Assembly: GCA_026014745.1 (NCBI GenBank) | Contig: JAOZHS010000001.1 | Coordinates: forward strand, 248,001-312,000 | DNA from: Candidatus Bathyarchaeota archaeon | GTDB lineage: Archaea > Thermoproteota > Bathyarchaeia > Bathyarchaeales > Bathycorpusculaceae | DNA: 64,000 nucleotides | Direction: 5' to 3' | In this document: positions 1-64,000 of the stretch, one piece after another | How positions within the stretch are numbered: the first letter of the stretch is position 1 | Layout: the number at the start of each line of letters is the position of its first letter | Notes under the pieces: model-generated | Databases searched by the model: none | The model's input: only the letters and a program-made list of their open reading frames with translations | Told to the model about the DNA's origin: nothing | Translations under genes and position numbers: made by a program

Positions 1-725
1 AAAGCGCTAATGAAAAGGTCAGCTTCGATGACTTCGCCGCCTGCCCTAATTGCGGTGACTTTGTTGTCTCCGAGGAATTCTTCCACAGTTTTAGAGGTTA
101 AGATGCGCATGCCCTTGGCTTCTAAGTGCTCTGAAACCAGCTTAGCCATATCCGCATCAAGTAGCTGCGGCAAAATCTGGGGCAACATCTCCACAACGGT
201 TACTTTGAGTCCCCGCTCAATTAACCCCACACCCAGCTCCAAGCCGATTAAACCCGCACCCATGATGACTGCGGATTTCGCGCCTGCTTGCAGGGCGGCT
301 TCGATTTTCTCTCCATCCTCGATGCTGCGAAGGCTTAGGATGCCTTGTTTTTCTTTGCCCTTGATGGGAGGCATAAACGCGTCTGCGCCAGTGGCGATTA
401 TTAGGCTATCGTAGGCGAGGGTTTCGGCTGCGCCGTCTTTGGTTTGTATGGTTACGGTTTTTTCTTTGGTGTTGATGGCTGTGGCTTTTGTTTCGGTGCG
501 CAGAGTTAGTTTTTGCATCTGGAAAAACGCTGGCGGATACACGGTGAGGTCTTGAAAATGCGCAATTTGTCCGCCTATGACAAAGGGCAACCCACAGCGG
601 GAGTATCCTGCGTTTTTTTCCTGCGTGACAAGCGTGATTTCTGCGGTGCGGTCTTTTTTGCGTGCCGCCGAGGCAGCTTCTACCCCTGCGGCGTTGGCGC
701 CGATGACGAGTATGCGTTTAGCCAT
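1..725 (-). CDS. FAD/NAD(P)-dependent disulfide reductase, CoA-disulfide reductase/NADH oxidase type (C-terminus off window)
   Basis: Read on the reverse complement from ATG at 725; the frame stays open to base 1, so the C-terminus lies outside the window. The product starts with an FAD-binding Rossmann motif (VIGANAAG, residues 7-14) and carries the single redox cysteine C44 in YSRCGLP, the signature of the CoA-disulfide reductase/NADH oxidase branch of the pyridine nucleotide-disulfide family. A second nucleotide-binding motif (GAGLIGLELG) lies near residue 150. It begins 15 bp after gcvH on the same strand, so the two are probably co-transcribed. Known family members reduce CoA disulfide, polysulfide or oxygen with NAD(P)H; which substrate applies here cannot be told. 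Family is sure, substrate is not. Confidence 0.85.
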   Translation of the reverse strand, partial: MAKRILVIGANAAGVEAASAARKKDRTAEITLVTQEKNAGYSRCGLPFVIGGQIAHFQDLTVYPPAFFQMQKLTLRTETKATAINTKEKTVTIQTKDGAAETLAYDSLIIATGADAFMPPIKGKEKQGILSLRSIEDGEKIEAALQAGAKSAVIMGAGLIGLELGVGLIERGLKVTVVEMLPQILPQLLDADMAKLVSEHLEAKGMRILTSKTVEEFLGDNKVTAIRAGGEVIEADLFISA

Positions 726-740
726 CAAGGTTGCCTTCAG

Positions 741-1160
741 TTAACATTTCCCTGCGGCTTGAGCTTTATGCCACTCGACTGCAGCGTTAAAATCCATAAG
801 GTTAGCCAAGTCCGCTTCCAAATTGGAGGGTTTAACTACGACAAGCCATGCTTTGCCAAAGGGGTCTTCGTTGAGGCTTTCGGGTTTTGATTGGGCTTCC
901 TCGTTAACTTCGACGACGGTGCCTGATACTGCCGAAATCAAATCTGAAACTGCCTTCACCGATTCTAGTGTGCCATACGGCTCATTTTGCTTAACTTCGG
1001 TGCCGACGCTGGGTAATTCGGCGTAGACGATTTCGCGCAGAGATTTCTGGGCGTAGTCAGTGATGCCCATGCGGACTTTGTCGCCTTCGACTTTTATCCA
1101 TTCAAAATCCTTAGAGAAATACAGACCTTCTGGGACTTCGTATGATTCCACTTTTACCAT
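741..1160 (-). CDS. gcvH: Glycine cleavage system H protein (lipoyl carrier)
   Basis: A 139-residue H protein, near the usual 125-130. The lipoyl-lysine is K69 in the motif GTLESVKAVSDL, followed by the conserved acidic segment VNEEAQSKPESLNEDPFG. In the glycine cleavage system it carries the aminomethyl group on lipoate between the P, T and L proteins. No gcvP, gcvT or lipoate ligase is in the window; the downstream neighbour is a single-cysteine disulfide reductase, not a normal L protein, though a lipoamide-dehydrogenase-like gene lies at 32981. It may serve glycine cleavage with genes elsewhere or be a stand-alone lipoyl carrier. The C-terminus ends in Lys-Cys, which is not usual. Confidence 0.93.
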   Translation of the reverse strand: MVKVESYEVPEGLYFSKDFEWIKVEGDKVRMGITDYAQKSLREIVYAELPSVGTEVKQNEPYGTLESVKAVSDLISAVSGTVVEVNEEAQSKPESLNEDPFGKAWLVVVKPSNLEADLANLMDFNAAVEWHKAQAAGKC

Positions 1161-1204
1161 AACATGAACCTTCTAGTTAGACAGCTAAACCGTTTAGGTT
1201 TTGT

Positions 1205-1222
1205 AGCTTAAAAGTATTTAAC
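1205..1222 (-). promoter_or_regulatory. Probable TATA promoter of the gcvH operon
   Basis: On the minus strand an AT-rich TTAAATACTTTTAAG stretch lies 45-60 bp before the gcvH ATG. It fits an archaeal TATA box with a leader of about 30 nt. Position-based inference only. Confidence 0.4.
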
Positions 1223-1262
1223 ATATTTGGTGGTTGTTGTATACATTTGTCTTAGTTGCATG

Positions 1263-2045
1263 TTAACATCCTAGAAATGCCGAAACATCGCGGTGGAACT
1301 GTTTGCCCAGCGATTCGTGCCCTTTACCCTCATAAATTATCAGTTTAGCATCGGGGATTCCCGTAGCAGTTTCATGGAGCAATTCTGTGGAGCAAAAGAA
1401 ATCGCGATCGCCCGCCACCACCAACGTAGGCACCACTATACGCGGGAGCTGGTTTTTGCTGTTGTGCGCGACTTCGGCGCGGCCCTCCACAATCAGATCC
1501 TCTGGGTTTGGGTTGCTAAACATTCTTGACGCAAAAAGGCTCATAAAAAACGAAAACAAGCTTCGTTTTATCCTGTTGCCACTCAACATAGGCGCTAAAC
1601 TTCTAAACGCCGCTCTTGTTTTTCCTTGGCTTGCCAACTCCGCGAACTGCATGTCTAGTTTTGTGCCTTCTTGGCTGAACCGATAAGTCGACATTAAAAG
1701 GACCAGCCGCCGGATTAGTTTGGGATGGTTTGCGGCTAGGTACTGAGCGATTAATCCTCCATAAGACTCCCCGATTACGTCGACTGGTCCGCCGTTGAAT
1801 TCGTCTTCGATCACCCTCGCGTAGTCCTCTGCCATGTCTTTTGTGGAGTAGTTTTTGGGTAAGCTGCTTTTTCGAGCAAACATAAAGAGGGTATACTGTT
1901 TGGCGAGGAAATTGAATTCTTTATACATTGGGCTTGCGAGGTAATTTCCTGGTCCGCCACTAAAAATCAGCAACACTTTTTTGCCTTCCCCGAAGCGGAG
2001 GTAGGGAACGCCGTTGCTGAAAATACCCCTCTTAACCAAAACCAT
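1263..2045 (-). CDS. Alpha/beta hydrolase
   Basis: A 260-residue alpha/beta-fold hydrolase. The nucleophile elbow is GESYGG with S94, the acid is in AGDRDFF (D213 or D215) and the catalytic histidine is H243 in GKGHESL. The oxyanion-hole region FSGGPGN (residues 28-34) resembles the HGGPG type seen in proline iminopeptidase-like and ester hydrolases. Starts at ATG 2045 with GGGGA just upstream. It stands alone between gcvH and ino1, all on the minus strand. Substrate cannot be predicted from the sequence. Confidence 0.85.
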   Translation of the reverse strand: MVLVKRGIFSNGVPYLRFGEGKKVLLIFSGGPGNYLASPMYKEFNFLAKQYTLFMFARKSSLPKNYSTKDMAEDYARVIEDEFNGGPVDVIGESYGGLIAQYLAANHPKLIRRLVLLMSTYRFSQEGTKLDMQFAELASQGKTRAAFRSLAPMLSGNRIKRSLFSFFMSLFASRMFSNPNPEDLIVEGRAEVAHNSKNQLPRIVVPTLVVAGDRDFFCSTELLHETATGIPDAKLIIYEGKGHESLGKQFHRDVSAFLGC

Positions 2046-2158
2046 TCCCCATCACACTTCAAGTAACATTGAAATGTAATAAAAGATTTAAGGAAAACCA
2101 AAACCTGTTCTGGTTTACCTACTGCGGGTCGCTTAAGACGAGAAAAGGAAGGAGGGGT

Positions 2159-3244
2159 TTAGCGTTCGCGTTTGCCCGCGATCCACTCTTCCGTCCATTG
2201 CCGTGCTTGGCTATCGGGGATCTGTATGGGCGGATGCTTAAACGCGTAGGACGGCATGCTGAGCAGGGCTCCGGAGATTTTGCGGTCCAACGCGATTTTG
2301 GCGGCGCGTATGAGGTCGATGACGACGCCTCCGCTGTTGGGGGAGTCTTCGACTTCGAGTTTAACGCTTATGTTTATGGGGCGGTCACCGAATTTGCGTC
2401 CTTTGAGGCTGATATAGCAGATTTTCTTGTTCTTAAGGAACGGTACATAGTCGCTGGGGCCAATGCGTGTTGGTAGCGCGTAGGGCACGAGGCTTGTGAC
2501 GGCTTCGGTTTTGCTGATGCGTTTGGATTTGAGGCGACCTTCCACGGTCATGTTTTGGAAGTCTGTGTCGCCGCCAAGGTTAAGTTGATAGGTTTCGTCC
2601 ACAATGACTCCGCGGTCAAGGCAGAGCCGAACGAGGTTGCGGTGAAGGATGGTTGCTCCGACTTGGCTTTTGATGTCGTCGCCAAGGACAGGTAAGCCCG
2701 CTTTCTCGAATTTTTTGGGCCACTCGCCTGATTTGTCTGAGCCGATGAATTCGGGCATGCAGTTGACAAAGGCGCATCCTGCATCTATGGCGCATTGCGC
2801 GTAGAAGCGGACTGCGTCATGGCTGCCCACTGGGAGATAGTTAACTAGGACTTCGGCTTTTGCGTCTTTTAGGGTTTTGATGATGCTTTCTTTGGTGGTT
2901 TTTGCGTCATCATAAACGTTGAAGGTTTCACGCATGTGGGGCGCTACGCCGTCGAGGATTATGCCGGGGGTAACTTTGACGCCGAGGTTGGGGACGTCGC
3001 TGAATTTTTCGCAGCAGTTGGGTTTTATCCATATGGCTTCGGAGAGGTCTTTTCCGATTTTGTCTTTGTTTACTTCAAAAGCGGCGACGAAGACTATGTC
3101 GCGGATGTGGTATCCGCCGTAGTTGACGTGCATTAACCCGGGCACGGTTTCGTCTTCTTTAGCGTTCTTGTAATATTGGGTTCCCTGAATTAGGGCTGAT
3201 GCGCTGTTACCAACGCCGACGAGAGCAACACGAATTTGTGGCAT
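2159..3244 (-). CDS. ino1: Myo-inositol-1-phosphate synthase
   Basis: Isomerises glucose 6-phosphate to L-myo-inositol 1-phosphate with NAD+, the first step to inositol phospholipids and other inositol compounds. The NAD-binding motif VALVGVGNSASALIQG is at the very N-terminus, and the sequence continues as the actinobacterial/archaeal short form (about 360 residues), with conserved VNYLPVGSHDA and GDDIKSQVGAT segments. An in-frame GTG 48 bp further upstream (3292) is possible, but a TATA-like TTATAG at about 3300 would place transcription start near 3275, and the family normally begins just before the Rossmann motif, so ATG at 3244 is preferred (361 residues). Monocistronic as far as can be seen. 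Confidence 0.93.
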   Translation of the reverse strand: MPQIRVALVGVGNSASALIQGTQYYKNAKEDETVPGLMHVNYGGYHIRDIVFVAAFEVNKDKIGKDLSEAIWIKPNCCEKFSDVPNLGVKVTPGIILDGVAPHMRETFNVYDDAKTTKESIIKTLKDAKAEVLVNYLPVGSHDAVRFYAQCAIDAGCAFVNCMPEFIGSDKSGEWPKKFEKAGLPVLGDDIKSQVGATILHRNLVRLCLDRGVIVDETYQLNLGGDTDFQNMTVEGRLKSKRISKTEAVTSLVPYALPTRIGPSDYVPFLKNKKICYISLKGRKFGDRPINISVKLEVEDSPNSGGVVIDLIRAAKIALDRKISGALLSMPSYAFKHPPIQIPDSQARQWTEEWIAGKRER

Positions 3245-3353
3245 GAAACAGTAACCATCCAATGCGACTGATTGAAAAGGCTTAATGTTCACCTACGCTA
3301 TAACTTTTTCCCAAAAAATACTGCCTACAGGAGACCTCAAAGACTCCTCCCCT

Positions 3354-3376
3354 TCCCTCCCCTAAAGCAGGGGATT
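3354..3376. other. GC-rich hairpin resembling an IS200/IS605-type end
   Basis: In the intergenic region a CCCCT-AAAGC-AGGGG hairpin follows a C-rich run. Short hairpins of this look often mark ends of IS200/IS605-family elements, but no transposase or tnpB is near, so this is at most a remnant. Seen: the hairpin. Inferred: the origin. Confidence 0.2.
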
Positions 3377-3420
3377 TCTACTGGATTCGAACATGCTAAT
3401 GGGCTGTTTCTGCGTCAATA

Positions 3421-3477
3421 GGACCTACCCCTCTTAGGCTTCTGCAATGAGTTTCTAATAGGATGCTAATAGGTCCA
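3421..3477. repeat. Dispersed structured repeat, copy 1
   Basis: About 53 bp that closely match 24344-24396. Shared blocks are GACCTACCCC, AGGYTTCTGCA, GAGTTTCTAATAGG and AATAGGT. The ends of this copy pair as GGACCTA / TAGGTCC, so the element could fold as one hairpin. It lies 165 bp before a surface-protein gene; the other copy lies upstream of copA. Confidence 0.65.
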
Positions 3478-3641
3478 CCAAGAAAGTTTGCGTATGAGTG
3501 GGCTTACAAGAATTGCGCAGGACAACAGAAAAAGCAACCGCCAACCAAACTAAGTTGACCTGCTGTTCTTTTGAAGCTTGTTGACCGTGTGTTTTTGCAA
3601 AACTATTAATGGCTCCTATGTCCCCCTGTATTTGTGGTGCT

Positions 3642-5138
3642 ATGCGTCGGCAGCTAATCTGTGTGCTATTAGTTTTGGCAATGTTGTGTTCTTTCGGTTT
3701 TGTTGTTGCGCAAACAGAGGATGATGATTCTGCCTCTGATCTGGATTCAGACACTACATGGACACAAGGCAGCGGACACACCTTAGATAGCAACCTAATC
3801 ATTCCAGCAGGGGTAACGTTAACAATTGAACCCGGCGTCAACGTGGATCTTCGAGAATACCAAATCCAAGTGTATGGTGCCCTTAATGCCCTTGGAACAA
3901 GCGAGAACCGCGTTGTTTTCACCACTTCGTACGCACTTGGTGGACTCTACGCAAATATGCCGTCGCCAGACAGACTCTATTTTGCACTTGGAAGTTCAGG
4001 CAAAATCGAACACGCATATATAACGAACAAAATGTACATTAAAGGATCGATAAATGTAACTGATTCATCTCTTCAAGGCTACATAGAAGTTGAGAGTGGC
4101 GCCTCCGTCTTCATGCAAAACGATATAGCAAAAATTCACATTTTTGATGGCACCGCCATGTTGGTTAACAATAATATAAATGGTTTAATGCTCATAGGCG
4201 GCTCACCCACACTAACAAATAACATAATCAACGGTTGGACAATGGTGCATGGTGGGTCCCCAACTTTGACAGGCAACACCATCAATGGCAGGATAGACGT
4301 AGGCCGCATAAGTGGTGAGATAGTTTTTTCCCAAAACAAATTCTTCGCACCCATTAGTGTTGTATCTATTGATTATCTTGAAACAAAAAGTAACTGGAGC
4401 GCTGGTTCATCATCAGTCACCCTAAAAGACAACTTGTTCACCGTGTCCTATGACCCGATAATCACCGTGAGAGGCGGATTTCGTGTTGTTAACATAGTTA
4501 ACAACGAAATTATCGGCAATGGCAAAGCCCAAACCGCAATAAATGCTAAAGGAGATGAGAGCGCTAACGCTACTGCTTTAAACGCCGTTCTCACTGGTAA
4601 CCGCATCTCCAACTGTAAAACAGGCATAGACATCCAGCACGCCAACGCCGAAATCACCCAAAACCTGATTGTCAACAACACACTCGGCATCAAAATTAAT
4701 TCCGCATACAATAACCCTCAAGAAAACGCTGTCGTAGATATTCACAAAAACACTTTTGCCAACAACTCGGTGGGCATCGAAATCGTTTCTTGTGACTACC
4801 AAACACCCTTAAACATCACCAACAACGAGATTTACGGCAACACAGAATACAACCTTAAACTGTCGTCACGCGATAACAGAAAATTTGATTTTGCTGTTCC
4901 CTACAACTGGTGGGGTACAACAGATGTGGATGCCATTAGTAAATCGATATACGATGCTGACGAAGACCCCCGACTAGGTATTGTTACCTTTACTCCTTTC
5001 ATTGGGAACGCATCAGGTAATGAATCTGCATCTGCACCCATTTTTAACCCGATGCTAATAATCGCTTCTTTGGTGGCTATTTTTTGTGTAGCAACAGTTG
5101 TGGTCGTATTCCGGCGACTGCGGAGAACATCGGAATGA
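3642..5138 (+). CDS. Secreted right-handed parallel beta-helix protein, membrane-anchored
   Basis: About 498 residues from ATG 3642. The signal peptide begins MRRQLICVLLVLAMLC; an upstream in-frame ATG at 3609 would add 11 residues that do not look like a signal peptide, and a TATA-like CTATTAAT ends near 3610, so 3642 is preferred. Residues 40-440 carry NosD-like repeats (many N-N-x-I and G-N-x-I turns), ending in a conserved NWWGT block shared with the genes at 5135 and 16587. A C-terminal membrane helix with a RRLRR stop-transfer end anchors it, so the helix faces outside. It overlaps the next gene by ATGA. Probably a cell-surface polysaccharide-binding or adhesion protein; no catalytic residues can be assigned. 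Confidence 0.8.
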   Translation: MRRQLICVLLVLAMLCSFGFVVAQTEDDDSASDLDSDTTWTQGSGHTLDSNLIIPAGVTLTIEPGVNVDLREYQIQVYGALNALGTSENRVVFTTSYALGGLYANMPSPDRLYFALGSSGKIEHAYITNKMYIKGSINVTDSSLQGYIEVESGASVFMQNDIAKIHIFDGTAMLVNNNINGLMLIGGSPTLTNNIINGWTMVHGGSPTLTGNTINGRIDVGRISGEIVFSQNKFFAPISVVSIDYLETKSNWSAGSSSVTLKDNLFTVSYDPIITVRGGFRVVNIVNNEIIGNGKAQTAINAKGDESANATALNAVLTGNRISNCKTGIDIQHANAEITQNLIVNNTLGIKINSAYNNPQENAVVDIHKNTFANNSVGIEIVSCDYQTPLNITNNEIYGNTEYNLKLSSRDNRKFDFAVPYNWWGTTDVDAISKSIYDADEDPRLGIVTFTPFIGNASGNESASAPIFNPMLIIASLVAIFCVATVVVVFRRLRRTSE

Positions 5139-6793
5139 TGCGTCCGTTCTTGTGTCTGCTTCTAATTTTGACAGTTGCATTTCCTTTGTGCTATGTTGAC
5201 AGTGGCTCTATTGTTGAGGGTTCGCCGGTGACGGGTCGCTTAACTTCTGATACAACTTGGAGTTTGGAACAAAGCCCCATACGATTATATGGTGACTTGC
5301 TTGTTCCCTCGGGGGTAACGCTAACGATTGAACCTGGAGTAACTGTAGACCTCTTTGATCACCAACTTGTCGTAAATGGAATCCTCATTGCACGAGGAAA
5401 TCAAAGCAAAATAGTCTTCAAAGGATCAATCGACCCGGCAAAGAACAATCCCCTCTACCCTCATGGTCCCCCAGTATCGCACATAATCTTTGATAAGGAA
5501 AGCCAAGCTTGGAATGAGCAGACAAAAAGCGGCTGCATTATAGAAAACGCCGTGGTGAATACCATCCTCTACATTCGTACCTCCATAAGAATAAGCCAAT
5601 CCTCACTTGAACAATCTGTTCATGTCCTGAACAACTCATCGACATTTAGTAACAACAGCCAAATCAGCAAACTTTTCATCATAAACGGGACCGCTATCGT
5701 AAGTGGCAACGAAATAGGCGAACTCACCGTTCAAGAAGGGTCACCGACTATTACAAATAACATCATCAACGGTCAAGTGTCGGTTTATCAAGGGTCATCA
5801 ACTTTTAGGAACAACACCCTAAAGGGCGAAGTTTCTGTTGGACATCCGATGGGCTTCTCTGCCCCTCCATTGATATCTGGCGCACCTGCTTTTCTGCAGA
5901 ACATGTTTTACAGCGGATTTGGAACCTTTGGAACCGCATTTAGCTATACCTACGGCCCCACTAACAACGTTGGCATTAAAGGCGGACAAATAAATGATCT
6001 ATGGGTTACGCTATCGGATAACGATTTTAAGGTAACCGCCGACCAAACAGCAATTCAAACCTATGGTGTGCACATCGATATATCAAACAACCGGATTACA
6101 GGCGCAGACAATAGCCCGCCAATAAGGAGTAACCCCTTTAACAAAACAGAGAAAATGTTGGTTGCGGGGCAATGTGGAATAATTGTCGGCAGCGACTATT
6201 CAAACTCGTCAGCATCGATTACTGGCAACTACATAACCAACTTTAACACAGCCATTGCCATCTATCCCGGAAGCATAAACATCTCAAAAAATACTCTCTC
6301 AAACAATTACTGTGGAATACGCATTGAAAACATCAATAAAATCTGGGCTCCAATACCCAACCCGCCAGACCCAAACATTACCAACGCGCTCGTCATTCAA
6401 GAGAACAGTATTTCAAACAATACAGTTGGAATTCTATGTTACAATTATAGTTCATCGCCAAAAATAATAAACAACGACATTTTTGGCAACGCGGAATACA
6501 ACTTTAGGCTCGAAAGCATAAACGACACAGTGGTTGCCGACAACTGGTGGGGCACAATTGATGCCGCTTCCATAAACCAAACAATCTACGACCACAAATA
6601 CAACCCACGTCTAGGCGAGGTTATTTTTACGCCTTTCTCAGCGGGGACCCAAACGCAAGCAGGCTTACAGCTATCTTCACAAACAACAAGTATCCTAATC
6701 GCAGTTGCCCTAGTTTCAGTTGTTTTAGGTTTTATATTTTTAAACAGTAGAAGAAAACAAGCCAAGAGAAAGATTGTTAGTAGCGGGGAGTAG
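5135..6793 (+). CDS. Secreted right-handed parallel beta-helix protein, paralogue of upstream gene
   Basis: About 552 residues. ATG 5135 overlaps the stop of the upstream paralogue (ATGA) and has GGAG 8-10 bp before it; the further upstream in-frame ATG at 5084 lies inside the previous gene. Signal peptide MMRPFLCLLLILTVAF, then a first beta strand module (SDTTWSL..., VTLTIEPGVTVDL) nearly the same as in the first gene, about 20 helix turns, the shared NWWGT block near residue 490, and a C-terminal membrane helix with a Lys/Arg-rich tail. The tail codons run 13 nt into the antisense 3' end of tRNA-iMet. The two genes form a tandem duplication and probably one transcript. Confidence 0.8.
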   Translation: MMRPFLCLLLILTVAFPLCYVDSGSIVEGSPVTGRLTSDTTWSLEQSPIRLYGDLLVPSGVTLTIEPGVTVDLFDHQLVVNGILIARGNQSKIVFKGSIDPAKNNPLYPHGPPVSHIIFDKESQAWNEQTKSGCIIENAVVNTILYIRTSIRISQSSLEQSVHVLNNSSTFSNNSQISKLFIINGTAIVSGNEIGELTVQEGSPTITNNIINGQVSVYQGSSTFRNNTLKGEVSVGHPMGFSAPPLISGAPAFLQNMFYSGFGTFGTAFSYTYGPTNNVGIKGGQINDLWVTLSDNDFKVTADQTAIQTYGVHIDISNNRITGADNSPPIRSNPFNKTEKMLVAGQCGIIVGSDYSNSSASITGNYITNFNTAIAIYPGSINISKNTLSNNYCGIRIENINKIWAPIPNPPDPNITNALVIQENSISNNTVGILCYNYSSSPKIINNDIFGNAEYNFRLESINDTVVADNWWGTIDAASINQTIYDHKYNPRLGEVIFTPFSAGTQTQAGLQLSSQTTSILIAVALVSVVLGFIFLNSRRKQAKRKIVSSGE

Positions 6794-6856
6794 ATTTGAA
6801 CTACTGATCTCTGGGTTATGAGCCCAGCGGGTTAATCCTGGCTACCCCACCCCGCT
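6781..6856 (-). tRNA. Initiator tRNA-Met (CAU)
   Basis: Folded by eye from the minus strand: acceptor stem AGCGGGG/CCCCGCT (7 bp) with discriminator A, D stem GGGT/ACCC, anticodon stem CTGGG/CCCAG with loop CTCATAA (anticodon CAT), variable loop AGATC and T arm AGTAG-TTCAAAT-CTACT. The A1:U72 pair and three G:C pairs next to the anticodon loop are the marks of an archaeal initiator tRNA. No intron and no encoded CCA. Its last 13 nt overlap antisense the end of the beta-helix gene that stops at 6793. Confidence 0.96.
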
Positions 6857-6883
6857 ATGTGTTTCGTCACGTTTTTGTGGGTG

Positions 6884-6894
6884 TATCCTATATC
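6884..6894 (-). promoter_or_regulatory. TATA box of tRNA-iMet, possibly shared with the divergent gene
   Basis: AAGATATAGG on the minus strand ends about 28 bp before the mature tRNA 5' end, the normal archaeal distance. Read on the plus strand (CCTATATCTT) it could also serve the PAC2 gene. Confidence 0.5.
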
Positions 6895-6986
6895 TTCAGT
6901 TGTCGAATATTAATAGTTTCGTTTTGTGGTTGCGGCAAAAGCATTTTAGTGGGAGTATGTTTCTGTATGCGCACAGGATGCTCACG

Positions 6987-7655
6987 ATGGATAAGCCTTA
7001 TCTGCGAAAACTATCCAGCCCCACTCTAGATAATCCAATCTTTGTACAGGGGCTTCCCGGCTTTGGCAACGTCGGACGTATAGCCGCGCATCTGCTCATC
7101 AAATTCTGCGACGCCAAACCCTTCGCTGAACTCTACTCTCCATCCTTCCCTGACTACATATCCATAACCACCAAGGGCATCGCGCACCTGCCAAGATACG
7201 AATTCTACTGTGCTCCTATGGAGAAAAATACCCTAGTCATCATGACTGGAGAAATCCAGCCCTCTTTCGAGGATGTTGTTGCACATTATGATGTCTGCGA
7301 TCAGGTGCTGGATTTTGTGGAATCCATCGGCTGCCACTTCCTTGTCACTATGGGCGGTGTTCCCATAACTGAGGAGAAAACCCAAGTTTACATAGCCGCA
7401 ACCTCGCCCAGACTTGCCACAGAATTCATGGAGAAAGGCGCAGTCATCTACAGCAAAGGTCGCATCGTCGGCGGAACAGGCTTAACCTTGGCGCTTGCCA
7501 AGGAACGCAAAATTGAAGGCATCAGCCTACTTGGCACAACCATGGGTTTTAAGGCTGATCGGGAGGCTGGTTTTACGGTTTTCAAGTTTTTGATGAAGGC
7601 TTTGGGAAAAGAGATAAAAGAAGGTTTTGTAGAAAACAATGCACCAGAAGAGTAG
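6987..7655 (+). CDS. PAC2 family protein (proteasome assembly chaperone-like)
   Basis: About 222 residues from ATG 6987 (MDKPYLRKL). In-frame TTG at 6900 and ATGs at 6957 and 6978 also exist, but family members begin 10-20 residues before the IFVQGLPGFGNVG motif and AGG lies 9 bp before this ATG. Conserved elements: GLPGFGNVGRIAAHLL, the segment IMTGEIQP, and TMGGVPI. Archaeal PAC2/PF09754 proteins are homologues of eukaryotic proteasome assembly chaperone 2; their precise task in archaea is not settled. A small membrane-protein gene follows 15 bp later and may be co-transcribed. Confidence 0.85.
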   Translation: MDKPYLRKLSSPTLDNPIFVQGLPGFGNVGRIAAHLLIKFCDAKPFAELYSPSFPDYISITTKGIAHLPRYEFYCAPMEKNTLVIMTGEIQPSFEDVVAHYDVCDQVLDFVESIGCHFLVTMGGVPITEEKTQVYIAATSPRLATEFMEKGAVIYSKGRIVGGTGLTLALAKERKIEGISLLGTTMGFKADREAGFTVFKFLMKALGKEIKEGFVENNAPEE

Positions 7656-7670
7656 TGGAAGTTGGCTAGG

Positions 7671-7904
7671 ATGACACAAACCCAAGATAACATTAAAGTT
7701 GGCGGTATTGAATCCAAAACAACCCGAATAGGTTTACTTGTAATTACTGCGTTGTTACTTTTTGTAGGTCCAACATATGTACCATACTTTATCTCAGACA
7801 ATTACGGCGGAGCCTACGTTGCATCCGTATTAGTCGGTGTGGTTCTCTTCTTAGCAGGCATAGGCATGCTGGTTTATCTCATCAAAAAGAAAGTCATATC
7901 CTAA
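7671..7904 (+). CDS. Small two-helix membrane protein
   Basis: About 77 residues from ATG 7671 (TTG 7662 is an alternative). After some 20 polar residues it has two hydrophobic segments, roughly residues 24-43 and 50-70, split by a short DNYGGAY loop and closed by KKK. That gives both ends in the cytoplasm by the positive-inside rule. It follows the PAC2 gene by 15 bp. No recognised family. Confidence 0.6.
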   Translation: MTQTQDNIKVGGIESKTTRIGLLVITALLLFVGPTYVPYFISDNYGGAYVASVLVGVVLFLAGIGMLVYLIKKKVIS

Positions 7905-8065
7905 CAAAATTTTTGCCTCAGATACCCTAGGGTGCATCATAAAGTCAGCTTTTAGCGTTCTTCATCGGCGCTCCAATAGGGACACACCTGTTTTATTAAC
8001 CATTCCCACCAAACTCAAAATCTTGATTTCTAATATGCGCCTCAAATTCAGAAGGCATATTACAT

Positions 8066-8653
8066 ATGGCTAAAAGAATACGTCGTATGCAAACCAACAA
8101 AAGCCCTCCGATGATACTTGAAAAAGGCGACGACATTAAACGCACCACCATAATTTTAGAGCGTAGCGAACGCGACTTTATCGAATCCCTTATTCGTGAG
8201 GGCAAAGAAGCAGGCATCAAACCTCTCATCTCTAAAATGCTTGACATTTACCGAAATCTCAACGTCCAAGACTGGGACTTCCCCGGCGAATACTACTGTG
8301 GAATCAGCCGCATCGCATTTGTCAACGTCGAATTGATAAACATCCTCACCCAGCAAATCCCCAAAGAGCAATGGCCCGAAATCGGCCAAAAAATGGGCAA
8401 CGCTCTTCGCGTCTCTATTCAATCCACACTTGGCGTGGACGCAGCTAAACCAGAGAACTGGGAGTCCATCTTTAGGCGACTGCGGGTACAGGGATTTGGC
8501 GACATCTACGTCAAGGACAAGTTCCTGCTAATTAAAACCCCTTTCATTAACGACTGCGAAATCTGGAGGGGACTGCTGGAAACCTTGTTGGTTGTGACAT
8601 TGGAGACACGTAACGGAGTTCCTCCTCTAGTTTTTGAGATTCTGTCGCAGTAA
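8066..8653 (+). CDS. Ribbon-helix-helix-like regulator with C-terminal ligand-type domain
   Basis: A 195-residue protein. Residues 24-60 (KRTTIILERSERDFIESLIREGK) look like a ribbon-helix-helix DNA-binding domain: a beta strand with alternating polar residues followed by two helices. The remaining 130 residues form an alpha/beta domain of unknown ligand. The layout matches the minus-strand protein at 37927, which also joins an RHH domain to a domain of similar size. Start may be ATG 8066 or the in-frame ATG 8087 (a TATA-like CATATTACAT just before 8066 would favour 8087 as a near-leaderless start). Monocistronic. Confidence 0.6.
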   Translation: MAKRIRRMQTNKSPPMILEKGDDIKRTTIILERSERDFIESLIREGKEAGIKPLISKMLDIYRNLNVQDWDFPGEYYCGISRIAFVNVELINILTQQIPKEQWPEIGQKMGNALRVSIQSTLGVDAAKPENWESIFRRLRVQGFGDIYVKDKFLLIKTPFINDCEIWRGLLETLLVVTLETRNGVPPLVFEILSQ

Positions 8654-8890
8654 ATCCGAATTTTTTAATTTAATTAGTTAAATAGTGGTAAACAGGTTTA
8701 TATGGGAGACAACTGTTGTGGTGTCGTTTAGTGACGTATGATGAGGGATTGCGTTCATACAAGGCGATTGCCTTCATTGAAAGCTTAAACACGTTTTGTT
8801 ATTGTAAACTCCGCGCAACCCCGCAACTCAACGTTCTCGCAAAACAAACAACCCTTAGATATATCTCTAAAAGTTTAGGTGAAAAAATTT

Positions 8891-9889
8891 ATGGATAAAA
8901 TAAAATTTGCCATACCCAAAGGTTCTCTAGAAAAAGCAACAGCAGAATTCTTCTCTAAATCAGGCTTCAAAATCGGCGCCTCAGATCGCACTTACCGACC
9001 AACCATCAACGACCCCCAAATCGAGATGAAAGTGCTACGCCCCCAGGAAATCCCCGTATTTGTTAATGAAGGCCTTCAAGACTTAGGCATCACAGGCGAA
9101 GACTGGGTGAAAGAAAACCGCGCCGACGTAGAAATCCTTCAAAACCTCGAGTACGGAAAAATCCGCCTCGTAATCGCCGTTCCCAAAGACGTTCCCCAAA
9201 ATAACATGAACGACTACATGGAGAACGTTTGGTCTCAAGGCCGCAACTTCCGCGTAAGCACAGAGTACCTCAACATCGCCAGTGAATACCTCAAAAGCCA
9301 ACCCAACTACAAGAAACGTTTCGGCGACGCTGAACCCATGATTGTAACGCCGTGGTGGAGAAAAGGCGATAACGCAAAAGCAAAAATCTTCCTCAGCTTC
9401 GGCGCAACGGAAGCTAAGCCGCCGGAAAACAGCGACTGCATCATGGATGTAACCGAAACAGGCACAACCATCGAAGCCAACAATCTCAAAATAATCGACA
9501 CCGTCCTGAGATCCAGCGCCATCCTAATCGCTAACAAAAAAACGCTGGAAGACCCTGAGAAACGCGAAAAAATCTACGACATAGTCGCTTTGCTCAAGGG
9601 TGTAGTTGATGGGCAGAAAAGAATCCATATATTTGTTAACGTCAAAAAAGCAGACCTCCAAACTTTGCTCACCGAGTTGCCCGCGTTAAAGAACCCAACC
9701 ATCGCGCCTTTGGCAGATGACAGTTGGGTCAGCGTTAACACTGTTATTGAGAAGGACTGCTTAATCGAGTTGTTGCCCAAAATCAGAAAAATCGCCCAGG
9801 GTCTAGTCGTGTATGAGCCTCGGCAGGTTCTGGCGCTTGATGAGATTGCACGGAGAAGCGAATGTCAATGCTGCAAGGACCAACCTTAG
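8891..9889 (+). CDS. hisG: ATP phosphoribosyltransferase (long form)
   Basis: First step of histidine synthesis: condenses ATP and PRPP to phosphoribosyl-ATP. ATG 8891 (332 residues) has AGGTGA 9 bp upstream; a GTG at 8881 lies inside that Shine-Dalgarno site. Residues 1-230 are the catalytic domain (FAIPKGSLEKAT, GITGEDWV, the PRPP loop near DVTETGTTIEAN), and residues 245-330 look like the C-terminal histidine-sensing domain of long HisG, so feedback control without HisZ is expected. The C-terminus ends in a Cys-rich CQCCKD tail. First gene of an eight-gene operon; overlaps hisD by 28 bp. Confidence 0.95.
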   Translation: MDKIKFAIPKGSLEKATAEFFSKSGFKIGASDRTYRPTINDPQIEMKVLRPQEIPVFVNEGLQDLGITGEDWVKENRADVEILQNLEYGKIRLVIAVPKDVPQNNMNDYMENVWSQGRNFRVSTEYLNIASEYLKSQPNYKKRFGDAEPMIVTPWWRKGDNAKAKIFLSFGATEAKPPENSDCIMDVTETGTTIEANNLKIIDTVLRSSAILIANKKTLEDPEKREKIYDIVALLKGVVDGQKRIHIFVNVKKADLQTLLTELPALKNPTIAPLADDSWVSVNTVIEKDCLIELLPKIRKIAQGLVVYEPRQVLALDEIARRSECQCCKDQP

Positions 9890-11166
9890 CAGTCTGGAAC
9901 ACAGAAACATTACCCCCAGACTGGTTTAAACGGCAAAAAACAGACGAAAAAGCAGCGCAAGCAGTCGAAGACACTGTCCGCGCCATCATAACACAGGTCC
10001 GCTCAGAGGGCGATGAGGCACTCATTGGGTTTGCAGCCAAATTTGACAAAGCAACCCTCACCCCCCAAACCCTCCGCGCATCCACAGAAGAAATCAAAGA
10101 CGCCTACCAAAAAGTCAGCCCCCAACAAGTCGTCGCCATAGAATTCATGAAGCAACGTGTCGAAACCTACCAAAAACAGCAACTAACCCCCCCAACCCAA
10201 ACCAACATCGACGGCATCAAAATCCAAACAGAACTCCGCCCACTGGAAAGTGTCGGATGCTACGTTCCCGGCGGACAAGCCGCGTATCCAAGCACCGTAG
10301 TCATGACCGCGGTTCCAGCAAAAGTCGCAGGCGTGCCACGAATTGTGGTGTGCTCACCATCGGATTCCTCGGGCAACGTAAACCCCTTAGTGTTGGTTGC
10401 ATCTGACATCTGCGGCGTGGACGAAGTCTACAAAGTAGGCGGCGCCCAAGCCATCGCTGCATTAGCCTATGGCACCCAGACCATAAAGCCCGTGCGCAAA
10501 ATTGTCGGTCCCGGCAGCAAATACGTAACCGCCGCCAAAGTCCAAGTCTCAACCGACGTCGCCATCGACATGCCTGCTGGTCCCAGTGAAGTCTTAATCG
10601 TAGCCGACGACTCAGCCGATGCAAGGCTAGTGGCGTATGATATGATTTCGCAGGCGGAACATGGAACCGACAGCGTCGCCGGATTAATCACAACATCGGT
10701 GGCGTTTGCCCAGTCGGTTCAGAAAAACCTCGCTGAACTCACTGCGTCTGCGGAGCGAAGCGAGAAAATCCGTGAATCCCTCAGCAAATACGGTTTTATA
10801 ATAACCTGTAGTAGCGAGGAGGATATGGTGCGTTTAGCTAACCAGTTCGCGGCTGAACACTTAGAAGTCATGACCCAAAACGCTGCCGCCTTAGCTGATA
10901 AACTCGTCGCTGGCCTAATCTTGATTGGCTCCTACAGCCCCGTTCCTTTAAGCGATTACGCGAGTGGAACCAACCATGTGCTTCCCACAGGAGCTTTTGC
11001 CCAATCCTTCTCGGCTCTATCCGTCTTTGACTTCACGCGCCGCGTCAGCATAGTTGAAGCCTCCAAGGATGGGCTGGATAAAGTTCGGGCAAACGTAAAA
11101 ATCCTCACCGACACCGAGAACCTTCCTAATCACTACAAAGCCATAAACGCGAGGTTCCAAAAATGA
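9862..11166 (+). CDS. hisD: Histidinol dehydrogenase
   Basis: Catalyses the last two oxidations, histidinol to histidinal to histidine, with NAD+ and zinc. The 434-residue length is standard. Visible signatures are [29 protein letters not shown], the family block [22 protein letters not shown] and the C-terminal [15 protein letters not shown] 9862 has GGAG 7 bp upstream and lies inside the end of hisG, suggesting translational coupling. Its stop overlaps the start of hisC (ATGA). Confidence 0.97.
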
Positions 11167-12281
11167 GCGAAGCCTACCAAAAGTGGATAGCGCAGAAAAT
11201 CGCTAAACTGCAAGCCATCGACTGCTACTCGGCAGGTGCTACACCTGAAACGTTAGCGAAGCAAATCGGCGTGGACCAATCCAAAATCGTCAAACTCAAC
11301 TTCAACGAGAACCTCTTCGTCGACCGCACCAAGCAAATCCCGCTGATTAAGGAGTTGGCTGACGAAATCGATTTGCGTATGTACCCCGAGGATGAAGTGC
11401 CCAAGCTCCAAGAGAAACTCACAGGCTACATGGGCGTCCCCAAAGAGTACATAGTAATCGGCAATGCAGGCGACGAACTACTGGACCGTATGATACGTCT
11501 CTTTGTCGAAAAGGGCGATGTTGCCCTCTCATTTGCGCCGTCATTTGCGATTCCGCGGCTCTGCGTCAAACGCCAAGAAGGCGAATATGTCACGGTTCCG
11601 CTGAAAAGCGACTTCCAACTCGACGTGCCCGAATTGCTTGCCAAGTTTTCTGACAAAACCCGCCTACTTTACCTCTGCTCACCAAACAACCCGACAGCTA
11701 ACCAGATGAACCCCAAAGACATCGAAACCCTCGCCATAGCCTTCCCCGGCATAGTCATCTTAGATGAAGCCTACGGCGAATTTGCCGACTATTCCTTTGT
11801 GCCCCGCATTCGCGAGTTCCCCAACATGATTATTCTGCGGACCTTCTCCAAAGCTTTCGGATTGGCTATGCTGCGCCTCGGCTATGCTGTTGCGAATCCT
11901 GAACTCGCCAAAATCCTCACCGAAAAAGCCCCCCTCCCCTATCCTGTGAGTGGCTTCACCATTCGCATGGGGATTAAAATGCTTGAGAACATGGAAATTA
12001 TGCGGACCGCGGTTGCGGCGTTGAAGGCTGAGCGGGGAAAACTCATAAAAGCCCTCAACCAAATAGAGGGCGTAGAAGCCTTTGATTCTCAGGCTGACTT
12101 CATCTTGATGAACACGGCAAAACCCGCTGACGAAGTTTACAAGAAGCTGATGGCACGGGGGATTATGCTCAAGAAATGGGGCAAACTCCTCCAGTACGAT
12201 AACTGCTTCCGTGTCACTGTTGGGTTGCCAGAAATGAACCAGAAACTAATCGAGGAATTAAAACAGATTCAGAGTGATTGA
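11163..12281 (+). CDS. hisC: Histidinol-phosphate aminotransferase
   Basis: PLP enzyme converting imidazole acetol phosphate to histidinol phosphate with glutamate. 372 residues of aminotransferase fold type I: SPNNPTANQM, the Asp-Tyr block ILDEAYGEFADYS, and the PLP lysine in TFSKAFGLAMLRLGYA. The start overlaps the hisD stop by ATGA, and the end is 1 bp before the preferred start of hisB. Confidence 0.96.
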   Translation: MSEAYQKWIAQKIAKLQAIDCYSAGATPETLAKQIGVDQSKIVKLNFNENLFVDRTKQIPLIKELADEIDLRMYPEDEVPKLQEKLTGYMGVPKEYIVIGNAGDELLDRMIRLFVEKGDVALSFAPSFAIPRLCVKRQEGEYVTVPLKSDFQLDVPELLAKFSDKTRLLYLCSPNNPTANQMNPKDIETLAIAFPGIVILDEAYGEFADYSFVPRIREFPNMIILRTFSKAFGLAMLRLGYAVANPELAKILTEKAPLPYPVSGFTIRMGIKMLENMEIMRTAVAALKAERGKLIKALNQIEGVEAFDSQADFILMNTAKPADEVYKKLMARGIMLKKWGKLLQYDNCFRVTVGLPEMNQKLIEELKQIQSD

Positions 12282-12282
12282 T

Positions 12283-12858
12283 ATGCGAAGTGAAGAGGTT
12301 TACCGTAAAACCAAAGAAACCGAAGTAAAAGTCTCCGTGAACCTAGACGGCGAAGGCAAAGCCAACATAAACACCACTGTGCCGTTTCTAGACCACATGC
12401 TAACCTCACTGGCTACACACAGCCTAATCGACATAACCGCATCGGTCAAAGGCGATTTAGTGCACCACATGGTCGAAGACATAGCGCTTGGCTTAGGCGA
12501 AGCCTTAAACAAAGCACTGGGCACCCGCGAAGGAATCGTCCGCTTCGGCAGCGCCGCCGTCCCCATGGACTGCTCACTCGCCATCGCCGCCATCGACCTC
12601 GTCAAACGCCCCTACTTCAAACTTGACCTCAAACTCCGCGGACGAAAAGTCGAAGAAATGCCCACAGAAGACATCGTACACTTCTACGAGTCCCTAACCC
12701 AAACGCTGCAAGCTAACATCCACATATTCGTCGAATACGGCAGCAACGACCACCACAAAGCCGAAGCCGCCACCAAAGCCCTCGCATTATCGCTCAGGCA
12801 AGCCATCGCCATGGATCCCCGACGTAAAGGCGTACCCAGTAGCAAAGGAGTTATCTAA
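12283..12858 (+). CDS. hisB: Imidazoleglycerol-phosphate dehydratase
   Basis: Dehydrates imidazole glycerol phosphate to imidazole acetol phosphate. 191 residues from ATG 12283; the longer frame starts at GTG 12274 inside hisC, but family members begin with M-R just before VxRKTKET, and GAGTGAT lies 5 bp before this ATG. Manganese-binding repeats are seen as PFLDHMLTSLATHS and the second HxxxExxxKA block NDHHKAEAATKALALSL. Monofunctional: no histidinol-phosphate phosphatase domain is fused, and no such phosphatase is in the operon. Confidence 0.96.
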   Translation: MRSEEVYRKTKETEVKVSVNLDGEGKANINTTVPFLDHMLTSLATHSLIDITASVKGDLVHHMVEDIALGLGEALNKALGTREGIVRFGSAAVPMDCSLAIAAIDLVKRPYFKLDLKLRGRKVEEMPTEDIVHFYESLTQTLQANIHIFVEYGSNDHHKAEAATKALALSLRQAIAMDPRRKGVPSSKGVI

Positions 12859-13464
12859 ATGCCCAATGCAGTCATATTCGACTATGGCGTAGGCAACCTG
12901 CTAAGCCTCAAAACTGCCCTAGATAAAGCAGGTTTTGATGCATCTGTTGGAACCACCGCGGCTGAATTAGCAAAAGCCGACGCCATCGCCCTGCCTGGTG
13001 TAGGCAGCTTCACCGCAGCCTCCGGCAAACTCGACGCTGTTAAAGAAACCCTGCAGACCAAAGTCTTAGAGGGCACGCCGCTTCTGGGAATCTGTCTGGG
13101 GTTGCAGTTGTTCTTTGAAACCAGCGAGGAAGGACCCGGCACAGGCTTAGCCCTCTTCAAAGGACGATGCCTCCAATTACCCAGCACCGTTAAGGTTCCA
13201 CACATGGGCTGGAACACACTTGACCTCAAGGCGCAAAACGAACTTTTTGATGGCATCGCCGAGAACACCTACGTTTATTTCGTTCACTCCCTCTACCCCC
13301 AACCCACAGACTCAAGCATAGTCTGCACAACCACCACCTACGGCACAACCTTTACCTCCTCGGTCTGTAGCAAAAACATCTTTGGCACCCAATTTCACCC
13401 CGAAAAATCAGGCGACGTCGGATTACGAATCCTCAAAAACTTCGCCAAAACCGTAACAAAGTGA
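12859..13464 (+). CDS. hisH: Imidazole glycerol phosphate synthase, glutaminase subunit
   Basis: Glutamine amidotransferase subunit that feeds ammonia to HisF. Class I triad: nucleophile Cys in LLGICLGLQLFFE, His and Glu in GTQFHPEKSGDVG near the C-terminus. 201 residues, normal length. Abuts hisB with no gap and is followed by hisA after 1 bp. Partner HisF is three genes on in the same operon. Confidence 0.96.
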   Translation: MPNAVIFDYGVGNLLSLKTALDKAGFDASVGTTAAELAKADAIALPGVGSFTAASGKLDAVKETLQTKVLEGTPLLGICLGLQLFFETSEEGPGTGLALFKGRCLQLPSTVKVPHMGWNTLDLKAQNELFDGIAENTYVYFVHSLYPQPTDSSIVCTTTTYGTTFTSSVCSKNIFGTQFHPEKSGDVGLRILKNFAKTVTK

Positions 13465-13465
13465 A

Positions 13466-14200
13466 ATGATGCCTATGCAACTTATTCCAGCAATTGATTT
13501 AATGGGCGGCAAAATCGTCCGCTTAACCCGCGGCAAAGCAGAAACCGCCAAATGTTACGAAGACCAATTCGGCACTCCCTTGGAAGCCGCACAGCGTTGG
13601 CGTGACGAAGGCGCAGGCAAACTCCACATCATCGACTTAGACGCAGCTTTCGGAATCGGAGACAACCGCGCGGTCATCGCTGAAATCGCAAAAAACATCT
13701 CGCTGCCCATTCAAGTCGGAGGCGGCATCCGCAGCTACGAAGCAGCCGAAAAACTCCTCAAAGTAGGCATTGCCCAAGTCATATTGGGCTCCCTTGCTCA
13801 CAGCGACCCCGCCGTTATTGGAAAAATCCAGAAACGTTTCGGTTACGACTCAGCCATTGTTGCATTAGATAATCGCGAGGGGCAAATCATGATTGAAGGC
13901 TGGCAAACCAAAACTGCAATGACCGTGGATGATGCCCTCCAAAAATACACTGAAATGGGCGTTGAAACCTTTCTTATAACTTCCATAGCGCAGGATGGCA
14001 TGCTGAACGGCCCCGATTTGCAGACGCTAAGTACAGCTACCGAAAACCCCAAAATCAAAATCATCGCGGCAGGCGGCATCGGTACCATCGGCGATTTAGC
14101 TGCACTCAGAGAAATCAATGTCGATGGCGCTGTCATCGGGAAAGCTCTATATGAGGGACGCTTCACCCTAAAGGAAGCCATAACAAAACTAGGAGCCTAA
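13466..14200 (+). CDS. hisA: ProFAR isomerase
   Basis: 1-(5-phosphoribosyl)-5-[(5-phosphoribosylamino)methylideneamino]imidazole-4-carboxamide isomerase, a half-barrel-duplicated TIM barrel. Signatures: [16 protein letters not shown] with the catalytic Asp, VGGGIRS phosphate loop, and [11 protein letters not shown]. 244 residues; the true start could be the third ATG at 13475 (MQLIPAIDL), as homologues usually begin there. Follows hisH by 1 bp. Confidence 0.95.
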
Positions 14201-14204
14201 AACT

Positions 14205-15008
14205 GTGCCATTAGCAAAACGCATCGTACCCTGTCTTGATGTAGATCACGGAAAAGTCGTCAAATGCATCAACTTTCTCAACCCCAAATGCGCAGGCGAC
14301 CCCGTTGAGATGGCTAAACGTTACAGTGACGAAGGCGCCGACGAACTCGTCTTCCTCGACATCACCGCTTCACACGAAAAACGCGACATCATGCGCCGAT
14401 ACGTAGAAGGCGTCGCCAAAGCCATAAGCATCCCCTTCACCGTCGGCGGAGGCATCCGAAGCGTCTCAGACGCCCGAAACGTCTTGTGCAGCGGAGCAGA
14501 CAAAGTCTCCGTCAACACCGCCGCAGTTGAAAACCCAAAACTAATCACCGAATTAGCCGACGTGTTCGGGCGCCAATGCGTGGTCTGCGCTATAGACGCC
14601 AAACGCAACCGAACCCCCACGGAAGGCAAAATCATGGTAGACACCAAAGAGGGCAAACTTTGGTTTGAAGTGGTAACGTATGGCGGCAGAAAACCCACAG
14701 GCATCGACGCTATATCTTGGGCTTTGGAAGCGCAGCGTCTGGGTGCAGGTGAATTCTTGGTCACTTCCATGGACTGCGACGGAACCAAAGACGGCTACGA
14801 CATCGAACTCACCAAAGCCATCAGCGAACGCGTCAACGTGCCTGTCATCGCAAGCGGCGGCGCAGGCGAACCCAAACACCTCCTTGACGTATTCGTAGAA
14901 GGCAAAGCCGACGCGGCACTTGCTGCCTCGATTTTCCACTACAACCAATACCCTGTTCCTGTCGTGAAGGATTACTTGCGCAAGATGGGGGTGACTATTC
15001 GAACATGA
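14205..15008 (+). CDS. hisF: Imidazole glycerol phosphate synthase, cyclase subunit
   Basis: TIM-barrel synthase that uses HisH-derived ammonia to make IGP and AICAR. Begins at GTG with AGGAG about 12 bp upstream. Motifs: [18 protein letters not shown] with the catalytic Asp, [11 protein letters not shown], and the [10 protein letters not shown] phosphate loop. 267 residues, slightly long for the family. Stop overlaps hisI start (ATGA). Confidence 0.96.
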
Positions 15009-15343
15009 CCACCAACCCAACTGAACTGCTTGAGAAGTTGGACTTCAAAAAAGGCGGCGGACTCATCCCCGTCATAGTCCAAGACGCCAAAACCAAAGCC
15101 ATCCTAATGCAAGCCTTCGCCAACAAAGACGCCGTCGAACACACCCTAAAAACCAAAAAAGCCACCTACTGGAGCCGCAGCAGAAACGAACTCTGGGTCA
15201 AAGGCGAAACCAGCGGACACACGCAGAAAGTCATCTCTGTAAGCACAGACTGCGACTACGACTCACTACTCTACGTAGTTGAGCAAACTGGCCCCGCATG
15301 CCACACCGGCGAATACAGCTGCTTCTACAACAAACTCCTCTAA
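15005..15343 (+). CDS. hisI: Phosphoribosyl-AMP cyclohydrolase
   Basis: Opens the adenine ring of phosphoribosyl-AMP, a zinc enzyme. 112 residues, monofunctional. Conserved blocks: [18 protein letters not shown], the metal-binding [10 protein letters not shown] and [12 protein letters not shown] with zinc cysteines. The HisE pyrophosphohydrolase that would supply its substrate is neither fused here nor elsewhere in the window. Last gene of the his operon, followed by a hairpin and pyrimidine tract. Confidence 0.96.
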
Positions 15344-15344
15344 C

Positions 15345-15378
15345 TTGCCTTCAAGGCAAACCCCTCTTCTATTCTTTT
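15345..15378 (+). terminator. Probable terminator of the his operon
   Basis: Immediately after the hisI stop, TTGCC-TTCAA-GGCAA forms a 5-bp hairpin followed by a C/T-rich run with TTTT. Plausible for archaeal termination, which relies mainly on the T-rich part. Confidence 0.5.
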
Positions 15379-15453
15379 AGCCTTCTCTTAGGCAGTTAGC
15401 TTTTGTAGTCATGCTTTTAAACAAAAATCGTCTTCTATTCTTTGTGTGTTGCT

Positions 15454-16509
15454 ATGTCTTTGCATGAAGCCATGCTCTACGAACGTCAACCAGAAGGCAA
15501 AGTCAAATGTTGCCTCTGCGCCCGACGCTGCCTAATCAGCGACGGAGCCACTGGATTTTGTTTGGTAAGAAAAAACGAGGGCGGCACCCTGTTTGCACTT
15601 AACTATGGCAAAGCCGTTTCCGCATGTGTAGACCCTATCGGCAAAAAACCCCTAAGTCACTTCAATCCCGGAGCGCTGGTTATGTCTATAGCCGCGGCGG
15701 GCTGTAACTTCCGATGCCAATTCTGCGACAACTGGATGATAAGCCAAGACCACGAAGCCCCCGGCAACCCCTTCCCACCCGAAGAAGTGGTCAAAGCCGC
15801 CAAAAACGCATGGTGCCAAGGAATCAGCTACACCTACACCGAACCCACCGTCTTTATGGAATACGCCTACGACACCGCCAAACTCGCACATGAAGCCGGT
15901 CTCTTCAACACTTTTGTTACCAATGGTTACATGACGCCTGAAGCCGTCAAAACCATCGCGCCCTACCTTGATGCGGCAACCGTGGATTTCAAAGGCGGCG
16001 CCGACCCTGACTTCTACCGCTCCGTAATGTCTGTGCCCAGCGTGGAACCAATCTATGAAACACTAAAAGAACTCAAACTTCAAGGCGTACACATAGAAAT
16101 CACAAACCTCGTAGTCCCAAAAATGGGCGATTCCTTGGATCGCATCCGCGAGATGGCTAAATGGATACGCGACAACATCGGCGTCGACACGCCTTTTCAT
16201 CTTTTGCGTTTTCATCCTGACTACAAATTAACCACAACCCCCGCAACCAGCGTACAGGAAATGGAGCAAGCCTACCTCACCGCCCGAAACCAAGGTCTAC
16301 ACTACGTCTACATCGGCAACGTCCCCGGACACCCCGGCGAGAACACCATTTGCCCCAACTGCGACACCCCAGTCATCAAACGAGACGCCTTTGACATCAC
16401 TCAGTGGAACCTCACCGACGACATGCACTGCCCCGTCTGCGGACACCTCATCCCCATAAAAGGCAAACTCTACGAGAACATGCAACGCTTCCCCTACGCT
16501 CTCTTCTAA
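15454..16509 (+). CDS. Radical SAM protein, AmmeMemoRadiSam type (PflA-like)
   Basis: A 351-residue radical SAM protein. N-terminal cysteines C19, C20, C22, C26 and C36 precede the radical SAM cluster motif C84-x3-C88-x2-C91 (CNFRCQFC). The C-terminus has a second zinc-type set, CPNCDTP and CPVCGHL. This matches the family that co-occurs with AMMECR1 and Memo domains, although neither partner is in the window. ATG 15454 is preferred over an in-frame TTG at 15442, as homologues begin with a HEAxLYE block. The substrate of the family is not known. Monocistronic between the his operon and a surface protein. Confidence 0.88.
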   Translation: MSLHEAMLYERQPEGKVKCCLCARRCLISDGATGFCLVRKNEGGTLFALNYGKAVSACVDPIGKKPLSHFNPGALVMSIAAAGCNFRCQFCDNWMISQDHEAPGNPFPPEEVVKAAKNAWCQGISYTYTEPTVFMEYAYDTAKLAHEAGLFNTFVTNGYMTPEAVKTIAPYLDAATVDFKGGADPDFYRSVMSVPSVEPIYETLKELKLQGVHIEITNLVVPKMGDSLDRIREMAKWIRDNIGVDTPFHLLRFHPDYKLTTTPATSVQEMEQAYLTARNQGLHYVYIGNVPGHPGENTICPNCDTPVIKRDAFDITQWNLTDDMHCPVCGHLIPIKGKLYENMQRFPYALF

Positions 16510-16586
16510 CCTAAAAAACACGTACTTATTCAATTCCTTGGCAAAACGTTATAACTCCAATCATCCAACCTCTTGCAGGGTTGGCT

Positions 16587-17981
16587 ATGAAACGAAATTT
16601 GCTCCTTGCCCTATTCTTAATCTCTATCATTGTTTGGGGTTTAGTCCTTTTTTCTGCTTTCAATCTTGATACCGTATCGGCAACTGCCGAGTTAAGCGGT
16701 ATAATCAGCTCAGATGCTACTTGGACTCAAGCAAACAGCCCATATATCCTTACTGGAAATTTACTTGTAAAAAATGGCGTAACATTAACAATTCAATCGG
16801 GTGTGCTTGTTAATTTGAACACATATTATATGATGGTTAACGGTACATTACAAGTATTAGGAACCGCCGGCAATCTTACAACTTTTGACGATGGGGAAAT
16901 AATATTTACTCAATACAGCACTAATTGGAACCAATCCACAAATACTGGTTGCATAATTCAAGACGCGTATGTCAACTCAAGTGTTACTGTTGAAGGTTCT
17001 GCTCCATACCTTATTAATAATACAATAACCCGAGGCATTAAAGTTGACAGTGGTGAACCAACAATCTCAAACAACACTATTACCTCTCAAGGAATTTTTT
17101 TAGGTTTGGGTAATGAAAATGCATCTGTCTCAAACAATGTAATTTCGGGGTGTTCCGTTGGAATCCAAGTTTACGTCAATGATTTTTGTAGCGCAACAAT
17201 CTCAGGAAACCTAATTGTAAATAACACTATAGGACTTGTTTCTACTTGCTTTTTCCCGCCTAGATCGGCGCCTACTGAAATTCAAAACAACACTATCACT
17301 AATAACACAATAGGAATTGTAACTACCACAAGTTTTTTCGAAAGTTATTGTCAAATTCTAAATAACAATATTTTTGACAACACCGATTACAACTTTAAGA
17401 ACGAGCTACCGATTCATGTTAATACACCCTATAATTGGTGGGGAACCACAGATATACAAGGAGTAAATCAAAAAATTTATGATTATAACGAAGATTATAA
17501 CTTGGGCATTGTGGCTTACAGCCCTTTATTAATTTCACCTAATATTAACGCTCCTACGTATGTTTTAACCTCAGCTACTGTTGGTGGCTACATTTCTTCA
17601 AGTGGAATTAATCGTCTCAATTATGGCGACAGCCAAACCTTCACCATTACCCCTGACAGTGGCTATCACGTTGCTGATGTGTTTGTTAATGGGTCGTCTG
17701 TTGGTGCAGTGTCGTCTTATACTGTCCAAGATGTTGGTGGTGTTACGACGGTTTCAGCGACTTTTGTTGCTGACTCAACGCCTACGCCTACGGCTGCTCC
17801 GACTTCCCAATCATCTTCAAATTCAAACTCCAACTCTAACCCCACTGCTGCTCCCACAAAAACTCCCTCTCCAACACCTGTGCCAACGGCCGCTATCCCT
17901 GAATTCTCCACAATAACCCTCGTCGGCGCCCTGCTGATTGCGGTTACCGTAGTAATGTTATTCTATAGACGACGCACCTAA
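16587..17981 (+). CDS. Secreted beta-helix protein with bacterial-repeat domain and PEF-type C-terminal anchor
   Basis: 464 residues from ATG 16587 (the longer frame begins at TTG 16581). Signal peptide MKRNLLLALFLISIIVWG, beta-helix repeats about residues 40-300 with the NWWGT block shared with the proteins at 3642 and 5135, then a YGDSQTFTITPDSGYHV module typical of bacterial repeat domains (about 320-390). A Ser/Asn/Pro/Thr-rich low-complexity linker follows, and the end is PEFSTITLVGALLIAVTVVMLF plus Arg-rich tail, resembling archaeal PEF-CTERM anchors. Third member of the local surface family, but with a different anchor. Function likely at the cell surface. Confidence 0.78.
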   Translation: MKRNLLLALFLISIIVWGLVLFSAFNLDTVSATAELSGIISSDATWTQANSPYILTGNLLVKNGVTLTIQSGVLVNLNTYYMMVNGTLQVLGTAGNLTTFDDGEIIFTQYSTNWNQSTNTGCIIQDAYVNSSVTVEGSAPYLINNTITRGIKVDSGEPTISNNTITSQGIFLGLGNENASVSNNVISGCSVGIQVYVNDFCSATISGNLIVNNTIGLVSTCFFPPRSAPTEIQNNTITNNTIGIVTTTSFFESYCQILNNNIFDNTDYNFKNELPIHVNTPYNWWGTTDIQGVNQKIYDYNEDYNLGIVAYSPLLISPNINAPTYVLTSATVGGYISSSGINRLNYGDSQTFTITPDSGYHVADVFVNGSSVGAVSSYTVQDVGGVTTVSATFVADSTPTPTAAPTSQSSSNSNSNSNPTAAPTKTPSPTPVPTAAIPEFSTITLVGALLIAVTVVMLFYRRRT

Positions 17982-17991
17982 ACAGACCAGA

Positions 17992-18840
17992 ATGACCAAG
18001 TACTGCGCGTTGGCGGTTTCGACCAGTTACTGGAAACCCAACAGCCCCTACCTCGACGAGATAGTTGGGGCTCTGAAGGGCAAAATAGTAGACGGCGACT
18101 TTGTGGTGGTTTCTGAAAAGGCGCTGTCGACCGCATTGGGTAATATTGTTGATGAAAGCACTGTGGTTCCAAGCGGGAACTCCAAGTTTGTTGGGGGAGT
18201 TTGGATGCGGTTTGCTTGGGGCTACGGCTTGGGCGTGCTCTGCGGTTTTGGGCAACGCCTACTGGTACGCCTCCGCAATTACCCTCCCGAATTAGGCAGC
18301 CGCCACAAGCAACTGGCTTTGGAACAAGCGGGGCTGTTGCAGGCGCTCATGTTCGGGTCCGAAAGCGGCATCGATGGCTCCAACTTGGCTTACTCCTTCG
18401 TGAGTTTGCCGCTAAAAAATGCTGACGAATTAGCAAAACAGATTCAACGTGAAATACGTCGGCGACTGGGCAAACTGGTTTGCGTTATCATAGCTGACAC
18501 TGACAAAACCTATCGGTTCCACAACTTTTATTTCACCCCTCGACCTAACCCCCTAAAAGGAATCTATTCATCGGGTGGCGTGGTGCCCTTTGTGGTTGGA
18601 CGCGTTTTAGGATTAAAACGTAGTTCAACGCCACTAGCAGTTGCAGGTGCAAACCTCTCCGCGGGTACCGCTCTAACCATAACTAACATCGCTGACCGCG
18701 CTCGGGGTCCAGGGTCTGGCGCGACCGTTTGGGACATGGCTGCACGGTTCCATGTATCTGCCGATGCAGTTAGCTGGAATATGCTGTCCACAGTTAAGCA
18801 TAAACCCATAGTCATCATCCGAAAAAAGCCTACTCAATAG
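17992..18840 (+). CDS. Coenzyme F420-0:L-glutamate ligase-like protein
   Basis: 282 residues. Similar to PF01996 (CofE): early strand with DGDFVVVSEKALS, central GIDGSNLAYSFVSLP, VVGRVLGLKR. CofE adds glutamate to F420-0 with GTP; archaeal relatives of unproven function also exist, and this one lacks the clear DTFGRPWR block of true CofE (it has IADTDKTYR in that place), so it may act on another acid or cofactor. It starts 10 bp after the beta-helix gene. No other F420 genes are in the window. Confidence 0.68.
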   Translation: MTKYCALAVSTSYWKPNSPYLDEIVGALKGKIVDGDFVVVSEKALSTALGNIVDESTVVPSGNSKFVGGVWMRFAWGYGLGVLCGFGQRLLVRLRNYPPELGSRHKQLALEQAGLLQALMFGSESGIDGSNLAYSFVSLPLKNADELAKQIQREIRRRLGKLVCVIIADTDKTYRFHNFYFTPRPNPLKGIYSSGGVVPFVVGRVLGLKRSSTPLAVAGANLSAGTALTITNIADRARGPGSGATVWDMAARFHVSADAVSWNMLSTVKHKPIVIIRKKPTQ

Positions 18841-18943
18841 TCTAAATAGCTTCAAAAACAGTTTAGCCCGAACATAAAATGCCCTTTCGGAGGATAACAA
18901 ATAAAAATAAGACTTAACAGCACTTAGCGGAAATGGGATTCAT

Positions 18944-20446
18944 ATGGAAGAGTCACTACAAAGATTAGACGCGTTCTTCAACCCCAAATCAGTAGCAGTC
19001 GTCGGTGCCACAAAAAAGGTCGACAAAGCAGGACACGTTATCTTCAAAAACATGGCCACAAACAAGCAACGTGGCGTCTTCAAAGCGGACTTGTACCCAG
19101 TTAACCCCGGCGAAGACTCTATTTTAGGTTTAAAATGTTACAAAACCCTAAGTGACGTTCCAAGCGAGTTAGATTTAGTTGTTGTTATTGTTCCCTCAAA
19201 GGCTGTGCCCTCGGTTTTAGAGGAAGCAGCTAAAAAACACACAAAAACCGCCGTTATCATTAGTGCTGGTTTCAAAGAAGTCGGCAACAAGGACCTTGAG
19301 GACCAAGTTGTCGCCGCAGCCAAGAAAGGTAACATCCGATTATTAGGTCCCAACTGTTTAGGTATCTATTATTCAAAGACTGGTGTTGACACTTTATTCC
19401 TTCCCGAAACAAAGGTTCTGAGCACAGGTGAAGACGTCATCGCTACACCCCGCCCAATGCCTGGTAACATTGCCATGATAACTCAGAGCGGCGCTTTCGG
19501 TTGTGCTGCATTGGACTATTTGACTGGTCGCCAGATGGGTGTTAGCAAATTCGTTAGTTTTGGTAACAAATGTGATGTCTCCGAAGCCGACATCCTTCAT
19601 TATCTTCTCTACGATGACGAAACCGATGTTATCCTTGCTTACCTTGAGGACGTTAAAGACGGAAAAGACTTCATCAAGATAGCAAAGAAAGTCACCGCAA
19701 AGAAACCTGTTGTCGTGATGAAATCAGGCCGTAGCAATGCTGGTGCACGGGCAGCAAGTTCACACACAGGCGCCATTGCTGGTTCAGACAAAGTTTACGA
19801 CGCTGTTTTTGAACAAACAGGCATCATCCGCGCCTATAATATGGAAGAATTTTTCGCGGTAGGTAAAGCCTTAGCAATGCAGCCCCCTGCGTTAGGCATA
19901 AACATCGGCATACTTACCGACGCCGGCGGACCTGGAGTCATGTGTGTTGACGAACTCGAAACATTGGGTTTAACCGTTAACCACTTTGCCCCTGAAACCG
20001 ACAAAAAATTCGACGAACTCAAAGAGAATAACCAGATTCTAAAAATCGCTGCCACACACAACCCCGTTGACTTAACAGGCTCAGTCACCGATGACCAATT
20101 CACTGTTTCTGCTGAACTTATGTTCCAAGACGCAGAAATCGACGGCATCATCCTGCTAGGCTTACATCACATGCCCGGCTTACGAGAAAAATACATCGAA
20201 GACATCGCCAAAGTATCCGCCAAATACAGTAAACCCATCGTTATGTGCGACATCGGCGAAACCGAAATGGCCCTCTATACCCGCAGCCGCTTTGACCGTC
20301 TCAGCGTTCCATCCTTTGAGTCTCCAGAAGATGCAGCACACGCCATGAAAGCACTCGTCAAATACGGTCTACACCTCAAAAAGCTTGGCGTCGCAGACAC
20401 CTACATTGCAGCTCATAAACGTGTAGCAAAAAACATCATCCATTAA
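18944..20446 (+). CDS. ADP-forming acyl-CoA synthetase, alpha subunit
   Basis: 500 residues: N-terminal CoA-binding Rossmann domain (SVAVVGATKKVDKAGH), succinyl-CoA-ligase-like domains, and the phosphohistidine motif SSHTGAIAGS typical of acetyl-CoA synthetase (ADP-forming) alpha. The family makes acetate (or another acid) and ATP from acyl-CoA, ADP and phosphate, the usual energy-saving step of peptide- or sugar-fermenting archaea. The ATP-grasp beta subunit is not adjacent and must lie elsewhere. ATG 18944 follows a GGAAATGGGA stretch. Its stop overlaps the convergent ribK stop by 4 bp. Confidence 0.9.
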   Translation: MEESLQRLDAFFNPKSVAVVGATKKVDKAGHVIFKNMATNKQRGVFKADLYPVNPGEDSILGLKCYKTLSDVPSELDLVVVIVPSKAVPSVLEEAAKKHTKTAVIISAGFKEVGNKDLEDQVVAAAKKGNIRLLGPNCLGIYYSKTGVDTLFLPETKVLSTGEDVIATPRPMPGNIAMITQSGAFGCAALDYLTGRQMGVSKFVSFGNKCDVSEADILHYLLYDDETDVILAYLEDVKDGKDFIKIAKKVTAKKPVVVMKSGRSNAGARAASSHTGAIAGSDKVYDAVFEQTGIIRAYNMEEFFAVGKALAMQPPALGINIGILTDAGGPGVMCVDELETLGLTVNHFAPETDKKFDELKENNQILKIAATHNPVDLTGSVTDDQFTVSAELMFQDAEIDGIILLGLHHMPGLREKYIEDIAKVSAKYSKPIVMCDIGETEMALYTRSRFDRLSVPSFESPEDAAHAMKALVKYGLHLKKLGVADTYIAAHKRVAKNIIH

Positions 20447-20829
20447 ACGATAACCGCGACAGTTACCTCTTTTCCATCACCCAACTTTAGTTGCTCACGC
20501 AAATAAGTGGGCGCAATTATTTCTAAAACATCCGCAGGGTAATTTGGAACCTTAGGAACAACAACCGCACATTCTAACCCCTCAATAAGTGCGCGGTAGA
20601 GTACACCTAAAAAGTAGCCTTCTGCTGGCTCAACCAAAATCCCCTCACTTTTTTCTAGTTTATTTCTTTTTTGTGTGCTTTGGGAGGTTAAACGTATGTT
20701 TAGGGTGCCTGGGTAGGGTAAAAAACCCAGATTAGCCGCAATTTGCCTGTTTACCCATGGCAACTCGATAAACCTTTTTCCCTGTCCTGAACCTGAAAAG
20801 ACGGTGCCAACGAAGCTGAGGGTGGGCAA
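20443..20829 (-). CDS. ribK: CTP-dependent riboflavin kinase
   Basis: Archaeal RibK (DUF120 family) phosphorylates riboflavin to FMN using CTP. 128 residues, typical of the single-domain form without N-terminal HTH. Motifs: GTVFSGSGQGKRFIELP, then LGFLPYPGTLNIRL, and the C-terminal ELKLGDGKEVTV type end. It starts at TTG 20829 with AAGG just before it; no ATG or GTG is available in frame. It lies 14 bp downstream of the 118-residue gene on the same strand. Confidence 0.9.
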   Translation of the reverse strand: MPTLSFVGTVFSGSGQGKRFIELPWVNRQIAANLGFLPYPGTLNIRLTSQSTQKRNKLEKSEGILVEPAEGYFLGVLYRALIEGLECAVVVPKVPNYPADVLEIIAPTYLREQLKLGDGKEVTVAVIV

Positions 20830-20843
20830 CCTTGATTTTCACG

Positions 20844-21200
20844 CTATTGGTCTTTGAGCCACTGCGCAACTGATTTGAGAATGGAGTCTGCGGAGATGTC
20901 GACGACTGGGACAATCATTTTTTCTTTGGTTTCGATGATTTGTGTGTATTTAGGCATCGGTGCGTATCCTACATATGTCCAGTATACTTTGCGTTTTTCG
21001 AGCAGTTCTTTGGCGATTATTGTGTTTGATGCGGTGAGGGGGAAATAGAGAAACACGACGCCGTCTGCCCAGTAGAGCCCTGCTAGTTTTCCACCGGCTA
21101 TAACCGAGGTGAATCGTGCAATTTCTTCTGGGCTGTTGAATCTGGTTTTTTCCATGACTACGATTTCTTTAAAGGGTTCATAACTAACAGAAACACTCAT
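20844..21200 (-). CDS. Conserved-looking hypothetical protein
   Basis: 118 residues with no family I recognise. The sequence alternates short strands and helices (TSVIAGGKLAGLYWADGVVFLYFPL, then a helix of charged residues), soluble, with no signal peptide or Cys motif. It is 14 bp upstream of ribK and probably in the same transcript, so a link with flavins is possible but unproven. Internal starts at M16 are possible. Confidence 0.55.
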   Translation of the reverse strand: MSVSVSYEPFKEIVVMEKTRFNSPEEIARFTSVIAGGKLAGLYWADGVVFLYFPLTASNTIIAKELLEKRKVYWTYVGYAPMPKYTQIIETKEKMIVPVVDISADSILKSVAQWLKDQ

Positions 21201-21425
21201 GCCTTATTCACCGATTGATAGGTTATGTGTCGGCAGCCCCCTTTTAATTTTACCTATAAACGTACACGGCTTTAGACGATTGGAGTTTCGTGCTTCATCA
21301 ACTGCCGGCGCTTTTTTGTGGGGTATTTTCCGTTTTTGCCCCTTTGTACAGAAATTTTTCCGCTTACGGCAAAGGTAAATAATAAGGTATCATAAACATA
21401 ACATCAACTCTCTTGGGTGAATTTG

Positions 21426-23267
21426 GTGAAGGGCAAATCTGCAATCCTGTCGGCAGCGGTTTTAGCTCTGCTCGCTACTTCGGCTCTTGCTCTGCCTTAC
21501 GCTTTGGTTTCTGCCCAGACCGGCAGCTACAGCATAGACAGCGTGGATCACCAAATTCATGTTCTTTATTCTGGTCACGTGGTTGTCTCCGACACAATCC
21601 ATATTTCGGGACAGATACCGAGCGAGTTTCTAATTGGGTTGCCCTATCAGTATAGCGCTAATGTGCTTGAAGCAGTCGCCTACGATGACAATCACGTATA
21701 CGAGATGGATTTAGGCGTGCAACTTGGAGAATATAGCGGCTTCTATGGGGCGCAAGTTAACTTTCAAGGGTCCTATCCCAGTACCTTTACTGTATCTTTC
21801 ACCTTATCCAACCAGCTTATCACTGAGACAACATCTGGTCTTGTGCTAGATTTCCCCGCTTACCCCGTCTTAACCCAACCTGTTGGGACCTGCAACGTTC
21901 ATGTGGTCTTCCCAAGTACCCCCCTTAGCATCTCAATTGCTAAAGATGATGGTGCAGTCAAAGCGGCTAATTACCAAAAAACCAGCTTGCCCGCATATAC
22001 TTATGCGATTGGTTTGGCGAGTTTTCAAGTGCCGCTGGGTTCAATGCAGATAATGACGATTAGCGACTTAACTCGAACGGTAAATGTTGATTCAGCCGGA
22101 AATGTCGCTGTCTCCGACAAATATGTCATCGTTAACAACTCAACTAATCCTCTTTACTCTTTTGCGTTTAACGTGCCCCCAGACGCTACTAATATACTAA
22201 TTACAGACAACGCTGGTCAAACTCTGCCAGCACTTGTGGGCGACTCAGCAAACGCTAACACCAAACTGGCGAATGCAACCCTGTTGTCTTTTGTCGCCCA
22301 AGACGAACTAACCCTTTTAACCGTCCAATACAACTTGCCCAGCGTAACTATGCAGGGCTCGCAATATGTCCTTGATGATTTTATGCTGTTTCCTCAACTC
22401 TTCTATTACGTGAACCATGCCTCAGTTGTATTTAATCCTCCGGAAGGGGCAACCATCATCAGTCCCCAATCAGGCAGCCTTGACACATCTTCCACGCTTT
22501 CCCGCAACCTCTTCCAAGACACCTTCACCATAACCCGTCAAGGCGTAAGCCCCGTGGATTCGAGCGTACCTCAAGAAAATATGCTCCAATTTGCATACAC
22601 CTACAATGCGGTGTGGGCTTCCCTGCAACCTACCTTTTGGGCTTTCTTGTTGGCTGCAGTTGGTTGCGTTGCCATGTTTGCTGTTAATAAACACCTGCCC
22701 GCTGGCTTTGGGCAAAGCCTGCGCTTTTCCAGAAGGGCAAAGACAAAAACAAGATTCCCGATAACCTCAACCCCGATCGATGAAGTGGAGGAAGAGGAAC
22801 CTGAAGTTGCCATTGAAGTCGGACCTGACGAGCGCGTAACTGCTGAGTTGATTAATAACTTCATGGATGTGTATGATGACCGAAAGCATTTGAGTGCTGA
22901 GCTTAAGGCTTTGGATTCGAAGGCTTCGAAAGGCAAGATTCAAAGACGGCAATACAAGGTGCAACGGCGAGCTGTGGAAAGCAAAATTAAATCTGCTGTC
23001 CGTAACTCCGAGCGTACGAAGGCTATTATGCGGCAATCAAGCAGCGTCTATGCTGACATCGCTAAGCAGCTTGATGCGGCAGAGGCAGATTTAGCTGAGA
23101 CAGAAGGTAACATCCGTAACCTCGATATACGCTACAGCAATGGCGAGTTGCCCCTAGACTACTATAAAAAGACCCTTTTGGACTACCAGAAACGTAGAGA
23201 AAGAGCTGAATCAAATATAAACGGAATTTTGCTACGTTTACGTGAAAAAATCGGGTCAGTCACCTAA
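21426..23267 (+). CDS. Membrane-anchored surface protein with cytoplasmic coiled coil
   Basis: About 613 residues from GTG 21426, which has GGGTGA 5 bp upstream; a GTG at 21417 lies within that Shine-Dalgarno site. Signal peptide (residues 1-30), an outside region of about 360 residues made of two similar beta-rich halves, each with a VSDxxxI strand (VVVSDTIHIS and VAVSDKYVIV), one membrane helix near residue 400 (TFWAFLLAAVGCVAMFAV), then an acidic linker and about 150 residues of charged coiled coil in the cytoplasm. Such an outside-sensor/inside-coil layout suggests a structural or signal-relay protein. A ferredoxin gene follows after 57 bp. No family recognised. Confidence 0.7.
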   Translation: MKGKSAILSAAVLALLATSALALPYALVSAQTGSYSIDSVDHQIHVLYSGHVVVSDTIHISGQIPSEFLIGLPYQYSANVLEAVAYDDNHVYEMDLGVQLGEYSGFYGAQVNFQGSYPSTFTVSFTLSNQLITETTSGLVLDFPAYPVLTQPVGTCNVHVVFPSTPLSISIAKDDGAVKAANYQKTSLPAYTYAIGLASFQVPLGSMQIMTISDLTRTVNVDSAGNVAVSDKYVIVNNSTNPLYSFAFNVPPDATNILITDNAGQTLPALVGDSANANTKLANATLLSFVAQDELTLLTVQYNLPSVTMQGSQYVLDDFMLFPQLFYYVNHASVVFNPPEGATIISPQSGSLDTSSTLSRNLFQDTFTITRQGVSPVDSSVPQENMLQFAYTYNAVWASLQPTFWAFLLAAVGCVAMFAVNKHLPAGFGQSLRFSRRAKTKTRFPITSTPIDEVEEEEPEVAIEVGPDERVTAELINNFMDVYDDRKHLSAELKALDSKASKGKIQRRQYKVQRRAVESKIKSAVRNSERTKAIMRQSSSVYADIAKQLDAAEADLAETEGNIRNLDIRYSNGELPLDYYKKTLLDYQKRRERAESNINGILLRLREKIGSVT

Positions 23268-23324
23268 ACACTTTTATTTTACGCAGGGGCTTTTCAAAGA
23301 AATATTGCAGCGAGGTAAGACAAA

Positions 23325-23504
23325 ATGGTAAAAATTGTTGTCGATGCCAAATGTACTGGATGCGAAACTTGTGTCAACACTTGTCCTGTCGGTGTTTATG
23401 AAATGAAAGACGGCAAGTCAGTGCCCACAAAAGCAAGCGAATGCTTAGTTTGCAGGGCCTGCGAGGCACAATGTCCTGAAGGTGCAATTCAGGTAATCGA
23501 GTAA
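23325..23504 (+). CDS. 2[4Fe-4S] ferredoxin
   Basis: A 59-residue ferredoxin found by direct reading. Two clusters are bound by C10, C13, C16 with C50, and C40, C43, C46 with C20 (CTGCETCVNTCP and CLVCRACEAQCP). Start ATG 23325 with GAGGT 9 bp upstream. Low-potential electron carrier in the cytoplasm; the partner enzyme cannot be named from context. Followed by a strong hairpin terminator. Confidence 0.95.
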   Translation: MVKIVVDAKCTGCETCVNTCPVGVYEMKDGKSVPTKASECLVCRACEAQCPEGAIQVIE

Positions 23505-23521
23505 ATCAAAAATATCCTTTG

Positions 23522-23550
23522 CTCTCTCTTCTGAGAGAGATTCCCTTTTT
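23522..23550 (+). terminator. Hairpin terminator after ferredoxin
   Basis: A perfect 7-bp stem CTCTCTC/GAGAGAG with loop TTCT, followed by ATTCCCTTTTT. Confidence 0.7.
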
Positions 23551-23627
23551 AGCCTAAACATTTTTTAGCAATTAACTGTGTGGCGTCGCGGTTTTTGTCT
23601 GCCTAAAAACCTTAAAATTGAGACTGG

Positions 23628-23741
23628 TTAGTCTTCTTCTATGTTTAGTAGGAACTCGATTATTAGGGCTAGTTGTTCTGCGGTGACGCGGTCAAGTTTT
23701 TCGTTTTCTTCTGCATCGATGACTGGGATTTCGGAGTACAT
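23628..23741 (-). CDS. Possible small acidic protein
   Basis: A 37-residue frame on the minus strand (ATG 23741 to TAA) with sequence starting MYSEIPVIDAEENEKLD and ending in EFLLNIEED. It is acidic, amphipathic and free of Cys. No clear Shine-Dalgarno site, so support is only the protein-like composition. Confidence 0.3.
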   Translation of the reverse strand: MYSEIPVIDAEENEKLDRVTAEQLALIIEFLLNIEED

Positions 23742-23979
23742 ACTTTCACTTATTGCCTGTTTGTGCTATAACAATTATGTTGGCTGGGACTTCGAAGTTC
23801 GAAGAAGCCCTGTCTCGCCATTTGGGAGTTTTTACATTTATGTGTAAATTTAGGGACACTGTATAGATTTAGTTATGCTGCTGATTTATTGTGTTATGTT
23901 AAACGGGTCCATTTTAGTCAAATTTTTGCCGCTTAAATAAAGAAAAAGTTATATGCCAAAACCTCATTTAGCCTCATTC

Positions 23980-24255
23980 ATGCCCGACAAAGTTCACTGT
24001 GCCCACATCCTAGTCAAAACCGAAACCGAAGCCAAAGCAGTAAAAGCCCGCCTCGACAAAGGCGAAAAATTCGGCGCAATCGCCCAACAAGTCTCCCTGT
24101 GCCCCTCCGGCAAAAAAGGCGGCGACCTCGGCACCTTCACCCGAGGAAAAATGGTCAAAGAATTCGAAAAAGCTGCCTTTGAACTCGAGAAAGGGCAAAC
24201 ATCGGGTCCAGTCAAGACCAAGTTTGGGTACCACATCATAAAACGAGTCGAATAG
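23980..24255 (+). CDS. Parvulin-type peptidyl-prolyl isomerase
   Basis: 91 residues, a single parvulin domain: HCAHILVKTETEA, LCPSGKKGGDLGTFTRGKMV and the C-terminal TKFGYHIIKRVE. Catalyses cis-trans isomerisation of prolyl bonds; no signal peptide, so cytoplasmic. An upstream in-frame ATG at 23953 exists, but a TATA-like AGTTATAT overlaps it and predicts transcription start near 23975, so a near-leaderless start at 23980 is more likely and matches single-domain archaeal parvulins. Confidence 0.9.
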   Translation: MPDKVHCAHILVKTETEAKAVKARLDKGEKFGAIAQQVSLCPSGKKGGDLGTFTRGKMVKEFEKAAFELEKGQTSGPVKTKFGYHIIKRVE

Positions 24256-24343
24256 TTTCCGTCTTTTTGGCGCCTCCGACATTTGCGCGGGAATCCGACA
24301 TTCTTATTTTGTGGTTGTTTTTGGTCTTGGATGCCACTAAAGT

Positions 24344-24398
24344 GACCTACCCCCTATAGGTTTCTGCATAGAGTTTCTAATAGGCTCCAAATAGGTTG
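24344..24398. repeat. Dispersed structured repeat, copy 2
   Basis: Matches 3422-3474 with about four of five bases identical. Here the outer arms pair as ACCTA / TAGGT and an inner CCTATAGG palindrome is present. It lies about 70 bp before the TATA box of copA. Confidence 0.65.
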
Positions 24399-24465
24399 TG
24401 GGGTGGTTTATTTTTTGACGGTTTTGTTGAATAAAGATATATCTTTAAAAGAAATACTTATATCG

Positions 24466-24478
24466 TTTAAAACCCCAA
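24466..24478 (+). promoter_or_regulatory. TATA box of copA
   Basis: ACTTATATCG lies about 30 bp before the copA ATG at 24503, predicting a very short leader. A purine-rich ATATATCTTTAAAAGAAA just upstream may hold the BRE or a metal-responsive operator. Confidence 0.5.
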
Positions 24479-24502
24479 GAATATAACAACAACACCCAAG
24501 GC

Positions 24503-26938
24503 ATGACTATGACCCAACCCCAAACAAAAAAAATAGTACTCAACATCGGCGGCATGAGCTGCATCAATTGTGCACGCACCATCGAAAAACAACTCAACAA
24601 ACTAAACGGCGTCACCCACGCCACAGTCAACCTTGCCGCAGAAAAAGCCATCATCGAATACAACCCCACCCTTGTTGACCAAAAAGCCATCGAAGCCGCT
24701 GTCATCGAAGCCGGTTATCAGGTCATACACGAGAAAGTCAGCCTACAAGTAGGCGGCATGAGCTGCATCAACTGCGCCAAAACCATAGAAAAAGTGCTCA
24801 ACCCCCGCGAAGGCATCTACCACGCCGTAGTCAACTTCGCCGCCGAACGCGTCATAGTCGAATACAACCCTGAACAAATCAGCCTTCCAGCCATAAAAAA
24901 AGCCATCCGAGACGTCGGCTACGAAGTCATCGAGCAGAAAGCAGCCGCCGAAGACGCAGAAGCCAAAGCACGCAAACGCCATATCCGACGCCTAAAAATC
25001 CTTTTAGCCGCAAGCATCCTGCTCACCATCCCCATAATGGCTCTGATGTGGCTTTCACCGTTGCCTATGGAACAGACTAACATCTTGATGTTTCTGCTTG
25101 CCACCCCTGTCCAATTCGTGGTAGGCTGGACCTTCTATGTCGGCGCCTACAAGGGGCTGCGGAACAAAACCGCCAACATGGACACCCTAATCGCCATGGG
25201 CACCTCAGCAGCATACATCTACAGTACTGTCGTCACCTTCTTACCCAGTATGTTTCCTGGTGCTGCCGTTTTCTTTGATACGGCAACGATGATAATGACT
25301 TTCATCTTAATCGGCAAATTACTCGACGCCATCGCCAAAGGCCGAACCTCAGAAGCCATACGCAAAATAATGGGGCTCCAAGCCAAAACCGCACGCATCA
25401 TCCGCGACAACATCGAACAGGAAGTTCCCGTCGAAGAAGTCCAAGTCGGCGACATAGTGGTTGTGCGGCCAGGCGAAAAAATTCCCGTCGACGGACAAGT
25501 CACTGAAGGATACTCAGCGGTTGATGAAAAAGTCATCACAGGCGAAAGCATTCCAGTGGAGAAACGGGTCGGCGACGCCGTTGTCGGCGCTACCATAAAC
25601 AAGACTGGTGTCCTCAAGTTTCAAGCCACTAAAGTCGGCAAAGACACGGTGCTTGCTCAAATTATCAACCTCGTTGAAGATGCCCTGACCAGCAAAGCCC
25701 CCGTGCAACGCGTAGCCGACATAGCCGCAGGCTACTTCGTGCCCACCATAATAACAGTTGCCACCGTCTCGGCGTTGGTCTGGTACTTCCTGTTGGGTGC
25801 CACCTTCAATTTCGCATTAACAGTGTTCATAGCTGTGCTGATCGTTGCTTGTCCCTGTGCGTTGGGGTTGGCGACTCCGACAGCCATCATGGTTGGTGTC
25901 GGAAAAGGCGCCGAAAACGGCATCCTGATCAAAAGCGGTGAAGCACTAGAAACCGTCCATAAACTCAAAGCCATAGTCTTTGACAAGACCGGAACCCTCA
26001 CAAAAGGCGAACCCGAAGTCACCGACATCATAGCACTAAACAGACCCAGCAAAGCTTTGTCTCAAGAGGCGCTTTTGGGATTAGCCGCTATGGCGGAGAA
26101 AAACTCTGAACATCCCCTAGGTGAAGCCATAGTTAAAGCCGCCGAGAACCGCGGAATATCTGTTGAGTGGCCTGATGACTTCAACGCTCTCCCTGGTTAT
26201 GGCGTGGAAATCCAAACCAAAGGTGTAAGGGTGCTTTTGGGCAACCGTAAACTCATGGAAACCAACAACATCGCCATCTCCGAAGTTGAAGCCCAAATGG
26301 CTGCACTCGAAGGGGCAGGTAAAACCGCAATGCTGCTCGCCGTGGACAAAGAACTCTCAGGGATAATCGCTGTTGCCGACACCCTAAAGGAACACTCCAC
26401 CGACGCCGTAAAAACCCTCAAGGCGATGGGGCTTGAAGTCATCATGATAACTGGCGACAACCAGCGAACCGCCCAAGCCATCGCCAGCCAAGTCGGTGTA
26501 GACCGTGTGTTTGCTGAGGTGTTGCCCAGTGAAAAAGCCAACGAAATCAAACAGCTCCAAGCCGAAGGCAAAGTCGTCGCCATGGTCGGAGACGGAATTA
26601 ATGATGCTCCCGCGTTGGCGCAGGCAAACATCGGCATAGCCGTGGGCAGCGGAACCGACGTAGCCGTCGAAACCGGAGACATTGTGCTCATCAAAAACGA
26701 CCTACGCGACGTCGTAGTAGCCATCCAACTCAGCCAAGCCACCATGCGTAAAATACGACAGAACCTGTTCTGGGCATTCTTCTACAACATCCTCCTCATT
26801 CCCCTCGCCGCAGGAGTCTTCTATCCTGTGCTGCATGTGCTCTTTGACCCCGTTTACGCTGCGGCTGCTATGGCAAGTAGTTCAGTCACCGTGGTGACGA
26901 ACGCGTCGCTTCTGAGGCGGTTTAAACCAAAACTCTAA
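24503..26938 (+). CDS. copA: Copper-transporting P1B-type ATPase
   Basis: 811 residues. Two N-terminal heavy-metal domains with GGMSCINC (C20/C23 and C88/C91), eight expected membrane helices, the transmembrane metal motif C450-P-C452, the phosphorylation site DKTGT (D494), TGDN and the [12 protein letters not shown] hinge. CPC plus GMxCxxC mark a Cu+ exporter. The two N-terminal domains are near-copies of each other. A strong-SD YHS metal-binding gene follows 37 bp later; together they look like a copper export and handling unit. Confidence 0.95.
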
Positions 26939-26959
26939 GTAATACCAAAACAATGGTTG

Positions 26960-26968
26960 AGGAGGTGA
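26960..26968 (+). promoter_or_regulatory. Strong Shine-Dalgarno site for the YHS gene
   Basis: GGAGGTGA lies 7 bp before ATG 26976 and decides this start over TTG at 26970. The same octamer precedes all KGG genes at 43-46 kb. Confidence 0.8.
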
Positions 26969-26975
26969 ATTGTTT

Positions 26976-27212
26976 ATGGCTAAAGATTTAGTATGCAACA
27001 TGGACGTTAACGAGAAAACTGCAAAGTGGAAATCAATCTACAAAGGCAAAACCTACTTTTTCTGTGCTCCAGGATGCAAAAAATCCTTCGACGCAGAACC
27101 CGAACTCTACATAAACGCTGAAATCTCAGAGGACCAGCACCACCAGCATCATCACCACCACGAAGGCGAAGACACCAAGAGCTGCGGATGCGGCTGCGGA
27201 CACCACCACTAA
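26976..27212 (+). CDS. YHS-domain metal-binding protein with His/Cys-rich tail
   Basis: 78 residues. Residues 2-45 are a YHS domain (DLVCNMDVNEKTA, then YFFCAPGCKKSFDAEPE), common in copper transporters and metal chaperones. The last 25 residues are a metal-chelating tail: HHQHHHHH followed by CGCGCGHHH. It follows copA by 37 bp on the same strand, so a periplasm-free cytoplasmic copper buffer or donor for CopA is likely. That role is inferred from position and composition. Confidence 0.88.
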   Translation: MAKDLVCNMDVNEKTAKWKSIYKGKTYFFCAPGCKKSFDAEPELYINAEISEDQHHQHHHHHEGEDTKSCGCGCGHHH

Positions 27213-27241
27213 GCAACATCCAAACACCCCTTTTTAATTTT

Positions 27242-27892
27242 TCAAGTTTTAAGTGACCCCAAAAGGACTTGCTCCGCAAAAAGGGTCTCGTTGAAGGCTC
27301 CCACGAACTCTTCTTTATCGTTAATTACCACTTTGGGTACGCCGATGACGTTGTATTTTATGGCTAAGGCGGGGAATTCGTTGGCTTCGATAACGTCGGC
27401 TCTGATGTTGTCGCATTCGATGGCGAGTTTATGTGCGGTGACTGCTGCAGAGGGGCAATGAGGGCAGGTTAGAGTGACGAAGACTTGGATGTGCACTGGC
27501 GTTTTTATGTCCACCAGTATCTGTTTGGTTTTGTCGGATATGTCGGTTTTGCCCCTTGACACGTTGAGAACCGCCTCGATGAGGGTTTGGAGTTCGTATC
27601 CGTATGGGATGCCGTAGATGCGTACGCCGTAGTCTTTTTTGCCAATTATGGCTAGGGCGGGGATTTTGTCAACTCCGTATTCTTTGGCTTTGGCAGCATC
27701 CGACACAAAATCATGCACTTCCAGCGTTACAATGTCGCTTAGGGCGGCGAGTTCTTGGGCGAGTTTTTTGGTGTCGCTACAATAGCGGCATTCAAACTCT
27801 TGGGTAAACATGACAAGCTTAACTGGGTCGACTAGTTGGGTTTGGAACTCTTTTTTGAGTAATTCTTTTTTGTCATCTGGAAGTAAACTCAT
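27242..27892 (-). CDS. Protein disulfide oxidoreductase (glutaredoxin-like, two thioredoxin folds)
   Basis: 216 residues from ATG 27892 with GGAG 9 bp upstream; an in-frame ATG at 27928 adds 12 residues. Two thioredoxin folds each with a CxxC: C35-RY-C38 and C143-PH-C146. This is the archaeal/thermophile PDO layout, used to make or shuffle disulfides in the cytoplasm or as a thioredoxin-like electron carrier. Convergent with the YHS gene and divergent from the flavodiiron gene. Confidence 0.88.
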   Translation of the reverse strand: MSLLPDDKKELLKKEFQTQLVDPVKLVMFTQEFECRYCSDTKKLAQELAALSDIVTLEVHDFVSDAAKAKEYGVDKIPALAIIGKKDYGVRIYGIPYGYELQTLIEAVLNVSRGKTDISDKTKQILVDIKTPVHIQVFVTLTCPHCPSAAVTAHKLAIECDNIRADVIEANEFPALAIKYNVIGVPKVVINDKEEFVGAFNETLFAEQVLLGSLKT

Positions 27893-28038
27893 AGACGTGG
27901 GCTCCACAAAATTGCATGCTACTCTCATGTTACCTAACTTGCTTGAGTCATATAACTTTGCGGTTTAGGCCCTGCTGCAACAAAACTCAAATACTGCGCT
28001 GGGGAACCCTTTCTAGTTAACGTTTTGGAGCAATTTGT

Positions 28039-29229
28039 ATGGTAAAAGTTACGCTTAAAGACGGAATAAACTGGGTCGGCGTAGTTGACTGGAACATAAA
28101 GGACTTCCATGACTACGTAACCCGACGTGGATCAAGCTACAACGCCTACTTAGTGCAAGACGAAAAAACCGCGTTAGTCGACACCGTAAAAGCAGCTTTC
28201 TGCAACGAACTCATCGAACACATAACCGAATTAACCAGCCTAGAAAAAATTGACTACATCATAGTAAACCATGTAGAAATGGACCACTCAAGCAGTCTGC
28301 CTATCATCGCTAAACTCGCCAAAAACGCCAAAATCTTCGCCACAGCCCGCGGAAAAGAAGAACTCATCAAACATTACGGCAAAGAATTCGAACGTATTGA
28401 AACCGTAAAATCAGGCGACAAAATAAGCCTCGGCAAGAAAACACTTACTTTCCTTGAGGCTCCGATGCTGCATTGGCCTGACAGCATGTTCACCTACCTA
28501 ATTGAAGATAAAATCCTGATGCCCAACGACGCTTTTGGTCAGCACCTTGCGAGTTCAGGACGCTTTGATGACGAAGTGGACCAGAACATCCTCATGGAAG
28601 AAGCTATCACCTACTACTCAAACATCCTCACGCCTTTTGCACCCTTGATTGTTAAGAAAATCGAGGAAGTCGTTGCCATGAAGTTACCCATCGACATGAT
28701 AGCTCCTAGCCACGGCATAATTTGGCGCAAGGACCCCATGAAAATCGTAAACGCCTACTTGGATTGGAGCACTGGCAAGAGTGTTAAACAGAAAATAGTT
28801 ATCGTTTTCGACACTATGTGGGATAGCACCAACAAGATGGCGCGTGCAATCGAGGACGGCATAGCAAGTCAAGGCGTCGAAACCAAACTCTTTAAGCTAC
28901 GCACAAGAGAAAACACAGATATAGTCACCGAAATAACCGACGCAAAAGTAGTTCTTGTCGGTTCACCCACCCTCAACAACGGCATGTTCCCTACAGTTGG
29001 CATGTTTATGACCTACATTACGGGTTTGAAGCCTAAAGGTAAACTCTGGGGATTCTTCGGCTCGTTTGGCTGGGGCGGCGGGGCTGTTCGCGGCATGGTC
29101 AGGATGGCTAAGGAAGCAGGCTTCGAAGTCATCGAACCCAGTGTCGAGTTAAAGTGGGTTCCAACCGAGGAAGAACTCAAAAAATGTTTTGACTTCGGCG
29201 TGCAAATCGCCCAAAAAGTCAAAGCCTAA
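28039..29229 (+). CDS. fprA: Flavodiiron protein (A-type flavoprotein, oxygen or NO reductase)
   Basis: 396 residues. N-terminal metallo-beta-lactamase-like domain with diiron ligands H78-x-E80-x-D82-H83 (NHVEMDH) and later H and D ligands, then a flavodoxin domain from about residue 250 (VFDTMWDSTNKMA, PTLNNGMFP, GSFGWGGGAVRGM). Reduces O2 to water (or NO to N2O) in anaerobes, with electrons from rubredoxin or F420H2. GGAG 9 bp before ATG. Faces the rubrerythrin gene convergently; the two form an oxygen-defence pair. Confidence 0.94.
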   Translation: MVKVTLKDGINWVGVVDWNIKDFHDYVTRRGSSYNAYLVQDEKTALVDTVKAAFCNELIEHITELTSLEKIDYIIVNHVEMDHSSSLPIIAKLAKNAKIFATARGKEELIKHYGKEFERIETVKSGDKISLGKKTLTFLEAPMLHWPDSMFTYLIEDKILMPNDAFGQHLASSGRFDDEVDQNILMEEAITYYSNILTPFAPLIVKKIEEVVAMKLPIDMIAPSHGIIWRKDPMKIVNAYLDWSTGKSVKQKIVIVFDTMWDSTNKMARAIEDGIASQGVETKLFKLRTRENTDIVTEITDAKVVLVGSPTLNNGMFPTVGMFMTYITGLKPKGKLWGFFGSFGWGGGAVRGMVRMAKEAGFEVIEPSVELKWVPTEEELKKCFDFGVQIAQKVKA

Positions 29230-29245
29230 TCTTTCTTTTCTTTTT

Positions 29246-29303
29246 GTTTAAGCCTAGACGCTGGATTTTGGGTTTAAAAAAATAAAAATTGTTAGGCTTA
29301 AAC
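29246..29303. terminator. Inverted repeat between fprA and rubrerythrin, probable two-way terminator
   Basis: GTTTAAGCCTA (29246-29256) and TAGGCTTAAAC (29293-29303) are perfect 11-bp arms around an A/T-rich loop with A7 and T-rich runs, in the 77-bp gap between two convergent genes. Confidence 0.6.
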
Positions 29304-29306
29304 TGC

Positions 29307-29810
29307 CTACTCGATTTTTTTGAAGGACGCCTTTGGAGCGCCGCAGACTGGGCACCTGTCTGGTGCTTCACCTACGAAGGTGTCTCCACAGATTGGGCAC
29401 ACGTAGATGTCTGCTTTTGGCATGTCTTTTTTGGCGTTTACGCTTTCAGCGGCTTTTTTGTAGAGTTCAGCGTGTACTTGCTCTACTTTGTTGGCGGAGT
29501 CAAAGCTTTGGAGGGCGGCTTTGTTGCCTTCAGCTTTGGCTGCTTCGATGAATTCGGGGTACATCTTAGTGAATTCGTAGGTTTCGCCTGTAACTGCAGC
29601 GTTGAGGTTTTCTGCGGTTGTTTTCACTTTGCCCATCACACGGAGATGGTTGAGTGCGTGGATGGTTTCTGCTTCTGCTGCTGCTTTGAAGAGTTTAGCA
29701 ACTTGTGGGAAGCCTTCCTTTTCTGCGGCTTTGGCGAATGCAAGGTATGTGCGGTTTGCTTGTGATTCGCCAGCGAAGGCAGCTTTTAGGTTTTCATCAG
29801 TTTTGGCCAT
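29307..29810 (-). CDS. rbr: Rubrerythrin
   Basis: 167 residues. Ferritin-like diiron domain (residues 1-125; the ExxxxxxY and ExxH type ligands in FAGESQANRTYLAF and AAAEAETIHALNH) followed by a rubredoxin domain with CPICGDTFVG and CPVCGAPK. Reduces hydrogen peroxide in the cytoplasm of anaerobes. ATG 29810 with a weak GTGATT before it. Convergent with the flavodiiron gene, which may share rubredoxin-type electron donors. Confidence 0.95.
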   Translation of the reverse strand: MAKTDENLKAAFAGESQANRTYLAFAKAAEKEGFPQVAKLFKAAAEAETIHALNHLRVMGKVKTTAENLNAAVTGETYEFTKMYPEFIEAAKAEGNKAALQSFDSANKVEQVHAELYKKAAESVNAKKDMPKADIYVCPICGDTFVGEAPDRCPVCGAPKASFKKIE

Positions 29811-29879
29811 AAATAATCACTAAGAGATGAATAGCTACACGAAGTTATAAGGAATTAGCTGCCGACCACTAAACTGGCA

Positions 29880-30089
29880 ATGTTAGGCTCAACAGCAATT
29901 TTAGAGCTGACAAGGCGGTGGCTGCTGTACCTCTCTGAGATCTGCCCCTCTTATTTATCAGTGGAACATTTTTTTGTTTTATCTCTTTGTGTGGTTGTTG
30001 CGGTTTACGGGATGCCACAAGATAACAGTAGGGTGCAATTGCTTTTTGGGTTTGCAACGTTTTTTTGCCTCTGTTTGAGTGTGGCATAA
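29880..30089 (+). CDS. Possible small membrane protein
   Basis: 69 residues with two hydrophobic segments (about 29-44 and 53-69). A TATA-like GTTATAAGG about 30 bp upstream would give a leaderless start at ATG 29880. The rest of 29811-30340 shows no RNA gene or coding frame I can support. Could be chance; conservation would be needed. Confidence 0.28.
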   Translation: MLGSTAILELTRRWLLYLSEICPSYLSVEHFFVLSLCVVVAVYGMPQDNSRVQLLFGFATFFCLCLSVA

Positions 30090-30340
30090 CCAGATTTTAC
30101 CACACGCCCAACATAGAAGCATATTAAAAACCGCTGCCAAGTGGGTGTGGAAGCATGTATAAACTGACTTTTTTCTCACAAGAACCACACCACAACAGGG
30201 CACAAACAAATTTTTGATCTACTGTGAAAGCATGTAAAGCAGCAGACTGCTCGAAGCGCCAAACATGTCAGGGGTTGGACGCTAAAGCAAAGTATATTAG
30301 TGATTTTTGGCTTTGACACTTTTGATTTTTGGTGAAGAAC

Positions 30341-30955
30341 ATGGAGAAAGTAAAATCATTTACTCTACCCAAACTACCATACGACTACAACGCTCTGGCA
30401 CCCTACATATCTGAAGAGCAACTAAAACTACATCACGACAAACACCACCAAGCATATGTAAACGGCGCCAACGCCGATTTCGAAAAACTTGACAAAGCAC
30501 GCCAAGAAAACGCAGAAGCCGACATGAAAGCCCTGCTAAAAGACCTCTCCTTCAACGTTGGAGGACACCTTTTACACTCGATTTTCTGGGAAAACCTCGC
30601 TCCAGCAGGCAAAGGCGGCGGAGGTCAACCCGGCGGAGCAATAGCAGATGTCCTAAACAAAGAATTTGGCAGTTTCGAACGCTTCAAAAAAGAATTCTCA
30701 AAAGCCGCAGCAACAACTGAGGGTTCCGGTTGGGCTGCACTCGCAATGCATCCATGCATCGCAAGGCCACTTATCCTCCAGATTGAAAAACACAACGTCA
30801 ACCTCTACCCAGGCTTCCAATTGCTCATGGTACTCGATGTTTGGGAACACGCCTACTATCTTGACTACAAAAACGAACGTCCCAAATTCGTAGATGCCTT
30901 CTGGAACATCGTGAACTGGGACCGCGTCAACAAAAACCTAAGCTTAGTAAAGTAA
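30341..30955 (+). CDS. sod: Superoxide dismutase (Fe/Mn)
   Basis: 204 residues from ATG 30341, with GGTGA 6 bp upstream (an in-frame TTG at 30329 is part of that leader). Fe/Mn fold: [13 protein letters not shown], the first ligand in [11 protein letters not shown], second in [13 protein letters not shown], and the C-terminal pair in [14 protein letters not shown]. Removes superoxide in the cytoplasm. Whether iron or manganese is used cannot be decided here. Part of the oxygen-defence region with rubrerythrin and the flavodiiron protein. Confidence 0.95.
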
Positions 30956-30969
30956 CTCTCTTCTTTTCT

Positions 30970-31626
30970 TTATTTTTCCGACAGCTTCTTGAGCAAGTCA
31001 TTTTGCCGTTTAGTCCACTCTGTAGTGATGCCTTTTTGAAGATACACTGAGAGGGCGGCGATGCTTTTAGTGGGGTCATTTCGCATGCTAATCGAGTAGA
31101 GGTGCACAAGTTTTGTTCCGACAGCCTCTTTGGTTATCTGCCCCTTAGTCAACATTAAAGCAAGATAAACCGCATCGTTTATCGAGCCGCCAGCCGCGAC
31201 GATTCTGATTTTATCAAACTTCGCTAACCGCAGCAAACAAATCGTTAACAGTCGCTCCATGGTAGCAGCGCGGCTAACACTCACTGTTTGCTCCTCAATA
31301 TTCTCCAGTGTTTTTTCTTCTTGAACCGCTGCGCCCGGATAATCCCAAATTGGTTTCTGTGAAAGATGTGCTAAAATGGCTGGTGCCTTGCCCAAAGTGG
31401 CGGATTCTATGTTGCCGATGCTTATGTCGTCGAGGTATACTTTAGCGATTTCAGTTGCCATGTTCATGGCTGAGCAAACCAAAAATATTCCGTCCCCGAC
31501 ACCCGCGACATTCACCTCGCCGGTTTGCATTATCTCGGCAAGTATCTGCTCAACTATGTCGGTGACTTTAAGCGAAGCATCTGCTGGACCAACAACTACC
31601 ATTTTGCCCTTTAGCTCTTGACTCAT
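30970..31626 (-). CDS. Tandem Alba-like protein
   Basis: 218 residues. Residues 8-75 read like an Alba domain (strand VVVGP, helix LKVTDIVEQILAEI, strand VNVAGVGDGIFLVCSA helix). Residues 135-185 (IRIVAAGGSINDAVYLALMLTKG) repeat the Alba helix-strand pattern with the GxSINDAV motif. Alba proteins bind DNA or RNA in archaea. A two-domain version of this length is unusual. Assignment is by fold pattern and motif only; no search was run. Convergent with sod, 14 bp apart. Confidence 0.5.
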   Translation of the reverse strand: MSQELKGKMVVVGPADASLKVTDIVEQILAEIMQTGEVNVAGVGDGIFLVCSAMNMATEIAKVYLDDISIGNIESATLGKAPAILAHLSQKPIWDYPGAAVQEEKTLENIEEQTVSVSRAATMERLLTICLLRLAKFDKIRIVAAGGSINDAVYLALMLTKGQITKEAVGTKLVHLYSISMRNDPTKSIAALSVYLQKGITTEWTKRQNDLLKKLSEK

Positions 31627-31694
31627 AGCTAGCGCCTAGCAGTTATTGGCAGCCATTGAGCATATAATACTTGTTACATTACAGGAGTGGCGTT

Positions 31695-32042
<348 letters not shown>

Positions 32043-32111
32043 TTATTAGGTTTTCTGCTTTCTGGGCGGCGTAAAGCATTTGGCGTAGGCAGTGACTAGT
32101 CTAGTAGAGTT

Positions 32112-32888
32112 ATGTCGCAATATTTTTTTCCAAAGGGCATGCGTTACGCTACTATAGACGAACGTCTCGAATTCTACACTCAAGAATTCAATCTCCAAGG
32201 CGTTGCCGAATGGTTCTCAGACTGCGGCTTGGGCGGCGTCAAATTCGCCGTAATTATCGGTCGGCACACTAAGATTTTTCCCGAAAAATACCGACAAGAC
32301 TATGCAACCACCATCATAATCGACGAGTACCCAAACCTCAGATACGTGCAGGCGCAAATTGTCGAGTTTCTCCCCGAGGCCGTCTACTACGACCGCAACC
32401 TCTACGACGCAGCCGACCACATCATAGGTCAAGAGTTGGCGTTTGATTTAGACCCCGAAAACATCACCTGCCCCATACATGGATCCTTAGAAGACAAGAT
32501 GCGGCGGAAGCAGGGTCTGAGCTTTTGCGAGTTAGAGCTAAATATGGTTCGTAGTGAGGCTGCTGGATTGTTTGAATGGCTTGAGCATCGGTTCTCAGGC
32601 GTGAGAGTTGTGTATTCGGGGCGCGGTTTTCATCTGCATGTCTCGGACCCCCAAGCAACCCGCCTAAACACGCAGCAACGGCTGGAGTTGTCGCGGGAGG
32701 TCAAAGCCGCAGGTTTCCACATTGATGAATGGGTAACATCAGGCGAGTTCCGTCTTATTCGCTTGCCATTCAGCCTCAACGGTTTGGTCTCTCGGGTAGT
32801 GTTGCCGATAGAAAAAACCGAGTTAGCAAGCTTTGATGCCCTCCATGACCCGCGTTGCATCCCACGTTTTCTAAACAAATCACCTTAA
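32112..32888 (+). CDS. DNA primase small subunit-like protein
   Basis: 258 residues of archaeo-eukaryotic primase type. Metal-binding motif FDLDP near residue 115, a Cys/His insertion (CPIH...C), the nucleotide-binding SGRGFHLHV near 175 and RLPFSLNGLVSRV near 225. True archaeal PriS is usually 330-390 residues, so this is short at both ends. It may be a minor primase or repair polymerase, or the genome's only PriS in reduced form. No large subunit is near. ATG 32112 has no Shine-Dalgarno site and may be leaderless. Confidence 0.78.
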   Translation: MSQYFFPKGMRYATIDERLEFYTQEFNLQGVAEWFSDCGLGGVKFAVIIGRHTKIFPEKYRQDYATTIIIDEYPNLRYVQAQIVEFLPEAVYYDRNLYDAADHIIGQELAFDLDPENITCPIHGSLEDKMRRKQGLSFCELELNMVRSEAAGLFEWLEHRFSGVRVVYSGRGFHLHVSDPQATRLNTQQRLELSREVKAAGFHIDEWVTSGEFRLIRLPFSLNGLVSRVVLPIEKTELASFDALHDPRCIPRFLNKSP

Positions 32889-32980
32889 CGCTCAAAGTGA
32901 GTTTTGGCGTGTAAGCGGTTGTTATTGAAAGGTTTATCTGTTTTCTCTTCTTTTTGTAGGTGTATATTTGAGGGTTATTT

Positions 32981-34378
32981 ATGGAACAGTTTGACATTAT
33001 GGTAGTTGGCTCGGGGTCAGGCATGTTGGTGGCTTCCGCAGCCGTGGAACAAGGCTTCAAAGTCGCAGTTGTAGAGCACGGAAAAATGGGCGGCACCTGC
33101 ATAAACGTAGGCTGCGTCCCCTCCAAAATGCTGATTTACCCCGCCGATGTGCTTGTCACCCTCAAAGACGCCGAAAAACTCGGTATCCACGCAACCGTCA
33201 ACTCCGTAGACTTCTCCACTATCATGTCTCGGATGCGCGAATTGACCACGCATGATTCGGGGCATCAAGCCGCAGCCGTCGAAGCCACCCCCAACATGAA
33301 GTGGTACAAAGAAACCGGCGAATTCATCGACGACTACACCATGCAAGTCGGCAACCAAACCATAAAAGCCAAAACCATATTCATCGTCTCGGGCGCACGC
33401 ACACTCATACCCCCAATAAAAGGTCTCAAAGAAGTCAACTACCTCACCAGCGACACCGTCTTAAACCTCCAAACCCCACCCAAAAGCATCCTCATCGTCG
33501 GCGGAGGCTACATCGGAATGGAATACGGACACTTCTTCTCGGCGCTCGGCATCAAAACCACCGTCCTCCAACGCCTCGAACGCATCCTCCCCGAAGAAGA
33601 ACCCGAAATCTCTGCCCTGCTACACCAAGAAATGAGCAAACGCATAGACATCTACACCTCCTGCGAGGCCCAAGAAGCAAAACAAGACGGCGACCAAAAA
33701 ATCATCGTTGCCAAAAACCTCAAAGACGGTACCGTACGCGAATTCTCAGCCGAAACCCTTCTCATCGCCGTTGGCAGAGTCTCCAATGCGGATTTGCTTA
33801 AACCCCAAAAATCAGGTATACAACTAGACGCGAGGGGCTTCATAAAAGTAAACGAGTACCTAGAAACCACAAAAAAGAACATTTACGCCTTCGGCGACGC
33901 CATAGGCAATCAAATGTTTAAGCACGCCGCCAATTACGAGGCAGGGATAGCTTGGCATAACTCGCAGCATGGTAACAAAGCAAAAATGGATTACTCCTCA
34001 ACTCCGCACGGAGTGTTTACGCATCCGCAGATTGCGAGTGTCGGCTTGAAGGAGGCGGAGGCAGAAGCGCAGAAATTGAAGTTTTTGGTTGGCGTTGCCC
34101 AATACAAGGATACTGCTATGGGCGCTGCGTTGGGGAATCCGGAAGGTTTTGTTAAAGTCATTGTGGATCATGATTCTGGTAAAATCTTGGGTGCTCACAT
34201 CATCGGACCTGAAGCGTCTCTGCTTATCCAAGAGATAACCAACGCTATGGCAACTGTGGGCAACTTTGGACCCATCGCCCAAGGTATGCACATACACCCC
34301 GCCCTCAACGAGGTAGTGCAAAACGCGTTTGGCAGCCTTCAGCACCCCCATGAAGATGAACACGAGCATGAGCACTAA
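32981..34378 (+). CDS. Dihydrolipoamide dehydrogenase-like / mercuric reductase-like flavoprotein
   Basis: 465 residues. FAD motif VVGSGSGMLVASAA, redox pair in GGTCINVGCVPSKM, NAD(P) motif VGGGYIGMEYG, second FAD motif IYAFGDAIG, and the interface His-Glu in HIHPALNEVV. This is the full class I disulfide reductase set. The last ten residues are His/Glu-rich (HPHEDEHEHEH), a metal-binding tail not normal for lipoamide dehydrogenase. It could serve the orphan GcvH at 741 or reduce another disulfide or metal ion. Monocistronic. Confidence 0.85.
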   Translation: MEQFDIMVVGSGSGMLVASAAVEQGFKVAVVEHGKMGGTCINVGCVPSKMLIYPADVLVTLKDAEKLGIHATVNSVDFSTIMSRMRELTTHDSGHQAAAVEATPNMKWYKETGEFIDDYTMQVGNQTIKAKTIFIVSGARTLIPPIKGLKEVNYLTSDTVLNLQTPPKSILIVGGGYIGMEYGHFFSALGIKTTVLQRLERILPEEEPEISALLHQEMSKRIDIYTSCEAQEAKQDGDQKIIVAKNLKDGTVREFSAETLLIAVGRVSNADLLKPQKSGIQLDARGFIKVNEYLETTKKNIYAFGDAIGNQMFKHAANYEAGIAWHNSQHGNKAKMDYSSTPHGVFTHPQIASVGLKEAEAEAQKLKFLVGVAQYKDTAMGAALGNPEGFVKVIVDHDSGKILGAHIIGPEASLLIQEITNAMATVGNFGPIAQGMHIHPALNEVVQNAFGSLQHPHEDEHEHEH

Positions 34379-34476
34379 TTTTCAAAAAGGGCTCTCTGCT
34401 GAACCCAGTTAGGCGCCCTAAGTTCATAGCATAAGGAACCTCTGGGGAGTTCAGCTTAGCGATTTTTTGAGACTCT

Positions 34477-36084
34477 TCATCTTTGTTTTCTTGATTTTTG
34501 GGTTTTAATAAGCGCAAAGCATAGGGCTGCCGCAAAGATACCTATCAAAGTAGTGCCAAACGCGGTTTCTGGAACCACCATCACACTTGGCATTGAAGGC
34601 CCTCCAGGGTCAACAATCACTCCGTTTGCAACGCCGTCTGCGTCTTCATCTTCGCCATCAGTAAGAGTCAAAGTAATCACATTGTCTCCGTCGTTATCGC
34701 CCAATGGAACCTCAAACCAACCCGTGCCTTCATGGTACTTCCAATATTGGGAACCCGGCGGGATAGCGGATGGCAGCACGATTTCTACAGTGACCGTTTG
34801 ATGTGGCTCTAAATCGGATATTGTGAAAGAGAATAGTCCGTGGGGAAAACTGACTGCGGGTTTGCCTTCTGTTGGCAGGGTTTCCTCGGGTATGGCTGAA
34901 AACTGTGAAATTTCTCCATCGCTTGAAGAGATATGCGCTTTTCCCGAGCCTGTAGCTGTAGTCACTGAACCGATTAAGGTGGCATACTTCAACTTGGCAA
35001 TGCCAATATCCACATAAACTATGTGTGGAATGTCGTTGTCGTCTAATGTCATATCGATATATTCGCCATAACCTGCCATTGAATCGACCGTATAGTAAGT
35101 CCAGCCTTCATCCCAAGATGCGTATTTTAAGAGGTTGTTGGTATCATCCCAATAGCATACGTGCGGGTGATCCTCGCTGTCCAAAGCCAAAGAGCAGTAT
35201 TCGCCTACGTCTCCGCTGTTATCAATTACGCTTATGTCCCAACCCGTGCTTGTTCCTTTAGCGAGTTTTAATTGAGTGTTTGTTTCATCATAGTAGCAGA
35301 TGCAAGGTTGACCATCTGATGTTAAAGCAAGGGCTGAATATTGCCCAACATCGCCTGTCCAGTCAACTGTGCCTTCAAACAGTCCCAAATTCGTCTGGTG
35401 AGCAAATTTTAGATCTTTATTAAAGTCATCATAGTAGCTTATGTGCTCATATCCGCTGGAGTCAAGCGCAATTGAGGTATGGTCACCAACATTGTCTGAG
35501 TAATCCAGAGTGCCTGTTCTCCAGCCTGAATCCGTCAATTTGGCGTATTTTAGGTGGGATGAGAAATTTGAAGGAAAGATAATACCGTAGCTAATGTGGG
35601 GATACCCGTTTGAATCCAGTGCAATGTCGTTCCATTCTCCAACTTTTCCGCTGGAGTCAACAACTGTTGAATCCCAGTTTAGCCCATTCCATTTTAGATA
35701 TTTTAGTGTATACTCGTGAGTGTAATAGCTTATTTGAGGAAGTCCATCGGATCCCACGGCAACGCTGCTATACACGCCTGAGAATGATGTGCTGTCTAAC
35801 TGTGTGTGGCTCCATCCAGCTTCAGTTTTTGTGGCGTAACATTGCTTGCTACCAACACTTGCATAGGTTATGTGTACATTGCCTGCTGAATCTACATCAA
35901 TCGAAGTCTCTCCGTGACTAGGCCGCGTGATATCTGCTGTGCTGCCTGATAAAGTCAAAATTTCAATGTTCCAATACAAATTTGGGCTGTCTGCCCCTTG
36001 AACCTGCAAAAGAGCAGAACTTGATGTAAGTAACAAAATAATTGTGAAAATCACGTAACCTATTCGAGTATCCTTCTCCTTCAC
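34477..36084 (-). CDS. Secreted seven-blade beta-propeller protein with choice-of-anchor U-type domain
   Basis: About 535 residues from GTG 36084, which has GGGGAT 5 bp upstream and a TATA-like TTTATATT 30 bp upstream; the frame could extend to 36213 but those residues are not signal-like. Signal peptide GYVIFTIILLLTSSSALLQ. Then seven repeats of about 50 residues, each with an (I/L)ALDSxGxPHISYY strand, consistent with a seven-blade propeller. Next a domain with PHGLFSFTISDLEP and LGDNDGDNVITLTLTDG, resembling choice-of-anchor U domains, then a C-terminal helix and Arg/Lys tail. A cell-surface protein, probably binding or sensing. Confidence 0.78.
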   Translation of the reverse strand: MKEKDTRIGYVIFTIILLLTSSSALLQVQGADSPNLYWNIEILTLSGSTADITRPSHGETSIDVDSAGNVHITYASVGSKQCYATKTEAGWSHTQLDSTSFSGVYSSVAVGSDGLPQISYYTHEYTLKYLKWNGLNWDSTVVDSSGKVGEWNDIALDSNGYPHISYGIIFPSNFSSHLKYAKLTDSGWRTGTLDYSDNVGDHTSIALDSSGYEHISYYDDFNKDLKFAHQTNLGLFEGTVDWTGDVGQYSALALTSDGQPCICYYDETNTQLKLAKGTSTGWDISVIDNSGDVGEYCSLALDSEDHPHVCYWDDTNNLLKYASWDEGWTYYTVDSMAGYGEYIDMTLDDNDIPHIVYVDIGIAKLKYATLIGSVTTATGSGKAHISSSDGEISQFSAIPEETLPTEGKPAVSFPHGLFSFTISDLEPHQTVTVEIVLPSAIPPGSQYWKYHEGTGWFEVPLGDNDGDNVITLTLTDGEDEDADGVANGVIVDPGGPSMPSVMVVPETAFGTTLIGIFAAALCFALIKTQKSRKQR

Positions 36085-36107
36085 TCTTATCCCCAAGAAT
36101 GCATTTT

Positions 36108-36126
36108 GTATGTGAACAATATAAAA
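36108..36126 (-). promoter_or_regulatory. TATA box of propeller gene
   Basis: TTTTATATTG on the minus strand, about 30 bp before GTG 36084, supports the short start. Confidence 0.5.
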
Positions 36127-36278
36127 GCCTTGTGAAAAAATTGCAAATGCGACAATTTGTGAACATAGTGAAATTGCCTTCTGGCTTATTGAACTGTGAA
36201 AACGGGCTTGCAAAAGTTAGAAATTTTGTTACCTAAACTGTTATATGCTGCAAAATCCAAACCTTAACCAGTGATTTT

Positions 36279-36563
36279 ATGCAGTATTCTAAAGTTGCTG
36301 GCAACAAAAATGACCACAAAGTTACCCTCTACGCATTGAGCACCTGCGTGTGGTGTAAGTTAACTAAGCAATACCTCAACGACAACAGCGTCGGCTACGA
36401 GTTTGTGGATGTAGATTTGCTTGATGAAAACGACAAAGGCTTGGTTCACAAAGCAATCCTTGAGAAAGGCGGCAACTTAGGTTACCCCACTGTAATCGTG
36501 GACGACAAAACCGTCATTACAGGATTCCGCAAAGATAAACTCAAAGAGGCCCTGGGCGTTTGA
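36279..36563 (+). CDS. Glutaredoxin-family protein
   Basis: 94 residues with one thioredoxin fold. Active site C23-VW-C26, cis-proline in LGYPTVIVDD, and the C-terminal TGFRKDKLKEAL. Reduces disulfides in the cytoplasm. Its stop overlaps the TTG start of the next gene by 4 bp, so it is translationally coupled to the ferredoxin-thioredoxin reductase catalytic subunit and is a likely physiological electron acceptor of it. Confidence 0.92.
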   Translation: MQYSKVAGNKNDHKVTLYALSTCVWCKLTKQYLNDNSVGYEFVDVDLLDENDKGLVHKAILEKGGNLGYPTVIVDDKTVITGFRKDKLKEALGV

Positions 36564-37123
36564 CCCTGACCCTTGAGCAGGTTCGCAAACGCGCTGAAGC
36601 CGACGCCAAAACCTTCGGCTACTACCTTACCCCCCAACCTGACTTGCTCCAGATGTTTTTAGAAGGTCTAAAAACCAACGAGGAACGCTATGGGTACCCT
36701 TCTTGTCCCTGCCGTTTGGCCACTGGCAACCTTGACTTAGACCGTGACATAATCTGCCCCTGCGACTACCGCGACCCCGATGTCGCACAATATGGCTCCT
36801 GTTACTGCCGTTTTTACGTTAACAAAGCTGTTTTTGAGAGCCAAAATCTCCCGGAAGTGCCTGAACGGAGACCCCGAGAAAAACAGGACCGCGCCTACGG
36901 GCTTGCATCCAACAAGTCGTCCGTCGCCTCGTCAGTTCCTGAAAAAGCTGCTGTGCCGCAAGCTCCGCAAAGCGTTAAACCACAAATCAAAAAGAAGCTG
37001 TGGTACTGCAAGCAGTGTGGCTATGTGGTTTATCGTGAGGAGCCGCCGTATGTTTGCCCGATTTGTAGGGCTAAACAAGAGATGTTTGCGGAGATCGATG
37101 CCTCAGTAGAATTCAAGGGATAA
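36560..37123 (+). CDS. Ferredoxin-thioredoxin reductase catalytic subunit fused to a rubredoxin-like domain
   Basis: 187 residues. Residues 1-90 are FTR-beta: C49-P-C51, C66-P-C68 and C81-Y-C83, the exact set that binds the [4Fe-4S] cluster and the active disulfide. A Pro/Ala/Ser linker (about 100-140) leads to a rubredoxin-like knuckle pair C150-KQ-C153 and C166-PI-C169. The fused rubredoxin could replace the separate ferredoxin donor. TTG start overlaps the glutaredoxin stop. The pair can be read as donor-reductase-acceptor chain; that chain is inferred. Confidence 0.9.
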   Translation: MTLTLEQVRKRAEADAKTFGYYLTPQPDLLQMFLEGLKTNEERYGYPSCPCRLATGNLDLDRDIICPCDYRDPDVAQYGSCYCRFYVNKAVFESQNLPEVPERRPREKQDRAYGLASNKSSVASSVPEKAAVPQAPQSVKPQIKKKLWYCKQCGYVVYREEPPYVCPICRAKQEMFAEIDASVEFKG

Positions 37124-37124
37124 G

Positions 37125-37268
37125 TTATTTTTCTATTTTTATTTCGATTTTTTTCCAGTCCTCATCTATGCCGCGCAGGGTACTTATGGCGCCAAGGATG
37201 GTTCCACCCAAGATGTTTTCGACGAATTGGTTTAGTGGGATTTCGGTTTGGTCTACTTTTAATTTCAC
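37125..37268 (-). CDS. Small conserved-looking protein (47 residues)
   Basis: Found by reading the minus strand: GTG 37268 with AGGTGA 11 bp upstream, or GTG 37283 (52 residues). The product reads MKLKVDQTEIPLNQFVENI and continues to LRGIDEDWKKIEIKIEK, a beta-helix-helix-beta pattern with no Cys or membrane segment. Likely third ORF of a small-protein operon with 37372-37527 and 37541-37618. No family known to me. Confidence 0.6.
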   Translation of the reverse strand: MKLKVDQTEIPLNQFVENILGGTILGAISTLRGIDEDWKKIEIKIEK

Positions 37269-37371
37269 AGTCAAGGCGTTCACCTAAGCGTCTAATTTGG
37301 GCGGTTGCACAAAAATTTTTCTTACAAAAATCAATTTCAGAATGAATTGGAATTGGGGAAATGGGGTGAAT

Positions 37372-37527
37372 TTAGAGGCTGTGATTTATGTAGTGCCTGT
37401 TTAGGCAATGATTTTTCATGTTATCCTTGGCGTTCATGGCTTTCCTTTTGGCGAGGGTGTATTTTGCGAAGGCTAAGGCGAGGGAGCCCATGCCGAAGGC
37501 TTCGATTGCTATTGCGGTTATATCCAT
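37372..37527 (-). CDS. Small one-helix membrane protein (51 residues)
   Basis: ATG 37527 (MDITAIAIEAFGMGSL) with GGAGG 9 bp upstream. One hydrophobic helix of about 22 residues followed by a basic tail. Another ATG at 37531 in a different frame also follows GGAGG at 5 bp but gives a non-protein-like peptide. It lies 13 bp after the 25-residue ORF on the same strand. Confidence 0.45.
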   Translation of the reverse strand: MDITAIAIEAFGMGSLALAFAKYTLAKRKAMNAKDNMKNHCLNRHYINHSL

Positions 37528-37540
37528 CCATGTTCGCCTC

Positions 37541-37618
37541 CTACGCTTCCTCAAAGGCCATGATGTAGCCTTTAGTTGTCGCGGGGGATTTTTCGATTTT
37601 TAGGGTTTTTTTAATCAT
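37541..37618 (-). CDS. Very small ORF (25 residues)
   Basis: ATG 37618 with AGGTG 8 bp upstream and a TATA-like TTATATTT about 25 bp before that. Product MIKKTLKIEKSPATTKGYI followed by MAFEEA. Too short for composition alone to prove it; promoter, Shine-Dalgarno site and tight spacing to the next ORF support it. Confidence 0.4.
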   Translation of the reverse strand: MIKKTLKIEKSPATTKGYIMAFEEA

Positions 37619-37653
37619 TTTTTGACACCTTTTCGGTTACTACTGTAATATTC

Positions 37654-37672
37654 ACAATCAAATATAAGTGTA
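37654..37672 (-). promoter_or_regulatory. TATA box of the small-ORF operon
   Basis: ACACTTATATTTG on the minus strand, 40-50 bp before ATG 37618. The rest of 37680-37926 shows nothing I can support. Confidence 0.4.
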
Positions 37673-37926
37673 TTTAAGATTTGTTCATAAACTTTAAGAA
37701 ATGTTGTGCGTATGCGTACTTATTGATAGAAATGCCTTGTACTTGTCTATTGGTGCGTTTGTCGACTGTAAAACCGTCCAAAACTGCTTGCCCTGAAAGT
37801 GACTTTGGCTTCAAAAACAAAAATTATGTTCAAGGTCACGTGCCTGAGCGGTCAAAGATTTGCATAACCAACGTTGCATATAACGCTGTTGCAACGACCC
37901 AGTAATCTTGGCGATGGGCGTATCAA

Positions 37927-38481
37927 TCAGGCTTTGGCGCCGGGTTTGATGGTGACTCTGAGTTTGGTTAAGTTCTCCTTAATCTCCACCTTAACCCCCA
38001 TGGCCGCAAAGTATTCCTCAAGGAATATGCGGATAAACTGCTTGGAAACCTCAGAAACCAGTACCAGAGTGAAGTCGTTGGGGGCGTTTTTGATTAGGCG
38101 ATAAAAGTTGCATGCTTCAAGCCGCATCAACATGTCCTCTGTGGAGTGAACTTTGCCTTTAAGTTGTTCCCAGTGTGCACGGGCAACTTCTTTGTGTTCA
38201 CTCCAGAATTGTTCTTTTTGTGGGGACGAGTTGATTAGTTGAAGGAACATCAGCCAGTGGTCCACGTCTAAGATGACATGCTCACCGCTCAGCAGCATGT
38301 CGAGGTAAGAGTTGATTTTTTTCTTTGTTGCGGGGTCTTCGAGGGCTTTGTTTTCGCTGTAGAATTTCAGGGCTCGGCGCATAATTTCGCTTTGAGAGAC
38401 GTCGGCGTCTGTGCTTATTTTTTCTAGTAAGTCAGCTGTTTGTTTGTCGAATGCTACGGTTATTCTTGTTGGGTTTACCAT
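37927..38481 (-). CDS. Ribbon-helix-helix regulator with C-terminal effector-type domain
   Basis: 184 residues. Residues 5-48 are a CopG-like RHH domain (TRITVAFDKQTADLLEKIS, then VSQSEIMRRALKFYSEN). The last 110 residues form an alpha/beta domain (FTLVLVSEVSKQFIRIFLEEYFAAMG, VKVEIKENLTKLRVTIKPG) that could bind a ligand. Layout is like the protein at 8066. GTGGGA precedes the ATG and TTTATATAATG lies about 45 bp upstream. Target genes are unknown. Confidence 0.75.
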   Translation of the reverse strand: MVNPTRITVAFDKQTADLLEKISTDADVSQSEIMRRALKFYSENKALEDPATKKKINSYLDMLLSGEHVILDVDHWLMFLQLINSSPQKEQFWSEHKEVARAHWEQLKGKVHSTEDMLMRLEACNFYRLIKNAPNDFTLVLVSEVSKQFIRIFLEEYFAAMGVKVEIKENLTKLRVTIKPGAKA

Positions 38482-38694
38482 ATTCCCACTTGGTTTGTTT
38501 GACGTGTTTTCAGTTTAGTGGACATTATATAAACATTACTCAGAGACATTGGGATTTTGCTTAGCAATCTTAAAGCAAAATCGCTAACTTCTAAACACTT
38601 GTTTAGGAAAACTCTTTTTAGGCGTTCAAAACGCTTCCTCTCCGATAACAACTCCTTAAATAACACCAAACACCACGCATCCTAGGAGACCCCC

Positions 38695-39354
38695 TTGAAG
38701 CAACCCACCATAAACCTCCCACCCAAACAACGACTAACCGAAATAATCACGCTCCTCAAAAAACAGTACCCCAACGCCAAAACCGCCCTCAACTACACCA
38801 ATCCCCTAGAAATCCTCGTCGCCACCATGCTCTCCGCCCAAACAACCGACGTCCGAGTCAACATCGTAACCCAAACCCTATTCAAAAAATACCGCAGCCC
38901 CCAGGACTACGTCAATGCTGATCTAAAAGAACTCGAAACAGACATACACTCCACCGGCTTCTACCACAACAAAGCAAAAAACCTCAAAGCATGCTGCCAA
39001 CTCCTCGTAGAAAAATTCCACAGTCAAGTCCCCAAAACCATGCCCGAACTTCTCGAATTGCCTGGGGTGGCAAGAAAAACTGCCAATATCGTTCTCTATA
39101 ACGCCTATGGCATAACCGCTGGGATAGCTGTTGATACTCATGTCCGGCGGCTTGCAGAGCGATTGGGGTTAACAGAGCAAACTGACCAAGACAAAATCGA
39201 AACCGACCTCATGAACATCACTCCCAAAGAGGAATGGATGCAACTAACTGATTTACTGATATTTCATGGTCGGCAGGTATGTGATGCCAAAAAGCCTCAA
39301 TGTAGCGCATGTGTCCTCAACAAGCTTTGTCCCTCTGCCTTCACCTTCGGCTAA
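38695..39354 (+). CDS. nth: Endonuclease III (DNA glycosylase/AP lyase)
   Basis: 219 residues from TTG 38695 with AGGAG 6 bp upstream. Helix-hairpin-helix LELPGVARKTANIVL with catalytic Lys region, catalytic Asp in AVDTHVRRLAERLG, and the [4Fe-4S] loop C-x6-C-x2-C-x5-C at the C-terminus. Removes oxidised pyrimidines in base excision repair. Lies 49 bp before a peroxiredoxin gene on the same strand; both protect from oxidative damage. Confidence 0.95.
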   Translation: MKQPTINLPPKQRLTEIITLLKKQYPNAKTALNYTNPLEILVATMLSAQTTDVRVNIVTQTLFKKYRSPQDYVNADLKELETDIHSTGFYHNKAKNLKACCQLLVEKFHSQVPKTMPELLELPGVARKTANIVLYNAYGITAGIAVDTHVRRLAERLGLTEQTDQDKIETDLMNITPKEEWMQLTDLLIFHGRQVCDAKKPQCSACVLNKLCPSAFTFG

Positions 39355-39403
39355 GCTCACCCATTTATACGAGGATGTTTCTTTATTGTTGGGCGGTTTT
39401 TTT

Positions 39404-39880
39404 ATGGGTACTCTTAAAGTTGGCGACAAAGCTCCCGACTTTACCCTGCTTGACGAAAACATGAAATCCCGTAGCTTGCATGATTTTTTGGGGCAAAACG
39501 TAGTTTTAGCATTTTTCATAGGTGAATTCACGCTAACCTGCACCATGGAAGTATGCGAATTCCGTGATTCCATGGCACGCTTGACCGATTTAGATGCACA
39601 GGTTCTCGGAATCAGCGTCAATGATCCAGAGTTAAACAAAGACTTTGCAGACAAAAACCTGTTACCCTACCCTATACTAAGTGACTCTAATCATGATGTT
39701 ATTCAACAGTACGGTTTAGAGCAACCCCTCTCAGTGGGGGATACACAATACGTGTTAGCTAAGCATTCGATTTTTATTGTTAACCAACAAGGCATAATAC
39801 GATACGTATGGTTGTCAACTGACCCCTTGGTGGAACCCAACTACGACGAGGTTCAGCATGCCCTAAAGAAAATAACCTAA
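39404..39880 (+). CDS. Peroxiredoxin, BCP/AhpC-TSA type
   Basis: 158 residues from ATG 39404; the open frame reaches back into nth, but MGTLKVGDKAPDFTLLDEN is the typical family start. Peroxidatic C46 and resolving C51 in LTCTMEVCEFRDS, as in atypical two-cysteine BCP proteins. The common Pro before the Thr is replaced (FTLTC). Reduces peroxides with thioredoxin-like donors, for which the glutaredoxin and PDO in this window are candidates. Confidence 0.93.
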   Translation: MGTLKVGDKAPDFTLLDENMKSRSLHDFLGQNVVLAFFIGEFTLTCTMEVCEFRDSMARLTDLDAQVLGISVNDPELNKDFADKNLLPYPILSDSNHDVIQQYGLEQPLSVGDTQYVLAKHSIFIVNQQGIIRYVWLSTDPLVEPNYDEVQHALKKIT

Positions 39881-40008
39881 CTCCACCTTTCTTCCCGACG
39901 AGTTTTGGTTTGGCAGGCTTTCTTGTGTGCCTAATTATTTTGTTTTGGCACAAAAAGTTATTAGTTTCGCGTAGCGAATAATTGACTATCCATTGGTGAA
40001 TTTATTCA

Positions 40009-40872
40009 GTGGCATTTGAAATCCAAGAGTTACCCGACGTTATCCGCGTTATTGTCTTGCTTAATATCCGCAAAGGTGCCCGCGTTAAAAAGTTAACATT
40101 AAAAAACCGTATCGACCGCGTATGCTCCTCATATGGATGCATTGATTTAGCTGAATTCGACAAAGCCCTCAAAGAAATGGTTGCAGAAGGTCTCATAACC
40201 GAAAAAGAGGACTCTGTGCTGTTAACGACGCAGGGGCAACGATTAAGCAAAGAATGGGAAAGCCTGCTACTAAAAAAGGAACCCATTATGGAAATCGTCG
40301 CAGGGTTAGTTGACGGCTCCATCACTAGTCTAGTCGTTATCCTATCCGCCTTCATAGCCACTTTTACTTCTGCCTCATCATTTTTAGGCAACCAAAGCGC
40401 AGTCATTTTCGCCGCTTTTCTAACTCTTAGCGCCGTAGCAATTACCAACTTTTCTAGTTTCCTCTTAGGCGGCATCACCGAAGACTTAGCCGACATCATG
40501 ACACTACAAAACCTCATGAACTACAGCTTAAGCGATATACCTGACAAAAAGGAACGCGACAAGTCTCTGCTGCTGGTCCATAAACTCTTCACGGTACTGG
40601 GTAAAGAGATTCATCGCTCAAACGTGTATGCGGCAATCATCTGTGGAACCACCACTTTCATCGCTGGCATTATCCCCATAGCTGCGTTTCTGCTGCTACC
40701 GCCCTACTTCAACATAATCGTTTCATTAGGGCTGGTCAGCGCGATAGTAGGCATCTTTTTGGTACGTTACCGCTCAAAGAAAACCCGCGTCAACTGGAAA
40801 ATAACCCTCGCCGAAACCCTTGCCATCGTCATAATCGCAACCGTAGCTTCTCTCCTGCTTGGCGCCGCATAA
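40009..40872 (+). CDS. Membrane protein: winged-helix-like N-terminus fused to VIT/CCC1-type transporter domain
   Basis: 287 residues from GTG 40009 with GGTGA 9 bp upstream. Residues 1-90 look like a winged-helix domain (ALKEMVAEGLITEKEDSVLLTTQGQRL). From residue 95 a VIT1/CCC1-like membrane domain follows: GLVDGSITSLVVILSAF, FSSFLLGGITEDLADI, and two C-terminal helices ending TLAETLAIVIIATVASLLLG. VIT-family proteins move Fe2+/Mn2+ out of the cytoplasm. A cytoplasmic DNA-binding-type domain on such a transporter is odd. Metal and direction are inferred from family. Confidence 0.6.
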   Translation: MAFEIQELPDVIRVIVLLNIRKGARVKKLTLKNRIDRVCSSYGCIDLAEFDKALKEMVAEGLITEKEDSVLLTTQGQRLSKEWESLLLKKEPIMEIVAGLVDGSITSLVVILSAFIATFTSASSFLGNQSAVIFAAFLTLSAVAITNFSSFLLGGITEDLADIMTLQNLMNYSLSDIPDKKERDKSLLLVHKLFTVLGKEIHRSNVYAAIICGTTTFIAGIIPIAAFLLLPPYFNIIVSLGLVSAIVGIFLVRYRSKKTRVNWKITLAETLAIVIIATVASLLLGAA

Positions 40873-40945
40873 TTCCCATTTTAAGCGGTTGCCTCCCCAA
40901 TTTGGGACAAGCGCACGATGTTTATGATTAGTAGGGAAGAGTTTT

Positions 40946-41329
40946 TTAGAATTTTTCTTTGCAGAAAAAGCATTTTTCTGCCCAGTCGCGTTGCATTTCT
41001 GGTTCACATTTGGGGCACATGAGGCCTTTTTCGCGAATTTCGCTGCAGGTTTTGCAGAAGAGTTCGAGGATTTTGGCTTTGTTGTGGCGTTCTTCTATGA
41101 GGGTGATTACTATTTCTTCGATTAGGATTGTGACTTCCGTTGCGCTTTCGAGTTGGATGAGGTTGCCGCGTCCTCTGCCGACGTAGCGGCTGACGGCGGA
41201 TTGGGAGAGACCTAGGAGGTCTGCGGTTTGTTTTTCGTTTAATCCGTGTTTTTCGACTATGGAGCGTGCCATGATGGCTTTTACTGCTGGCAGGACGGTT
41301 TTTACTCCGACTTCGCATGGTAGTATCAA
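40946..41329 (-). CDS. HTH transcriptional regulator with zinc-ribbon tail (COG2522-like)
   Basis: 127 residues from TTG 41329 (MILPCEVGVKTVLPAVKAI). The frame runs up to 41389, but GGGTGA lies 5 bp before this TTG, a TATA box TATTTAAATA lies 40 bp upstream, and the family starts with LPCEV. HTH residues about 35-60 (KQTADLLGLSQSAVSRYVGRG). The C-terminal third holds C-x2-C, C-x2-C and C-x2-C pairs (CKTC, CPKC, CFFC), a zinc ribbon-like tail. Divergent from the wHTH gene at 41498 across two operator-like palindromes. Confidence 0.8.
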   Translation of the reverse strand: MILPCEVGVKTVLPAVKAIMARSIVEKHGLNEKQTADLLGLSQSAVSRYVGRGRGNLIQLESATEVTILIEEIVITLIEERHNKAKILELFCKTCSEIREKGLMCPKCEPEMQRDWAEKCFFCKEKF

Positions 41330-41366
41330 TTTTTCACCCTGATTATGGTTATTTTCTGGGAAAACG

Positions 41367-41407
41367 TATTTAAATATGACGCCTGTCATTAACTATGACG
41401 CGTGTCA
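41367..41407. promoter_or_regulatory. Two-way TATA box with tandem TGAC-N4-GTCA operators
   Basis: TATTTAAATA (41367-41376) can serve both directions. Just right of it, two palindromes TGACGCCTGTCA (41377-41388) and TGACGCGTGTCA (41396-41407) lie 19 bp centre to centre, near two helical turns, over the expected start of the plus-strand transcript. One of the two flanking regulators probably binds here. Confidence 0.7.
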
Positions 41408-41497
41408 AGACGGGTTATCAAAATCGAAAAAAGCAGTTTTACACCCAATCTCTCACTCCTTCCCCGCCTTGACACGCCGCGAAAGGAGAACAAACAA

Positions 41498-42442
41498 ATG
41501 GGCAACGTCCTCCAAACCCCCAAAACCAGCCAGAACAAACGAGATTTAGCAACAATGCTAAAAAACCTCGAAACCGAATGTCACAACTGCACACCCATAT
41601 CACCCCTCGAATGCATCAACCGCTGCCAAGTCTACAAACTCAAAAACGAACTCCGCAAACTACACGAAACAATGAACAACCCCAACTACATAAAAGACCT
41701 CTTCAACACCCTAAAAAACCAAACCAGACTCCACATACTCTACACCATAGCCAACGGAAGATACTCCGTAAGTCAACTCCAAAAAGAACTAAAAAATAAC
41801 GGGCACTCACACAGTCAAGACACCATAACCGCGGAATACATTCAACCCTTAATGACCGTTGGGTTAGCAACAGAATCAAACGAACAATACTACGCCACCG
41901 ACTTTGGCGGGCGCCTAACAAACGTCTTAGGCATATTCCAAGAATTTGCCAATGTCCTGCCCGCACATTCCGAATGCTACGAAGAAACCCTTCTGCAAGC
42001 TTTACTTGACGGACCCAAAACATTTGAAGACATAGAAACGATAATTTCCCCAAAAATAGCTTCCCGAATCCTCAAACGCCTCCGCAGCGTCGGCTTAATC
42101 CAGACCCCCCAAGAACGCGACTACATATTCTTCTTCAAATCCAAACGAGACCCCGAAAAAGAAACCTTAGGCGAAACCGAACGCAAAGTCTACAACGCAA
42201 TACCTGAAGAAGGCATATCCGCGGGAAAACTAGCCAATGAAGCCTCATTATCGATGCGGCGAACCTACAAGTACATTCGTGGCTTGAAAGGTAAAAAACT
42301 GATATTCATACGAAAAAGCCCCAAAGCCTACAAACTGACCACCAAGGGCGAACAGTTAGCATCCGTATTACAAGAATTACAAAATATCGTGAAGGAAACC
42401 TGGCGTTCCTCGCAGGTCCTCCACGACGCCGAAAACGCATAA
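41498..42442 (+). CDS. Winged-helix transcriptional regulator
   Basis: 314 residues from ATG 41498 with AAGGAG 8 bp upstream; the longer frame to GTG 41402 would begin inside the operator. N-terminal Cys set CHNC...EC...C (residues about 28-43), then an ArsR-like winged helix (about 70-150; LKNQTRLHILYTIANGRYSVSQLQKEL), a second winged-helix-like part, and a third one at the C-terminus (ISAGKLANEASLSMRRTYKYIRGL). The cysteines may bind metal or sense redox state. Divergent from the COG2522-like gene; likely autoregulated. Confidence 0.75.
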   Translation: MGNVLQTPKTSQNKRDLATMLKNLETECHNCTPISPLECINRCQVYKLKNELRKLHETMNNPNYIKDLFNTLKNQTRLHILYTIANGRYSVSQLQKELKNNGHSHSQDTITAEYIQPLMTVGLATESNEQYYATDFGGRLTNVLGIFQEFANVLPAHSECYEETLLQALLDGPKTFEDIETIISPKIASRILKRLRSVGLIQTPQERDYIFFFKSKRDPEKETLGETERKVYNAIPEEGISAGKLANEASLSMRRTYKYIRGLKGKKLIFIRKSPKAYKLTTKGEQLASVLQELQNIVKETWRSSQVLHDAENA

Positions 42443-42454
42443 TCTTTCTCTTTT

Positions 42455-42943
42455 TTACCCGCCACCCGGGGTACCATGAAAAGGCACGCCTTCCCAGAGC
42501 AGTTGCCACCAGTCATCTTCAGTAATAGTTTCTCCGCGCACAACGATTTCTAGAGTCATTTTGAGCATTTCATGGTGTCTGATTTCGTCGTTTAGGATGG
42601 CTTTTAGGAGAAATACAACTTTTTGGTTTTCGATGCTTGGTATTATTGCTTGAAGTTTCTTTATTAACTCAGATTCGATGTCTATGTGTTTTTGGATTAG
42701 CTTCTTTTGGAAGTCAAGGTCACCTTGGTTTAGCGCTGTTGATGTCTGAGTTAGCAGGGTTATTGCGGAGCTGTAGAGTTCTGCATGTTTCACAGAATCC
42801 AACGAAACACCTTTCAACACACCCTTGACTGCGGGGTTTTTCATGTCAACAATAGATTTCTCTATAGAATCAACTATTTGTTTTTCAACCACAACCTGAT
42901 TCTTCAGAAAATCAAGGAGAGTGCTGTCTTTTTTTTGTTCCAT
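42455..42943 (-). CDS. Ferritin-like domain protein
   Basis: 162 residues from ATG 42943 with GGAG 9 bp upstream. Four-helix pattern with ExxH-type residues: KNQVVVEKQIVDSIE, SVKHAELYSSAI, HIDIESELIKKL, ILNDEIRHHEMLKM. This spacing fits a ferritin-like diiron or carboxylate-bridge fold; C-terminus has a short Trp-rich tail. Downstream of flavodoxin by 25 bp, so probably one operon; the flavodoxin may give it electrons. Confidence 0.7.
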   Translation of the reverse strand: MEQKKDSTLLDFLKNQVVVEKQIVDSIEKSIVDMKNPAVKGVLKGVSLDSVKHAELYSSAITLLTQTSTALNQGDLDFQKKLIQKHIDIESELIKKLQAIIPSIENQKVVFLLKAILNDEIRHHEMLKMTLEIVVRGETITEDDWWQLLWEGVPFHGTPGGG

Positions 42944-42968
42944 AAATTTTATCTCCAACCGTTTTATG

Positions 42969-43412
42969 TTAAGCAGTATTCTTCAATGTTTCGGAAATTT
43001 TCTTTCCCAAGCCGCGGCAAGATTCCAAAGCGGCTGCGTCGGGTGCATATTTAGCGAGCAAGGGCGGTTCAAGCGTGACCATGCCAAACTTTTCTTTAAG
43101 AATATCCAACACCTTCTTTGGCGCCTCGCCGCTCCAGCCATACGAGCCAAAGGCTGCTCCCAGTTTGCCTTTTAGGTTAATGCCTTTAGCTTCAACTTCT
43201 TCAAAGAGCGTCTTGAAGTCTATCGGCATTTCGTTTCGATAAGTTGGTGCACCAATAGCTATTGCATCAAAGTTTGCCAAGTCCGGGGTTTCTATGTGAT
43301 AATTCAATTCCACTTCTATGTTACCGCCGCTTTGAGCACCTTCTGCTAAGGCTTTTGCCATTTTCTCGGTGTTTCCGCTGCGGCTATAATATAAAACAAG
43401 TAGTTTCTTCAT
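42969..43412 (-). CDS. Flavodoxin
   Basis: 147 residues. FMN phosphate loop YYSRSGNTEKMA at residues 8-19, FMN-flanking APTYRNEMP and GSYGWSGEA. One-electron carrier in the cytoplasm, often used when iron is low. First gene of a pair with the ferritin-like gene. Region 42455-43412 may be under redox or iron control. Confidence 0.92.
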   Translation of the reverse strand: MKKLLVLYYSRSGNTEKMAKALAEGAQSGGNIEVELNYHIETPDLANFDAIAIGAPTYRNEMPIDFKTLFEEVEAKGINLKGKLGAAFGSYGWSGEAPKKVLDILKEKFGMVTLEPPLLAKYAPDAAALESCRGLGKKISETLKNTA

Positions 43413-43493
43413 GCGTACTGGTTGATTAAAAAACCTATTTCAACCTTACGTAAACTCGCCTATTTAGAAAAGACAGAACCTGCGAGCAGCGAT

Positions 43494-43733
43494 TTATCTG
43501 CTGTGTCGGTTCATTTTTGTTGTCTTTGCGGCCTTGTTTTCTCTACTTTCGCCGCCTTTTCGTCCGATTTCACGGTAGAATTCTGGTCCTCGTTCTTGCG
43601 CTACTTTTTCGCCGCCTTTTTTGCCTATCGTCCGATAGAATTCGGGTCCTCTTTCTCGAGCTACTTTTTGTCCTCCCTTTCTGCCTGCCTCTTGTCTTGT
43701 CATTTTTCTTTTCTGTGCACTTTCTACAGCCAA
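43494..43733 (-). CDS. KGG-repeat stress protein 1
   Basis: 79 residues from TTG 43733 with GGAGGTGA 6 bp upstream. Three GRKGG/GKKGG/GRKGG units linked by ARERGPEFYRTI-type spacers, then a basic tail. KGG (PF10685) proteins such as GsiB and con-10 are small, hydrophilic and stress-induced in bacteria and fungi; their action is not known. Last in the array in transcription order. Confidence 0.85.
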   Translation of the reverse strand: MAVESAQKRKMTRQEAGRKGGQKVARERGPEFYRTIGKKGGEKVAQERGPEFYREIGRKGGESRENKAAKTTKMNRHSR

Positions 43734-43807
43734 AGCTGTTCACCTCCTAAACCCAAACACACAAAGGCCGCCTTCTGCATAAATTAAAAGTAAAATGCAA
43801 AACCCGT

Positions 43808-44092
43808 TTACTCGATTTTGCCTATCTCCTTGGTTATGTCGATGGGTGAATTGTAGGTTTTATTTGGTAACTTGTTTATAATGTTCATGACGTCATCGGG
43901 GGCATCTCTACCTTCCGCGTTATTGACTAAACTCTTCTTTTCTGCGGGGTAATGCATGCCGGCAAGGTACTTTTCTACTATCGCAGGGCTGACGTGTCCT
44001 TCTCGCCCGCTCCTGTTAGTATATTGCCTTCTTGTTCCTCTCCCTTGACCTATCCCTTTACGTCTGGTAGTTGTTGTTTCTGATTCACTCGT
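43808..44092 (-). CDS. DUF2795 domain protein, apparent ACG start or frameshift
   Basis: A 94-codon open frame read directly on the minus strand. It ends SPAIVEKYLAGMHYPAEKK and then PDDVMNIINKLPNKTYNSP, the DUF2795 pattern. A basic Thr/Arg/Gly-rich N-terminus comes before. GGAGGTGA sits as in the KGG genes, but 6 bp later the in-frame codon is ACG, not ATG/GTG/TTG. A run of eight A (44092-44099) lies there: with seven A the GTG inside the Shine-Dalgarno site would be in frame. So either a rare start, a true frameshift, or a sequencing error. It sits inside the KGG array. Confidence 0.65.
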   Translation of the reverse strand, partial: TSESETTTTRRKGIGQGRGTRRQYTNRSGREGHVSPAIVEKYLAGMHYPAEKKSLVNNAEGRDAPDDVMNIINKLPNKTYNSPIDITKEIGKIE

Positions 44093-44158
44093 TTTTTTTC
44101 ACCTCCAACTTTAAAATGAGACCTAAAGAAAAAAGGAAAACCACATTCAAGTTTAGGC

Positions 44159-44329
44159 TTACTTTTCTTCGTATTCCTTGCCTTCTTCAATGAGGCGTTT
44201 AACTTTTTGTCCGCCTTTATGACCGATTTCGCTGTAGAATTCTTCGCCATGGGTTTCAGCTGTTTTTTGTCCACCCATGCGGCCTGCTTCCTCTACGGTC
44301 ATCTTTCCTTTCTTTTTTTCTTCAGACAC
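44159..44329 (-). CDS. KGG-repeat stress protein 2
   Basis: 56 residues from GTG 44329, with GGAGGTGA 5 bp upstream. Sequence EEKKKGKMTVEEAGRMGGQKT, an HGEEFYSEIGHKGGQ unit and a C-terminal LIEEGKEYEEK. Two KGG-type units. Closest to proteins 3 and 4. Hydrophilic, no Cys after the start. Confidence 0.85.
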   Translation of the reverse strand: MSEEKKKGKMTVEEAGRMGGQKTAETHGEEFYSEIGHKGGQKVKRLIEEGKEYEEK

Positions 44330-44375
44330 ACATTTCACCTCCACTTAAAAAACTAAAAAATTTAGTTGAAACAGG

Positions 44376-44558
44376 TCATTCGTTTTCGTATTCTTTGCCT
44401 TCTTGGATCAGCCTTCTTACTTTTTGTCCGCCTTTATGACCAATTTCTTCGTAGAATTCTCGACCATGGGTTTCGGCTGTTCGGCGTCCACCTTTTTGTC
44501 CACCCATGCGTCCAGCTTCTTCAACACTCATCTGCCCCTTCTTTCTTTCTTCAACCAA
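44376..44558 (-). CDS. KGG-repeat stress protein 3
   Basis: 60 residues from TTG 44558, with GGAGGTGA 5 bp upstream. Contains GRMGGQKGGRR, ETHGREFYEEIGHKGG and the same LIQEGKEYEN end as its neighbours. A double MGG/KGG in the first unit sets it apart. Confidence 0.85.
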   Translation of the reverse strand: MVEERKKGQMSVEEAGRMGGQKGGRRTAETHGREFYEEIGHKGGQKVRRLIQEGKEYENE

Positions 44559-44635
44559 CCTGTTCACCTCCTATGCGGAAAACAATTGGTTTACCGGAGA
44601 AGAAGGAAACACTTAACTCGGAATGCCCGGACACT

Positions 44636-44887
44636 TCATTCTCCTTCATACTCTTTTCCTTCCTCGATCAGCTTCCTTACTCTTTGTCCTCCGCGGTGCC
44701 CAGCTTCTTCAAGACTGGTTTTGCCTTTTGCCTCCGCTGTGCCCTCGTGTTGCTTTGCCCGTTGCGACCCGCCTTTGCTGCCGATTTCGCTGTAGAACTC
44801 AGGACCATGGGTTTGAGCGGTTTTTTCTCCACCCATGCGACCCGCTTCCTCTACGGTCATCTTTCCTTTCTTCTTCTCTTCACTCAA
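44636..44887 (-). CDS. KGG-repeat stress protein 4
   Basis: 83 residues from TTG 44887, with GGAGGTGA 5 bp upstream. Three units: GRMGGEK, EIGSKGGSQRAKQHEG and EEAGHRGGQRVRKL. The insertion RAKQHEGTAEAKGKTSLEEAGHRGG is shared with protein 6 only, so 4 and 6 are the closest pair. Confidence 0.85.
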   Translation of the reverse strand: MSEEKKKGKMTVEEAGRMGGEKTAQTHGPEFYSEIGSKGGSQRAKQHEGTAEAKGKTSLEEAGHRGGQRVRKLIEEGKEYEGE

Positions 44888-44951
44888 ACAGTTCACCTCC
44901 GAAAAATTGAACGGTCGCTATTTTATCAAAATCCTAGCCTGAAACATTCCA

Positions 44952-44971
44952 CATAAACGTATGTGGCTGTC
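44952..44971 (-). promoter_or_regulatory. Shared upstream motif, copy 1 (before KGG protein 4)
   Basis: On the minus strand GACAGCCACATACGTTTATG, 65-84 bp upstream of the TTG start at 44887. It matches 17 of 20 bases of the copy at 45753-45772 before KGG protein 6. CCACATA/TATGTGG can also form a hairpin here. Confidence 0.45.
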
Positions 44972-45099
44972 CATAGACAGCAACAGAGCAAACAACCTGT
45001 TTTTAGACGCAGAGCTTACCTAGAAGAGAACAACTAAAAATAAAAAGAACAAAAAATAAACATGCATCCTTGAGGAACGTAGCTGATTAAACAGCCTTT

Positions 45100-45288
45100 T
45101 TACGCGCTTTCATGTTCCTTTCCTTCTTGGATAAGCTTACGTACCCTTTGACCTCCTTTCGGTCCGCCTATCCTACCGCCTTTTCGTCCTATTTCACTGT
45201 AGAATTCTTCGCCATGGGTTTCAGCGGTTTTTAAGCCGCCTCTGCGGCCTGCTTCCTCTACAGTCATTTTGCCTTTCTTTTCCTCCAA
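45100..45288 (-). CDS. KGG-repeat stress protein 5
   Basis: 62 residues from TTG 45288, with GGAGGTGA 5 bp upstream. Units GRRGGLKT, EIGRKGGRIGGPKGGQ, and end LIQEGKEHESA. The middle unit has three close glycine pairs, an expansion seen only here. Confidence 0.85.
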   Translation of the reverse strand: MEEKKGKMTVEEAGRRGGLKTAETHGEEFYSEIGRKGGRIGGPKGGQRVRKLIQEGKEHESA

Positions 45289-45372
45289 AAAAATCACCTC
45301 CATCTAAAAACAAAAAAATAAAAAATCAACTCAAAAGTTGGGGAAAAATAGTTGGACGTTGTCAGCGACGGT

Positions 45373-45693
45373 TTAGGCTCCTTCATGTTCTTTACCTGCT
45401 TGGATTAAGCGTCGGACTCTTTGTCCTCCGCGGTGCCCCGCCTCCTCTAGGCTTGTTTTGCCTCGAGCCTCGGGCGAGCCTTCGTGCTGTTTTGCACGTT
45501 CTGAACCGCCTTTGCTGCCGATTTCGCTATAGAATTCTGGACCTCTTTCTGCGGAGACTTTTTCGCCGCCTTTTCGTCCGATTTCTTCATAAAATTCTCT
45601 TCCATGGGTGGACGCTGTTTTTTGTCCGCCTTTCCTTCCTGCCTCAGCAACAGTCATTTTACCCTTACGTGCTTCTTCAGGTCGAGTACTCAA
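45373..45693 (-). CDS. KGG-repeat stress protein 6
   Basis: 106 residues from TTG 45693, with GGAGGTGA 5 bp upstream. The longest of the set with four units: GRKGGQKT, EIGRKGGEKV, EIGSKGGSERAKQHEG and EEAGHRGGQRVRRL. Its first two units resemble protein 1 and its last two protein 4, so it looks like the full-length ancestor or a fusion. First gene of the array in transcription order. Confidence 0.85.
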   Translation of the reverse strand: MSTRPEEARKGKMTVAEAGRKGGQKTASTHGREFYEEIGRKGGEKVSAERGPEFYSEIGSKGGSERAKQHEGSPEARGKTSLEEAGHRGGQRVRRLIQAGKEHEGA

Positions 45694-45752
45694 AAATTTC
45701 ACCTCCTACTAAACTACGGAAAAGTAAACATGAATAGAGCCGAATAACCGCT

Positions 45753-45772
45753 CATAAACCTATGTTGTTGTC
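45753..45772 (-). promoter_or_regulatory. Shared upstream motif, copy 2 (before KGG protein 6)
   Basis: On the minus strand GACAACAACATAGGTTTATG, 60-79 bp upstream of the TTG at 45693, at almost the same distance as copy 1 from its gene. Candidate operator or promoter element of the KGG genes. Confidence 0.45.
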
Positions 45773-45924
45773 GCACACCAGTAACATGCCATCTGAGCCA
45801 TAAAAAAACCCAAACCACCGATTATTAAACAAAAAAAGAGCTAACAACAATGGTCCTTCACGAAAAGCCTGTTATAAGCTAATTTAAATATGTCTGGTTT
45901 GACACTAAGTCACTGAGACCACCC

Positions 45925-47409
45925 ATGAAAGTGCTTCTCATAAACCCGCCGCAAACCTTCTATCCTGGCTCTGAACCACCAGCCGGCAATCTACCCCTCG
46001 GTTTAATGTACCTCGCGGCTGTGCTTCAAAAAAACGGTTACCAACCCGAAATCCTTGACGCTTTCATGGCTGCTCAAGACTTCCAAAAAACAGGCGAAAC
46101 CCTGAGCGTCGGTTTGCCGTTTGAAGAAATAAAACGAGAAATCCAAAAGCGTAAACCAGACATCGTCGGCATCGCTGGACCCTTCACAAGCCAAATAGAA
46201 AACGCCCTTAAAGTCAGCGCACTCACAAAAGAAGTCAACCCCAACATCCTAACCGTTGTAGGTGGCCCACACGTAACCTTAGTTCCCGAAGAATTCTTAT
46301 CCGAAGCCAAAAACGTTGACATAGCCGTTATGGGCGAAGGCGAATATGCCCTTCTAGAAATCGCTCAAGCGCATGAAGGCAAAAAAGACCTCGGAGATAT
46401 CTTAGGCATCGCGTACCGGCAAAACGGCGTTGTTACGGTTAATCCGCGTCGGCCTTTCCTCCAAAACCTCGACGAACTGCCCTACCCAGCCTACGACTTA
46501 GTGGATATGGAGCAATATTTGGGTGACAAAAAGATCGGTTATCGAAGCTTCCAAAACCGCGCTATCTCCATGGTTACCAGCCGCGGTTGCCCTTTTAATT
46601 GCTGTTTCTGTGCTGTGCATTTGCACATGGGGCAGGCGTTTCGGGCGCACTCCGCTAATTATGTGTTAGAGCATATCCAATTTGTCGTCGATAAGTATGA
46701 TGTGAAGAACATTTTTTTTGAAGATGACAACCTTACTTTGGACCTTGACCGCTTCGAGTCAATCTGCGACGGCATAGTCGCGCGAAAAATCAAAATTGGC
46801 TGGGAGACCCCTAACGGCGTCCGGGCGGACCGCCTAAACATGGAATTGCTCAAGAAAATGAAGCGGTCAGGTTGCAAAAGCGTCTTTGTCGGTGTCGAAT
46901 CAGGCGACCAACAAATCCTCGACAATGTAGTCTGCAAAAGCCTCGACCTTAACCGCGTGGTCGAATTCGCCAAAAACGCCAAAGAAATCGGCTTAAAAAC
47001 AGGCGCCTTCTACATCATTGGGTTCCCCGGGGAAACCAAAGAGAACATGCAGCGTACCATAGATTTTGCATTGGACCTCAAGCGGAAGTATGATGTGGGT
47101 ATGCATCTGTTTGCGGCGACGCCTAGCTATGGTACACGCTTATATGACGAATGCAAGGCTAAGGGGTACATTGCGGCTGATTTGTCTTGGAACAGTTTCG
47201 CTCAGGCTCGCCAGACTCGGGGTTTACCTCTGATTACTACAGACGAGTTTACGCCTCAAGAAGTTAAAGACTTGGCGGCCAACGCGATGGCTCAGTATAA
47301 AAAAATCCATTTAATCAATTTAATCAAGAATCCCAGCAAGACGCTAAGGTCCGCTTTTGAGCAGCCGCAACTCATTTTGCGCTACATCAAAAATTTGGCT
47401 TCAAAATAA
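45925..47409 (+). CDS. B12-binding-domain radical SAM protein
   Basis: 494 residues. N-terminal cobalamin-binding Rossmann domain (LLINPPQTFYPG to about 150; GGPHVTLVPEE), radical SAM cluster in SRGCPFNCCFC (near residue 225), then TIM-barrel blocks FFEDDNLTLD, GCKSVFVGVESGDQ and FYIIGFPGETKENMQ. The class B family does methylations or rearrangements in many pathways (BchE-, hopanoid- and fosfomycin-type). Monocistronic, ATG 45925; substrate unknown. Confidence 0.9.
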   Translation: MKVLLINPPQTFYPGSEPPAGNLPLGLMYLAAVLQKNGYQPEILDAFMAAQDFQKTGETLSVGLPFEEIKREIQKRKPDIVGIAGPFTSQIENALKVSALTKEVNPNILTVVGGPHVTLVPEEFLSEAKNVDIAVMGEGEYALLEIAQAHEGKKDLGDILGIAYRQNGVVTVNPRRPFLQNLDELPYPAYDLVDMEQYLGDKKIGYRSFQNRAISMVTSRGCPFNCCFCAVHLHMGQAFRAHSANYVLEHIQFVVDKYDVKNIFFEDDNLTLDLDRFESICDGIVARKIKIGWETPNGVRADRLNMELLKKMKRSGCKSVFVGVESGDQQILDNVVCKSLDLNRVVEFAKNAKEIGLKTGAFYIIGFPGETKENMQRTIDFALDLKRKYDVGMHLFAATPSYGTRLYDECKAKGYIAADLSWNSFAQARQTRGLPLITTDEFTPQEVKDLAANAMAQYKKIHLINLIKNPSKTLRSAFEQPQLILRYIKNLASK

Positions 47410-47555
47410 GCTGTGGCGGGCCCGCTGGGATGCGTTTAATAGTTTAAGCGAATCCTTGCTTAGGCGTGAAAAAATTGTGGTAAAATTGGAACTTTAGAGC
47501 AGGACAAAATTTAGGAAGAGATTCAACAATAAGGATAGGAAGAATACAATAATTA

Positions 47556-48092
47556 TTATTGGTTGAGCTCAATCAGACCTTGCAACTTCTGAATTACCTG
47601 TTCTATTTGATTTGACTCCTTCAATCCTGTAATAATGGTTTTTCCTGAAGCAAAGATGAGAATGCTTGATTTGTTTGGCGTTTCTAATCTCAGGATTGCT
47701 CCTGGAAATTGTTCTGGTTCATAAATAGTTTTCTCACCTTCACAAAGCCGTTCCAAATTTAAAGTTGTTTGAAAATCAGCAAGAACAACGATATTCTGCG
47801 TTGTTTTAATTAGCTCAACGTTTTCTATTAGGTTTTTACGGGCCAAGAAAGTTTTAGCCATTTCTAACTCCTTGAAAGCCTGGGGCTCGGATTTTGTTCC
47901 CACTGAAATCAATTTCCCTGTGCGAAACATGGAAACCTTGCCCGCCATCTTTTTTGTCTTAAAATAAGCAACTTGACCACGATAGGTATTGGAGTTATAA
48001 ATGATTTCTTTGAATTTTCCAAGCTCATTGAAGTCAAGCGCTTTGCCTACCGAAGCTGTAGCAACCACATTAACTATTGTTACCTTGACCAT
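47556..48092 (-). CDS. tbp: TATA-binding protein, divergent copy
   Basis: 178 residues from ATG 48092; the frame extends to 48158 but TBP starts with the VxIVNVVATxxV block. Two saddle repeats are seen: IVNVVATASVGKALDFNEL with YRGQVAYFKTKKMAGKVSMF, and the second with YEPEQFPGAILRLETPNKSSILIFASGKTIITG. The second repeat is standard; the first has lost the EQFPGxxxR block, so DNA contacts there are altered. It may be an accessory TBP. Lies at the left edge of the restriction island. Confidence 0.88.
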   Translation of the reverse strand: MVKVTIVNVVATASVGKALDFNELGKFKEIIYNSNTYRGQVAYFKTKKMAGKVSMFRTGKLISVGTKSEPQAFKELEMAKTFLARKNLIENVELIKTTQNIVVLADFQTTLNLERLCEGEKTIYEPEQFPGAILRLETPNKSSILIFASGKTIITGLKESNQIEQVIQKLQGLIELNQ

Positions 48093-48217
48093 TGTATTCA
48101 AACAAATGTACAGTTGTGAGTAATTAAGAGTTGTCGCATCATAAGAAATCAAGGACAAAAATTTCGATTTCGTTTAATTGCCAAAAGAATACTTGCTCTA
48201 TCAAGTTCTTTGATGGT

Positions 48218-49048
48218 TTACTGAGCTAGTTCTCTAGCCCATTGGTAAGAGCTGCCTCGAAGACAAGATCTAGCAGTGGCAGAGAATTCGGCTTGGGGCT
48301 GTACCAGTTCTAGTATTTCTTGAATTATTATTTCGAATTCCATTTTGCCTGTGGGTGATCCGTTTTTGTATTGGCAAAAAGCCCTATTGCCTCGCTCTAT
48401 CAGTCGGGTACAAGCACTCCAAAGCTTTCTCCTTTCTTCAACTATCTTAACATCGTTCAGGTTTAAAATCTCAATAGTAACCCGCGCCCTCCGATGTAGT
48501 ATGCCTTCGGCTTCTGAATACCTAGGGGATGCTGTGCCGTCGTCCATGAACCATAGCACAAGTCGGTCTGCTGGATTTGTTGGGTCAAGCAATAAAGGTA
48601 TTTCGTCGTTAAGATTTGACTCGGGTGAGGAAGCTCTGTTTGCTTCAAATAGTAGTGGAAATTTATCTGATTTTCCTCGAACGATTCCATCCGAACCTGT
48701 GTGCAGGCTATTACAATAACTACATGCAAGACGGAAATTAGCTATGTCAAAAGCAAGCCACCAGTATCCATTCGATACTTCATCACCGTCTTCATTCTTA
48801 ACTCTATTTTTGGGTCTATGATGATCTACATGAAAATCCGAACGAGTGTTTTTTGTCTCGCAATACCAACATTTGAAATATGAAAGCTCTTCTAGCTTTG
48901 ACTTTAATCTTCCCCAAATGCGTGAGTTCCCGTTTATGAAAGCTGCTCTCTGATCCTCTGGTAGGGTCCTTAATAGATTGGTCAGCAGTAGTGCTTCTTC
49001 TTTCCAACTATTTGGGATATCTAACCTTGCGTTATCTATGTGAATCAA
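48218..49048 (-). CDS. HNH endonuclease, PtuB-like (Septu-type partner)
   Basis: 276 residues from TTG 49048, overlapping the upstream ATPase stop by 4 bp. HNH zinc finger: C60-WY-C63, H73-V-D75-H76 catalytic part, then a YWWLAFDIANFRLAC segment and C109-SY-C112-N113. The YWWLA...CxxCN spacing matches HNH nucleases of the PtuB/retron-associated group. With the SMC-like ATPase upstream, it makes a Septu-like pair. In known Septu systems the nuclease cuts phage DNA or host targets after ATPase triggering. Last gene of the restriction operon. Confidence 0.78.
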   Translation of the reverse strand: MIHIDNARLDIPNSWKEEALLLTNLLRTLPEDQRAAFINGNSRIWGRLKSKLEELSYFKCWYCETKNTRSDFHVDHHRPKNRVKNEDGDEVSNGYWWLAFDIANFRLACSYCNSLHTGSDGIVRGKSDKFPLLFEANRASSPESNLNDEIPLLLDPTNPADRLVLWFMDDGTASPRYSEAEGILHRRARVTIEILNLNDVKIVEERRKLWSACTRLIERGNRAFCQYKNGSPTGKMEFEIIIQEILELVQPQAEFSATARSCLRGSSYQWARELAQ

Positions 49049-50586
49049 CTTTTGCCCTTCTTCAATTTTTCAACTATTTCTTTTGCAAGTTTTGCTTGTT
49101 CTTCTTTCTCTTCCCTATTCATTGCAGGTTTTTCGAATTGTTCATATTCTGCAATCGCCTTAATGAATTGACTATATAGTGGGTCTCTAAAGGTATCCAA
49201 AAAGCCCATACTTCTAAGCTCTTCATCAAGCTTCTCCAATTCTTGGCTTTCCTCTAAAGTTAATTCTTTTTTGACTGCGAGCTCTTTCTTCCTTTCCAAT
49301 TTACGCTGTGTTTCTAAATCCAAAGTTGTTGGCAGACCGAAAAGTTCACTGGTTAACAATCCTGCAACACCCATGCCTATTGGATCCTTTTCTGGTGGCA
49401 AGATAACTACTCGTTTTTCTGGTTCTTGTAACCTAAAAATTTGAACTTGTTCTTTTTTCAATCCTCCAACAAGAAGAGGGTCATGTGTCACTACAAGAAC
49501 GTGGCTTGTCTCGTTCTTTCCAACTATTCTTTGAAGCAAATCCACGTATTCAAGCTTCCAATTAGGGTTAAGGTGAGTGTCTGGTTCATCAAGCAAGAAA
49601 AGTGATTCATCTTCTTTTGTAAATCTAAGAAGCCCAAGGACGGTCAGCAGTTGTTGTTCTCCTTCGCTTAACTCCGCGAATTCCAAACTGCCAGGTACAC
49701 CTTCTTTTTTAACCCTAATTTTCAGTTCATGTATGAGGTCAGATATGTAAGTGCTCTCTAACGTTTTGAAGAACTCCACGTTATTATCGTATTTAGATGC
49801 AAGCTTATGGAGTGAGTTCAAATCTTCAATGCGCAGATAGAGTCTTTCTTCAGTCTTTGCTCTGCCCATTGGCAGAGTAACTCTTTCAGTTCTTCTTATG
49901 GGCGCTGCGGTTTCCAAAGAGTATAAGTTTTCTAAAAATCCTCGAACAACACCACGTGCACCCCAAAAAAGATCACCTTTAGCTTTTTTCTGAAACCATC
50001 TAGGCTGCTTTAAGACAAATGTGGCATTCTCAAAACCAACAATGCCGAAATATTCTCTTAGAAAATTGAGTGATTCTGCCTCTTCAAAAGAAAAGAAGGC
50101 TAACAAAACATATTGGCTATGAACCATTCTAGCAAAAAATAACGGTCTTAGAGGAGTTTTTTGTCCTTCCAACAATTGTCTGTAGAATTTTTCCTGATGT
50201 TTGTCAAAATAGTGTTCAAGTCGTCTACTTTTTCCGGAATAATATCCGAAAACGTTGTTAGGTAAATACCTTCGGTCGGGTGATTTACTAAAAACCGAAA
50301 AAGAAATCGGGCTCCCATCTACCAAAATTTGAATCATCTTGTTCTTTTGGGGGTCTGCGTCGATCTCGATATGCCTACCTCTACACAAGTAACTTAACTT
50401 ATATTTGAACGGAGGGTCTTCGTTGAGGTCCAAGTGCCGAAATATTGACACTATTGCTTCCAAAAGATTTGACTTTGCGCTTGCGTTTCGTCCTATTAAA
50501 ACTGTAGTGAGACTTTTCTCGTCGAAATTAATTTCCGCGTTTAATAAATTTTTGAAATTCCCAATAAAAAGTTTGTCTAGTCTCAT
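49045..50586 (-). CDS. SMC/RecF-like AAA ATPase, PtuA-like
   Basis: 513 residues. Walker A GRNASAKSN at residues 32-40 (a G-to-A change against GxxGxGKS), ABC signature ELSEGEQQLL near 305, Walker B SLFLLDEPDTHL and H-loop VLVVTHDPLL. The fold is that of RecF/OLD/PtuA ATPases. C-terminal part is charged and coiled-coil-like, ending in EKEEQAKLAKEIVEKLKK. Start overlaps hsdS stop (ATGA) and its own stop overlaps the HNH gene, so the pair is translated with the type I system. The Walker A change should be checked for activity. Confidence 0.8.
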   Translation of the reverse strand: MRLDKLFIGNFKNLLNAEINFDEKSLTTVLIGRNASAKSNLLEAIVSIFRHLDLNEDPPFKYKLSYLCRGRHIEIDADPQKNKMIQILVDGSPISFSVFSKSPDRRYLPNNVFGYYSGKSRRLEHYFDKHQEKFYRQLLEGQKTPLRPLFFARMVHSQYVLLAFFSFEEAESLNFLREYFGIVGFENATFVLKQPRWFQKKAKGDLFWGARGVVRGFLENLYSLETAAPIRRTERVTLPMGRAKTEERLYLRIEDLNSLHKLASKYDNNVEFFKTLESTYISDLIHELKIRVKKEGVPGSLEFAELSEGEQQLLTVLGLLRFTKEDESLFLLDEPDTHLNPNWKLEYVDLLQRIVGKNETSHVLVVTHDPLLVGGLKKEQVQIFRLQEPEKRVVILPPEKDPIGMGVAGLLTSELFGLPTTLDLETQRKLERKKELAVKKELTLEESQELEKLDEELRSMGFLDTFRDPLYSQFIKAIAEYEQFEKPAMNREEKEEQAKLAKEIVEKLKKGKS

Positions 50587-52238
50587 TTATCTGCCTTCAA
50601 ATATGTTAGGTTTCCGTTTCTTGATTTTTTGATCCGACCTGCATCTGTTTCGGCCTTGAGCTTGTCCCAAAAATCTTCCATGCTCAATCCTGAAGCTTCA
50701 TATGTTCGTTCTATTGTGGCTGGGCCTATTTCTTTTAGAATCGCCTCCAATGTTTTGGTTTTTTCGCTTTCTTTGAGGCGCTTAGATTGAGGTCTTTCTT
50801 TGGATTGTTGTCTTGTGTAAATTCTTGTTTTTGCGGCCTCAGCTTCAATTCGTTTTAGAAGAATTGAAGCGGGCTCATCGTCCCGGTTCTGAGGTATAAG
50901 CTTACCTACAAAAGCTTTGGCTAGAATCGTTTCATCAATACAATCATTTTTGCTCTTTCCTTTCTTAACCAATGTTTCAATTTCGTTTGCAAAAGCAAAA
51001 AGTTCGCAAATTCTGGAGATTGTACTTTTTTGCTCAGAAATCGGAGCAAGCGGGAAAATCATACTCCTTACGTCATGCAAATACATATTTGGCTGATTAG
51101 CGCCAACCCCTAACCTTCTTGTTTCAATATATCTAAAATAAAGCCACCAGTACAGGTATTCAGGAAGCATATTTGTTTTTGAACTTTGTATGCAAGCTAT
51201 AGCCTGATTAGTTGTTGCTGAAATACGAAGAATCGCTGCCTGCCCTCTAGTTTTGCCTTCACCATATAATGCAAGCAATACTGTTCCGGGTGGATAGAGC
51301 TTAGCGCTACTATTGTCGAGACCCTCCTTTGTTATGCATTCATTTGTTTCAGTTATATCCTTAAATGCCACTTCTCCCGAGGATACCCACGGTATGTTAC
51401 CGTTCCAGTATTCTGGCCTGTTTCTTCTGGGTGTGCCTCCCGATGAAACATCAAATATATCTCCGATTGTGGTCCATAACCATTTTTTTGGCAGTTTGGG
51501 CATCTCTGGGGTACCACTTTCCTTTGATTGTATATGTTTTTTTTCGTCTCGTTCTTTTCTAATTTGTTTTAGGATGGTCTGCGCTGAAGCTTCATCCGAT
51601 TCGCCTTTTGTGTACTCGCCCCTGAATGCCTTAGAAAGAACCGCTTGGCGAAATTTTTGAAGCAGAGACAAAACATTGTTCAAATATTCTCTACTAGTCT
51701 TGCTCTCAGCAAGCAACATCATTATGTGAGAAGAGATCCTCTTTTGTTCATTAAGCGGAGGAAGAGGAAGCGGAATTGAACCTATAGTTTTTGAGGATAT
51801 GTGCTTGACAGTGACTGAAGAAGTATTTTTATTAATTTCATTTAGATATCCGGGCAAGACCAACTCCAAGAATTTGTCGTCGTAGAATTGTGATTTGACA
51901 GATATTTTGCATACTCTTTGATTAAGAAGGGCATCTGGTCCCGTCCAACGAGCGCAATTGAAATCGCCGTCCATTCCAACAAGAAGGTCGCCTTTTTTTA
52001 TTACATATTTTTGATCATAAGGTCCTTGAAAGAAACATTCGGTTTTGTCGTTGTATATGTCACGTATTCGGAGCAAAGGAAAACCAGTTGTTTCCGAAAA
52101 ATTTGACGACTCAAAAGCAAATCCATTCAAAATCTCTGCAACACTGCTTAAAGGAACGCGTTCCCAAGAACTATGGATCTGAATAAGGGGATTTGAAGGG
52201 GACGCGAACAAATCCTGTAGCGTTATGCGCAAAGTCAT
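50583..52238 (-). CDS. hsdS: Type I restriction-modification specificity subunit
   Basis: 551 residues. Two target recognition domains: the first around residues 20-190 (VPLSSVAEILNGFAF to PLPPLNEQKRISSHI), the second around 255-430 (WTTIGDIFDVSSGGTPRRNRPEY to FPLAPISEQKSTISRI), each followed by a helical spacer. A C-terminal extension of 100 residues, Lys/Glu-rich and winged-helix-like at the end (IERTYEASGLSMEDFWDKL), goes beyond normal HsdS. Starts 12 bp after hsdM. Recognises the two half sites of the DNA target. Confidence 0.92.
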   Translation of the reverse strand: MTLRITLQDLFASPSNPLIQIHSSWERVPLSSVAEILNGFAFESSNFSETTGFPLLRIRDIYNDKTECFFQGPYDQKYVIKKGDLLVGMDGDFNCARWTGPDALLNQRVCKISVKSQFYDDKFLELVLPGYLNEINKNTSSVTVKHISSKTIGSIPLPLPPLNEQKRISSHIMMLLAESKTSREYLNNVLSLLQKFRQAVLSKAFRGEYTKGESDEASAQTILKQIRKERDEKKHIQSKESGTPEMPKLPKKWLWTTIGDIFDVSSGGTPRRNRPEYWNGNIPWVSSGEVAFKDITETNECITKEGLDNSSAKLYPPGTVLLALYGEGKTRGQAAILRISATTNQAIACIQSSKTNMLPEYLYWWLYFRYIETRRLGVGANQPNMYLHDVRSMIFPLAPISEQKSTISRICELFAFANEIETLVKKGKSKNDCIDETILAKAFVGKLIPQNRDDEPASILLKRIEAEAAKTRIYTRQQSKERPQSKRLKESEKTKTLEAILKEIGPATIERTYEASGLSMEDFWDKLKAETDAGRIKKSRNGNLTYLKADK

Positions 52239-52250
52239 TCCAATGTAGCC

Positions 52251-53645
52251 TCAGGTCTTTGTGTCTGACTCGTAAAGTTTTGTTGCGAGTTCGTTGAGAG
52301 AGAATAAAGCACTCTCTAATGCTGTAATTGCGTCGCTGACCAGAACTTCAGGATCCTGAATAGATTCGGAATCCTCCTTGGAATTAGCATTTATCCAGAA
52401 CAAGTCAAGATTGAAGTCTCTTTTTTCAATAATTTCTTTTCCAAATTGCTTAAACCGAGTAGTTTCAACGCGGGGGTTTCTGTTGTAACACATTTCAAAA
52501 TCTTCAAAATAGTTATCGCTCAATGGATGACTTTTGGTGATTTTTTCAATATTTGTCCTGAGATCGTAAACCCAAACAGTTTCTGTTTGAAAACCTTTTT
52601 TGAAAAAAAGTATGTTAGCTTTTACTCCATTTGAGTACGGTGTGAAAGTTCCAATCGGTAATCTCAATATCGTGTGTAAATTGCAGTCTGTCATCAATAG
52701 TTTTCTTATTTCTCTTCCAGCATGCTCTTCGAACAAAACATTATCAGGTAAAACAATTGCAGCTCTTCCTCCAAGTTTGAGAATTGTCATAAGATGTTGC
52801 ACAAAATTCAGTTGCTTGTTCGAGGTCTTTACGGTAAAATCTTCTCGAATAGGCGCTTCTCCTGCTCCTTTCGTACCAAAAGGCGGATTTGTCATTATAC
52901 AATCATAACGTTTGTGTGCATATGCGCCGTCGGCTAATGCATCATCGTAATATATGTCTGCCTCGATTTCGTGCAAATAGAGATTCATCAAAGCCAATCT
53001 TCGAGTATCTTGCACTATTTCGACACCGGAAAAAGTGTTTTTTTGAAGCCGTTCTCGATCGTCACGGCTCAAATCTGCCCCTTCATTTGTCTGTTTCATC
53101 ATCCATTCATAAGCTCCAATTAGAAACCCAGCCGTGCCGCAAGCAGGGTCGTGAATAATAAAATCAGGCTTTTCTCGAATGTCGGGCTTTATGCATCGCA
53201 CAACACAGCGAATGGCTTCTCTAGGTGTGAAGTATTGTCCAGCGCCTTTTTGTTCTGCTGCGTATTTCTGTAATAGTCCTTCATAGACTTTGGCTTTCAG
53301 ATCAATATCAAGATCGGACCATTGAGTCTCATCAATCAGGCTTATTAGTTTCTTGAGATTTACTGGTTCTCTGAACTTGTTGAGAGCCCCTCCAAAAATA
53401 TCGCCCAATATACCTTGCTGCTTGCCTAAAGTGCGCAGGGCTTCTATGTAGTTGTCTAATAGTTCTGTTCCTGATTTTGCTTTTAAAGCTGACCAACTAC
53501 ACTCTTTTGGAACAGCCACACCTTTCTCATCAGCAATTTTGAGGAACAACAAATATGTCAGTTGTTCAATGTAATCTCCATAATTTATTCCGTCATGTCT
53601 GAGTGTATGACAGAAACCCCAAAGTCTAGCATCAACGTCGCTCAT
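52251..53645 (-). CDS. hsdM: Type I restriction-modification methyltransferase subunit
   Basis: 464 residues. N-terminal helical domain (LRHDGINYGDYIEQLTYLLFLK), SAM-binding DPACGTAGFLIGAYE and the adenine-methylase motif NPPFGTKG near residue 255. Methylates N6 of adenine in the target with HsdS. The start overlaps hsdR stop (ATGA). Confidence 0.95.
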   Translation of the reverse strand: MSDVDARLWGFCHTLRHDGINYGDYIEQLTYLLFLKIADEKGVAVPKECSWSALKAKSGTELLDNYIEALRTLGKQQGILGDIFGGALNKFREPVNLKKLISLIDETQWSDLDIDLKAKVYEGLLQKYAAEQKGAGQYFTPREAIRCVVRCIKPDIREKPDFIIHDPACGTAGFLIGAYEWMMKQTNEGADLSRDDRERLQKNTFSGVEIVQDTRRLALMNLYLHEIEADIYYDDALADGAYAHKRYDCIMTNPPFGTKGAGEAPIREDFTVKTSNKQLNFVQHLMTILKLGGRAAIVLPDNVLFEEHAGREIRKLLMTDCNLHTILRLPIGTFTPYSNGVKANILFFKKGFQTETVWVYDLRTNIEKITKSHPLSDNYFEDFEMCYNRNPRVETTRFKQFGKEIIEKRDFNLDLFWINANSKEDSESIQDPEVLVSDAITALESALFSLNELATKLYESDTKT

Positions 53646-56332
53646 GAAGTCATCCTCACATTAATTTGCGCAAGTATTTCTTTTAGTTTTCCGTTAAACG
53701 CTCTATTGGCTCTATTCCAACCGCCATGTCTACTGAAAGGAATGATTCGAAAATCGTCTTCATCCACTAGAAGATTCTGAACTAAATGATCTCTTATCAA
53801 GTTCAACCATTCCTCTTGTTCCTTTGTGAATGATTTGCCTTCGCGGAAACGCAAGAAAGCTTTGTCAACACGTTCAGCTGCATCCAACAAAGGCTCGTTT
53901 AAGGCTGCATGTCGAACCATACTAATGATATCAGCTAACTCTCGATGATATGCACGATGAAGATTGGGCTCAGTAAATCTCTCAGGGGTTGATGCTAACT
54001 TGGATTTAAGTTCACGCAATTCAAAAGTATTAAATTCTTTTGGTTTTGTCAAGAGGATATTAATCGCGTTTACGTGATCAGGGTTTTCCTTTACGAACCT
54101 CTCAAATGCTATTAAGTAGTCTTCGGGCTTCAAATCACGTCCATCGACTGTCCTGAATAATGTTTCACTAGAAACTTGATCCTCTGAATCAGAAGCTATG
54201 ACGAAGGTCTGGGGGGCTTTTGGGTAATTCTCACAGAATTTGGTGAAAAGTGGATTTCTCAAAAGCTTAATGGTCTCATCCCAATTTTCATCGAGGTTGC
54301 TAGCCAATGAAGATGCAAATGAACTAAGGGTGTTATTAACCAAGAAATCTGCTTGTGTTAGAGTACTTAGCAATAAAGCAAATTGTTCACGTCCTTCTGA
54401 CGAAATACTCTTGTCCATTCGTTGCAAACGCTTGGTCAAAACACTTGTATTGTAAGTACGATCATTGTTAGCATAAATGGATTCAATTATCTCTCTAAAT
54501 GACCTTGATGGCCTATCTGGTGGCTCAGCCGTAAATCCTGTCGAGTTTTTAAAATAATCAAGCAATGTTCCATCAAAACAATCAAACACAGTAAAATGTG
54601 TCTTGTTTATCTCGTCGCACTTACGTGTTCCCCGCCCAAGCATTTGCTCAAACAAAATACGGGATTTTACTGGTCTTAGAAAAATCAAATTCTCAATCCT
54701 TGGTACATCAATTCCTGTAGTTAACAAATCAACAGTGACAACAATTGCAGGTTCAGGGCGATTGCGGAACTTTCGAATCCATTGCAATGGACGATCTACT
54801 GTCGGACTGCCTGTAATCTTTTGGACAAAAACATCCCCTTTCCCAAACTCATCACGTAACATATTGACTAGCTCATCAGCATGACTAGTCTGAGGTAAAT
54901 CATTCACTGCAAAAAACAAAGACTTCGGAAAATGCCCGAACTCCTCCTGTTGCTTCAGAGAATACTTAGCAAATTCTTTAATAATTTTTCTATTCCTGTC
55001 AGGCGCAGTGACTTTGTCCTCCAAGTCCGCGGTTTCGTATTTGCGTTCATCCTCTAAAAACTCATACCGTGTTTCACCGGTTGCCGTATCCTTCAAACCT
55101 ACTTCTTCACCCGGCTTCAAAAACAAACCTTTCATAGTAATATCTGAATGAACTTTGACGATGTCATAATCAACCAAGAAACCCTCTTTAACCGCTCTCT
55201 CGTAATCATAACGATAGACTATATCTAAGAAATAGGCTTTGGTATGCGCAGCCGGCGTAGCAGTTAACCCAATTTTAACTGCATCAAAGTGATCAATAAC
55301 CTCGCGCCATCTACTTTCTTCAACTGAAGTATAACCTCTGTGGCATTCATCAGCAATTACACAGTCGAATGCATGAATAGGAATATTCTCAATCTTTTCT
55401 GCATCTGTCTCTTCATCAATATCTCTTCCAGGTATACCGAACATACCTTCTTTGCCAAAGAGATTGATTCGCATCCTCTGAATCGTGCAAACATAAATAA
55501 AAGCAAGATCAGTGTTTGGTTCAGTCAAATACTTCGTAGGAAGCAGTTTAGGATCAAACTTTACTTCTTCGTCTAAATCTTCAAGCCTAAACCTCTGGCT
55601 ATATACTTCGTAGGTCTTATCAAACTTTAAGCCTTTTTCAGGCTCGAAGGTTGAAAACTCTTTTACGGCTTGTGCAGCCAGCGCTTTTCGATCAACAAGA
55701 AATAGAATTCGCTTGGCATAACCTGATTTCATGAGTCTATAGACTAAAGCTGAAGCAACCCGTGTCTTGCCCGTGCCTGTAGCCATCGCAACAAGCATCC
55801 TGCGCTTATTAGATAACAATGCACGTTCAATGCTCTCAATTGCTTCTTTTTGATACTTGCGCAGTGAAGGATTATCAACCAACGTGTTTCTTAGCCACTC
55901 CTCAGGTTTTGATTTATCCCCCTCAAGGAGTTCTGCTAATGCTGACGGCGTATGAAAAGCTGCAACCTGGCGCGACCTACTACGAATATCTCTTAAATCT
56001 TGGAACCAAAAAAGTTTCCCATTGGTAGAATAAATAAAAGGAACATGAAAACCACCAAAATCAAAGTCTCTTCCTCTATATCCACGAGAGTATCTTTGCG
56101 CTTGAATCAAGACATTCTGAGGACCTAACTCAAGTTTCTTTGATTCTACAACTGCAACAGCAATTCCCTGGTCAAAGAGGACATAATCTGCTGGCCCGTT
56201 TTCTGTCTTATACTCACGAACGGCGGCTTTTTCATAAATGCATCCGTCTTTGTAATTGACAATAGGTGTCCAGCCTGCAAGACTCAAAGCTTTTTCAATA
56301 TACGTTCTTCGGGTTTCAGCTTCACTGGGCAC
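53642..56332 (-). CDS. hsdR: Type I restriction-modification motor/nuclease subunit
   Basis: 896 residues from GTG 56332 with AGGTG 7 bp upstream; the frame opens at 56368. N-terminal PD-(D/E)XK nuclease D49, E63-x-K65 with QAQRYSRG, then a SF2 motor with Walker A ATGTGKTR (near 190), DECH box, SFII motif VI GRGTRKCDE, and an EcoEI-like C-terminal domain. Cuts unmethylated DNA away from the site after translocation. First gene of the five-gene operon hsdRMS-ATPase-HNH. Confidence 0.95.
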   Translation of the reverse strand: MPSEAETRRTYIEKALSLAGWTPIVNYKDGCIYEKAAVREYKTENGPADYVLFDQGIAVAVVESKKLELGPQNVLIQAQRYSRGYRGRDFDFGGFHVPFIYSTNGKLFWFQDLRDIRSRSRQVAAFHTPSALAELLEGDKSKPEEWLRNTLVDNPSLRKYQKEAIESIERALLSNKRRMLVAMATGTGKTRVASALVYRLMKSGYAKRILFLVDRKALAAQAVKEFSTFEPEKGLKFDKTYEVYSQRFRLEDLDEEVKFDPKLLPTKYLTEPNTDLAFIYVCTIQRMRINLFGKEGMFGIPGRDIDEETDAEKIENIPIHAFDCVIADECHRGYTSVEESRWREVIDHFDAVKIGLTATPAAHTKAYFLDIVYRYDYERAVKEGFLVDYDIVKVHSDITMKGLFLKPGEEVGLKDTATGETRYEFLEDERKYETADLEDKVTAPDRNRKIIKEFAKYSLKQQEEFGHFPKSLFFAVNDLPQTSHADELVNMLRDEFGKGDVFVQKITGSPTVDRPLQWIRKFRNRPEPAIVVTVDLLTTGIDVPRIENLIFLRPVKSRILFEQMLGRGTRKCDEINKTHFTVFDCFDGTLLDYFKNSTGFTAEPPDRPSRSFREIIESIYANNDRTYNTSVLTKRLQRMDKSISSEGREQFALLLSTLTQADFLVNNTLSSFASSLASNLDENWDETIKLLRNPLFTKFCENYPKAPQTFVIASDSEDQVSSETLFRTVDGRDLKPEDYLIAFERFVKENPDHVNAINILLTKPKEFNTFELRELKSKLASTPERFTEPNLHRAYHRELADIISMVRHAALNEPLLDAAERVDKAFLRFREGKSFTKEQEEWLNLIRDHLVQNLLVDEDDFRIIPFSRHGGWNRANRAFNGKLKEILAQINVRMTS

Positions 56333-56561
56333 TAAATCACACCTGCCTATAGCTAACCATAGGAGCAAGGTAAGCGGATAAGCTTTTTGCGAACCATACC
56401 CTTTAGAGGGTTCTTCTTGCTGAAATCGAGAAGAAATTTGGAGTATTATTCAGCACTTTTATTGCCTCAGAAAGCAGGAAACCCCCTTCCTTTTAGAGTG
56501 AATCAAAAGTCTAGCAAGACTTAAAACTTCTGAGCACCAAACCAAGATTGGTGTTTCCGAG

Positions 56562-57488
56562 ATGACAATAAGTAGACTTAAGCGTGTACCGCTTCGGGTG
56601 GTTTGGAAAAATGAGGAAAAAGACTTCACTCCTTGGCTCCAGAAAAATCTTGATGTTCTAAGCGAAGCTATGGGAATGGAATTGTCTCCAGGTGAAAGAG
56701 AAGCATCAGTTGGGAAAGCTTTTGAGGCTGACCTTTTAGCTGAAGGCACTGATGGCGACTTAGTGGTTATCGAAAACCAGTTTGGAAAGAGCGATCATGA
56801 TCACTTAGGAAAAATCCTTACGTATTTGGTAAACTTAAATGCCAAAACAGCCATCTGGATTTGCGAGAATCCACAGCCAGAGCACATGGAAGCGATTGAC
56901 TGGTTAAACAAAAGTTCTGCTGCAGACATTTCCTTTTATTTGGTAAGATTGGAAGCTTTTCAAGTTGGCGACTCTCAAGACGTTGGTCCTCACTTTTCAA
57001 TAGTCTCAGAACCAAGTAGCCAAATCAAAGAAGCGGGCGAAACTGTGGAAGAACTTGCAGAAAGACATGTGAAGCGGCGCCAATTCTGGACCCAACTTCT
57101 TCCAGAAAGCAACAAAAAAACACAATTATTCTCAAATATCTCAGCGAGCAAAGATCATTGGATTTCGGCGGGCGCTGGAATTAGTGGAGTTGTTTATCAA
57201 TATCTAATCTTGAAAGATGGCGCCAGAGTTCAACTTGCAATTGAAGGATCTGATCAGAATAGGAACAAGGCAATTTTTGACGGCCTTTCTAGTGTGAAAG
57301 ACCTAATAGAGAAAGACTTTGGCGAACAACTAGCTTGGAACCGACTAGATAACAAGAAAGCGTCTTATATCACAAAAAGTGTCATCGACAAAGGGCTTAG
57401 AGATAAAGAGGAATGGCCTAAAATAATTGAGAAACTTGTCGAAGAAATGGTGAGGTTGGAAAAAGCTATATCGCCTCACCTAAAGTAA
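56562..57488 (+). CDS. DUF4268-type protein with PD-(D/E)XK-like domain
   Basis: 308 residues. Residues 50-100 hold a nuclease-like core: D57, then E71-N-Q73 (LVVIENQFG) with the helix HLGKILTYLV. The C-terminal 150 residues (HVKRRQFWTQLLP, ISGVVYQYLILKDGARVQLAIEG) match the DUF4268 pattern. Found often near restriction genes. K-to-Q change in ExK is seen in some active PD-(D/E)XK enzymes. Divergent from hsdR; 193-bp gap with nothing else seen. Confidence 0.72.
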   Translation: MTISRLKRVPLRVVWKNEEKDFTPWLQKNLDVLSEAMGMELSPGEREASVGKAFEADLLAEGTDGDLVVIENQFGKSDHDHLGKILTYLVNLNAKTAIWICENPQPEHMEAIDWLNKSSAADISFYLVRLEAFQVGDSQDVGPHFSIVSEPSSQIKEAGETVEELAERHVKRRQFWTQLLPESNKKTQLFSNISASKDHWISAGAGISGVVYQYLILKDGARVQLAIEGSDQNRNKAIFDGLSSVKDLIEKDFGEQLAWNRLDNKKASYITKSVIDKGLRDKEEWPKIIEKLVEEMVRLEKAISPHLK

Positions 57489-57634
57489 TCAATTGGAAAA
57501 CCAATTGCTGTATTGAAAGGGCGAATGTTTTGTCATTTCAGAATTGCGTGAAATGTATTCTGATTTTCTAAAGAAGCTACTTCATGATAAAGCTTATCAC
57601 TGCAAAGGCTGAATAATAAACTAAGGCGACACCT

Positions 57635-58567
57635 ATGCCAAAAGCTGCAAAAATATCCTTTATTAATTTCAAGGGAGGAGTCGCAAAGACCACAACCGCT
57701 GTAAACTTCGCTGCAACACTCGCTAAAAGAGGTTACAGCACTCTTCTCGTGGACCTTGATCCACAATCTAACAGTACTCAATGGTTGCTTGGGGAAAAAA
57801 GAGGCACGCAGAGAATACAAAGCGAGCCAACAAAAACAGTTAATCAACTATTTCTTGATAGAGCTCAAAAAACAACCAAATTCAGATTCGCAGATGCTGT
57901 TGTTAGCGCCGTTGCCCAAAACAATTCGGGTCTTTCTCTGACGCCAAATCTCGACTTGCTCCCAAACACATACCGCGCAATTAAACTAGAACAAGAGTTG
58001 AGTGCGAAAGGGATTGCAACTGACGAGATTTTAAAGTTTCAGCTTGAAAATGTCCAAAACAACTACAAATTCATTGTTTTTGACTGTCCACCAAATATAT
58101 ACAGAACTACTCAGAACGCATTAATTTTCTCAAATTACTTCATAATCCCGGTATATCCAGACTACTTTGCGGAATCAGGTCTTCAGATTCTATGTCAACA
58201 GATTGATGATGATTGGTGCGATATTGGTCATCACTCAGATGATGACCTCGAACTGTTGGGCGTTATTATAACAAGAATAAAAGAGGGTGCCACGCTCGAC
58301 CGTTCAAAACGGGTCACGCTAGAAAGAAGATTAAAGGGGTTAAAAAATGATCCTGCGATAAAAAATCACAATATATTTGCCCAAGCTGAAGTTTTCGAAC
58401 CATATTTCAACGATACAGTAGAAGTGGCAAGATCAATAGACGAATTTACTCCAACAATTTACCATAAGAAGTCTTATCCACCCATTAAAACATACATCGA
58501 ACGGATGGACAGATTCGTCGATGATGTTATCCGAAAAGTTCACGTGAGATTTCCGTGGGCTAAATAA
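57635..58567 (+). CDS. ParA-type P-loop ATPase
   Basis: 310 residues. Deviant Walker A KGGVAKTT at residues 13-20, switch LVDLDPQSN, Walker B FIVFDCPPN. Standard ParA/MinD-like fold with an insertion of unknown role around 65-100 and a C-terminal extension (YIERMDRFVDDVIRKVHVRF). No ParB or centromere-like repeats are near. It begins a three-gene cassette with 58584 and the nuclease at 58972, with gaps of 16 and 4 bp. It may move or recruit the nuclease rather than segregate DNA. Confidence 0.88.
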   Translation: MPKAAKISFINFKGGVAKTTTAVNFAATLAKRGYSTLLVDLDPQSNSTQWLLGEKRGTQRIQSEPTKTVNQLFLDRAQKTTKFRFADAVVSAVAQNNSGLSLTPNLDLLPNTYRAIKLEQELSAKGIATDEILKFQLENVQNNYKFIVFDCPPNIYRTTQNALIFSNYFIIPVYPDYFAESGLQILCQQIDDDWCDIGHHSDDDLELLGVIITRIKEGATLDRSKRVTLERRLKGLKNDPAIKNHNIFAQAEVFEPYFNDTVEVARSIDEFTPTIYHKKSYPPIKTYIERMDRFVDDVIRKVHVRFPWAK

Positions 58568-58583
58568 TATTGGAGGCATAGCC

Positions 58584-58967
58584 TTGAGCATGGATAAAAA
58601 AGAAAGGACATTATTCAGAAAGTTATCAGAAATTACGTCCCTAATCGCAAGCAATGTTAATGAGAAAAACTTTGGCACAGTCTGTTCATTAATTGAGAAG
58701 CTGGAAACCGATCTATCCGAAACTTTCAAAGATTCAAAATGTGAGAGTATACCGATCTGGAGAAGCTTCTCGAATATGACTGAGGATGAAATTCGAAGAG
58801 AATTTAGTGATATACAAAAATACCCAGATATAAAATCCATAAAACTTGCAGTCAAGGGCTTTTTGGAAATGCGTAAAGTATCAAAAGTGAAAACGAGAGA
58901 AACTCTTATCGACCATATAATTGAAACTTACAGCAAAAGGCAACACCTCGGAGAACTTGGCAGGTAA
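58584..58967 (+). CDS. Small helical protein of the ParA-nuclease cassette
   Basis: 127 residues from TTG 58584, which has GGAGG 7 bp upstream (ATG 58590 is too far from it for best spacing). Highly charged and helical (LFRKLSEITSLIASNV, DIQKYPDIKSIKLAVKGFLEMRK), no known domain. Placed between ParA and nuclease genes, it may be an adaptor or regulator. No family recognised. Confidence 0.6.
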   Translation: MSMDKKERTLFRKLSEITSLIASNVNEKNFGTVCSLIEKLETDLSETFKDSKCESIPIWRSFSNMTEDEIRREFSDIQKYPDIKSIKLAVKGFLEMRKVSKVKTRETLIDHIIETYSKRQHLGELGR

Positions 58968-58971
58968 AATC

Positions 58972-59460
58972 GTGAAACCGAGGAGAGAGTACGATGTTCA
59001 CGATATAATTTCGGCCTATCCTTACTTCCTGGGGTTGAAATATGCTTCGATGCAGGTAACTCATGAAAAGATTTATCCCAATAGAAAAAGATCTGACTTT
59101 GTATTCTCTGACGACCAAGAGGTAATCATGGTTGAAGTTAAGAAAGGGTATATTGATTCTGCAATGCTGGATCAGGCATTTCAATATATGAATGAGGAAA
59201 AGAAACAGCGTAAGAATAAAAAACTTGAAGGAATTTTAATAGGTCTTCCGGCCAGAAATCCAGAATTGGATGCTTTGATCGCCTCAAGTGAATTTAATTT
59301 CTCAAAAAAATATTTAGGAATAGATGTTCCAACTAATGTTGAACAGATTAAGTTTTGTGCAGAAACAAATTGTCGCAAAGCTAATTGGTACTATAACAGC
59401 ATATGCCAGTACTGTGGCTCTAGTAATTTTATTCGCGACCCGTTCGCCTTTTCTCGATAG
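58972..59460 (+). CDS. PD-(D/E)XK nuclease with C-terminal zinc finger
   Basis: 162 residues from GTG 58972 with AGGT 7 bp upstream, 4 bp after the upstream stop; a TTG at 58921 lies in the previous gene. Nuclease core: D42 (RSDFVFS), E55-V-K57 (IMVEVKKG) and Q68-x3-Y72, the RecB-like set. C-terminal Cys pairs CAETNC and CQYC form a zinc finger. It would cut DNA; with ParA ATPase and the small protein it makes a cassette I do not know as a named system. Confidence 0.78.
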   Translation: MKPRREYDVHDIISAYPYFLGLKYASMQVTHEKIYPNRKRSDFVFSDDQEVIMVEVKKGYIDSAMLDQAFQYMNEEKKQRKNKKLEGILIGLPARNPELDALIASSEFNFSKKYLGIDVPTNVEQIKFCAETNCRKANWYYNSICQYCGSSNFIRDPFAFSR

Positions 59461-59726
59461 GAGTAGACACTGTGAGATCTCATTTTGAGGTTCGACTCAT
59501 CAAGCTAAAATTTTGATAAATTTGGTAATTATTAAAATGTAAAAAAGTCGCTCTCACACACAATTCCTATACTTTCTTTTAACGTTGAGTGGTTAATGAA
59601 CCTTCTAAAAGAGGGCAATGGCAACAAGTTCTGCGCTGGTCTCTAAAAGTACATGTTTTCACGGCATAACAGTCAAGATAGCGGTTTAGGTAGTTTTTGG
59701 TGGGTTAGTACATAGTTAGCATTGGG
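59461..59726. other. Intergenic region, nothing supported
   Basis: Between convergent genes. A-rich and T-rich runs but no coding frame, tRNA or clear hairpin that I can support. A TGAGGTTCGACTCA piece resembles a tRNA T arm but no other arm is present. Confidence 0.4.
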
Positions 59727-61073
59727 TTAAGACATCTTCTGTTTTCTCGAGGATAGGTCAGACTTTAGCATAATATTAGCTAATGAGTGAACGTCTAGCT
59801 GGGTTTCGTCGAGCAAATCAAGTTTTTGCTCCATAAGAAAAGCCCGCATTTCATATTTTGCGATTTTCTTCATGTCTTTGGTTTTTGCCCATGAAGCGCA
59901 CGCGCTAGCGATGGATTGTACATTATCTTTTTCATTCGCCAGCCGTTGTTCTCTTGACTTTGTTTTTTCCTCTTGGATTAGAATCCGTGCCTGAGTAAAT
60001 GCCTTGTCGAGCTTCTCTTCGGTTTCTCTAGAGAATCTGCCCTGACCTTCTTTTGTTCTTCGAAATTGTTGGAAGACTTCCCAGAAGTTAGAAGCTGCAT
60101 ACTGTAGATCCATTCTTGGGAATTCTTTGTGAATAAAATTCAGAGCTTGTTTTGCTATGGCTTCAGGTTCTTCCTGCAAAACGATTTCTTGGGTTTCAGA
60201 ACCTTGAGAAAATGCTTTTTGTTCGTGCTTTTTCTGGTCGATTTCGCGTTTCATCAACTCTTCTAGAACCAAAGATTTGGCAATCCGAATTTTTCGCTGC
60301 TCCTCATTAGGTAGCGTAAATTCTTCTAAGCCATTTGTAAGATAAAAAAGCTCGAAAAGTTTGTAGGGATTTGAACTAAGAAAACTCCTTTGGGTATTGT
60401 CCCTAACATCCAAACTCTCTAAAATCTTTTGGGCTATGCTTTCAGGTGTTCCATCTGAAATAAACGAAGGGACTTCAAACTTTTCAGCGTCCACTATCTC
60501 GTGCTGAATGTTTTTATTAATTATTTCAGGCTGTTCGATGATCTGGTCTGATTTATTTTCTTTTTCCTGACGGTTTTCCTCGGCGTTGGGTTGTTTTCGT
60601 CCATGGCTGAGGGGATTTGTTTCTGAGGAATTGCTCTTTTTTTCTCTTTCAATTTTTTCCAGTTCTCTATCGACCAATGCCTGTAGAAGTTCCAATTTGA
60701 GTGTACCAGCGGTGGACAACTGATTCAATTCGATTTTCCCATTATCGAATAGGTACAATTCACAAATTAATGCGGGGATTGGAACGCCTTTGTCAAGGTA
60801 TTCTTTTTTTGCGTAATCTATTATGTCTTTCATGATTTCCTCCGTTGTTCGATTCCTTATCAACTCTGGATCTTCAGGCTCGTTTGGAATCTGGCATTCT
60901 TTTTCAATAAAGCTCAAATCGGGCTTTGGTGTGTTTTCCGCATTTAACGGCAAATCACCTGTTTCTGGTACGTCTTCTCCAAGAAATTTGAAAATCAGGC
61001 ACATATCTTCCTTAAACATAACGCATTTTTGTTTTATGCATGATTCTTTTAGGAAAGGACAAACGCCGGACAT
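59727..61073 (-). CDS. Unrecognised protein with N-terminal four-cysteine motif
   Basis: 448 residues from ATG 61073 with GGAGA 7 bp upstream (TTG 61100 with AGGAG is an equal rival). The first 30 residues carry C5, C12, C17 and C25 (CPFLKESC, then KC, MC), a possible small metal site. The rest is helical, charged and poorly structured in the middle (Glu/Lys/Gln/Asn-rich, 140-190), with three similar stretches PESIAQKIL, PEAIAKQAL and TEEIMKDII. No membrane segment. No family recognised. First of several unknown genes on the right side of the island. Confidence 0.6.
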   Translation of the reverse strand: MSGVCPFLKESCIKQKCVMFKEDMCLIFKFLGEDVPETGDLPLNAENTPKPDLSFIEKECQIPNEPEDPELIRNRTTEEIMKDIIDYAKKEYLDKGVPIPALICELYLFDNGKIELNQLSTAGTLKLELLQALVDRELEKIEREKKSNSSETNPLSHGRKQPNAEENRQEKENKSDQIIEQPEIINKNIQHEIVDAEKFEVPSFISDGTPESIAQKILESLDVRDNTQRSFLSSNPYKLFELFYLTNGLEEFTLPNEEQRKIRIAKSLVLEELMKREIDQKKHEQKAFSQGSETQEIVLQEEPEAIAKQALNFIHKEFPRMDLQYAASNFWEVFQQFRRTKEGQGRFSRETEEKLDKAFTQARILIQEEKTKSREQRLANEKDNVQSIASACASWAKTKDMKKIAKYEMRAFLMEQKLDLLDETQLDVHSLANIMLKSDLSSRKQKMS

Positions 61074-61198
61074 TATTAGTTCTCCATTGGTTTGGTTCAA
61101 GTTAATCTCTCCTATGGTATAACAATTACTTATAATTACTTACAAATACAGATAATCCCTAAACATGACTTCGTTAATACGAGTTTAGCAGGATTTAG

Positions 61199-61357
61199 AT
61201 GGCGAAACTCAAATTGACGGTAACGCTGGCGCCTGATTTGATTCGGTGGATTGACGTGGAAGTCAAACAGGGCCACTTTGCTGATAGAAGTCATGCGATT
61301 CAATTCTCCTTGATGAAAACTAAAGAATTAATTGATAAGGGGCAGATCAAGTTTTAA
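61199..61357 (+). CDS. Small ribbon-helix-helix protein
   Basis: 52 residues (ATG 61199): MAKLKLTVTLAPDLIRWID with DRSHAIQFSLMKTKELI, a CopG/Arc-type fold. Divergent from the four-cysteine gene across a TATA-rich 98-bp region, so it may regulate that gene. Its 3' end overlaps the convergent coiled-coil gene by 11 bp. Confidence 0.75.
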   Translation: MAKLKLTVTLAPDLIRWIDVEVKQGHFADRSHAIQFSLMKTKELIDKGQIKF

Positions 61358-62408
61358 GTCTCCCAATTAACTGGAAAAATAATTCCAGGTTGTTTATTGT
61401 TGAATTGCTTATTTTGAGAGGATAGGTTTTGTAGTAGAATTCCGCCTCTAGGCAGAAAACTACTCCATTTAGGCCTCCTGTAAAGTTTGTAGGCGTACAA
61501 TTTACAAAAGAAACAACATAATCAAAGGCCCCTGACTGCGCTTTTTCGCATATCAGTGGAATCATGGATTCATCTTCTTTATCTTCAACGAACAGATCGG
61601 CAGTTATCCACTGTTTGCGTTCTATAAACCGCTGGCAAGCATTTATCTGGTCCTGGATACTTATCGCTGGGTTTGCTTGCGGGTTTGGGTAAACATAGAT
61701 TGCCGCTCGAGTTTTGTCGGCATCGACAGCCAATACGCCTTCGGTACTAACCGGAGGTCTTGTTAGATTAATCAGTTCATTCCAGAGACTTTCGTTTGAA
61801 TTAATCAGTTCAGTGGCACAAAGAGCGTTCTCTTCGGCATTCTTCACTATGTTTGTAGCGGCAGCTAGAAATCGAGGAGTAAGCCTTTGGTTGCTCAGGT
61901 CAGCACTCAAAAAAGAGATAGACAGATCAAGTTTTTTAAACAGTGACAGACTCTGTTTTAAAAGTCTCGCGGAATCAATGCATTTATTAGCAATTTGTTT
62001 TTCGCAATCAAGAATAGAGAAAGCACTTAGAAATGACTGATTGTCAATTTGGTTTGAGAAGGGTAGTTGTACATCAAGTAAGTTAAATTGTCGGATTTTT
62101 TTGATATGTTCTTTCCAAGCATATGTGTTTAGATTGTTAGAAAGATCATGAAGGCTTTGAAGTATAGATGGTAATCTTTCAAGTTGCTTATTAACCGAAG
62201 TAGTTTCTTTCTCTTTGCTTTCTGAAGCCTTAGTCGCCTCTTGTTGACTTTCTGTACTTGCTTCGATTTTTCCTTCAATTATTGTCACCACAGTTGTCCT
62301 GAGGTCTGACGAGAGTTTTGTAACGGCTTCAGATTGTTTCAATGCCCATTTTCGAAAGTTCTGAGTTTGCTTATGATATTCAACCAGTTCAGCTAACTTA
62401 TTTTCCAC
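61347..62408 (-). CDS. Coiled coil fused to a degenerate serine-recombinase-like domain
   Basis: 353 residues from GTG 62408 with GGAGG 8 bp upstream. Residues 1-220 are helical with a Ser/Lys/Glu/Thr-rich coiled region. From about residue 230, RAAIYVYPNPQANPA, SIQDQINACQRFIERKQW and AQSGAFDYVVSF follow the resolvase N-terminal pattern AIYxRxSxxxQ...Q...C...; the catalytic Ser and the nearby Arg are Asn and Tyr here. So it may keep the fold without recombination. No DNA-binding resolvase C-domain follows. The match is by eye; a profile search is needed. Confidence 0.5.
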   Translation of the reverse strand: MENKLAELVEYHKQTQNFRKWALKQSEAVTKLSSDLRTTVVTIIEGKIEASTESQQEATKASESKEKETTSVNKQLERLPSILQSLHDLSNNLNTYAWKEHIKKIRQFNLLDVQLPFSNQIDNQSFLSAFSILDCEKQIANKCIDSARLLKQSLSLFKKLDLSISFLSADLSNQRLTPRFLAAATNIVKNAEENALCATELINSNESLWNELINLTRPPVSTEGVLAVDADKTRAAIYVYPNPQANPAISIQDQINACQRFIERKQWITADLFVEDKEDESMIPLICEKAQSGAFDYVVSFVNCTPTNFTGGLNGVVFCLEAEFYYKTYPLKISNSTINNLELFFQLIGRLKT

Positions 62409-62411
62409 AGA

Positions 62412-63146
62412 CTATTCCTCCAAGAAATCCTTGCTTCGGCTACCTATGCTCGTTTTTGAAACCGGCTGCATAAACCCACTTTGCAATGCTTGCAAATTCA
62501 TCTCATTCGATTTCGCAGATTCTGAGGCCAAACTCGTCAAACTGACCGAGCAACGAATTATGCTTGATATAACTTGCAATGTTCTTGGTAAGAAGACGAC
62601 CCATCTAAGATTATCGACTGCCATCAACTGATAATCGATACTTTCCAAGATGTTCAAGCATTTTCTCAGCGCCTTATATGCACTTATTAAGAATCCAAGC
62701 GTAACATCCTCTTGAATGAGAATCTGTAGTTTTTGCACCGAGAGGAGGTTTGAAGATAAATCATAAATTGGCGAAGGAAATGAATCTTTTATTTGTTCTT
62801 TTACCTCTGTTGACCATGTGTGTAATTCTGAGAAACATCCTATGATGCAGCCAAGTTGCTCCTTGAAGGAACTCAAGACTCTCAGTTCTTCCGCCACATC
62901 AAAAGGTGATCCGTCAACTTTTAGTAGGACTAAGTGTTCCTTAGGGTTTGTTTCCGAGAATTCATCTTTCTTAACAAAGCCGATACTTGTTTGAGCCAAT
63001 CTCGCAGCCAATGAGTCAATTGTGCATGAATAGCTTTCAAGCTCCTGACATATTAAGAGCGCTAACTCAGTTGCCTTTCGGAGCTGTTCATTACGTCTAA
63101 TGGACCATGTAAATCCCGTATTCTGTCTTTTGTCCCTTACCATCAT
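62412..63146 (-). CDS. Unrecognised helical protein
   Basis: 244 residues (ATG 63146 or the next ATG 63143). Mostly helical with alternating hydrophobic positions (ALLICQELESYSCTIDSLAARLAQ, LRKCLNILESIDYQLMAV); no signal peptide or clear motif. Ends 3 bp before the coiled-coil/recombinase-like gene and starts 6 bp after the 99-residue gene, so the three form one operon. Confidence 0.55.
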   Translation of the reverse strand: MMVRDKRQNTGFTWSIRRNEQLRKATELALLICQELESYSCTIDSLAARLAQTSIGFVKKDEFSETNPKEHLVLLKVDGSPFDVAEELRVLSSFKEQLGCIIGCFSELHTWSTEVKEQIKDSFPSPIYDLSSNLLSVQKLQILIQEDVTLGFLISAYKALRKCLNILESIDYQLMAVDNLRWVVFLPRTLQVISSIIRCSVSLTSLASESAKSNEMNLQALQSGFMQPVSKTSIGSRSKDFLEE

Positions 63147-63152
63147 GTTAAG

Positions 63153-63452
63153 TCAACTCCTGAGGGTATGCGAAAATTTCTGAACCGGCTTTTTTTTATC
63201 TTCACCATGGTAACATAATGTGTGAAGAAATACCAATTCTCCCCAAAACAAGAAAATGTTATTATTGAACTTCATTGCAAGCCAAGAAGTCTTCATAGAA
63301 TCTAGCAAGTGTATTAGTTTTGTGAATTCTTTCGGGCTCAGTATTACAATTGGCTTGTATTTGTTTAAATCCGGGGTAGCGTCAATTTTGATTATTCTTT
63401 CACTCTGCATTAGGCCTTCTATTGGGCAGTAAGTATTTCTATCATCCAACAT
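63153..63452 (-). CDS. Unrecognised small protein, first of a three-gene operon
   Basis: 99 residues from ATG 63452. Mixed strands and helices (KYKPIVILSPKEFTKLIHLLDSM, FNNNIFLFWGELVFLHTL). Promoter region with ATACGCYTAT operators directly before it; a CATATAG stretch about 30 bp upstream would give a near-leaderless start. No family recognised. Confidence 0.5.
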   Translation of the reverse strand: MLDDRNTYCPIEGLMQSERIIKIDATPDLNKYKPIVILSPKEFTKLIHLLDSMKTSWLAMKFNNNIFLFWGELVFLHTLCYHGEDKKKPVQKFSHTLRS

Positions 63453-63458
63453 TATGTT

Positions 63459-63526
63459 TATACGCCTATATGACTATACGCCTATATGTTTAATGCTTAT
63501 AAACTTTATGCACATACGCTTATGTG
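63459..63526. promoter_or_regulatory. Three ATACGCYTAT operator repeats between divergent genes
   Basis: TATACGCCTATATG occurs at 63459-63472 and again at 63475-63488, 16 bp apart. A related CACATACGCTTATGTG (63511-63526) has 6-bp inverted arms. GCTTATAAAC (63495-63504) between the second and third is a TATA box for the plus-strand RHH gene at 63537. The RHH protein is the likely binder, and repression of both sides is inferred. Confidence 0.72.
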
Positions 63527-63536
63527 GTTATATGCA

Positions 63537-63704
63537 ATGCCCAAGAAGGACAATACAATCAGAACAACGTTGGTAATCGACGAGAAACTATGGGGCCGCT
63601 TTCTAAAATATACTTTTGAAAAGTACGGAAGTGCAAAAAAAGCTTCTGCAGAGATTGAGTTAGCGATCGCTGAATATTTGGAACGACATGAAAAACGACC
63701 GTAG
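63537..63704 (+). CDS. Ribbon-helix-helix regulator
   Basis: 55 residues from ATG 63537; the frame opens at 63486 but those codons cover the operator and TATA box. Pattern TIRTTLVIDEKLWGRFLKYT then ASAEIELAIAEYLE fits an RHH fold. Probably binds the three operators just upstream and controls itself and the three-gene operon 61347-63452. Confidence 0.7.
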   Translation: MPKKDNTIRTTLVIDEKLWGRFLKYTFEKYGSAKKASAEIELAIAEYLERHEKRP

Positions 63705-63707
63705 GGC

Positions 63708-63740
63708 GATATCTAATTGATATCAATTCTTTTTCTTTCA
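63708..63740 (+). terminator. Terminator of the RHH gene
   Basis: GATATC-TAATT-GATATC hairpin followed by AATTCTTTTTCTTTC, 4 bp after the RHH stop. Confidence 0.55.
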
Positions 63741-63745
63741 CCCCA

Positions 63746-63777
63746 AACAAAAAAATTTGCTATCTATTTGATAGCAT
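63746..63777 (-). terminator. Terminator of the partial zinc-ribbon gene
   Basis: On the minus strand GCTATC-AAATA-GATAGC overlaps the stop codon and is followed by AAATTTTTTTG. It faces the terminator of the plus-strand gene. Confidence 0.6.
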
Positions 63778-64000
63778 CTAAGAGTTTAGGAATTTCATTA
63801 AATATCTTTTTGAGATCGTCAATGTCGATTAAATCGCTATTCAGGATAACACTAGAAATAAGGTCCTGACAGCCAGTACAGATACTTATTTTCCAGGCAC
63901 CGCTAATCTCTTTCAACTCTGTATATTTCCCAAAATATTTCTTCAGCTCTTTTTTCGACCTGTGACAGATCCAACAGCGCAGTTCCTCTTCTTTATCGCT
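63764..64000 (-). CDS. Zinc-finger protein, partial (N-terminus off window)
   Basis: Minus-strand frame open from base 64000 to TAG at 63764, 78 residues visible. Two CxxC pairs, CWIC and CTGC, 34 residues apart, with a hydrophobic helix-rich C-terminus (DLISSVILNSDLIDIDDLKKIFNEI). Looks like a small zinc-binding protein; family not recognised. The start is outside the window. Confidence 0.65.
   Translation of the reverse strand, partial: SDKEEELRCWICHRSKKELKKYFGKYTELKEISGAWKISICTGCQDLISSVILNSDLIDIDDLKKIFNEIPKLLDAIK

Follow-up and report, generated by a model that had tools for sequence, protein, structure and literature searches.

Why a ParA-type ATPase should be encoded just ahead of a small gene and a nuclease, in the midst of defense genes, is the question raised by three genes in a 64,000-nucleotide stretch of a Bathyarchaeota genome (2.7 Mb in 3 contigs). 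We refer to the whole of that stretch as the window. An earlier note, made from the letters of the window, had described three genes spaced 16 and 4 bp apart, and their coordinates, strand, and spacing were all reproduced from the open reading frames (Table 1). P0002 starts at a TTG codon or at an in-frame ATG at 58590. The preferred start of P0003 is the GTG at 58972; an alternative reading frame from a TTG at 58921 would encode 179 residues and would overlap the second gene. The cassette, we think, probably represents a little-studied system of anti-virus defense or element conflict. Our best explanation, to which we give slightly less than an even chance, is that a ParA and a small partner protein form a mobile switch with exchangeable effectors and that the window adds a NucS-like nuclease effector with an anti-virus function.

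Table 1. The cassette and its annotated neighbors, in window coordinates
Feature	Coordinates	Strand	Assignment or basis
Septu PtuB	48218-49048	-	1e-73
Septu PtuA	49045-50586	-	1e-194
hsdS-like	50583-52238	-	Named from sequence features and position
hsdM-like	52251-53645	-	Named from sequence features and position
HsdR, type I restriction	53642-56368	-	Domain/defense-model scan
PDC-S11/DUF4268 putative defense protein	56562-57488	+	PADLOC PDC-S11, 7e-112; Pfam DUF4268, 1.2e-38
P0001	57635-58567	+	ParA/MinD-type ATPase, 310 aa
P0002	58584-58967	+	Small helical ParA partner, 127 aa
P0003	58972-59460	+	PD-(D/E)XK nuclease, NucS-like catalytic domain, 162 aa

Where the cassette lies is suggestive of mobility. 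GC content is 0.36 to 0.41 between roughly 47.5 and 70 kb and mostly 0.42 to 0.49 outside, and a low-GC mobile island (window positions 47500 to 64000 plus locus L180, positions 64001 to 70000 in window numbering) likely carries the cassette together with defense genes. Of the neighborhood first described, a type I restriction operon with a Septu-like pair, the type I restriction gene and the Septu pair were confirmed by Pfam and PADLOC, and the PDC-S11 gene was added to it. The latter ends 146 bp upstream of the cassette on the same strand, and we count it as a neighbor and not as part of the cassette. We note that a phage-integrase-family gene lies at the far end of the island, at about 66028 to 67287 in window numbering, and that a second recombinase-like reading frame without a Pfam match (67302 to 68585) lies at the same end. 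We also note that minus-strand reading frames of 457, 353, and 244 amino acids adjoin the cassette at 59727 to 63146 and are candidates for further island cargo; none of the three had a convincing match in Pfam or PADLOC.

The first gene encodes a ParA. P0001 had been called ParA-like on account of KGGVAKTT, and that deviant Walker A motif is indeed present, accompanied by a Walker A' motif (DLDPQSNST) and by matches to Pfam AAA_31 (PF13614; 2.8e-38) and to the ParA-like PHROG 164 (1.5e-46). Its best solved relatives are the Soj/ParA segregation proteins. When compared with plasmids, P0001 was less than 60 percent identical to all proteins and had many weak ParA matches, and a search at 1e-20 gave matches in 2 of 201 related genomes (the window genome and G101). 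The closest alignment of P0001 is to a subfamily of ParAs that are associated with a small partner. This subfamily was first assembled from matches in Caballeronia, Rhizobium, Methylocystis, and G101; its alignment retrieved 18 loci from viral contigs at E < 1e-65, with all others at 1e-36 or weaker, and genomes added at least four further loci. Matches in Haliscomenobacter and Azospirillum were set aside, as their contexts look like ordinary partition, with a ParB in Azospirillum. As defined here, the module consists of a ParA core of about 270 to 320 amino acids with a T-x-x-x-LF-x-D ... LDLLP insertion and, directly downstream, a partner of mostly 120 to 170 amino acids that is homologous to the family profile. 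P0001 shows the insertion motif (alignments A1 and A6) and shares about 30 percent identity with subfamily members; it lies on a long branch (support 81/79) of a tree in which its placement inside or outside the subfamily is uncertain. In many ParAs of the subfamily (L008, L009, and L012 to L017), the N terminus is extended by an HTH-like sequence, LVGINEIAxMxxVSRQAVANW, similar to that of partition ParAs that autoregulate.

The second gene, earlier called merely helical, appears to encode the conserved companion of ParA. A small helical partner, and not a ParB, was encoded directly 3' of ParA at 23 of 25 subfamily loci, which lie on prophages, on plasmids, and on chromosomes of bacteria or archaea, in a set that includes plasmid, Bacillota, Streptomyces, and archaeal loci. 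At the other two (L017 and L094), a partner was not detected downstream by the reading frame filter. The partners are 124 to 233 amino acids long, and their genes begin a few bases behind ParA or overlap it. A profile of the 23 partners scored P0002 at 18.2 bits, whereas the best of 1,000 shuffles reached 7.9, and P0002 ranked first of 5,356 reading frames, the next being at 11.9 bits. Remote homology of P0002 to the partner family is well supported, as three accepted but divergent members drop to 5 to 9 bits when they are left out of the profile. Profile-profile comparison put the probability at no more than 27 percent, and the assignment leans instead on how P0002 scored relative to shuffled sequences and decoys. 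We conclude that there is good evidence, at the level of sequence, for P0002 as a remote homolog within the partner family. Moreover, P0002 is predicted to be predominantly helical, as first described, by homology to a family that is modeled with confidence as all helical (pLDDT 83.8; 23 rows, first sequence L016, P0002 included). That model had no significant match in a fold search of the PDB and BFVD; its weak matches were DEK and SAP domains (E > 1) and 2rno (E = 0.1), which we take to be a SAP domain. Tentatively, the C-terminal end of P0002 and its family may be SAP-like and bind DNA. No relatives of P0002 were found in plasmids, and neither a ParB nor an RHH centromere-binding protein was matched in Pfam or NCBIfam.

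The third gene encodes a nuclease that resembles part of NucS. The residues read earlier as a catalytic site, D42, E55, K57, and Q68-x3-Y72, are all present, and the similarity extends beyond the motif. Residues 6 to 111 of P0003 align to positions 136 to 238 of a NucS profile with the five residues in register. P0003 scored 22.8 bits with that profile (E = 1.3e-5), first of 5,356 reading frames with the next at 6.3 bits and the best of 2,000 shuffles at 9.6, but because the profile was built from two proteins that the P0003 search itself had returned, these controls bound chance and not selection. An independent NCBIfam model of NucS gave 16.6 bits (E = 0.003), and a search of 398 Thermoproteota genomes gave two weak matches, both to the nuclease domain of NucS-like proteins. 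The PADLOC model HEC-02B also matched (E = 1.6e-4); a source description of HEC-02 was not found in the literature. No relatives were found in plasmids, phages, or viral contigs, and the single-sequence structure model was unusable (pLDDT 38.7). The zinc finger of the earlier description is seen as C129-x4-C134 ... C145-x2-C148, a candidate zinc ribbon. P0003 should work like the nuclease domain of NucS, yet it is not NucS, as the N-terminal NucS domain is absent and the candidate zinc ribbon is present.

The cassette recurs in its parts and not as a whole. That the triplet might be a recurring unit had been raised earlier, and the full triplet was found nowhere else in the plasmids, phages, viral contigs, and genomes searched, where collection scans relied on exact peptide patterns, which are blind to diverged copies, and genome searches covered a portion of the phylum. 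Both pairings, ParA with partner and ParA with nuclease, do recur. ParA and the small partner recur together across phyla. In bacteria, the recurrent unit is the ParA with its partner, usually with no third gene or with another one.

Pairing of ParA with a PD-(D/E)XK nuclease was found in a separate lineage. At six of six Thermoproteota loci, a ParA gene is followed by an overlapping PD-(D/E)XK gene. The six ParAs are monophyletic (support 100/100) with P0001 outside, and their nuclease is Hjc-like, with P0014 matching Pfam Hjc at 6.9e-5. Within the G361 family, the nuclease was present in 5 of 17 genomes, exactly the five with the ParA. CRISPR-like arrays or DUF499 and SNF2 genes adjoin the pair at three of the six loci: 26 copies of a 25-nt repeat with 62-70 nt spacing lie about 0.5 kb from the nuclease of G107, on a 7-kb contig that could be contamination; 12 CRISPR-like repeats lie about 0.56 kb upstream of the ParA of G457; and DUF499 and SNF2 genes lie near the pair of G296. 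The lineage was not found in viral contigs. The Thermoproteota pair and the window both couple ParA to a PD-(D/E)XK protein, but in the window a small gene stands between, the ParA belongs to another clade, and the nuclease is NucS-like instead of Hjc-like. With a different ParA lineage and a different nuclease family, the two couplings would be convergent, and thus ParA-nuclease coupling seems, from these sequences, to have arisen at least twice. Separately, the ParA-partner pair of G101 is preceded at 300 bp by a gene (L179, 3446 to 3976) for a protein with a D-x14-E-V-R pattern, possibly a degenerate PD-(D/E)XK nuclease.

ParA-partner pairs elsewhere sit in mobile and defense contexts. Second-tier ParAs (L029 to L031, L033, and L034) were paired with a partner at all five loci examined. 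The order at L034 is integrase, ParA, partner, and Psu (2.3e-93), and a Klebsiella locus (L189) matches this int-psu region with its ParA annotated as split. The pair of P4 satellites thereby sits between int and psu, an interval described by Rousset et al. (2022, PMC9122126) as an antiviral hotspot and a reservoir for such systems. At L031, the order is integrase, ParA, partner, and AIPR, and the pairs of L012 and L013 lie amid phage structural genes that run on the other strand. In E. coli genomes, the pairs of L031 and L033 were absent, and L034 was represented by its flanking sequence only. The third gene of L029 encodes a DUF5677 protein, and that of Methylocystis L009 (7345 to 7935) encodes an RxxxxH motif (RCNLFH) without a HEPN match in Pfam. 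We note that the L009 gene lies near a ubiquitin-like operon (E2/ThiF/multiubiquitin) and Fic, and that at L028 (6452 to 9632), the pair is followed by a weak ParB_N-domain protein, a 340-amino-acid protein, and a DNA adenine methyltransferase-like gene. Neighbors matched by PADLOC were single instances of PLD-helicase, ShosA, Mokosh, and AbiLi, as well as PD-Lambda-5_B models, a list without a matched background from which we claim no enrichment.

Perhaps the cassette maintains DNA instead of destroying it. The ParA and a small non-ParB centromere-binding partner might stabilize an episomal or excised form of the island, and the nuclease might be an unrelated neighbor. We think this somewhat unlikely, but it keeps real weight because homologs of the ParA reside on plasmids (Methylocystis, Rhizobium, Caballeronia, and Pantoea), a setting in which partition would be a natural role, and because a system that about one in four P2-like phages carries has been read as putative plasmid partition (Rousset et al., PMC9122126). 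PHROG 164 also carries a ParA-like partition name, and the far end of the island has the integrase-type gene and the recombinase-like reading frame. The nuclease gene, however, begins only 4 bp after the second gene. Moreover, the cassette and its surroundings hold short two-copy repeats only, with no intergenic parS or centromere array and no iterated centromere-like repeats, and the earlier view that this is not a textbook partition locus stands, as ParB and iterons are both missing. ParB_N was found in 2 of 114 genes around ParA homologs, neither in an obvious parAB operon, a count made without a matched background. Finally, segregation is not an obvious function for pairs among phage structural genes or in the P4 cargo spot.

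Toxin-antitoxin action has a precedent, since dyads of ParA/Soj and the HEPN protein MAE_18760 were predicted in 2013 to act in this way (Anantharaman et al. 2013, PMC3710099) and thus already coupled a ParA to a nuclease. Here the nuclease would be the toxin, and ParA, with P0002, the antitoxin. The tight gene spacing and the RxxxxH-bearing third gene of Methylocystis would fit, but P0002 is encoded between the ATPase and the nuclease, the Methylocystis protein has no Pfam match that would make it a HEPN, and a Pfam scan of the window cassette gave no HEPN match either. We consider it quite unlikely. That ordinary ParA and nuclease genes became neighbors by chance in a defense island is improbable: the triplet is unique within the searched sets, but the gaps are very short, the pairing of the first two genes recurs across phyla, and ParA and nuclease are neighbors at all six loci of another lineage. 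Counting against a ParA-nuclease switch are the failure to find the triplet in the other sets searched, the separate ParA lineage and nuclease family of the Thermoproteota pairs, the long branch and uncertain placement of P0001, the plasmid homologs, and the many ParA-partner loci, the majority, that lack a linked third gene.

How might a switch with a nuclease effector work? We take the domain identities, the gene order, the recurrence of both pairings, and the mobile and defense contexts as established by comparison of sequences, and we infer a physical complex, DNA as its target, and an anti-virus function. A small dedicated helical partner would stand in for ParB beside the ParA-type ATPase. 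ATP-bound ParA would dimerize and coat DNA nonspecifically, and the partner, through its proposed SAP-like C-terminal segment, may mark or sense particular DNA and stimulate the ATPase. The ATPase cycle would then position or license the nuclease, which would cut invading or replicating mobile-element DNA. We speculate further that there may be an as yet unrecognized, cross-domain and mobile defense family of ParA and SAP-like partner, with exchangeable NucS-like, Hjc-like, DUF5677, or HEPN-like effectors, in which the ParA cycle finds foreign DNA or licenses its destruction and does not segregate it; so broad a generalization is doubtful.

On mobile elements, a ParA gene is usually given the annotation of a partition gene. 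If this ParA-partner family does act in defense or in inter-element conflict, many such annotations in prophages, plasmids, and P4 satellites are misreadings, and the ParA mechanism gains a use beyond DNA segregation. The int-psu location in P4 makes the ParA-partner family directly testable in laboratory enterobacteria. A published description of the small-partner family or of ParA coupled to a PD-(D/E)XK protein was not found in the literature, where the useful sources on ParA in defense were only the HEPN dyad paper and the P2/P4 hotspot paper (PMC3710099 and PMC9122126).

Several known systems resemble the cassette in part. The pair occupies exactly the P4 psu-int hotspot at L034 and in Klebsiella, but the nuclease is absent there, and mention of the pair as a validated system of that hotspot was not found (PMC9122126). 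ParABS systems (Soj, ParF, and pNOB8 ParA) share the ParA fold with its deviant Walker A motif; in the cassette, ParB and iterated centromere repeats are missing, the candidate partner is SAP-like, and a nuclease is attached. NucS/EndoMS, the archaeal mismatch endonuclease, shares with P0003 the PD-(D/E)XK signature of D, E-x-K, and QxxxY. P0003, however, is 162 amino acids long instead of about 250, begins within the nuclease domain without the N-terminal NucS domain, has gained a candidate zinc ribbon, and is encoded behind a ParA. The ParA/Soj-HEPN dyad is likewise a compact conflict operon that joins a ParA-family ATPase and a nuclease, but in the cassette, a PD-(D/E)XK protein that is expected to cut DNA replaces the HEPN RNase, and a conserved small partner gene is added.
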